This document shows positions 1 to 38,128 of a stretch of 38,128 nucleotides of DNA, one piece after another. How positions within the stretch are numbered: the stretch's first letter is position 1; every line of letters begins with the position of its first letter. Origin of the DNA: Diplocarpon mali (lineage: Eukaryota > Ascomycota > Leotiomycetes > Helotiales > Drepanopezizaceae); NCBI GenBank assembly GCA_024741835.1, contig JAENRP010000374.1:2419-40546 (forward strand), read 5' to 3'. The notes under the pieces were generated by a model. It was not told the DNA's origin, made no database searches, and saw only the letters and a list, made by a program, of their open reading frames with translations. The translations under genes and the position numbers were made by a program.

Positions 1-181
1 CCTAAACTGCTGCAGTACGCCTTTTGTTTTGCTCCCTTGTGCCTATTTCTCTTCGCGTCACAAAACCGGCAGTCGCGCGGCGAGTCACGCCTGCAGCCTC
101 TCTTTTGGTATAATCACACATGAAGCAGCGGAAGGCGACGTAGTTGGTACAGCTGCTGATTTCCCCCGCCCCCCCTTCCAG

Positions 182-1131
182 TGAATCCACCTCTATCCCC
201 AAGAACCCGCGCACCGACCGCCCAGTGGGCTACGCCTTCGTCGACCTCTCGACCCCAAGCGAAGCCGAGCGTGCCATTACTGAGCTGTCTGGAAAGGAGA
301 TACTGGAACGCAAGGTCTCTGTTCAGCTTGCCCGCAAGCCCGAGGCAAACGCCGATAAGGCTGAGGGTGCTGCTAGCGGTGGTGAGGGTGCTTCCGGAGG
401 TGAAGGACGTCGCAGACAATCCGGCCGTGGACGTGGCCGAGGACGCGGACGTGGAGGCCGCGGTGGACGAACCCGTGGAGAAGTGAGTGTGCACGCCTAC
501 AATCCAGAGCTTCCTACTAACATGTCCTCACAGTCCCGAGGCGAGGATGGTGCTGAGCTCCCCGCCGGAGAGGTCCTCCCTCTAACCGACACCACCAACA
601 CCGCTGAATTTAAGGACAAGGAGCCCAAGGACAAGATCGAGAAGGCTGAGAAGGCTCCCCGCCCTCCCCGGGAGAGACGTGAGCGTGGCCCTCCAGCTGA
701 TGGAATCCCATCCAAGAACAAGGTCATGGTGGCGAATCTCCCATATGATCTCTCCGAGGAGAAGGTAACGCTGAGCTGCTCCCTCTCGTGGGTCGCATCT
801 GACACAGTCACAGCTCAAGGAACTCTTTGCTGCCTATGAGCCGTCCTCCGCCAAGATCGCCCTTCGCCCAATTCCCCGCTTCATGGTCAAGAAGCTCCAG
901 GCCCGTAACGAGCCCCGCAAGGGTCGTGGCTTCGGTTTCGTCACTCTCGCCTCGGAGGAGATGCAACAGAAGGCGGTCGCTGAGATGAACGCCAAGGAGA
1001 TCGAGGGTCGCGAGATTGCGGTCAAGGTCGCCATCGACAGCCCAGACAAGACCGACGATGACATGAACGCTCCAGCTGCCGAGGCTGCCACCGAGGGCAC
1101 CAACGGCGCCGCTGAGACTACCACTGCTTAA
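182..1131 (+). CDS. RNA-binding protein with two RRM domains and an RGG linker, 5' end outside window
   Basis: Joined exons 182-482, 534-764 and 814-1131, ending at a TAA. The first exon follows a pyrimidine-rich acceptor (CCCCTTCCAG) ending at 181, so at least one upstream exon, with the start codon and the RNP2 half of RRM1, is missing. RRM1 keeps its RNP1 (VGYAFVDL). An Arg/Gly-rich linker (RGRGRGRGRGG type) follows, then RRM2 with RNP2 (VMVANL) and RNP1 (KGRGFGFVTL). The C-tail is acidic and Ala/Thr rich. Intron 483-533 is 51 nt, keeps the frame and has a perfect TACTAAC branch site; intron 765-813 is 49 nt. Known of the family: RRM plus RGG proteins bind RNA in mRNA processing or export. 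I infer an RNA-binding role but cannot name the orthologue. Confidence 0.85.
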
Positions 1132-1892
1132 GCAGAGGTACCAACTTGGTACGATTGCGAAGTGCGACGTGCCACAGGCATTACACTGGCGCATCGTACC
1201 CTGCTTTTGGACGCACTGGTCTCGAAGAAGGACAGTCCTTTGCCGTACTGGACTGGTCCGAATGCTTATGATTTTCCTTTAGCTGGACCTATTTCTACGT
1301 GAATAATTTCTCGCTGGCACTGGAGGAAAATGGTTCCAGGACCGACTTCTTTAGTAATGAGATATGTTTCGCGTGGGCTGCTGGTTTCAGATGACCCTCT
1401 TCCAGACCATGTCTTACTATTCTCTTTCTGGAACCTCCGGAGCTGTACAACTAGATTTCTTTCTCGGCGTGCTCTCTGGAAGGTTTAGGGATGGAAAAGT
1501 TATTCATTGATAGCTGTTTATCACTAATAAAATGGCACGTGAAAGACAAATAGTACTTGATGTTGCGATATCACCTGACTGAGTATCGTGTGATTTTGTT
1601 TCAGGTAGATACTGTGACTTGCGGTTTTCTCTTGTGCTCTGGCTGCTGGGGGGAGCTGCGCGCCAGACTTGACGAGAAACGTAGCCTTACCAGACCTGGG
1701 CCAGCCGCGTCTATCGTCAGTGGGCTGGAACAACTAGCCTCAAACAGCCCAACTGCACACCCCCCTTTGCATTATTCCCCTACCAAGCCTTCACTCATGA
1801 CCGCCTGTGCTAGTCTTTCCTTCTGCAATATCATATCTATCTTACGATTGTCCGATTGAGCGGCTCCAAAGTCTTTGGCTGCCAGCGTCACC
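1132..1892. other. Intergenic, no gene seen
   Basis: 761 bp between the RRM gene's stop and the ArfGAP start. It holds the 3' UTR of the first gene and the promoter and leader of the second. Short open frames here overlap one another, start at arbitrary ATGs and show no recognisable domain. I see no tRNA, repeat or clear TATA box. Confidence 0.6.
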
Positions 1893-3484
1893 ATGGCCGG
1901 CAAAGCGATGTGGGAGGTAGATCCAGAGACTCGATCCAAGGTACTCATTCCCGACCTCCTCCTCCTCCTCTCTCTTCTGTCCCGACCCAGCCATTCAAGC
2001 AGAACAAAAAACGACAACTGATCCCTTCCCCCCAGCTCCTCGAGATTCAGAAAGTCAACTCCAACGATCGCTGCGCCGACTGCGGGGCGCCCTCCCCGCA
2101 ATGGGCGTCCCCCAAGTTCGGTGTCTTCATCTGCCTCTCGTGCGCCGGCGTGCATCGAGGCCTGGGCGTGCACATTAGCTTCGTGCGGAGCATCACCATG
2201 GATGCGTTCAAGGCAATGGAGATCGAGCGCATGCGGTTAGGGGGCAACGAGCCGTGGAGGAACTTCTTTGAGGCGTGGGAAGGGAATGCAATGGCGGGCA
2301 TTAGGTGCGTATGTTTGGCCTGCGCGCATGGGGAGATGGGGAAGGCCTTGGAGATACGGCAGCAGAACATACGGGAGGCGAGGGGAGGCCTGGGATCAGA
2401 GACGGGAAAGGGGGCTGGAGAGCCACACTCACAGAGCAGAGGCAGAATGAACGCTGACTGAACCAGCTGGGATGACGCCACGATCGCTGAACGCTATTCC
2501 GGCGACGCAGGCGAAGAGTGGAAAGAGCGGCTCTCGGCCAAGGTCGAAGGGAAAGAATACGTCCCCGGCCTGAAACCGAAACCGACACCCACGCTCAAGA
2601 CCTCCAACCTCGCCCGCACCTCCAACATCGCCCGCACATCCTCTCCCTATACCTCCCAGCCGTTCTCGGGCAAAGCCAAAGTCGACGACAAGTACTTCGC
2701 CGGACTCGGCGCCGCGAACGCCAGCCGCTCCGAAGACCTGCCTCCGTCGCAGGGCGGCAAGTACGCTGGCTTCGGCAGCACGCCGATTGAGCGACCCAGT
2801 AGCGAGGCGAAGCTGCCGGGACTGGAGGATTTGCAGAAGGATCCGGTGGCCGCGCTTACGAAGGGCTTTGGCTGGTTCACCACGACGGTCGGGAAGACGG
2901 CGAAAACGGTGAATGAGGGGTATATACAGCCGACTGCTTTGAAGGTACCGTCCCCCCACTGACCAACCTGGCGGCGGACCAGATGCCGGGCCTTCTAGGG
3001 GAGCTAGAAGGCCGGCTGGGGCTGGGTCTGGGTCTTGAGAAGCTGTGATGCAATCGCTCGCTGTGCCATGTATATTTTTAGATTTGGGAATGCGGATCAG
3101 GCAGACAGGAGACCAAGACCAACAGCCAACGCCCTGACTAACGCCCACTCCTCGCAGGTATCCGAGTCTGACCTCGCGGCCAGCGCGCGCCTTGCGGCGT
3201 TGAACCTTACGAAGAACGCACAGACAGGTGCCAAATCCGCCGCTGAAGGCTTCAACCGCTTCGTAGAGGGCAGTAGCGGATCCGGGGGTGAGGGGAGCGG
3301 CGGGAGAGGGGCGTACAGCAGCGTGCCGCTGGATGAGAGCAAGAAGGATTTCTGGGATAGCTTTGCTGAGGCCGGGAACTCGAGAATAGATGCTGGCAGC
3401 GGGAGTGGGTCAAGGGGGGCGGGGAGTAGTGCGATTGGGACGGGAGCTGTAAAGAAGGATGATGATAATTGGGAGAAGTGGTAG
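1893..3484 (+). CDS. GCS1: ADP-ribosylation factor GTPase-activating protein, Gcs1/ArfGAP1 type
   Basis: Four exons: 1893-1940, 2036-2304, 2467-2944 and 3158-3484, coding 373 aa. The start ATG lies in CACCATGG context and gives [16 protein letters not shown], typical of the family. The ArfGAP zinc finger is complete: C29, C32, C49, C52 (CX2CX16CX2C), with arginine finger R57 in GVHRGLG. The central region is Ser/Thr/Gly/Ala rich with a [20 protein letters not shown] stretch, resembling membrane-curvature-sensing (ALPS-like) segments. The C-terminus ends in DDDNWEKW, a Trp-based tail seen in ArfGAP1/Gcs1 proteins. Known: these proteins stimulate GTP hydrolysis by Arf1 and govern COPI coat turnover at the Golgi. 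Introns of 95, 162 and 213 nt are larger than others here; the last has a CTGACTAAC branch region. All joins keep the frame. Confidence 0.93.
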
Positions 3485-5473
3485 ATTCTCTCTTTTCCTG
3501 AGTGAGTTGCTGTGAGGGTGAGGGGAGGAGGGGAGGGGCAGAAGAGGGAGAGTGAATGTATAAATAGATAGATCTTTCTATTTCATCCTCAGCGATTCGC
3601 TTGAGTCTTTCTCTCTTGCTTTCTCTTGATCATCCTAGCCTTTTGCTAGTACTGCTTCTGCTAGCAAGTAGGAGGAAGAGAGACAATGAGAAAGGAACGA
3701 AATATAAAGGGAGAGGTTTTGATTTGTTCTGTTCAGCCATTCGGCACGAAGATGTTTTTTTTTTCTTCCTCTCTCCAAGCAGGCAGCCGCACCAACTGAC
3801 ATCGGCTCAGCAGAGTAGAGCCGCGGCGGGACGGGTATCGCCAGACATGAAAGATCACCCTTTTCAAAACCAGAATTCCAAAAAAGAAGAAAGGCAGGTT
3901 CGATGATTCATCCCGAGAGCTTGCTACGAAAGGAACGTAAGGCAGCGGCAAGCCGAGAATGATATTAGAGGAGGCATATGGGGTGGAATCATTCTGCAGC
4001 TAGTGGGATGCGAGGAGTGGGTTGTGGGGGGGGGTGGATAAGTTGGTGGGTAGGTGGGTAGGTGGGTGGATAGGTGGGTAGGTAGATAGGCAGATAGGTA
4101 GATAGGCAATTGCGAAAATTGAAGTTGATCTTGCGGCTTAAGAGCGTGTGCATCAGAAGTGAGAGAGAGAGAGGGGGGGGCGTGGATTCTGCGCGGGTCG
4201 AAGCGTGCGATGGATTAGGGGACGAGGGAGAAAGGGGTCGTTTTGGGGATTGGGCGCGCTTGGCTTCTGCGAGGTGTGCCTTGCGGATGGTGTATTCTGT
4301 CCACGAAAAGGGCAGAAAGAGGGGGGGAGGAGAGTGGATAGCTAGATGGAAGATTCAAGGAGAAGAGAAGAGGAGGGCTCCCGTGTCCATACCTATCTAC
4401 ACCTACCTATCCTCCATACGGGCCCGGATCTCGAATCGCTCTTCGGGAGGGACTGGGCCGCCGACGTACCGCATGAGAGCTTCGACGGAGATAGCCAAGC
4501 AACAAGCCTCCCGACGGGCGCTCTCGAGATACCCAAGGGACACGGCTCGTCCGACGGTCTGGATCTAGATAGTCTCGGGACGCGCAGACGGTAGCGACGG
4601 GGGAGTCGGTCTGTACGCTTGGGCAGCAGGTGAAGCTGATCCAAACCAGCTCTCTGGCCAGAGGGGGCCGGGCGGTGTGAGGCGGGCACTGGCCGATCGA
4701 TATGAGTCGTTTGCCTTGGTTCGAGACAGAGCAATCCTGACTTGCTCTGGCTAACGCACTGCGCTGTGAAACTAGCCCGACTTGCGAAGCTTGTGGAAAA
4801 GTACAGCCGCGCATTGTGTGCGGATGTTTTATTTTCATCCAAGACGGCACTTATATGCGGCAGAGAGAGAGAGAGCTCCGCCGACCGACCTTTGTCGTTC
4901 TGCGGAGATCTCAGTGGCTGTGAGGACGGCGTCGTCGTTCTGATCTTTCGGAATGGGCTGCCGATCCCTTCGCCGGCTTCGCAGAACTAGTGTAACTCAC
5001 AAGTAGTATGTGGATTGGGGTAACGCAGCCCTTGATAACCCCCGCGGAGACAAATTGGGGCTCTCTGTCTCATAGCATGTCGCCCGTGGTCGGTGCGACG
5101 CGGTGCTTTAGGTACCACCATGCCGCACGCCGTGTCCCCGAGGTGCAATCCGCTTGTGCTCGTGAAATACTGCGGCAACTCTGCCCTCGAATACAGCTAT
5201 CAGGGCACTGAAGAGTTATGTACACATTGAAAATCAGGACTGCTATTCTTACATGCCCTGGGAAGGCGTGCGGGTTGTGGTTCGCCTCGCCGGTGTTTAT
5301 TTACTTTGGCTCTTAGCGGAGACATTAGCCGAGCGAGCCCCACTTCTCTGCGGGGGATCTGGCTGATACTACCCGTCCCCAATCTTGTCTTTTGTCCAAC
5401 CTCCCCTGCTTTCCTCACAAATATCGAATTGGCTCTCTGCCCTACACGGTTATTGCGGCGGAGGCTCTGAAAA
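3485..5473. other. Long intergenic region, no supported gene
   Basis: About 2 kb. It starts with the ArfGAP 3' UTR and contains purine-rich and T-rich low-complexity stretches and the G-rich tract at 4021-4103. Open frames at 4110-4568 and, on the minus strand, 4393-4850 are mutually overlapping, rich in Arg/Ser/Pro and without domain or splice support. The last part is the upstream region of the monooxygenase. Confidence 0.55.
4021..4103 (+). repeat. G-rich GGTGGGTA/GATAGGTA tract
   Basis: A run of nine or more G near 4025 is followed by degenerate tandem GGTGGGTA units, then GATAGGTA/GATAGGCA units. GGG runs at 4048, 4056, 4064 and 4076 are separated by 5, 5 and 9 bases, so a G-quadruplex on the plus strand is possible. 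It lies between genes. Confidence 0.8.
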
Positions 5474-7340
5474 ATGGCAGGCGTGATTGAGACAGCAGAC
5501 CTCGTGGTCGTCGGCGCAGGTTCGCTAGCCCCTTCTCCGCACGTTCTATGTTGTTGACCTGTTTCGCGACATGTAGGCTGGTTCGGTCTCGCTGCTGCAA
5601 AGACGTATCTCCAAGTCCACCCGGACTCCAACATGATCCTCCTGGAAGCCGAATGCTCAGTCGGCGGCGTCTGGAGTAAGGGACGTCTACACCCAACCTT
5701 GAAATCGAATAACATGGTGGGCACATACGAGAATCCGGACTTTCCGATGGACGAAACGGCTTGGGGCGTCAAGCCAGGGCAACACATTCCCGCCAGGGTC
5801 ATACACGACTATTTGACAGCCTTCGCGGAGAGATTCGGCGTATTGAAACGCACGCGCTTCAACTCTCGAGTGGAGAGTATTGAGCGCGGTGAGAAGGGGG
5901 GCTGGAGATTGACTACTCGAAGCGGAGGGGGAGGTGTGATTGCGACGAAGAGGCTGATTCTCGCTACTGGCATGACTAGCCAAGCCTTTCTACCGAAGTT
6001 CAAGGGGCATGACAAGTTTGAAAGGCTGCTTTTCCACAGTGCAGACTTTCTGAAGCACCGGGAGACGTTGCACACTTCAAAGGGTGTAGCGGTGCTTGGG
6101 GGAAACAAGTCGGCCTGGGATGCTGTCTATGCTTATGCGATGCAGGGAATCCACGTTGATTGGATCATCAGAGGTGGGTAATCTTTCCTTGCTTGGAGTT
6201 TGGATTTCGACTGACAGAGTAGAATCTGGGCACGGGTCTTGCTGGATTTCGCCGCCCTATGTCACGCCTTTCAAAAGATGGCTCGAAAAGCTCATCCATA
6301 CTCGGCCCTTGACTTGGATGTCTCCGTGCATCTGGGGTGCAGCAGATGGCCACGGCACTATCCGCTCTTGGTTGCACGGTACGGCCATTGGGCGCTTCTT
6401 CGTGGATCGATTCTGGGCAATTCTTGGAGCCGATATCGTACATCTTATGCAATACGACGCTCATCCTGAGACCGCGAAACTGAAACCTTGGATGGAGCCT
6501 TTCTGGACAGGAAATGGTCTTGGTATCCTTAATTATCCCACCCCCTTCTTTGACCTGGTGAAGAGCGGCAAGGCAAAGGTCCACATCGCCGACATTGACC
6601 GACTGGAAAAAGGAAGGATTATTCTATGCAACGGAAAAAGCATAGAGACGGACGCCATGCTCTGCGCCACGGGGTGGAAACATGCATCGCCCATTGAGTT
6701 TCTTCCATCTAGCCTGGAAGCTGAGCTGGGACTCCCGACACTTCGAGGCAGCAATATCCCACGCATGCAGGCCGAGTCTGAATTCTTGACGGCCAAAGCC
6801 GACGACGAAATCTTGTCAATGTACCCGAGGTTAAGGAAACAACCCCAGGGAAACCCGAAACTGAAACTTCTTCCTCCGACCGAAGATGACGCGGTGAGGA
6901 ATGAGGAGCTTACATCGTTGGATTTGTACCGCTTCATGGTCCCCACACATCCCAAGTTTCTCGCTGACCAGGACATTGCATTCGTCGGACACCTGCTGAC
7001 AGTCAGCACTGCTATCGTTGCACAGATCCAAGGACTCTGGGTCACGGCTTACTTCGACGGTAAGGTCGTGCCCTCGGGCGACCGCGCGGATCTCCAGTAT
7101 CAAGCAAGACTGCACAACCGCTTCGGAAAGTGGAGATATCCACATGGTTGGGGAGGCCAAATTCCCGACTTCGTGTTTGATGGTCTGCCTTATGTCGATC
7201 TGCTGCTGAGGGATCTGGGGGTTCAGAATAGAAGAAAAGGAGGCTGGTTCAGGGAGATCAGTAGTCCGTATGGCCCTGAAGACTATAGGGGGGTTGTGGG
7301 GGAGTGGATCGCGAAAGAAAGAAAAGTATCTGTTGCGTGA
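5474..7340 (+). CDS. Flavin-containing monooxygenase (FAD/NADPH-dependent)
   Basis: Three exons: 5474-5519, 5577-6173 and 6223-7340, coding 586 aa. The FAD Rossmann motif GAGWFG (residues 14-19) is split by intron 1 (57 nt, donor GTTCGC, acceptor TGTAG). The acidic end of strand 2 follows (LLEAE, then GGVW). FKGH...FHSADF resembles the FMO linker motif, and a second dinucleotide motif GGNKSA (190-195) should bind NADPH. Intron 2 (49 nt) rejoins the frame as IIRESGHG, the expected family sequence. Known: such enzymes hydroxylate nucleophilic N or S atoms or insert oxygen next to ketones; in fungi many serve secondary metabolism. The substrate cannot be read from sequence. A dead CoA ligase lies just downstream, which may hint at a former cluster. 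Confidence 0.88.
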
Positions 7341-8083
7341 GACGGTATGACACTGGTAGCTGGCCACGAGGTATTCCTCTAGTTCTAGAAAACGTAATCT
7401 CCCCTCCTCGAACTGCTTCGAGTTCAGCACTTCCTTGTGGATCTTGACATGATATGGAGATATCCCACACCAAGCAGCTTTTGATATAGGTTGCCGCAAG
7501 GAAAAAAGCAGATCAGATGCCATCCCAAGTTCGATTGATGGTTGAGCAAAAATCTCTTGCCTCGATTCAATCTGAAATTTGGTTGGTAGCCCTGGAGCCA
7601 CAACCTCGGTGTGGACTTTCAGAATGAGAATCACAAATTCCCCACAGCTCATTGTCTTTTCACGATAAATCATTGCTACCCTGACTGCTTTGGCGCATTC
7701 CTGTAATCTCGAAACCTGAGATGACTTTCAAGCATGTGGCAAGGGCCTGGCTGAATGCCGCAGCCATGGCATGGCTAGATAAAGTACTGGGGCCAGTTTT
7801 GGGTAATAAATATTTGGGAAGTTTGCGCAAGTATCATCATGAAGACGAAAGGATACCTAAGATGTTCAGTTCCCTACTCAGCAAGGCTCATTTCCTTCGG
7901 CCTCAGTAAGCTTCAGCGTCCTCATCACGGGAGTGCATTGCCAGCGCAGCAAATTAGCTGACTGGTATGAGCGTATACAAGCAAACATGTAGTCAGAAGC
8001 CGCATACAACACCCAGCTTGGATGATTATGCGATGCCTCCGAGTAAAGAGCCCCTGAAGAGGCGTAAATGTCCGAGTAGATGG
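7341..8083. other. Intergenic between monooxygenase and CoA-ligase pseudogene
   Basis: 743 bp. A 62-codon open frame at 7721-7909 has no recognisable domain. The 5' third of a CoA ligase would be expected in the right half, but I could not align it, so it is deleted or decayed beyond recognition. The long minus frame entering from the monooxygenase (6831-7673) is an antisense shadow. Confidence 0.5.
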
Positions 8084-8815
8084 AGTCGAACACTCGAAGA
8101 AATGGTACATCCGATCAAAGATACTCAAGCAAAAGTGCTTTTAGCTCATCTCTACTTGATCGAGACAGCTCTCGCTGCAAAAGAGGCTTGCTTACCAAAA
8201 GATCGTGTATTCCAGCTCTCGAGCAAAACCCCCCGGAAGATGCTGTCAGAGACTGGTGACAGATGGTCGGATCTGAAGAAGCACAGCATTTCTCCTGTCC
8301 CAAGTTAGTCACCCAGCAGACTTCGAGTAAAGTGGCTACGATAAATTATTCCTCTGGACCAGAGTTCTCAAAGGTGTTTGCGTCAGCAAGCACGCCCCTA
8401 TCGCATACATCGAGCAGACCGTCTACATGCACTACCACCACAATTCCTACAGTAAGAAATCGCCGTTACAAGAAGGCTAACTTGGATTTCTTCCTCTTTG
8501 TCATGCTTACCGTCGGCTCCGGACAATCTTCATGGCGATCAAGCTCCATGTCCCTGTGTATGTGATGACACAGTTTGTGTACGAGGGCTTCCTTAAAGCT
8601 ATTCAGGACTACGATAATACGAACTTGCATTTAGCGCCACCCATCTTCATCATGCTAAAAGAGAGGCCGGAGACGACCATTTATGATTTAGGCATCGTAA
8701 AAAGGGCAGTCTGTGGTGCGGCGCCACTGTCGAAAGAGTTGCAGAACGACCTTTCAAGCCGCTCTAATATGCAGAGCAACTATGAATGAGGCATTACCGA
8801 AGACACCGCATGTAT
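8084..8815 (+). pseudogene. Decayed 4-coumarate-CoA ligase-like adenylating enzyme, 5' and middle part
   Basis: Pieces of one ANL-superfamily protein appear in order but in three frames. At 8102-8226 LKDT-like and AKVLL..LIETALAA..LPKDRVFQ match the region before the P-loop. At about 8232-8368 VGSEEAQ..KVATINYSSG leads into the AMP-binding loop, which is truncated. From 8370 KGVCVS..IAYIEQTVYMHYHH, VPVYVM..FVYEGFL, NLHLAPP and CGAAPLSKELQ follow. The frame has a TGA at 8257, a frameshift inside the P-loop, a TAA at 8478 and a TGA at 8787 where the conserved Trp of GWGMTE is expected. Known: intact relatives activate carboxylic acids as acyl-adenylates and CoA thioesters. The gene cannot make an active enzyme. 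Its 3' continuation lies beyond the inserted LTR element, at 11283. Confidence 0.85.
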
Positions 8816-8918
8816 CTGCAAATAGTTTTTCCACCGCACCTAGGGCTGCAATTGCCAGAAGACGCTTGGATAGGATAAGCCGAAGTCGTGCGAGCCGTAC
8901 CTTTAGAATCTCAAAAGA

Positions 8919-8923
8919 CTAAT
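8919..8923 (+). repeat. Target-site duplication CTAAT, left copy
   Basis: CTAAT directly precedes the left LTR (TGTCGTACTG...). The same five bases follow the right LTR at 11258-11262. Five bp is the usual duplication for copia and gypsy elements. Confidence 0.9.
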
Positions 8924-9095
8924 TGTCGTACTGTATTTAGAGGTGGATTCCTAGTGGTGGCAGAAGCTTGTAAAATTCTACTCTAACTGTATATCTGAGC
9001 TCCCTTTATAGAAGTGCTCCGTGGCCACTTCAGGGGTATATTACATAAGCCAGTCCTCAGAGGCCTTAGCGCCTGAGGCTCCTTATAGCGCAATA
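8924..9095 (-). repeat. LTR, 3' copy relative to element orientation
   Basis: 172 bp, beginning TGTCG on the plus strand and ending GCGCAATA. It differs from the other LTR at six sites (8974, 9039, 9067, 9084, 9087, 9094), all transitions to A or T in this copy. Five of the six are CpA to TpA on one strand or the other. The terminal CA has become TA. Confidence 0.95.
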
Positions 9096-9105
9096 CACCC
9101 CCTAG
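9096..9105 (-). other. Putative polypurine tract
   Basis: On the minus strand this reads CTAGGGGGTG, ending exactly at the LTR. A purine-rich run here is expected as the plus-strand primer of an element in minus orientation. Confidence 0.55.
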
Positions 9106-9617
9106 GTGAGAAGCAGCTCTTAGCTAGGCTTAGCTATAAATAGCGCTAGATCTAGTATATAAGACTCCTTTATTATACTCCCTAGCTTTTAGAATAATGA
9201 AAATTGCTTGATAAAGCTGTAATAAATGAAAGAGGGAGCGCGGTTCTAGGTGCTTCCTCTATGGAATGGAAGCTAAATCAGGTGATAAAGGAAAGTCAAT
9301 AAAGGCAGCGCGCCTATAAAAGTACGCGTTTTCCCCTATGAAGCTTTCCTTCCCTATACTTCTTTAAATAATCACTTTAAAATGGAGAATAGCAACAATT
9401 CTGAGGAGCGCCCTACTGGGGCTACTACTGTACGCTTCCTGATCATGCTCCCTTACTCCTGCTAATAGACTTATAGCGAAGTCGTTGTGCCCGAACCCAG
9501 CTTGGAGCTTCTCGGCGCGGCAGATAGTAAGAGGATGACGACGCGCCTGAGAGGTTCGATGTTATGATACCCCTAAGAGGGAGCGCGCTTCCTCCCTTCC
9601 CTGCCACCCCTTAGGCT

Positions 9618-9812
9618 GTGGTTCCTAGAACACCGGCGGTCCCCTCCGCGGCTCCCTCCTCTTGCCGCAAGCTAGAGCAGGTGTTGATGAGAAATATACT
9701 ATGTAAGGGGTGCGTTCGGAGCTCGCTAGCGGGAAAATCTGCTGGGGTATGCTTTAATAGCACGGTGGGAGTACGTTGCTTCCGTTATGCGAAGGGAGGC
9801 CACGCGTGCTAG
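9618..9812 (+). pseudogene. Cys-rich, zinc-knuckle-like frame antisense to the copia remnant
   Basis: A plus-strand frame encodes CKGC..., then GKSAGVCF and RCFRYAKGGHAC, which resembles a gag-type CCHC knuckle whose second Cys is Tyr. More frame with scattered stops lies on both sides (about 9380-10290), including Ala/Pro-rich and Arg/Ser-rich stretches. It opposes the RNase H remnant in direction. It may be an extra antisense ORF of the element, or a remnant of another repeat captured by it. I do not recognise the family with confidence. Confidence 0.4.
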
Positions 9813-10429
9813 GAGCTTCCCGTCGGCGCCTTAGAGGCGTGGGAAGATTATGTGTTCTTATTAAAGGAGAACGATAGTGACGCCGCGGTACGTTCTTAAG
9901 CTCCCTCTAGGTGGTTTGCCACTAATAAGCGTATTAGGGCCTCGCCGCCACTAAGAGGAAGGTAAGAGTAGAGCTTCGGAAGGCGCGCCGGAGAGATAGA
10001 GGAGGTAGTGTCGTCGGAGGGTACGTTAATTATAAGCTTTCTCGTACCGTAGCTTATAGCTTCCTAGAACCAGTGGCTTAGGAGCTCCCGCCGCCGATTA
10101 TAGCACCTCTTAGCCTCGCCGCCCGCCTCGCAGAGGCTTTTGAGGCTCCTGCCCCTGCGGCTGCTCCTGTTATTGCTCCCTAGGCTGCTCCTAGGGCGGT
10201 GCCGCTAGAGGAGTCTGTTGCTTCTCGACGGGGACGCGCCCTTATGTTGTTTGCGGAGCTGCTAGAGGTTCTGATTATCTAAGGGAGTTGGTTTTAGGCC
10301 TCCCTATGTATTAGTATAAGGAAAATTGAACCCTATCTTGCGCTTCCTTCCCACTTACTATTATAAAGGAGATATGAAAGGATTGTGGAGCATTTAAAAT
10401 GCTAGCTTCTCGACTAGACCTCTTGCATC

Positions 10430-10870
10430 TTAAAGGTTCAAAAGCTTAATAAAGCTCTCGAACTTTTATTAAGGAAGGTTTTTAGTAAGGCCATCTGCGT
10501 GCATATCCTCAGTAGGGAGATAGGCCACTTGAAAGCTCCCTTTTTAGTGCTCCTATCGTAGCCATATATTATGTATATCAATGTGTCGGAGCTTTATAGA
10601 AATCCTTTAAGAGTCTCCTGTAATAAGCCGTATTATCTGTTAATTATCGCAAAATATGGACCATGGAGCTTCTACCTTAAGCTCTATTTCCTTAAAGAAC
10701 CTTCTTAAAGCCATTATCTCCTTCGCTATATGCGCTACTCCTAGGAGCTCAGCCTCTGTAGTAGAAGTAGTAACTGTCGGTTGCTTCAAGGCCTTCCAAA
10801 CGATTGCTCCTTTAAATAAGATGTTGAGATGGGTGATACAGCCATCACTCCGATGTATTGTCATATGACC
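10430..10870 (-). pseudogene. Ty1/copia RNase H domain remnant
   Basis: On the minus strand the frame reads VWKALKQPTVTTSTTEAE, then AKEIMALRRFFKEI, CDN, IRLITG, KLRHIDIHNIWLR, and LPTEDMHADGLTKNLP. This is the characteristic end of fungal copia polyproteins, including the STTEAE and CDN catalytic segments. It is broken by several in-frame stops, all TAA or TAG. Two fall where the family has Gln (after CDN, at 10640-10642, and after WLR), as expected when CAA or CAG becomes TAA or TAG by RIP. The frame ends at 10430-10432. No function remains. Confidence 0.88.
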
Positions 10871-11067
10871 CTACTGCTTAGTCAGTAGGATGTTGACACG
10901 TATATAGCTGTAGGGAAGAAAGGGGTAACCTTCCTTCCCTAACTCTTACCAATATATCGACCATCGACCTCTAGAAGTTTCCGTTACCTACTGCGCCGAC
11001 TCACTTAAGCTCAATACTAAGAAGCCTTTAAACACAGTGGATTTTTGATCGTTTGCTCTTAAGAGTC

Positions 11068-11085
11068 GCGAATGGTGCTGATAAC
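11068..11085 (-). other. Putative primer-binding site of the copia element
   Basis: Read on the minus strand, GTTATCAGCACCATTCGC follows the LTR end directly. TTATCAGC is reminiscent of copia primer-binding sites that pair with the initiator tRNA. Position is exact; the tRNA match was not tested. Confidence 0.6.
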
Positions 11086-11257
11086 TGTCGTACTGTATTT
11101 AGAGGTGGATTCCTAGTGGTGGCAGAAGCTTGTAAGATTCTACTCTAACTGTATATCTGAGCTCCCTTTATAGAAGTGCTCCGTGGCCACTTCAGGGGTA
11201 CATTACATAAGCCAGTCCTCAGAGGCCTCAGCGCCTGAGGCTCCTCATGGCGCAACA
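11086..11257 (-). repeat. LTR, 5' copy relative to element orientation
   Basis: 172 bp, TGTCG...CAACA on the plus strand, 166 of 172 bases identical to 8924-9095. It keeps the terminal TG...CA and is the less mutated copy. Confidence 0.95.
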
Positions 11258-11262
11258 CTAAT
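11258..11262 (+). repeat. Target-site duplication CTAAT, right copy
   Basis: Matches 8919-8923 exactly and follows the right LTR without a gap. Confidence 0.9.
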
Positions 11263-11282
11263 GCTAATTATCATCAAGTGCG

Positions 11283-11353
11283 CTGGTAGAATCACGCCTG
11301 GCGAGATCGACGACCACTCTGGGAGCGTCAGCCAGCTGATCCTAGATACAAAA
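11283..11353 (+). pseudogene. 3' fragment of the CoA-ligase pseudogene
   Basis: GRITPGEIDDHSGSVSQLILDTK matches in order the segment after GWGMTE in fungal 4-coumarate-CoA-ligase-like proteins (P-E-I-D-D-x-GSVGEL). It resumes a few tens of bases after the LTR element, so the element sits inside this gene. The C-terminal domain with its catalytic Lys is not recognisable downstream. Confidence 0.65.
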
Positions 11354-12043
11354 TGCAGATCGTGTCTTCCTTTCGCAGAGTTGGCTCACGTCTCGCCCCG
11401 TCTGTGAAGATGCGCGGCCATATCCTTGCAAAAGCAGACCGTATCCTTTCCGTACCCGGATGACTTGAGCCCAGAACTCCGAATGCCAATGAATTCTGAT
11501 CACCCCTGATCGTCTTCGGCCGCATAGCCGTTCGCTCCAATGGCCATCACGGCATTCATCCCCGACAGCATATTGGTGCTCATCAGTTTGAAATATTACC
11601 CGATTCCCGAGATCTTTGATCTCCGCCAACGACTAGATCAAACATGTTTCTTTCACAAACGACCTAGAAACTCCGGTATCTTCGCCGACTATCAAGCTTT
11701 TGTGTACAAAACGTCCGCTCTATAGACGGCGCTTTGCCTAGGACCAGGTCTCTTGGGCTTCTCGAGGCGGATCCTCGAAGGCTTATCTGGGAGTAAATAA
11801 GGGATGGTCGTTGCTATCATGCAAGGGATGGAGCCCACTTGTCAAGTCCGAGGTGGCGTTCAGGTGGCGTTCAAACTGCGTTATGTAAGTTCTTGCATAT
11901 AAATTTTCTAGTAAGAAGCACGGTGCATCTTACTATTCGGCGTCGGCGGGGTAGAGAAATGCGACGAAATAGACCAGCGAGCACTGAAATCTATCGGAAG
12001 ATATCAAGCATAACATTAGTTTTCGATTTGGGTATCAATGTGC
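11354..12043. other. Intergenic, possible further decayed ligase DNA
   Basis: 690 bp. Frames on both strands (11342-11629 minus, 11540-11725 plus, 11839-12108 plus) show no domain. The last part is the TRM1 3' flank. Confidence 0.45.
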
Positions 12044-14176
12044 CTATGCATGCCCCTTCGCTCGAGCCATCGGTCCCCAATTTTCTCGCGGGTTCAGCTG
12101 ATATCTGACAATTTTCTTCTTATCCTTCTCGGCGCCCAACTTCTCATCAAACACGACCTTAAGTCCCTCTCCAGCAGGTACCTCACTGGCCACCGACCCA
12201 TTCTCTCCAGGCTTCGACGGACCTCTCTGCATGATGCGATATCCAGCAGTGTTTTCCCTAAGGGCACCCTCCTTCACCGGCGCCTTTTGCCTTGTCCACT
12301 CTCTCATTATCTCCCAGACAACGTCCCAAGGTGCATTGGTCTTGAGGCTTCCTGGCTTGGTGTGGCTTCTCGTCACATGGTATCCGAGGTTTTTGATGGC
12401 GCCGCGAATGGCGTTCTCGATTGGCGTAATGCAATGAATGACTTTGGAAAGAGCTGATGGTATGAACAGGAACGGAGCAGGGTCCAGAGCTGCCGGATCC
12501 CATCTTCCAGTCTTAGTTTTCGCTGTGGGCGAGTTCGGATCTTCAGCATCGAAGATCTCCTCCATCGCCAAGGTAAGCATTCCTTCAATTCTCGAGGTAG
12601 TCTGGTAGGTATCCTTGGAAACATCTGGCAAATAATCCAGTATCCTCTGGATGAAATCGGGATCGTGGATTGGACCAGCGTACATTGGTCCTGCAATGTG
12701 CGTCTTGGATCCGCAATGCTTGCAATGCTCGGCAGCTGACGGCCCTTGTCCATAAACATGCTTCCAGTAATATGTTCCCTTCTTACCCTCGACCAGCTTG
12801 TTTCTCCCAACCGTCTGCGTTGTCCAGGCTCCACACCCGGTATCACAGTTATACACCACCATAGTATTCCCAGCCAAGTACTTGACATCAGCAGGTGACT
12901 TGTGAATCCGGACGAAAACTCGAGCGTAAAAGTCGATAGAGAGGGATAGGAGAGGTTCCATGGCCATACCGTAGCGGGCTGCAGAGGTCGCAATTGCATG
13001 TAAAATAAGTCTCAGCCCACCTTCATGCGATTGCGGCCCTTTGATCGTCGTTCCACCGTAGAGTGAGAATGCCTTCTCCGGATATCCATTCGATGCCCAT
13101 ACTCCCGCGTCAGTGCAAGTCACACATAGAAGCCCCCCATCATCCCGAACTGCCTGTACTGCAGCATCCAAGAATGGAGCTGCAGTTCCATACGGATCGA
13201 GGTCGATAACGTCATATTTCGTGCTGGCTTGGGGCCTGCCTTTGTCGTCTTTGCAATCCTCGCCAACTTTACTATACATGTATGCCATGGCGTTGCACGT
13301 CAGTGCTTTTATTTTTTCCTCCAGTTTGTTATGTTTGACATTCATCTCGATCGTTTCTGTAGCTTCTGGCAGAAGGTCATTCGCTGTGATCGAGGTTGCA
13401 AATGGTATCTCATGAGCATAGCGAAGCGCTCGTAAACCAGTAGCAGACAAAGCATCCAGGATTGTAAATGCGAATTTGGACTTCTTGCTTTCGGCGGACC
13501 TCGCTGTCGTTGTCGGCTTGGTACCTTGCCCTTCGATCCCAGCTTCTGGGCCTGCGACGGGTGCTGGCTCTGAATCGCCAGTAGTCGTCAGACCGACGGC
13601 CTCGCTACCGTTCGCCAAAACCTCTATCTCCTTAGGTATGTCACTGCCTTTTCCTCCCATTGCAGCTTCAAATTCGGAAACATGCGGTCCGTTCTCCAGC
13701 TTGCTTGCTTTCCTCGGTACATCATTCAGCCCCTCCTCTTCCCGTTTTCGTTTCTTCTCTTTAGCCTTGGCAGCAGCTCGTTGCTTGTGTTTCTCTATCG
13801 TTCTCTTCTTCTTCTCTAATACCTCTTCCCCGTAAGCTTTGATTACCAGGACACTCAAGTCTCGATTGAACTGCTGGATCGGATTGTAGAATACGGATTG
13901 GGGTTGGTTTTCGCCTTTGGGAGTTGCTTGTGGAACTGCAGGACCTGATGCCGGCGTAAGGATGTATGCCAGTCCTTCTTTGATGGTCGTGTATTCCTTG
14001 CCTTCGTGGAAAAGGTGTTGGCCGACCGCTGGCGCAGCCGTGATATCTACAGGGGCTGTAGTCATTGTTGCGCTCGAGAAGAATCGATAGAAGAAACTGA
14101 GCTGCCGGAGCTGGCAATTCGAGGTTTTCCTCTTGCCGAATCTCCAGAGGGCTATCAAGGGAGCTTTCATGCGCAT
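12044..14176 (-). CDS. TRM1: tRNA (guanine26-N2)-dimethyltransferase
   Basis: Single intronless frame of 710 aa. It shows the class I SAM-binding segment (DALSATGLRALRYAHEIP, from 241), the catalytic DPYG (327-330), and conserved YGGTTIKGPQSHEGGLR. Two Cys pairs, CDTGC (from 444) and CKHC (485-488), are likely zinc ligands. A basic KKRKR stretch near 141-145 could direct nuclear import. Known: Trm1 makes m2,2G26 in cytosolic and mitochondrial tRNAs. The first 37 residues are basic and lack acidic residues, with FFYRFFSSA just before a second Met at 38 (14063-14065); this looks like a mitochondrial presequence. In yeast, alternative starts give the two isoforms, and the same is inferred here. 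The 3' flank faces the transposon-bearing region. Confidence 0.96.
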   Translation of the reverse strand: MRMKAPLIALWRFGKRKTSNCQLRQLSFFYRFFSSATMTTAPVDITAAPAVGQHLFHEGKEYTTIKEGLAYILTPASGPAVPQATPKGENQPQSVFYNPIQQFNRDLSVLVIKAYGEEVLEKKKRTIEKHKQRAAAKAKEKKRKREEEGLNDVPRKASKLENGPHVSEFEAAMGGKGSDIPKEIEVLANGSEAVGLTTTGDSEPAPVAGPEAGIEGQGTKPTTTARSAESKKSKFAFTILDALSATGLRALRYAHEIPFATSITANDLLPEATETIEMNVKHNKLEEKIKALTCNAMAYMYSKVGEDCKDDKGRPQASTKYDVIDLDPYGTAAPFLDAAVQAVRDDGGLLCVTCTDAGVWASNGYPEKAFSLYGGTTIKGPQSHEGGLRLILHAIATSAARYGMAMEPLLSLSIDFYARVFVRIHKSPADVKYLAGNTMVVYNCDTGCGAWTTQTVGRNKLVEGKKGTYYWKHVYGQGPSAAEHCKHCGSKTHIAGPMYAGPIHDPDFIQRILDYLPDVSKDTYQTTSRIEGMLTLAMEEIFDAEDPNSPTAKTKTGRWDPAALDPAPFLFIPSALSKVIHCITPIENAIRGAIKNLGYHVTRSHTKPGSLKTNAPWDVVWEIMREWTRQKAPVKEGALRENTAGYRIMQRGPSKPGENGSVASEVPAGEGLKVVFDEKLGAEKDKKKIVRYQLNPRENWGPMARAKGHA

Positions 14177-17100
14177 GCGCGATTGTTAAGGTGTGCAATG
14201 ATGAAGCCTATTCAAAGTTGCAAAATCTCGAGGTGTTCTGCCGAGCGGTGAAAGCCCACGGTCTCGACGTGATAGATGCTAAAAATTAAAGGGAGTATTT
14301 AGAAAAGCAAGCAAGGCAAGGTGAGCACTTTAAACTAAGAAATAACAAAGGTAAGCCTTATTCTATGTGTTACAATTTTATACTGCTTAATATATCTCGC
14401 AGAAACCAGATTACGCTCTAGATAGCTAGAAGCTGTCTAGTTCTTGGATCTGTACCATTGTTTGATATTTTTACAACTACCTATCTTATGATACGTAGAA
14501 TATGACCAGCAAGTATTTTTCTTCCAATCATTTAATTTCGAGTGTAGTGGTTCAAAATCAGGGCGAAAGGTAAGAACTATGAACATTCAGAATGGCAAGC
14601 GAAGCAAGCCGAGCGATTTTATCCTTCGATTTTTAACAAAGGACTCTGAAGCATTGATTACGCCTTGGCAAAGTACCACAGAGATACAGTGAAGAAGTGT
14701 TCTCCTTTGTCTTTTAAGTAATAAAAAAGTCAACAACCATAGCAGAGAAAGATAAGAAATTACACACTGCTAGACAGATCTTGATTCAAAGACTTCTGTA
14801 GTAGTTATTTTCTTAGTTATGTCAAGGATTATCAGAATTGTATTGTACTGAGAACAAGTGTCCAAGGGGCTCCACTGTCAACAGGAAACAACGCTTAAGC
14901 GCTACACCTCTATATTAGGCATTGAGCCGCACAGGAGCCAGTCTCCTAGTGCTCTGACAGGTGCACAGTCAAGATTTGTGGATTAAAATCTTCAAAGTAT
15001 ATTGATTATCTTTTCTTATTTCAAGTATTGTGGATTTGATCCTAGCTATTTAGCTCCTGGCATTTGAGATTGAAAGTCGTATGTCACAGGCCAAATGAAT
15101 AGTCCCACATTAGTATACTACAAAGGGCTCTTTAGTCGTTTGCACAGATGAAAATACTTTCATGCGGTGTTTTTTCGGTGAAAGTCCTTCGTACTTTGAA
15201 GTATTTATGCCTCAAAGACCAACCGCTGTTCCGCCTCCTGTTGAGCTCAAGGATCCATGCTTAAAAATAGTTTGTCTTTTCGTGTCTCAAACCACGGTGG
15301 ATCAGTTTCCTACCTATTCAGCTCCTAGCATTTGATTATCAGAGCAAAACTCTCTTTTCCCTGGTAGTGAATGACTACTCTAGGAGATAACAACTCAACA
15401 CCGATACGCGGTGTCTCCTACGAACCTGCGGATTCTCTAGATTATATTTAAAGAATCTGCAAAGCCAAGATTGAGTACTTTCGGCTCCAGAATAATTAAA
15501 CCCTGAGTTGAATAAAGCTAGAATCTTCAAGAGCTTTAGAATGAATTTCTATTATTACTTTTATGATAAACACCCTATACTTTCGAATCTTTCTGACGTA
15601 TTCTAAGATTACTTAAACATACACTTATACCTAAAGGAAGAGCTTAGCAATAGATATAAACAGCAATAAGGCGGGTCATAGTTAATAAGGAAAAGGAAAA
15701 GAGGAAAGGACATAATATAAATCTTTACAGCTTTAAAATTTTTCTTCAAAGATCTTCTTCGAAAGCTAAAGTCGATAAGAAAGGTTATAACTAAGAGCCG
15801 TCACTAGTTATCAAAAAACATAATATAACCAAGTAAATAGTCTCATTAGTAAGAATGGCATGCCTTCGGATAAGGGACCTAAGGCGACCTTTTTTATCCA
15901 GGCACCTCTTTAAGAATTTGCTTACCTAATACCTAGAGAGAATAATTATTAACTAAGATACAAGTAAGACTCTTGTCTAAGGAATCAGGGTCTATAGGAA
16001 TAATAGGCTAAATGAGGAATCGCAAGGAGCTTTCATACTAGTTTCTCCTTGCACCTAATCCAACTATAGCGTTTCTCACTTATGCTATATAGTTTAGAAC
16101 TAATTTAGCATGCTACATAGGGGGGAGAATTTCTACTCAATGGGGATTTCGATCCATTATACTCGACATTGATATAAATCGAGAGCACTGCAGCCTATGG
16201 TAAAGTATTGTTTTGCGTGATAACTATACACAGAGTACCGAGATACCCCGACTAGCTTGTGTATCCTGTCAATAGGGAATGAAGAGAGGGAGTAAGACGC
16301 AAACTTGATCAGATTTCGACCAAATCCCAGCTACACTCACGGTAAATGTTGAGCGCATAATTTACCCTGTCAAGATAAAGACCCCCAAGTCTACTCCCTG
16401 CACTTGATAGGGTACAATATATAATCGCCATACTCGCACTTCTGTTCAGTACAATAGTAGAAGTGCAGAGCCCCAGAAATGACTGGAAGTATGTTAAGTT
16501 GGAGTGCGGCGTTACAAAGGGAGGCCTGAGCACCCGTCTGTGGTGCACGAAGTCCTTACTAGACTAGGTAGGTAAGCTTTAAATATACATCGTGTAGTGG
16601 AGAACACAAAGCATATTGTCTTTTCGAGAAGGTCGTATCTGCCAGCGCCTTACTCCGAAGGCTAGGATCCTTAAATGTCAGCGACACGAGAGATAATATT
16701 CCCTTCTAAAAACACAACGGAGCAAAATCAGAACAGAAATCCATTACTTGGTAGGAAGCAGAAAAAGAGCGGGATACTTTGAACCTTGATACTAGGTTTG
16801 ATTGGCTTTAGAGTCTGCAGGCTATATATTGGTTCTAGCCTGGTCTCTTTCTCATCTCGAGGAAAGCAAATCAGACTTCTAGCAATTAAGCTTTTCGCGT
16901 TCGATTTACAATATACGTCGATGTACGAAGTATGTTTTCTTTCCCCGGTAGTGGAACGCGATCCCGTGGGTTCCCGGATCCACCGTACTCAAATAAACAT
17001 GTATGAAAACAGGGAGTGGAGAAAGTCGGCGGGGTTCTCCAACACGCAAACAACCTCGTACCTCCAAGGCTTACTGCAATGCACCCGTGGGATCTCACCG

Positions 17101-17383
17101 GGCCAGACGTCGACCCAGCTGAGTATGTCGCCGGTATTGAACATCAAACACTTGAAATACGCTCTGGTGCAGCCATTAGCCGAGGCTATGGTCGAACAAA
17201 CATTCCAGAGGGCAGTCCGAAAAAGAAACAGGCCGCATTATCTTATCCTTGTCCTCCCGCGACGCTGTGCACCAGCCCTTGCAGCCAGTTCCCGAGTCTC
17301 ATTCGTCATCTGCCCCGGTATTGGCTCGGCAGCTATTGAGAAGATCGTTTCAAGCTTGTTCTGACATCTGATAGAAGTATCTC

Positions 17384-17617
17384 CTACTCCTTGTCGATGC
17401 CGGCGCTCTCCTTGCGTGCTCTGGCTTCTGCCAATTCGACATAGCGACTTCGTCCCTCGAGTTGTTTCGGAGTTTCGAGACTGGGGTGTCGTTTGGTAAT
17501 GCTAAGCTGCTCTTGAATTTGGTTCTTGGACGGTGCCGCGACGTAGTGGGGCGACACTCGCTGTTCTGGACGGGGAAAAGAAGAAGAATTGGGTTTGATA
17601 AAAGGCCTATAAGAGGA
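17384..17617 (-). pseudogene. Possible C-terminal coding fragment, unrecognised
   Basis: On the minus strand an open frame runs about 78 codons to a TAG at 17384-17386. It reads like real protein: SPHYVAAPSKNQIQEQLSIT, then LEGRSRYVELAEARARKESAG near the end, hydrophilic and helix-like. No start codon is seen, and upstream DNA has only weak acceptor-like sites. It may be the last exon of a gene or gene relic. I do not recognise the family. Confidence 0.25.
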
Positions 17618-18458
17618 TTACTATATCGACATTCCCCAAACTACACACGCTACTTGCTGGACACGCTCCAATCAAGACACGCGCTACCTGTGTGCGTATG
17701 CTCTGATGTCTTTCGGCCCTCCTTCAACCCCCGTCTCGAATCTCGTAGTCAATCTATTTTCTTGATCGCAGGAAATCTTAAGAATACATTCATTGCCTAG
17801 ACGGCCCAACTCCCCTTCATCCCGAGGCGATTCTAACCCTGAATAGCTCGCATGCGCTCGCAAGCGAGGGAGTAGAACCCCGCTCACTTCGAAGTAACTT
17901 TCGATCAACCAAAGGAGGTTTGGCGTGCATCGACTCGAGCATATGTCAATTTGCGGAAGGTGTGTAGGCTGGGCAATCTTTCTTTCGAGAAGAGTTTGGT
18001 AAGGGTGGTCTAAGTATAACCAGTGATGCCTTAGATGTCTTATATCCGTGCAAAACTATGTACTCCTTAGTCGGGATACCTGCAGCGCCCGGTCTCTTGA
18101 AAGGTTAGCGAAAGACATTCAGGTAGAGTTCAGCTGTCTGGCATGCAATACAATCAGCGCTTTAGACTCCCGATCTGTGGGCCCGGTAATGGAGTCTTGA
18201 TGTACAAGTACCGGAAGAGTTTATCTTTTACAAAGAAACAAAGACAAGAGGCATGCAAACACGATGCAAGTCAAGCTTATTCCGTGTCGTGCGATACATG
18301 GTATATGCCGATATCTGATGCTCTGCTAAAGCCCAACTTGAATTCTGCGCTTCAATCCCCCTGCTGAGAATCATTGTTTTGAGTTGCTCGGGAGCAAGCG
18401 AGCGGCCCTCCGCAGAAGCTGACTGGCTCTGGCTGCACCCCTGAGATCAAAAGGAACG

Positions 18459-18502
18459 ACATTGATCATATTGCAAGCCAACATTGATCATAATGTGAGC
18501 CG
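18459..18502 (+). repeat. 22-bp direct repeat with TGATCA
   Basis: Two adjacent copies of ACATTGATCATA(T/A)TG(C/T)(A/G)AGCC(A/G), followed by a degenerate third (ACACTTATCATGAACC). Each full copy holds the palindrome TGATCA. It lies about 470 bp upstream of the DUF3712-like gene; a regulatory role is only a guess. Confidence 0.6.
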
Positions 18503-18896
18503 ACACTTATCATGAACCAATATGAATCTAATTATATTGTGGCACCAACTGCACGTAGCCAGTGCTCGTGTTCTACCACCGAAGAACCCCATGGAGAGGC
18601 CGGGACCAATCCGATGGATGTTTGGCCCATGGCTTCACATGCCATGCCAGCCGATGTGTTGATCCAGATATAGTTCTACATGGTCCCCCTCCGATGTTGT
18701 GCCACCTTCCGCTTGGGTTTGGTCTGTACCCCCATGTCCGTTGTTGACTTTGGACGGAAGTATAGAAGAAACAGAAACCTCGGATTCCATCTTGCAGAGG
18801 GACAACGACGCGCGCTTACACCCGCGAGGTACTTCGAGTCCCTTTGTGCTGCTCCGTTGGCTGGCGTAGAGTCGCGTCTCGGAACTTCCTGACCAG

Positions 18897-18905
18897 ATAT
18901 ATATA
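18897..18905 (+). promoter_or_regulatory. TATA-like element
   Basis: ATATATATA lies 64 bp upstream of the ATG at 18969 and is the only clear TATA-like run near this start. Confidence 0.4.
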
Positions 18906-18968
18906 CGTCAGCGGCTTGCTCTGCAGCATCTCGAAACGCCGTCACTCGCCCGGCACAGGCCCTTCACG

Positions 18969-20252
18969 ATGTCTCTCCGCGACAATAACAAATCGCCAAA
19001 CTCGGTGGTGAAAGATGCGTCGAGCGAGAGCTTTGGGCTGCGGGGGTACGAGACGAAGCCTACCTTCGGACAGAAGTTCAAGAGGCACTGCGCCAGGTTC
19101 TGGTGGGCACATGTGATCCTGATCTGTCTGGTTTCTATGGTCATCACGCTGATCGTGTGAGTTTGTGCTGAGAACCACCACTTCATCCGATCTCTCATGT
19201 TGACGGCGCTCATAGCGTCTATGTGGCATATCCCAAGATGGCGCAGCACGATGTCAACAAGGCCACGCTCGAATTCCGCGACGGCTCATTCACCAACCCC
19301 ACATCGGATTCGATCAGAATTACGCAGAATGCTACGCTTCACAACCCCAGCACCTTCCGGCCTACCTTGGACGCATTCCCCGCCGAGCTGTACCTCGTTA
19401 CCAACGGCACATATGGCTCGGCGCCGATGTTGACTCTGCCGATGCCTCACATTCACGCCAGAAAGTACACCAATACCAGCGTTGATTCGGTGGCTCAGAT
19501 CACAAATCTTGACCAGGTATCGGCATATGCCGTCACGGTGATGACCAGCGAGTATGTCGAGACAGCCTTGGTAGGCAGGACGAAGCTTCACCTGGGAGAG
19601 TTGCCGGTCCAGACTGTCACGTTCAACACCACATCCAGATACAAGGGCTCGTCACCCCAACTCCGATGAGCGGGCAGCGGCTAACGCATATTCTAGCCTT
19701 GAACTCTCTCAAGGGATTCAACACCACCGATCTCCTGATCAATGCCACCGCAACCGCCGGAACCCCAAACCTCCGCGGCAACGCCCAAATCCCCAACCCG
19801 TCTCTGATGACAATCGTTCTGGTATGCGCCCCGATTGACCTTGAGGAGAGCCAACTCACGCGCAGCAGGGTAACGTCACCCTCGACCTCTCCACCGAGGC
19901 CAAGGGCGTCGTCGGAAACGCCACCATCGAGAACTTCATCCTCCGACCAGGCGCCAACACCATGCCCATGAGCGCCATCATCGACCAGCCCAAAGTCCTC
20001 GCCAGCCTGAACAAAGCCGGCAAGGTCAATATGACCATCACCGGCAAGAGTGCCGTGTACGATGGCCAGCACCTCTCATACTACGTGCGTCCCGCCGTCC
20101 CTCCGCCCGGCACGCGGTATCGAAAGAGCTGACAGCCCCTCCAGGAGAAAGCTCTCGCGAGCAACGTCCTCGTCCTCGAGATGAACGTCCAGCAGATCCT
20201 CGCCGACAGCATAGCCGCTGCTAGGAAGGCGGCGAATGCGACCTCGACGTAG
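18969..20252 (+). CDS. DUF3712-like single-pass membrane protein
   Basis: Five exons: 18969-19156, 19216-19646, 19697-19821, 19869-20084 and 20145-20252, coding 355 aa. A basic, Ser-rich N-terminus of about 43 residues precedes one membrane helix (WWAHVILICLVSMVITLIV..VY). A long beta-rich region with many N-glycosylation sequons follows (NAT, NTT, NTS, NGT, NVT), with LNSLKGFNTTDL and IPNPSLMTI motifs, as in fungal DUF3712 (PF12505) proteins. The topology is N-in with a large outer domain. The function of the family is not established. Intron 2 has no usable GT donor in frame; the family sequence is kept only if it starts with GC at 19647 and ends at TCTAG 19696, with a CTAAC branch. The other introns are GT-AG. 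Confidence 0.8.
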
Positions 20253-22341
20253 GCTGCCTTTCATACGTGGCGTTTTGGTTGTTCTACTCGGGCAGTATAT
20301 TTGTAATGACGCGGCGCTTGGAGGGGAGACGCCGAGGAGATACCTTAGTATACCCCCTCGGTCGTTGCGTGCGTACGCGCTGTACATATCGTCTGCGGGG
20401 CAGCATGCAGAGCAGTAACTGTAGTTTATCGAACATCAGAGGTTTTGCGCCTTGGTCGCTCTTGTTCGAGTCAGATGACCGGATCTCGATGCCTCGCGGC
20501 TGCAGACCCGCCACTCCGAGTCGCAGCTTCAACTCTCTGCTTTTTTTTTTCTCTCATAAAGAAAAAGATAATAGTAATACTCTCCATAAGCATCTCACGC
20601 CAATCCGGACTCGCTCCGTACGCAGCTGCTAGCCGCTGGTCAGTAAATAGAATAGCTCGCTTAGATTCACGATCCTACAAATACCGCCTACCTATCTGCC
20701 AACCTACCTACCTATTCAGTGACCGGCCTCCATCCCCTCCTCCCATTCCCCCGTTCCCCCTTTCCCACGTCCCTATAAAACTCCCTCTAACGTACTCCCA
20801 TCCCTTCATTCCTGCCTAGAGCTAAATAACCCAGTATGTTAAGAAATATCAAGAAATATCAAGAAATATCAAGAAATATCAAGAAGTATCAAGAAATATG
20901 ATTATATGTACGTGATTATAAGAAGAGAACGGGTACAGGGAAAGAAAAAGAGATGGCAAAAAGGAAAGGGATGGACACCCCCGCCTGTTTCTGTGATAAG
21001 AAACGCGCAGCTTATACAGTGGCTGAAGCATACAATTTACAATATTTAAATCTAGATCAAGATCTAGATCTATGTCTCCAAGGCGAGCGGGGATGTTTAC
21101 TGTTTACTGTTTGTTCTTGATATTACCAAGTAACAACTTGAGTTACTACCCAGGACTTGCGACGTGCGTCTGATTGCCCATAATATCCATATCTTTAGAC
21201 AACTTGGAGCGATAGAGAGCGATACCTTGTACAAGACATGTCTGAGGCCGAACCCGAATCTGAATCTGGTTTTCAAGGCAAGGCAAGGTAAGCGTTGCAG
21301 TGTTAGAGTATGTGAGAATCGGGATTGCAGTTCTCTAGGTGTAGGTCGGGTACGGGCATGCGCAGCTATGCTCTGTCCCTAGGTATCTTCCGACCAGCAT
21401 GTTGTTGTATCTCGTATACTGTGCAGGAGGGTGGCTGGGTGGAAATTAGTTCCAGGCAGGAGGGGGGCGAGGTAATCGTGCTCAAGATCTACCTGTTCAA
21501 ATGGCTACATGTATGCCTTCGTGTATACCTATGAAGACTCATGTTCGTATTTGTATTCATGTATCGACATACCATACCTTCCTCCACGAAGCACAACCCT
21601 CAGCGATCTCTGAGATCCGTTCGAGGAATACATACGTACGTCCGTACACACGTATACATAACCCTGCCTACCTAATTCTACAGACACTTTCCTGTCTGGG
21701 GGTTCTAGTAGTCGGGCCGGATGAGATACATACACACCTGTCTAGTAAGCCAAGCCAAGCTGTACATGTAGACCCGCTAGACGGGCATGAGATTCCTTAG
21801 GTTTTCGAACTTGAATAGGTAAGCTGGGCAAGGCAAGGTTGGGTAAGGTTGCTAACTGCCGAGGTCGGTTGGTTGGTAGGTGGGAGGGGGTAGGCAGGTA
21901 GGCAGAGTTGATTTACAGCCTTGAAGCTCTAAGAGCTGCAATCACGCCAACGACATGACGGCTTTTGGGGGGATTTCTGCTGAGAAGGCTGCGGCTCTTT
22001 TTTTTTTTCCTTTGCGCGGGTATGAGGGAGGCAAGTGCTTGGACTGTGGTTTATATCTTCAGGCATCAGGGCGGTTTAGAGGGCCAAAGAGGGGGTTTAA
22101 GAAGGGTTGTCCTACCAACTAGTATTTTTTGCCCGGCGGCTCGCGGAGCGGAAAGTCTGATTAGGACGGACTCGAATACTTTCCCCCATAATTTTTGTAT
22201 TTCTTTGCTTTCATGAGAGCTTGGTATCGTTCGAGACGGAATAATCTCCGTTGATTTTCCCCCGCTGCTTCACGCCACGCAGGATCCGAACTAGTCAACA
22301 AACTAAGCGAGCTCACCCCTTTCCCTTCCCTGGCCTCTCGA
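20253..22341. other. Intergenic, no supported gene
   Basis: 2.1 kb with pyrimidine-rich CCTACCTA runs, the 10-bp tandem repeat at 20841, GGTTGGTAGGTGGG-type tracts near 21870, and a T-run near 22001. Open frames here come from low-complexity sequence and show no domain. Confidence 0.55.
20841..20900 (+). repeat. 10-bp tandem repeat AAGAAATATC, six copies
   Basis: Four perfect copies, then AAGAAGTATC and AAGAAATATG, with no gaps. Confidence 0.95.
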
Positions 22342-23055
22342 CTACGAGCCAACTCGAAGATTCCCACTATGCTGTCTCGGCAACACCAACTCTCCATCTC
22401 GACTCCTCGGCTCGTAATCCAGCGCCTTGAAGCCGAAACGCGCCAGCTCCACGCCGTAGTTCTCCGTCACCCAGTGCGCTATCATGTCCATGCCCGCGCA
22501 CGCGCCGCCCGCCGTCCAGATGGCGCCCTCCTCGACCCACTGCTCCTCGACCCAGTCGACCTGCGGCCGGGTCTGCCGTGCGAGCTCCAGCAGGGCGTGG
22601 TTCGTCGTCGCCCGCTTGCCGTCCAGCACGCCCGTCGACGCGATCGCCAGCGCGCCCGTGCAGGTGGTGAAGAGCCCTCTGCCGGCGGCGACGTGGCGCT
22701 GGATGAACGCGGCAAAGTCGTCTGAGAGCGTGTACCGGGACGGGTCGGGCCCGCCGATCAGCAGGTAGTCGAGTGGCGGGCAGGTCGCGCAGGTCGTGGT
22801 GGGCAGCACGTTGAAGGTGGCCGTCATCTGGACCGGGGAGAGGCTCGTGTTGATGTGGTGGAAGGTTATGTCGATTGCTTTGGCGGTGAGGCCGGCGCTG
22901 CCCGCTATGCCGGCGTCTTCGTAGGATGAGATGACGGCTGTGGAGGTGGTGGAGAGCATGTCGAGGGGCCCGACCACGTCGAGCATCTGGTAGGGAATCA
23001 TGAGGACGCCGAAGTTGATGGGCGCCGTGTTCGATGCTGCTTCTTGGGTGGTCAT
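22342..23055 (-). CDS. DJ-1/PfpI family protein, isonitrile-hydratase-like
   Basis: Single exon, 237 aa, a full-length domain. It begins with the strand FGVLMIPYQMLDVVGPLDML, has YLLIGGPD (98-104), and the nucleophile elbow LFTTCTGALAIAS with Cys132. This is followed by VLDGKRATTNHALL with His153, the pattern of the class I glutamine amidotransferase-like fold. IWTAGGACAGMDMIAHWV matches the C-terminal segment of the InhA-like branch. Known: relatives include isocyanide hydratases, chaperones and glyoxalases, so the reaction cannot be fixed. The neighbourhood gives no clue. The C-terminal 20 residues are polar and less typical. A shared promoter is unlikely because the next gene is far away. 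Confidence 0.88.
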   Translation of the reverse strand: MTTQEAASNTAPINFGVLMIPYQMLDVVGPLDMLSTTSTAVISSYEDAGIAGSAGLTAKAIDITFHHINTSLSPVQMTATFNVLPTTTCATCPPLDYLLIGGPDPSRYTLSDDFAAFIQRHVAAGRGLFTTCTGALAIASTGVLDGKRATTNHALLELARQTRPQVDWVEEQWVEEGAIWTAGGACAGMDMIAHWVTENYGVELARFGFKALDYEPRSRDGELVLPRQHSGNLRVGS

Positions 23056-24337
23056 CTTGGAGCTGTGAGGTACGAGGGAACTGTCGGTTAGTTCTTGGAT
23101 TGTTAGTAGTTGCTGAGGGAGGCGGAGAATGGATTATCTACTGGATACTATTAGCCTCATATACGCAGCGTACCTATAGTCCACCTTGTCCTTTTCGAGA
23201 AGGTAGCTGTCCTTCCATTTACTTACTTTGTTGCCGGCCAAACAAACGCTATATGAAAGTATACTTGACCATGTAAAATCGCCGAAAGCCGATATTGAGA
23301 ATATACTATTACAGGGTTTGTTTGGCCCATAACAGAACACCTAAACATGGGCGTAGAGCAGCTATTCATCCAAGACCGTTTGATACATGGGTAATCATTG
23401 CGCCGCGTTTGGATCCTAATAAGAACTTTCAGTTTAGTAGACTCAGGTTTCACCTCGCAGATAATGAATTCCCGTCCTGGCAGTTGAGGAGCCAGCGGTC
23501 TAACGAAGATCCAGGCTTGAGGGCCGGAAGAGTTCACGTTGAAGTCTCGCTTACGTCTCAATTATCCATCAGCAAGCCTAGCCCAATCTCCAAAGATAGT
23601 ATTGATCTTTTTGCAATCATGTAAACAGCCTCCTGTCTTCAATAGCACTAGCTCTTGCTTACGCTAGGGCAGTATAACCTCATCTTACACTTTTATTCTC
23701 TCGCAGTATATCATGATATGCTACATCTCCGATATGTCTTGATACCAACTATCAATCAATACCCTCTAGACCACTGCGGATGGATCACCACTCACCAGCG
23801 CCACCGAAACAAGACTCGTCATACATCGGTGAATTACACGCTTGCTATGCGTGACTTGGCACCAGGGGAGCGGTCATTGCATGTGAGGGGAGTCGGATGG
23901 TAGACGGGGCGGCTGATTGACAGCATAATATACTAGATATATAGTTGACGAGTGTGCTTCCATGACCTGCCTACTCCACTCATGCAGTTGTTGATGTTAG
24001 CGTTGGCTTTGTAGCAAGCCGATGACCATATTCGTTGTATTATATCACCCACGTTTGCCAACATGACCACTAACCTAAAATAGCAAAGGTGATTCTGGAG
24101 AGAAATTTCTCATTTTGCTACCTGTCTTCAATATCTCCAGTTTCAATAAGCACCATAAGCATATCAAGGCCACTGTCCGACCAGACTGGTAGCGCTTAAG
24201 AGTATGGGCCTCCAGCCGATCCAAGACGCCGACCACAAGCTGGTGACATCCGAAATGCGCGAGACAAGAATTGAAAGAGAAGAGGAAAATATCAAGGAGG
24301 AAGAAGAGTAAGAAGAATAAATCACAAGATAATAATA
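23056..24337. other. Intergenic, no supported gene
   Basis: 1.3 kb, AT-rich in part. Short frames on both strands lack domains or convincing splice structure. Confidence 0.5.
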
Positions 24338-24806
24338 TTAAATGATCGGAAAAGAAAATAGAAGAAGAGTCTCTGCCCACCGAGCTCTCATCATCCAAAA
24401 AAGCACCCCTCCGCCTCCTCCCCATCTCCACCACCTGGCCATCTCCTCCCTCCGCGCCAGCGCCTGATCTTCCAGTCGATACGAGTTGGCCCTTATCTTC
24501 TTCGCTTTCTCCGCATCGACGCCGAACGCCGTGTCGCAGCACCAGAGAGTACCAGTCGCAGCACCAGCAGAAGCGAGCATCAACAAGCCCTTCACAAACG
24601 CAGACACAAGCTGCGAGCCCGCCTCCTCGTTGCCCTTGCGGCCATTCTCGATTGACCAATCAGCCGCGACACACAGCCTCCGCGTTCAGCACCGCCTGCT
24701 CCTGAGCCCAAGCCCCGACCTGCGCGCCCAGTCCCGTGATCAGCGCCGGGTGGTCCTCGACCTTGGTCCCAGGCTGGAAGAGCTTGGAGTATTGACGAAA
24801 TGCGAA
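24338..24806 (-). pseudogene. Unrecognised gene, apparently frameshifted
   Basis: A good acceptor (TATTCTGCAG) ends at 24807. The minus-strand frame that follows reads FAFRQYSKLFQPGTKVEDHP and ITGLGAQVGAWAQEQAVLNAEAV, then meets a TGA. One frame over, DWSIENGRKGNEEAGSQLVS and AFVKGLLMLASAGAATGTLW continue to a TAA at 24338. Skipping one base in the GTGTGT run near 24670 joins them into a continuous protein-like sequence. This looks like a recent 1-base insertion or a sequence error in an expressed gene. Upstream exons were not found. One moderately hydrophobic stretch is present; the C-terminal WWRWGGGGG part is probably not native. I do not recognise the family. Confidence 0.4.
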
Positions 24807-25551
24807 CTGCAGAATACAAAGCGCGTGCAAGTACTAAAGAAGCAGACTGAAAAGAAAACAAGCCAAGCCTGCAGTCAAGAATATTATTTACATATGTTAG
24901 GATAATACGCATTGCTTGCTTTATATTCTATATTACATACGCTCAAAGGGAAAAGAGAACCACTTTATTCAAATATTCAATTTAAAAAGGATGTAAGCAC
25001 ACGCTTGCGTGGATATGTGAAGGGCGGAAAGGAGGCAAACTACACTTGAACACTTGAGTAAGAGAGAAAGCGCTGGAATCGTGTTCCAAGAAACAGCGCA
25101 AAGACAAATAGACAAAGGTAAGAATGAGAGTGGATCTATATATGAATCAACCGATTTCCACTACTTACCTCAGTATTTACATGTATTCAGAGCTTTTATC
25201 AGTATCAGGCCAAGTCGCTGTTTCAATAACCAGATAATATTTAGTCAACTTCTGCTCCACATAACATCATTTCGTTTGCATTGGAACAAAGGCAAAGATC
25301 TGGCTCAAAGTCTGTTTGTAAAGAGTGAAAAGAGCAAGGAGACGATATTAAAAGGAAGGTAGAAACATGATCGTGGCGCTTAAAGGAACTTTATAATTCA
25401 TATTCATGTTTGTTTCTGTTCCAGTGCTTCAATACACAAACCTCGTCAACTCAAGCATCGCTCCCCAAAGGCACCGCCCAAACGCCAGATCGAATACCGT
25501 AAATCTGATCTCTCTTCCACGCTACATATCTTTCAATGCAGTCCACCCGCA
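24807..25551. other. Intergenic between unknown minus-strand gene and CPA1
   Basis: 745 bp, AT-rich. It should hold the CPA1 3' UTR on the right, and possibly upstream exons of the unknown gene on the left. No domain is visible. Confidence 0.45.
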
Positions 25552-27072
25552 TCAAGCAACAGCAGCCTGCCTAGTCATCTCACTCTTCGCCTGCGTCACA
25601 TTAGCCGCCGGCTGCGCCGGCTGCACGCCCACCCGCTCCTTGGCCAAGATATCGACTAGCAGCGGAGAAGGGCGGTTGTCCTTGCCCACAGCGGGGTAAA
25701 CAGCCTGGTTGTTCTTGTAACGCTGCACGTTTTCGATGTACATATCAAAGAGGTAGGAGGAGTCCATGGGGCCGCCCTTGGCTTCGGGGTGGAATTGAGT
25801 CGAGAATATGGGGCGTGTTTTGTGGATCATGCCTACTTTTGTTAGCTGATATACATCGCAGAAGGGACAAGGAGCTCGTGCCTTCGTTAGAGCCGTCATT
25901 CAGGTTCACAAAGTACTCTTTGAAATCAGATGGTAAGGTCGGCGTGTCGACAGCATACCCGTGATTCTGACTCGTGATGTGGCATTGCCCGGTTGTCAAG
26001 TCCAAAGCTGGGATATTGTGCGCGCGGTTTCCATACTTCAGCTTGATGGTTCTGGCACCAGCTGCAAGAGCAAGCAACTGATGGCCGAGACATATACCGA
26101 AAACGGGTACCTGGGACGTCTCCATCAGACGGCTCAAGTGGTAGACGGTCTCCTGGCAATGCGTTGGGTCTCCCGGGCCGTTGGAAATAAATACGCCATC
26201 AAAATGGTGAGCGACCTTGTGGATAGGATAATCGTACGGGAAGACTGTCACAGAAGCACCGCGGGAGACGAGCGAGCGGAGAATATTCTCTTTGACACCG
26301 CAGTCGATAACAGCAACGTGCATATCACCGCTGGAGGACGAGACGTGGAAAGGAGCCTTGGTGCTAACTTTCTTCACGAGGTTGATCTGCTCAGGGTCGA
26401 TGAAAGCCTCGTCTTGGTCTGCATCATATTCCTCACCAATTGTGATTCTAGCCAAGGAAGAACCGACTTCTCGGAGATGGGTGACAATGGCACGTGTATC
26501 GACACCAGATATGGCTGGCACGCCTTCACGGGCACACCACTCAGCCAAAGACTCCACGGCTGTCCAGTGGCTGTATTTCTCCGCGTAGTCTGCGACCACG
26601 ACACCGACGCACTGGATATTAGGAGACTCAAAGTATTTCAGCAGGCCGTGCTCATCGCGGGCAGAGGAAGGAACACCGTAGTTACCGATGAGCGGCTGTG
26701 TGAAGACGAGAATCTGGCCGCGGTAGGAGGGGTCGGTCATTGACTCGGGGTAACCCACGAGGGAGGTGGTGAAGACTGCTTCACCTGAGATGTTGGACTT
26801 GGCTCCGAAGGATTTGCCGTGAAAGACTGGTCCGTCCTATCTGAGGTCAGCAACTGTCTCGCCCCCGCTCGTCTTTCTCATCCTGGAGGTTGACATACTC
26901 TGATTGTAAAGGTTGCTCGATCATGCGATATGGGTGTAGCCCGTGGGCGGGTAGCTGGCATAGCACGACCAGCACTTCCCTCGACCGTGGCCATGAACCG
27001 GGCCTGCATTGCCATCCGCTGGATGCCTCCCGCCGGCTTAAAAGCCGCGGGTCTCATAAAGCGAGCAAACAT
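25552..27072 (-). CDS. CPA1: Carbamoyl-phosphate synthase, arginine-specific, small (glutaminase) subunit
   Basis: Three exons: 27072-26899, 26836-25882 and 25832-25552, coding 469 aa. Residues 1 to about 45 are basic with many Ala and Met, a likely mitochondrial presequence, as in Neurospora arg-2. The CPSase small-chain domain follows ([21 protein letters not shown]). The class I amidotransferase domain has ISNGPGDP, nucleophile Cys307 in GICLGHQ, and His391/Glu393 in FHPEAKGG. Known: it releases ammonia from glutamine for the large subunit, the first step of arginine synthesis. Intron 1 is GT-AG, 62 nt. Intron 2 (25881-25833, 49 nt) starts with GC; no GT donor can restore [12 protein letters not shown], and a CTAAC branch lies before the acceptor. 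The ATG has A at -3. The leader carries the AAP uORF, ending 54 nt upstream. Confidence 0.96.
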
Positions 27073-27126
27073 TCTGTACGTTATTTTTCGGTATAAGTAG
27101 TTAGGTATAAATGTGTCAAGAGATTT

Positions 27127-27455
27127 TCAGTTTACTGAAGCTTTCCAGATATGATCTACAGAAGGTTAGTTAGTTGGCAGTGAGTAGGGAACCAGAAGAT
27201 TGGAATTTGGCGGACCTGAAATATAATCCTATACTGAGTTAGCAGATATCCTTGATAGCATCTTCCAATTGCAAATATATAGAATGTAGAGGGAAAGAAG
27301 GTTTTGGGAAAGTCCAGGTCTAGTTCCCAGAGGGCACCACAAACAAAAGATAGACCAGCCTGATCTCCCTTCCGCCCTCCATGGATCAAAGAATAAGATA
27401 GGATAGAGACCATGCTGCTTACCTGGGACGTGAAGACTGACGGGCGCCCACTCAT
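27127..27455 (-). CDS. Arginine attenuator peptide uORF, three exons including a 13-nt microexon
   Basis: The spliced uORF has 24 codons. Exon 1 (27455-27423) encodes MSGRPSVFTSQ and ends at a GTAAGC donor. Microexon 27228-27216 (13 nt) encodes DYIS plus one base; it follows CTAAC...TATAG and precedes GTCCGC. Exon 3 (27155-27127) completes Asp16 and encodes HIWKASVN and a TGA; its acceptor CTGTAG follows a CTAACTAAC branch region. The introns are 194 and 60 nt. The result matches the AAP family, known from Neurospora arg-2 and yeast CPA1, in length and in the key Asp12 and Trp19. Known: the AAP stalls ribosomes when arginine is abundant and so lowers CPA1 synthesis. The ATG has C at -3, a weak context that would allow leaky scanning. 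Unspliced, the first exon reads on for 99 codons to a TAG. Confidence 0.85.
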
Positions 27456-27656
27456 ACGCGCAACTGTCTGGTGAAGTTCGGTTGGAAAGGGAAGATGCGG
27501 TTTTGAAGAGAAGTATGGGAGTTGTGAGGTGATGTGATGCAGAGTGCAAATTCGAAGTTGGCGTAGTGGAGAGGAGTGGAGTAGAGTGGAGTGGAGGACT
27601 GAAAGCAGTAAGGCGGAGTGGGAGAAGTTCGGCTAGCAGGTGTTCCGCTAGGTGTG

Positions 27657-27661
27657 ATTGG
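27657..27661 (-). promoter_or_regulatory. CCAAT box upstream of CPA1
   Basis: GACCAATCAC on the minus strand, about 200 bp upstream of the uORF ATG, a usual place for the fungal HAP/CBC complex. Binding is inferred. I found no clear TGACTCA site for the general amino-acid control factor nearby. Confidence 0.35.
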
Positions 27662-29900
27662 TCAAGAAGACAAGGTGAATAGCGGTGACATGGAATAATA
27701 TTGGTACGTCACAAAAAATTGTGACAAGCTCCCTCATAATCCCACACCAGTGTGCCACTAGCTAAACATTTGTTCATGGGATTGACGGAGTAGGGAAACC
27801 CCTTCTCTCGACTTATATCAAGAGAAAGTGGTATGGTGACCAATATAACTAGCATATAGGTAGGTACCTTATCATACGTCCTGCCTTGGATACAAGATCT
27901 AGAGCTGCCATGTGGGCGCCAGAGTCTTGCAGGAATCTCCAGATCCAAATGCAGCCTGAAGATTTTCCCAGGTTTTGTGCCTCTATCGTTACCTGTTACA
28001 GCCGCGCATGTAACGGCATTGCATGTGCTGGAGGCCAACAGATTTAACTCTTTGTTGGCAGGGTCGAGCTCGACTTGTTTTTCTGATTCTAATTTGTCAA
28101 GGTTTACTTACCAATCTTTGAGTATCCCTAAAAGATCAAAATCCAAAAGCCGAATTCTTCTATCTATCCGACAGAATGAGCTGATAGGCAAAGGAAAGTA
28201 CATGCATTTCATGTATGACAATTCCCGTGTTTTGCAAAACCAATCCCTGTCCTGTTCTTCTTTCTATATCTCCTTCCATGGCTTTCCTTCCTTCTAATGG
28301 AAAAGCGTGCGTTGCATTTGGAAACATCGCCTCTGAACGAACTGGTTGTCGTCTACTGCCTCCAAGAAGAGAGAGGAGTATGGTAATCGAAGGTCTGACA
28401 CGGAACAAAACGCCAAGGCCCTCACGAGCCGGCTTGGGTTCTGCTTCGTTGGGGAAGGGAAAGGTAGTGAATTCCTACGAGTACAAGATCTCATGGAAGC
28501 GCTTGGGGATCCAAGGGTGAATGATACGTGAGTCTTGTCCTCTTTGCCAAGACATTACATTGTTCTGTAGACAAACAGCCGAGATCTCTAGCCATCTCGC
28601 TTGGCTGTGCATAATGAGATGAGTCCTTCGACATACTCGAACACGACGGCTATGAGTGCGTAAACCTCAAAATGATGAATCCGAATATCTCTTCCGCTCG
28701 GTACCGAGCAGAAATCATCGCCGGATCGTGCATGACGTCTCGCATGGCCACCAAATCGCTCGATAAAATGCTTTCGGCTGTCGCATTGTGCTTGTCGATT
28801 CCCGCCCTTAGTGAGTCTCATTTTTTCCTGATCTGTTATCACTCTTCTCTTCGCCTTGGTATTCCAAGCTCACGCGATACAGTGTGCTACCTTGCCACAG
28901 GCTCCCACGCCGTCATCTCCACCGCCTCTACCATACTGCTCCCCCTATCCATCGTACGCAGCGTCACGGCTCGAGAGTCTTAGGTTCTTGTATCTAAAGC
29001 AACAAAACTATGTCAAGGACCGGGCGCGTATCAGTGGGCTGGATGACGTGGAATAGCTGGATATCGAGCACATGTCACTGCTCTATACGGCGTTTAGGAG
29101 AATCAGAGGTGTGGAACTGACACATGTATCACTCTCCTTCTCCAATCTCTGTCTTTCTCAATAACGACCTTAAATCGGAGAGTCTTCGCCCCTTGCAAAT
29201 GTAAGTAGAGGGGGGCGGATCCTCTTGCTTGCCGTCCTCGGTATTGGTCCAGTATAGCGCGGCACTCTCGCCGCCTATTCAGGCGAGGCTTGCGGGGCCA
29301 TTTTGGAATGAATATGCGTCTGATAAATAAGAGTACACTGGCAAGATAATCCTTCGTATTGACGCTCCGCTGGTCCTCCAAGAGCGCTGCTGTGGAGGCA
29401 GAGCTAATAATCGACGGCTTAAGGGTCAAGCCAGGACTCAGGAGCGAGCTAGATGGAATGGAGAGAAGGCATATGGAAGAACTGCTCTGTAGAGTGTAGA
29501 GAATAAAGCATTGAGATAGAGGCAATAGCTGAAGACTTCATTTGGTAGAATAAAATGTATGGCAAAAGATGTTCATTTCAGATTGACTTATTGGTTACTG
29601 ATTTCTGGTCACTGGACAGGTAAATTAGTAGAGCATGAGCTGTTGAGTGTTGAATAAATCTCGTACAACTTCTCATTCGGGCTACGAATGCTCTCATCTT
29701 GAACGCGAAGCACATAAATTCAATTTAACAGTTCATGAATGCAAGGCCACTTGGAGGATTTTGCTGATTCGTGTGCAGAAAAATCTTTTAATTGCCTCGT
29801 ATCTAAGGCAAAACTGAACTAAAACCCGACGCGTCTACAGCCGCCGAAACTCAACGCAAACCAACCATCTCAAGTCCCCCTTTTCATGCGCTTCGAAACA
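27662..29900. other. Intergenic, no supported gene
   Basis: 2.2 kb between the divergent CPA1 and acinus-like genes. Frames near 28160-28520, 28588-28983 and 29103-29525 overlap on opposite strands and show no domain; a minus-strand stretch at 28610-28680 (HHFEVYALIAVVFEYVEG) looks vaguely kinase-like but is too short to call. Confidence 0.45.
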
Positions 29901-29945
29901 ATGCATGCTTGCTCTCACCACACTCATCATGACAGACTGGAATAA
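29901..29945 (+). other. Short uORF overlapping the start of the acinus-like gene
   Basis: ATG at 29901 opens a 14-codon frame that ends at TAA 29943-29945, past the main ATG at 29929. Ribosomes using it would miss the main start. It counts only if transcription starts upstream of 29901. Confidence 0.35.
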
Positions 29946-31809
29946 ACTCAAGGTTGCTGAACTGCGCGCGGAGCTCAAGAGAAGAGGCCTGCCCCAGACC
30001 GGACTGAAACCTGCGCTTGTGGCTCGTCTGGCGGAAGCAGAAGCAGAGAACGGGAATCAAAACGAGCACGAAGATGGCACGGAGAGCGAGGCGACTATCC
30101 AGGCGCTGGATGTGAGTTCTGCGGCCGCGGCTTCGCCAGATTCTATCAGCCCTGTGCTTGCGTCTGCGTCTGCGGATGTCTCTGCCCCTCGAACGAGAGA
30201 GTCAGAGGTAGAGGCTGTAGAGAAGACCGAAGCGCTAGAAGAGGCTGCCCAGGTTCAAGCAGCGGAACCAGAGGTAGAGCTCCTACCGGCTACCTCTGAA
30301 GAGGATGTCAAGGACCAGCAATCAGAGCCCTTGCCAGCTACTGTCGAAGAGCAGGTACCCGCGCTGGAAGCCCACACGTCTGCTCTCCCCTCCGTCGAGC
30401 CTAGGGAGGCAAACGAAGATCAGAAGAAGCGCAAACGTAGGTCGGAGAGTCCCCCTCCTACTGCGACGGACTCTGTACGAAAGCGCTTCCGCACCGACGA
30501 CGAGTCGGAGAGAGCTGCTTCCACCCACAGCGACGGTGGACTGGTCGAGCAGCACGGCATAGACGCGGATATCATCACACAGGATACCGAGGATGCACAG
30601 ATGGAGGATATCAACGGAATGGGCGCCGACGACAATACGGCTGCAGACATGGGAGACAGACCTGGAGCGGAAGGCGCGTTGGACAACTCTACGTCCCCAT
30701 CAAACTCGCGACGCGACTCTCGATTCAAGAGCCTCTTCCCCGAAACCACCAACCCAACAACGACTGGTGACATCCGCGAATCCGAAGAGCGCGAACCAGA
30801 GCGCCTTATTGCTCCCTCTATCCACCCCGCGACTCCGGCTCTCTACATCCGCGACTTCATGCGCCCCCTCAATCCAAGCCAGCTGCAATCTCACCTCGCC
30901 TACCTTGCGGCGCCACCCGGCCAGGAAGAAGACCCCGACGTTGTCAGTACTTTCTACATCGATCCAATTCGCACACACGCCTTCGTCTCCTTCACCAAGG
31001 TATCCGCTGCAGCACGCGTCCGCTCCGCCCTTCACGACCGCATCTGGCCCGACGAGAAGACTAGAAAGCCACTCTGGGTCGACTTCGTGCCTGTGGAGAA
31101 AGTCGAGCTGTGGATTGAGCAGGAGCAGGACATGCGAGGCGGTGGACGCGGGGGCTTGAAATGGGAGGTTCTCTACGACACGAATGAGGAGGGGATTATC
31201 ACGGCTACATTGCAAGAAGTTGGCAGCATCCCCCGCTCAAGCCAAAACCACCAGCCTTCCATGGCAGATTCCTCTCCTCAAGCTGCACAGCCTCGCAATG
31301 TGCACATCCCCACCTCGCCACTCCAGAACCGTGGGCAAGCTACAGCTTTCTCGACGGGTAGAGAGCGTTTAGATGACTTGTTCAACTGCACGGCTTCCAC
31401 ACCGGCGCTGTACTGGCAGTCCGTCTCGGAGGATATCGTCAATCGGCGCCTTGATAGTATCTGCAAGTCGCTCTCATCGGATGCTGCTTCTGGGCTTCCG
31501 GTTCAAGGGGACATTCATCGGTATACGTTCGAGGAGGATACGGTTGTCGATCGCGGTCCGGAGATCTTCCCTGGGATCCGCCCACCGCCTGGTTTCCGAG
31601 GTCCCAGCGGCTTTGGTCCTCGAGGGGGTGGCAGTGCCGGATTTCAGTCTCGAGGAGGGTATCCTACGCAGTACAGAGGTGGTCCGCATCACGGCGGTCG
31701 AGGCGGTTATGACTCATATAGAGGGAGAGGAGGTAGAGGTCGAGGTGATAGGAGAGATGACTGGAGGGATGACTGGAGATACGACAGACGGGACTATGGA
31801 CATCGCTGA
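29929..31809 (+). CDS. Acinus-like protein: SAP domain, RRM-like fold, RSB motif, RGG tail
   Basis: Single exon. I prefer ATG 29929 (626 aa), because MTDWNKLKVAELRAELKRRG starts the SAP domain (about 6-38) in the usual way; an in-frame ATG at 29905 would add eight residues. A long acidic, low-complexity region with an RKR-type basic patch follows. An RRM-like domain spans about 302-390 (PALYIRDFMRPLN ... THAFVSF ... KPLWVDFVP). Near 481 LDDLFNCTASTPALYWQ matches the RSB motif by which acinus binds RNPS1 and SAP18. The C-terminus is Arg/Gly rich. Known: acinus scaffolds the ASAP complex, tied to the exon junction complex and splicing. Orthology is inferred from this domain order. The cyclin-L-like gene starts 430 bp downstream on the same strand. 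Confidence 0.85.
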   Translation: MTDWNKLKVAELRAELKRRGLPQTGLKPALVARLAEAEAENGNQNEHEDGTESEATIQALDVSSAAAASPDSISPVLASASADVSAPRTRESEVEAVEKTEALEEAAQVQAAEPEVELLPATSEEDVKDQQSEPLPATVEEQVPALEAHTSALPSVEPREANEDQKKRKRRSESPPPTATDSVRKRFRTDDESERAASTHSDGGLVEQHGIDADIITQDTEDAQMEDINGMGADDNTAADMGDRPGAEGALDNSTSPSNSRRDSRFKSLFPETTNPTTTGDIRESEEREPERLIAPSIHPATPALYIRDFMRPLNPSQLQSHLAYLAAPPGQEEDPDVVSTFYIDPIRTHAFVSFTKVSAAARVRSALHDRIWPDEKTRKPLWVDFVPVEKVELWIEQEQDMRGGGRGGLKWEVLYDTNEEGIITATLQEVGSIPRSSQNHQPSMADSSPQAAQPRNVHIPTSPLQNRGQATAFSTGRERLDDLFNCTASTPALYWQSVSEDIVNRRLDSICKSLSSDAASGLPVQGDIHRYTFEEDTVVDRGPEIFPGIRPPPGFRGPSGFGPRGGGSAGFQSRGGYPTQYRGGPHHGGRGGYDSYRGRGGRGRGDRRDDWRDDWRYDRRDYGHR

Positions 31810-32239
31810 GGGGTGGATGCGATATGCATTGTTTGGAGTTACGGTTAATATTAGGATGAAGATTATGAGCTGCAGCTGCGTGGAGAACTTTCGTATTTTG
31901 TATGAGTATACTTAAGCTACAGGGCAATAGGGTGATACCCACAGAGATAGGTGCCCGTTACAGTTCCAAGGTGCTCGTGGAACGATGATGGCTGCTTTCG
32001 TCTAATGACCATGTTCCAACTGCGAAGCTCGAATGGCTCCCTAGAAGCTCTAGAAATTGGCCTGTTGGTAGGTAGATAGAGACAAGGCTGACAAAATCCC
32101 GCGGGAATCGCAACAGCAGCCTTCCTTCCAGCCATCCCCCAACATCACCGCGACACCTCAGATCATCAACGCACTCGAAACGCATTACTCTCCAATCTGA
32201 TTCAGCACAATACAGAGGATAGTTAAGTATATAGAAGGA
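31810..32239. other. Short intergenic region
   Basis: 430 bp holding the 3' UTR of the acinus-like gene and the promoter of the cyclin-L-like gene. Nothing else is seen. Confidence 0.6.
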
Positions 32240-33287
32240 ATGTCGCACCTCTCTAATCCCCTGGCAACACCGACCCAACTCCGCGCCCTCACCACTCTCA
32301 ACCGTCCCCTCCCCCCCGAGCTGCAAGACAGCATCCGCTTCCACACGGCGCGTCTCACGCAAGCCGCCGGTCTCCTGCTGCGCTTACCGCAGGACATTAC
32401 TGCGAAGGCAAACGTGCTGCTCTTCCGGTTCTGGGTCGTGGAGGCGTGTATGCAGTGGGAGTTCAGTGTATGTTCCTCCTCTGTCTTCTCTTCTGGTGAT
32501 CGGTTTGGACCGGCTTGGGTTGGGCAACGGGGATTGAAGACGTCAAGAATCGCATCGGAGGAGTGCTGACGCCAATCCAAATCACCAGGACGTCTCGGCA
32601 GCAACGCTCTTCCTTACCTCCAAGATCTCCGCCCAACCCCGTTCGCCGAGGAGCATCACCAACGTCTACGCTTACCTGCTCTCCCCCTCCTCGCCCCTCT
32701 CTTCGCCTCTTCCAGAGAGCAATCTGCCAGCCAGGCCAGACATCCCCGAGCAGTACTACCTCTCGGACTCCTCCTACCACGCCTTCCGCGCCCGCATCCT
32801 CCTCATCGAAGGCCAGCTGCTCAACGCTCTCGGCTTCAACACGCACGTCGCGCTCCCGCACCCCCTCGCCATCACCTACCTGCAAGCTCTCGACCTCTTC
32901 TCCCCTTCTCTCGCAGGCTCTGGCGTCCGAGTCGCCAAACGCGCCGTCGCACATCTCAACACGGCGCTGTTGAGCCCGCAGATGCTCTACCTCACGCACC
33001 AGCCTCCAGCCCTAGCGACCGCGGCCGTGTACCTCGCGGCGCGCGACGAGGGCGTCCGCCTGCCGGAGAGCGAGTGGTGGGAGGTCTTCGACTGCGAGAG
33101 GGAGGAGTTGGGCTTCTTGGCCGTGGGCATGGGGAGCGTGGCTGCTGTCGTGGAGAGGTGCAGTGGGAGAGGCATGATCACCCGGCGCGATGTGGAGGCT
33201 TTGATTGGGAGGTCGCGGGGCGGGGAGGGCATCGTGGATGAGGAAGAGGAGATGGCTCGGCTGCTGGATGAGAAGGTTGGGGCTTGA
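32240..33287 (+). CDS. Cyclin-L-like protein
   Basis: Two exons, 32240-32467 and 32589-33287, coding 308 aa. The intron is 121 nt with a GCTGACG branch region and a CACCAG acceptor. The first cyclin box has IRFHTARLTQAAGLLLRLPQ, then AKANVLLFRFWV and, across the splice, FSDVSAATLFLTSKISAQPR. RITNVY-like ITNVYAYLL, RARILLIEGQLLNALGFNTH and HPLAITYLQAL follow. The second box includes LNTALLSPQMLY and PALATAAVYLAARDEGVRLP. This pattern matches cyclin L, which partners CDK11-type kinases and acts in pre-mRNA splicing and transcription. No Arg/Ser tail is present, unlike in animals. Other transcriptional cyclins (K, T, C) are possible, but the QTAG-like and HPH-like motifs favour L. Confidence 0.82.
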
Positions 33288-36200
33288 TGTGTACACAGAC
33301 GACGAGCTGATACAATCTTTGATACTTCGAGGCGTGGCATACCGGAGGGCTTTGGTACATGTGCGGTGTTGTATCTCCTGGAACAGCTCTCGGCACTTGA
33401 AGCCAGAGACTGTTCTTGAACCGAGGGTGCGTCCCTTCTTCGCCAATAGATACTTCATCCCCGACCATAACGACGCTACGAGAAGGATCACCCGCAAGAT
33501 CTTGAGCACGCGTCCCAAATCTCACCTTGCGGGCTCGTCCGTGGTTGCCAGCACCAGGTTTAACCTCCCACGCCCATCTCTCTCCTTCGCTGCGCCGCCG
33601 CTATGTACGTATTTTCCATGAGATTCCGATCCCAGCAGATGTTCTTGGTTGCTAGATGCTCGCTTTCCGTCATCACAACCCATCACCAGCGCTGCCGTTC
33701 GTCCATTATAGTGTTTCCCACGGCCCGGGATAACAAACACAGCCCAGAAGATCCGGATCCGGAGCGCCAGAGACCTGCCTCTCGAGAGAGTCTACGCTCT
33801 TATGCAGCCGAGTGCTGCTTTGGCAAGTACGCGGACCATCATGCGGTGCGTGCAAGTTGGATCGTGTTTCATCGACACCGACAACCACGGGGTGGGGATG
33901 GAGAGTGGCAGCTTGGGGAAGTCGACCAGACTCACCTCGTCAAGATGGAGTTTTCATGCTTGGGCCAAGGTATCGGAAGTGTGTCGGAGCGGCCTGGAAG
34001 GCGATGGAGTAATGCCCACGTGGGATTCCAAGGTGAGGGTCATACCGACAACCACCCCAATCCTCCCAGCAACCAGCGCCGAGCACGCTCCATGAGATAC
34101 GTCGCGCAAGGCCCGATCGCGGGCTGGAAGCCCGTCGGTCGGCTGAGAAGTCTGGAGAGCACCGCTTCCAGCCGAGAACCAGCTCTTGCGTGGGGAACGC
34201 GAGAGGCCGCCCGAGACCCCGAGCTATGGATCGGTATAAGAGCCGCGGGAGAGCCTCGACCGAGAAGCGCCGCAGGAGAACGGTGTTATGAGGCTTATCA
34301 TGCTTGGAAACCTGCTCGGACGGTGCCCGGGCCCTGACGAGAGTACGGATCGCAGCCGGCAGCTGGCTTGCAGGCTCGTCCGAAAGACTCGGGGAGAGCG
34401 CATGCCCGGCTCTGCTCTACCACGGCACCGCTCCTCTTGCTGTCGGCTCGACGTCTGCTGTCAATTCGTCTGATCTTTCACGTACTTGTCAGAACGCACC
34501 AGCTGTCGTCCTTGGTCCTACCCCATCTGTTTCTGTACCGGTCGGATATATCTCCGCAGCGCTGCTTCGACAGGCACCCGCCCCCCTGCGATGTAAAAAG
34601 AGGTGGTCGGCTCGCACTCGTCCACCTTTGAAGAGATGATGTTTGTTGATGCTAGCCAAGAGGAGGGGCCTCCTCTCTCTAGAGCTCTTAAGCAGGTGCC
34701 AAGAACCGTTCCTCGGCGCAAGAGTCTCTGTCCTTCTCTTCCGCGCCGAGCCTTGCTAGCCAGCCTCGGTGATGGTTTTGCTGTGAGGAATCTCCTTCTC
34801 CGTCGCGCGGGAGAGCACGGAAGAAGGGGCGTGTGAGGAGTCGAGGCCCCCATCTGCAGAGGCAAGAACTGGACCTTTCTTTGGACAGAGGTCACGGGGG
34901 ATCTGAGGAAGCTGCTTCTTGGTGGTTGCATCTAGGCTTGTACTGGCGTTGCAGGCAGACCTCCAAAGCTAGGTCTGCGGTGGCGAGTACGCGTGTGAAT
35001 TCGGGGTTACTGTTGATCACTGGGTGAACATGCTTGGCCTGAGTCAGGGGTTCGTGGACCCAGATCTCTCCTGCGATCGAAACTTGGTTTCTTGAGAGTA
35101 TTTCTTGGTGGCAGTTGTACGTGGTTGCTAGGGAAACCTCCTGTCACGATACCAGGCTATCGTTACCTCACTCTCTTCTGCTCGTTTTCCATCATAGATT
35201 TTGCAGCCGGACCTCTTGAGATCCTTGATGACTGGCACCCTAACGGAGGCTGAGGATGCAAAATTGGCTGTGGCGAGACTCTGGTCGCGAGCGCGCGGGA
35301 TGAAACTGCACCGCAATACCACGGGGGAAATCCTCGCTTGAAATCAGGTCTTGCGATTGATGCCTGCCGCCAGAGAAGAGGCACCGGCTCGTACACGACA
35401 GGCTGCGTCACGAAAGCATAGATCCTATCTCTGTAGCGTTGCTGTGTCGTTGATTTAGAATCCTCGCGACCCATCACCACAGCCAGCATGCCTCCGTCGG
35501 CCGCGGCGATCCGAGCAAAACAAACTAAGCGAGATCTTCTGAGCTCAGCAAGCTTTAGAATCAAGACAGCTTTCCTGTTATCCAGTATATGGATGCTACC
35601 CTGCCAGCCTCCTCACTAGCCTCCCGCGGCTCTGGGATCTGATTCTAGTACTTCCTGGAGGTATAGATCCGTGGATTCCTATGACTCGCTATCTCTGGCG
35701 AACGCGTGTTGTTCTTGACACGTCTACGGCGGTGAGTCGAGTGACTAGGATCATGCCGCAGGAAAGATTCTAGAAAAATACACCCCAACAAGCCTCGTAG
35801 CCGCTTGCACGTGCCGCAGAGTGTCTCGTAGCTGCGGGGAGCTCCATGTAGCGTCGGATAAGACGCGCACATCTCGCAGACGAAACCGCTCTATGCGCCT
35901 TCTTTGCCAAACAGAGAGCTTGTATAAGATAGCAGTCTTGTCAAGGCTACGTTGATAGTAGGTAATATCCATTATACATATTCGGGAACTAGATTCTTGG
36001 GTCGGCGCGATCAGACGGGCCTGGGAAAAGGGCATCGAGAGGTGCGTCCGATGGTAAGCATTCTGCGGGATGGTAGTATTCAGCACGTTATACATTATCA
36101 CAGAAATCATCCCCGAGTACCCTGGCGCGAGTCAGCTAGACCATAGTTAGGGTTGCGTAACTCGCAGAGTCAGTAGTCATGGCTGGCCTTGCTCAAGATT

Positions 36201-37354
36201 AGCTCAGGAATCTACGTTTTTTATACCTGCTTACACGACACTTCCGGACGTGCGCTACTCACGCGGTTTTTGATATGCTCCGGAGTCTTTCTCGTATGCA
36301 AGCTCTTTCTACAACTCGTCTCGACGCCTCCCCACGCGGTGTGATGCGCACGAGTACAAGTCAGAGAACAACCTCGGCAACTGTGGTATTGGAGTTGATG
36401 TGGTACCCGGAAACATCGATAAAGGCAATCTCCGCCATATTGCCTTTTGCATTGCCATTGCTGATTTTCATATTCCCTGCCCTCTCTTTCACTCTTGACC
36501 GAAGTGCGGCAGCGAAGGCTAGGTGTGAGAGCTCAAAACACTCTTCTGCTTAGAAGTGGAATAGTACAATAACTTCCCTGTTGGATGGCTGTCAAGCCAG
36601 GCAGCGATAGAGAAGTCCTGAGGCTAAAGATCCAGCAAGTGAGGAGAGGAGAGCTGCTGATCCTGCATAGATAACTGCCAACTGAAAATCCACAAACAGA
36701 AGAGCGACTGTGCCTTCTTTGTCTGCATCAGTGGGCAGATCCCCAGCGCAACTCTTTCCCCGACCCCGAATCTCCTGATCAAGCACCAGCAAGATTCTCG
36801 AGAACCAGACCTAGCCCTGCAGAATGTTCGATCTTCCCGATAGATTTACATGGGACAGTGAGAATGCATCTCAGCTATAGAGTGCACTTGCTTGCTTGGA
36901 AGAAAACCAGGGGCTCGATCAAGCTTCTAGCCCCGACAGACAAAGACGACGCACCGAGAAACCTGTAGAACCCAGCTCTACCTTGAACCAGAAGCCCAGG
37001 AAGCGCGGCTCCCTCGTATTACCACCGGATGGATAGGACGCCGCTTAAGCTTGTGCCAGAAGAGGAAGAAAAAGAAAGAGAACGAGGAGGAGAGAGGAGA
37101 GAAATAAGGCGAAGATGTTCCTGGCGGAGCGGGAGGACCAAGGGGAGGTGCTCTGGTGTTCTCTGGGTTTTCTCTTCTTCTTCCTCGATTCGTGAGCGAG
37201 ATCTCTAGGTCGGGAGCCCTCCCGGCTGGTTGTAGGGAAGGTCCGCAGTCCGATGGGCGCTGATCCCGCTCTGGTCATGTGCCTGTTTGTTCTATCGTTG
37301 CTATGCACATGGCCTTTCTTGGATTGACACGGGACGCGTGTCTATACATCTATG

Positions 37355-37533
37355 TATGCATATGTTAATATATATCTGTATATGCATATGTCAATATATA
37401 TCTGTATATGCACATGTAGATATATATCTGTATATGCACATGTAAATATATACCTAAATATGCACATGTAAATATATACCTAAATATGCACATGTAAATA
37501 TATATCTGTATATGCACATGAAGATATATATCC
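37355..37533 (+). repeat. 26-bp minisatellite, about 7 copies
   Basis: Units follow ATATGCACATGTAAATATAT plus ATCTGT or ACCTAA. The order of variants is mixed: the outer units end in ATCTGT and two central ones in ACCTAA. Open frames across it (37365-37709) are artefacts of the repeat. Confidence 0.92.
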
Positions 37534-38093
37534 ATGTCAATATATCGACACACTCTAACCCCGACGCTTCGACCGCTGAGCCAGGGATGCCGAGATGTGG
37601 TGAGATGGTCGCGCGCGACCCAGGGNCATGGCGCCATGGCACGAAAGAAAGACGGCAAGCTTGGCGAGGTCGGTAGGCGACGGTAGAACCAAGGCCAGGT
37701 GGCAGGCATGTGGATGTGGGTGGAAGGGGAGAGAGACGGCCAGGCGTGTAGGGCTTCTACGTGGTGGTTTGTAAGGCCTGGTCATCTAGTCGGAGGGAGA
37801 TGGCGGATCCCGAGAAAAGCAGCGCAAAACACGGGAGAGGGCTCTCTGTTGCAGGGGAGGGACGGGACCTCTCGCGACGCGTGGTGCCACGAATTTCTTG
37901 ATCTACTTCGCTTCAATTGAGTGTGAGCCAGCTAGATACCCCCCGATTCGACCCGTGATGTTGACATATGATATTGCTGCAGCATCCCCGAGCCCGTCAT
38001 CATCGCCGTCGGAGCCGTGCGGTCAGCAATGAGTCCCGCCGCAGAGAACAGAGCATGTTTGGGGCAAGCCCTTCGAGAGTCACTTGGTTCCCT

Positions 38094-38105
38094 GGGGGGG
38101 GGGGG
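38094..38105 (+). repeat. G12 homopolymer
   Basis: Twelve G close to the window end. Its length should be treated as uncertain. Confidence 0.8.
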
Positions 38106-38128
38106 TTCGGATTCTCTCCTGACAGAAG

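Follow-up and report, generated by a model that had tools for sequence, protein, structure and literature searches.

The leader of the CPA1 gene of Diplocarpon mali raises the question of whether an arginine attenuator peptide (AAP), a well-studied arrest peptide that is usually treated as a simple short upstream open reading frame (uORF), can be put together by splicing from three exons, the middle one being just 13 nt in length. We studied this question in a window comprising the whole stretch of 38,128 nt analyzed from contig JAENRP010000374.1, and in the corresponding assembly (49.4 Mb in 676 contigs; it may be incomplete). In our assessment, the CPA1 leader very probably encodes a 24-residue AAP in three exons, with the 13-nt microexon being included always or mostly, and the predicted peptide should stall ribosomes in an arginine-dependent manner.

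Three pieces of the minus strand (27455-27423, 27228-27216, and 27155-27127) join via GT-AG borders into a uORF of 24 codons that starts with the ATG at 27455, encodes MSGRPSVFTSQDYISDHIWKASVN, and closes with a TGA ending at 27127. Re-joining the strand reproduced exactly the coordinates, the lengths, the 24-codon peptide, and the AG/GT borders that an initial annotation of this DNA had given. Exon 1 (27423..27455; 33 nt) runs from the ATG to codon 11 (MSGRPSVFTSQ) and is followed by a predicted intron of 194 nt (27229..27422; CAG/GTAAGC ... CTAAC...TATAG/G, with slashes marking the borders). The microexon GATTATATTTCAG (27216..27228; 13 nt) codes for Asp12, Tyr13, Ile14, and Ser15 and also contributes the first base of Asp16; a second predicted intron of 60 nt (27156..27215; CAG/GTCCGC ... 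CTAACTAAC...TGTAG/A) separates it from exon 3, whose uORF part (ATCATATCTGGAAAGCTTCAGTAAACTGA; 27127..27155) supplies the rest of Asp16, HIWKASVN, and the TGA. All of these features lie on the minus strand; the three exons were obtained both by splice joining and by a chain search, and the microexon by a motif search as well. The CTAAC-type branch that had been described for each intron end was seen in both introns: intron 1 carries it 10 nt before its end (branch A to the last base of the acceptor), and intron 2 possesses two overlapping copies, 14 and 10 nt before its end. Judged by sequence only, the 13-nt piece falls within the size range of microexons, i.e., internal exons of at most about 15-30 nt located between two GT-AG introns. 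Exon 3 is continuous from the end of the uORF to the CPA1 start, and the 54-nt spacer between the uORF stop and this start (27073..27126, minus strand) is devoid of any further ATG. The -3 position is occupied by C at the uORF start and by A at the CPA1 start. All 194 nt of intron 1 are free of in-frame stops.

The coding region that follows on the minus strand consists of exon 1 (26899..27072, with the ATG at 27072), exon 2 (25882..26836), and exon 3 (25552..25832, including the stop). The joined protein comprises 469 amino acids and carries the Pfam domains CPSase_sm_chain and GATase. Among the best 120 of 7999 matches, proteins from Phialocephala subalpina and Halenospora varia, both members of the Helotiales according to a taxonomy look-up, were 94% identical at 97% query coverage, and CPA1 was closest to the Helotiales among the matches listed. 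Several of the CPA1 matches are located on contigs of 1.5-2 kb that are possibly transcripts. CPSase_sm_chain yielded three matches in the assembly, namely the CPA1 locus and two neighbouring stretches on contig C31, which are taken to be the pyrimidine multienzyme. CPA1 is the gene for the small subunit of the arginine-specific carbamoyl-phosphate synthetase (CPSase), and its leader most likely holds an ordinary arginine-stalling AAP in an unusual gene structure. The second coding intron of CPA1 is of the GC-AG type (25881-25833, minus strand; 49 nt; AAG/GCACGA ... CTAAC...GTAG/GC), and joining across it affords the 469-amino-acid protein that resembles the proteins of relatives. A Diplocarpon rosae model (P0006) contains extra residues exactly at the point of this intron, perhaps because its gene finder did not consider GC donors.

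AAPs are characterized by about 24 codons with a conserved core and by their position in the leader of an arginine-specific CPSase small-subunit gene. The joined uORF has exactly 24 codons, contains both Asp12 and Trp19, as had been claimed for it, and ends 54 nt ahead of the CPA1 start; we take Trp19 to be one of the conserved AAP residues. When compared with the Pfam family Leader_CPA1 (PF08252), the joined peptide scored 57.4 bits against a cut-off of 18.5 (E 8.7e-16; positions 1-22 of 23), and residues 1-21 matched chain A of the arginine attenuator peptide structure 2xl1 (E 8.6e-10), presumably the AAP of Neurospora crassa arg-2. The unspliced frame of 99 amino acids had no family match at E values up to 1. 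The profile, the match to a peptide of solved structure, and the position before CPA1 thus support the assignment of the predicted leader peptide as the CPA1 AAP, which the initial annotation had already proposed.

Could unrelated leader DNA resemble an AAP by chance? To the initial annotation this had seemed very unlikely, and our data agree. We searched for chains containing at most two GT-AG introns, each 45-250 nt long, using as the target the 21 residues of 2xl1 that align to the joined peptide; the exons were not supplied, and partial chains with less than 40% identity were pruned. This blind search recovered exactly the three pieces, with 17 of the 21 residues identical to 2xl1. The best chain elsewhere in the window, both strands considered and the minus-strand chunks covering the true site excluded, reached 9 identities, and the best obtained after randomising the 800-nt region 300 times with a first-order Markov model reached 8. 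With up to three introns allowed from the ATG at 27455, there was a sole chain with 17 identities; the next ones have 14, ten of which stem from exon 1. Moreover, the microexon with its flanking borders, AG-GAYTAYNTNTCNG-GT, occurs a single time on the two strands of the 49.4-Mb assembly, at positions 27230-27214 of the window. The three-exon joining is hence the only one found by the chain and motif searches that gives an AAP. We found no evidence in favor of a chance likeness; it is contradicted by the 2xl1 match, the Leader_CPA1 score, the result of the chain search, the uniqueness of the chain, and the single flanked microexon. It therefore appears vanishingly improbable, and we regard it as excluded in practice.

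A contiguous AAP encoded elsewhere would have spoken against the three-exon structure, and the assembly was searched for one by profile and by codon pattern. Across all six frames, the Leader_CPA1 profile produced no match above its cut-off (a single one on contig C34 scored 15.2 bits), and a codon pattern for DYxSDHxW found no match in the assembly. The expectation that gene finders would miss this uORF is borne out to the extent that the six-frame profile search of the genome overlooks the AAP; it does not hold for Botrytis cinerea, where the 24-residue protein is annotated, nor for a Pseudogymnoascus gene model (P0024) that carries the AAP fused to CPA1. Since no match above the cut-off emerged here, surveys that deduce the loss of the AAP from contiguous frames could be wrong.

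Both of these models came from our searches among relatives. When the peptide, extended upstream by 16 in-frame residues, served as the query of a protein search, one protein from one candidate was returned: BCIN_01g06935 of B. cinerea, an annotated 24-residue protein that is identical to the joined peptide at 23 of 24 positions and carries a precomputed PF08252 assignment. Botrytis belongs, according to the taxonomy look-up, to the Helotiales, and its gene set was hand-checked against two RNA-seq tracks and the proteins of relatives (PMC6854995). The locus tag BCIN_01g06935 had no match in the literature searched. Among the best 120 of 7999 CPA1 relatives, one contained the AAP string, the Pseudogymnoascus model P0024, which starts with MSARPSVFTSQDYISDHIWKAS and continues into CPA1. 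Searching with its first 40 residues retrieved P0024 itself and a further protein, P0122 (two of five candidates), in which GVAR-MSGRPSVFTSQDYISDHIWKA is present without interruption and is followed by a frame-shifted CPA1 start. The source label of P0122, "merc," presumably denotes a catalogue assembled from the RNA of marine eukaryotes. Its frame-shifted CPA1-start part aligned with a score of 224 to the spliced DNA of the window versus 164 to the unspliced DNA; this better fit to the spliced form is what one expects of a spliced RNA, although a relative lacking the intron would look alike. In residues 25-125 of P0122 there is no stop directly after the AAP, and the frame continues across the CPA1 start in a different phase; this overrun reflects either an assembly error or an AAP uORF that extends into its main reading frame. 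Collectively, the searches indicate that the joined peptide exists in relatives, in one of them in a probably RNA-derived sequence, with the exon structure in those species being a separate matter. That the 13-nt exon is common to the relatives, or is spliced as drawn here, is something we would infer from the sequences. A search of viral contigs with the exon-1 codon pattern gave no match, and CPA1 exon 2 as the query found one locus there (42% identical; L030). Nine matches to the exon-1 pattern on bacterial and archaeal contigs were taken as chance hits, and the 700 nt downstream of each of the nine contained no motif resembling the microexon.

How might such a leader work? According to the scheme suggested by the DNA sequence, splicing would remove the introns of 194 nt and 60 nt and thereby assemble the uORF. 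Scanning ribosomes would then translate it, and some of them should bypass its start; the C at -3 of the uORF start and the A at -3 of the CPA1 start fit such leaky scanning. At high arginine levels, the nascent peptide would stall the ribosome at the uORF stop, the stalled ribosome would block scanning to the CPA1 start 54 nt downstream, and the stalling could expose the mRNA to nonsense-mediated decay. The microexon would contribute Asp12, which should correspond in the family alignment to Asp13 of the yeast CPA1 peptide. Arginine-dependent stalling by the AAP, the block to scanning, and the exposure to nonsense-mediated decay are established in yeast CPA1 and in arg-2 of N. crassa (PMC7969011, PMC2075485, PMC7049704), and the D13N substitution abolishes regulation by the yeast peptide (PMC7969011). 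As 13 nt do not make up a whole number of codons, correct inclusion of the microexon would be required for an arginine-responsive uORF, and the whole sensor would hang on two splicing events that flank a 13-nt exon with an essential Asp.

We derived the products of incomplete splicing. Skipping of the microexon yields a uORF of 18 codons (MSGRPSVFTSQIISGKLQ) that no longer contains Asp12 or any of the residues behind it; retention of intron 2 gives 31 codons without DHIWKASVN, retention of intron 1 gives 87 codons, and retention of both introns gives 99 codons. Among these derived isoforms, only full splicing provides the complete peptide. Extended by six invented padding residues, the skip product scored 13.9 bits on Leader_CPA1, which is below the cut-off of 18.5. 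AG dinucleotides end 5, 10, and 23 nt past the branch A of intron 1; the second is the acceptor of the microexon, and the third coincides with its end and is followed by GT. If the third AG were used, exon 1 (ending with CAG) would be joined to GTCCGC; the donor would thus be remade, and a second splice would take out intron 2, with the microexon gone.

These features permit an unlikely alternative in which the microexon serves as a splicing switch, with inclusion producing an arginine-responsive AAP and skipping an 18-codon uORF that should not sense arginine. The switch could operate by recursive splicing via the second acceptor at the microexon end (TTTCAG, located 23 nt past that branch A), which remakes the donor CAG/GTCCGC. 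The isoform products and the sub-threshold score of the skip product, the three AGs behind the branch A with the last at the microexon end and preceding GT, and the exon length of 13 nt would fit such a switch, as would the switch-like microexon described in the Xlr2 gene of Trichoderma virens (PMC11121469). Any exon this short, however, may be skipped occasionally. We consider it still somewhat less likely that alternative splicing of the 13-nt exon decides whether CPA1 mRNA senses arginine, with tandem acceptors either including or recursively removing the microexon; if true, the switch would add a nuclear layer of control above the ribosome-arrest peptide.

A different view of the same splice sites is that the AAP has degenerated, its pieces being no longer joined efficiently and the leader persisting as an unspliced or partly spliced relic. 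By eye, intron 2 has a weak-looking donor, and the open frame through intron 1 means that an unspliced leader yields the 99-codon uORF. Yet all 24 codons are intact, 23 of the 24 residues are shared with Botrytis, and a dead uORF is unlikely to retain these residues in three pieces together with branch sites and acceptors; we therefore view a relic as highly improbable. The fungal donor consensus is GTRNGT, and the donor GTCCGC between the microexon and intron 2 is further from it than are GTAAGC of intron 1 and GTATGT of the first coding intron of CPA1. Given this donor, inclusion of the putative microexon may be inefficient. The GC donor in the second coding intron implies that weak-looking donors are not unusual in the CPA1 gene. 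We had also ranked donor strength against introns of the genome collected ab initio (238 kb and 303 kb), and these ranks were discarded since the decoy control failed: at threshold 1 in 303 kb, 40 GT donors were collected as compared with 36 GA, 26 TG, and 33 CT decoys. Such similar counts mean that the intron sets are mostly false, so that the donor ranks, weak or not, carry no weight.

An AAP encoded by three exons that are always or mostly joined remains our preferred reading, and the peptide and the gene, by their sequences, are those of a standard AAP; the exon structure is what differs. The peptide shares with 2xl1 and the Leader_CPA1 family its length of 24 residues, identity at 17 of the 21 aligned positions, and the placement of the uORF before the CPA1/arg-2 coding region; the special feature here is that the uORF occupies three exons with a middle one of 13 nt, with the comparison to 2xl1 being made at the peptide level. 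The CPA1 leader of Saccharomyces cerevisiae is an uninterrupted uORF of 25 codons, in contrast to the three exons here. The gene, its expected regulation, and the Asp that is essential in yeast (D13N; PMC7969011) are the same. BCIN_01g06935 of B. cinerea, compared as a protein only, is alike in residues and PF08252 assignment but differs in being annotated already. The 20-nt microexon of T. virens Xlr2 is likewise very short, frame-shifting, and a carrier of essential residues in a filamentous ascomycete; it resides, however, in the coding region of a transcription factor rather than in a uORF, and RNA evidence and a glucose-dependent use are described for it (PMC11121469). The same 2024 paper states that there had been no earlier description of functional microexons in filamentous ascomycetes (PMC11121469). 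The locus studied here offers a small and testable system for microexon splicing in these fungi. Hood and colleagues (2007) reportedly discussed introns in the uORF of a fungal CPSase small-subunit gene. We found no AAP split by a microexon among the papers listed in the literature searched or in passages of PMC7049704, PMC2075485, PMC7969011, PMC5487733, and PMC9604717, and we do not claim priority.

Elsewhere in the window, the next frame of at least 230 amino acids on the upstream side of CPA1 is located on the plus strand (29818-31809) and encodes 663 amino acids with a SAP domain; it also shows a sub-threshold match to the RNSP1-SAP18 binding motif (22.5 of 27.1 bits). To us, this frame is reminiscent of Acinus-type splicing factors. 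Family matches further identify a tRNA N2,N2-dimethylguanosine methyltransferase (TRM; 12044-14185, minus strand), a DJ-1/PfpI family protein (22342-23133, minus strand), and an RRM_1 match (144-839, plus strand). The G+C content drops to 0.39 between positions 14001 and 16000, compared to 0.47-0.59 in the other 2-kb windows.
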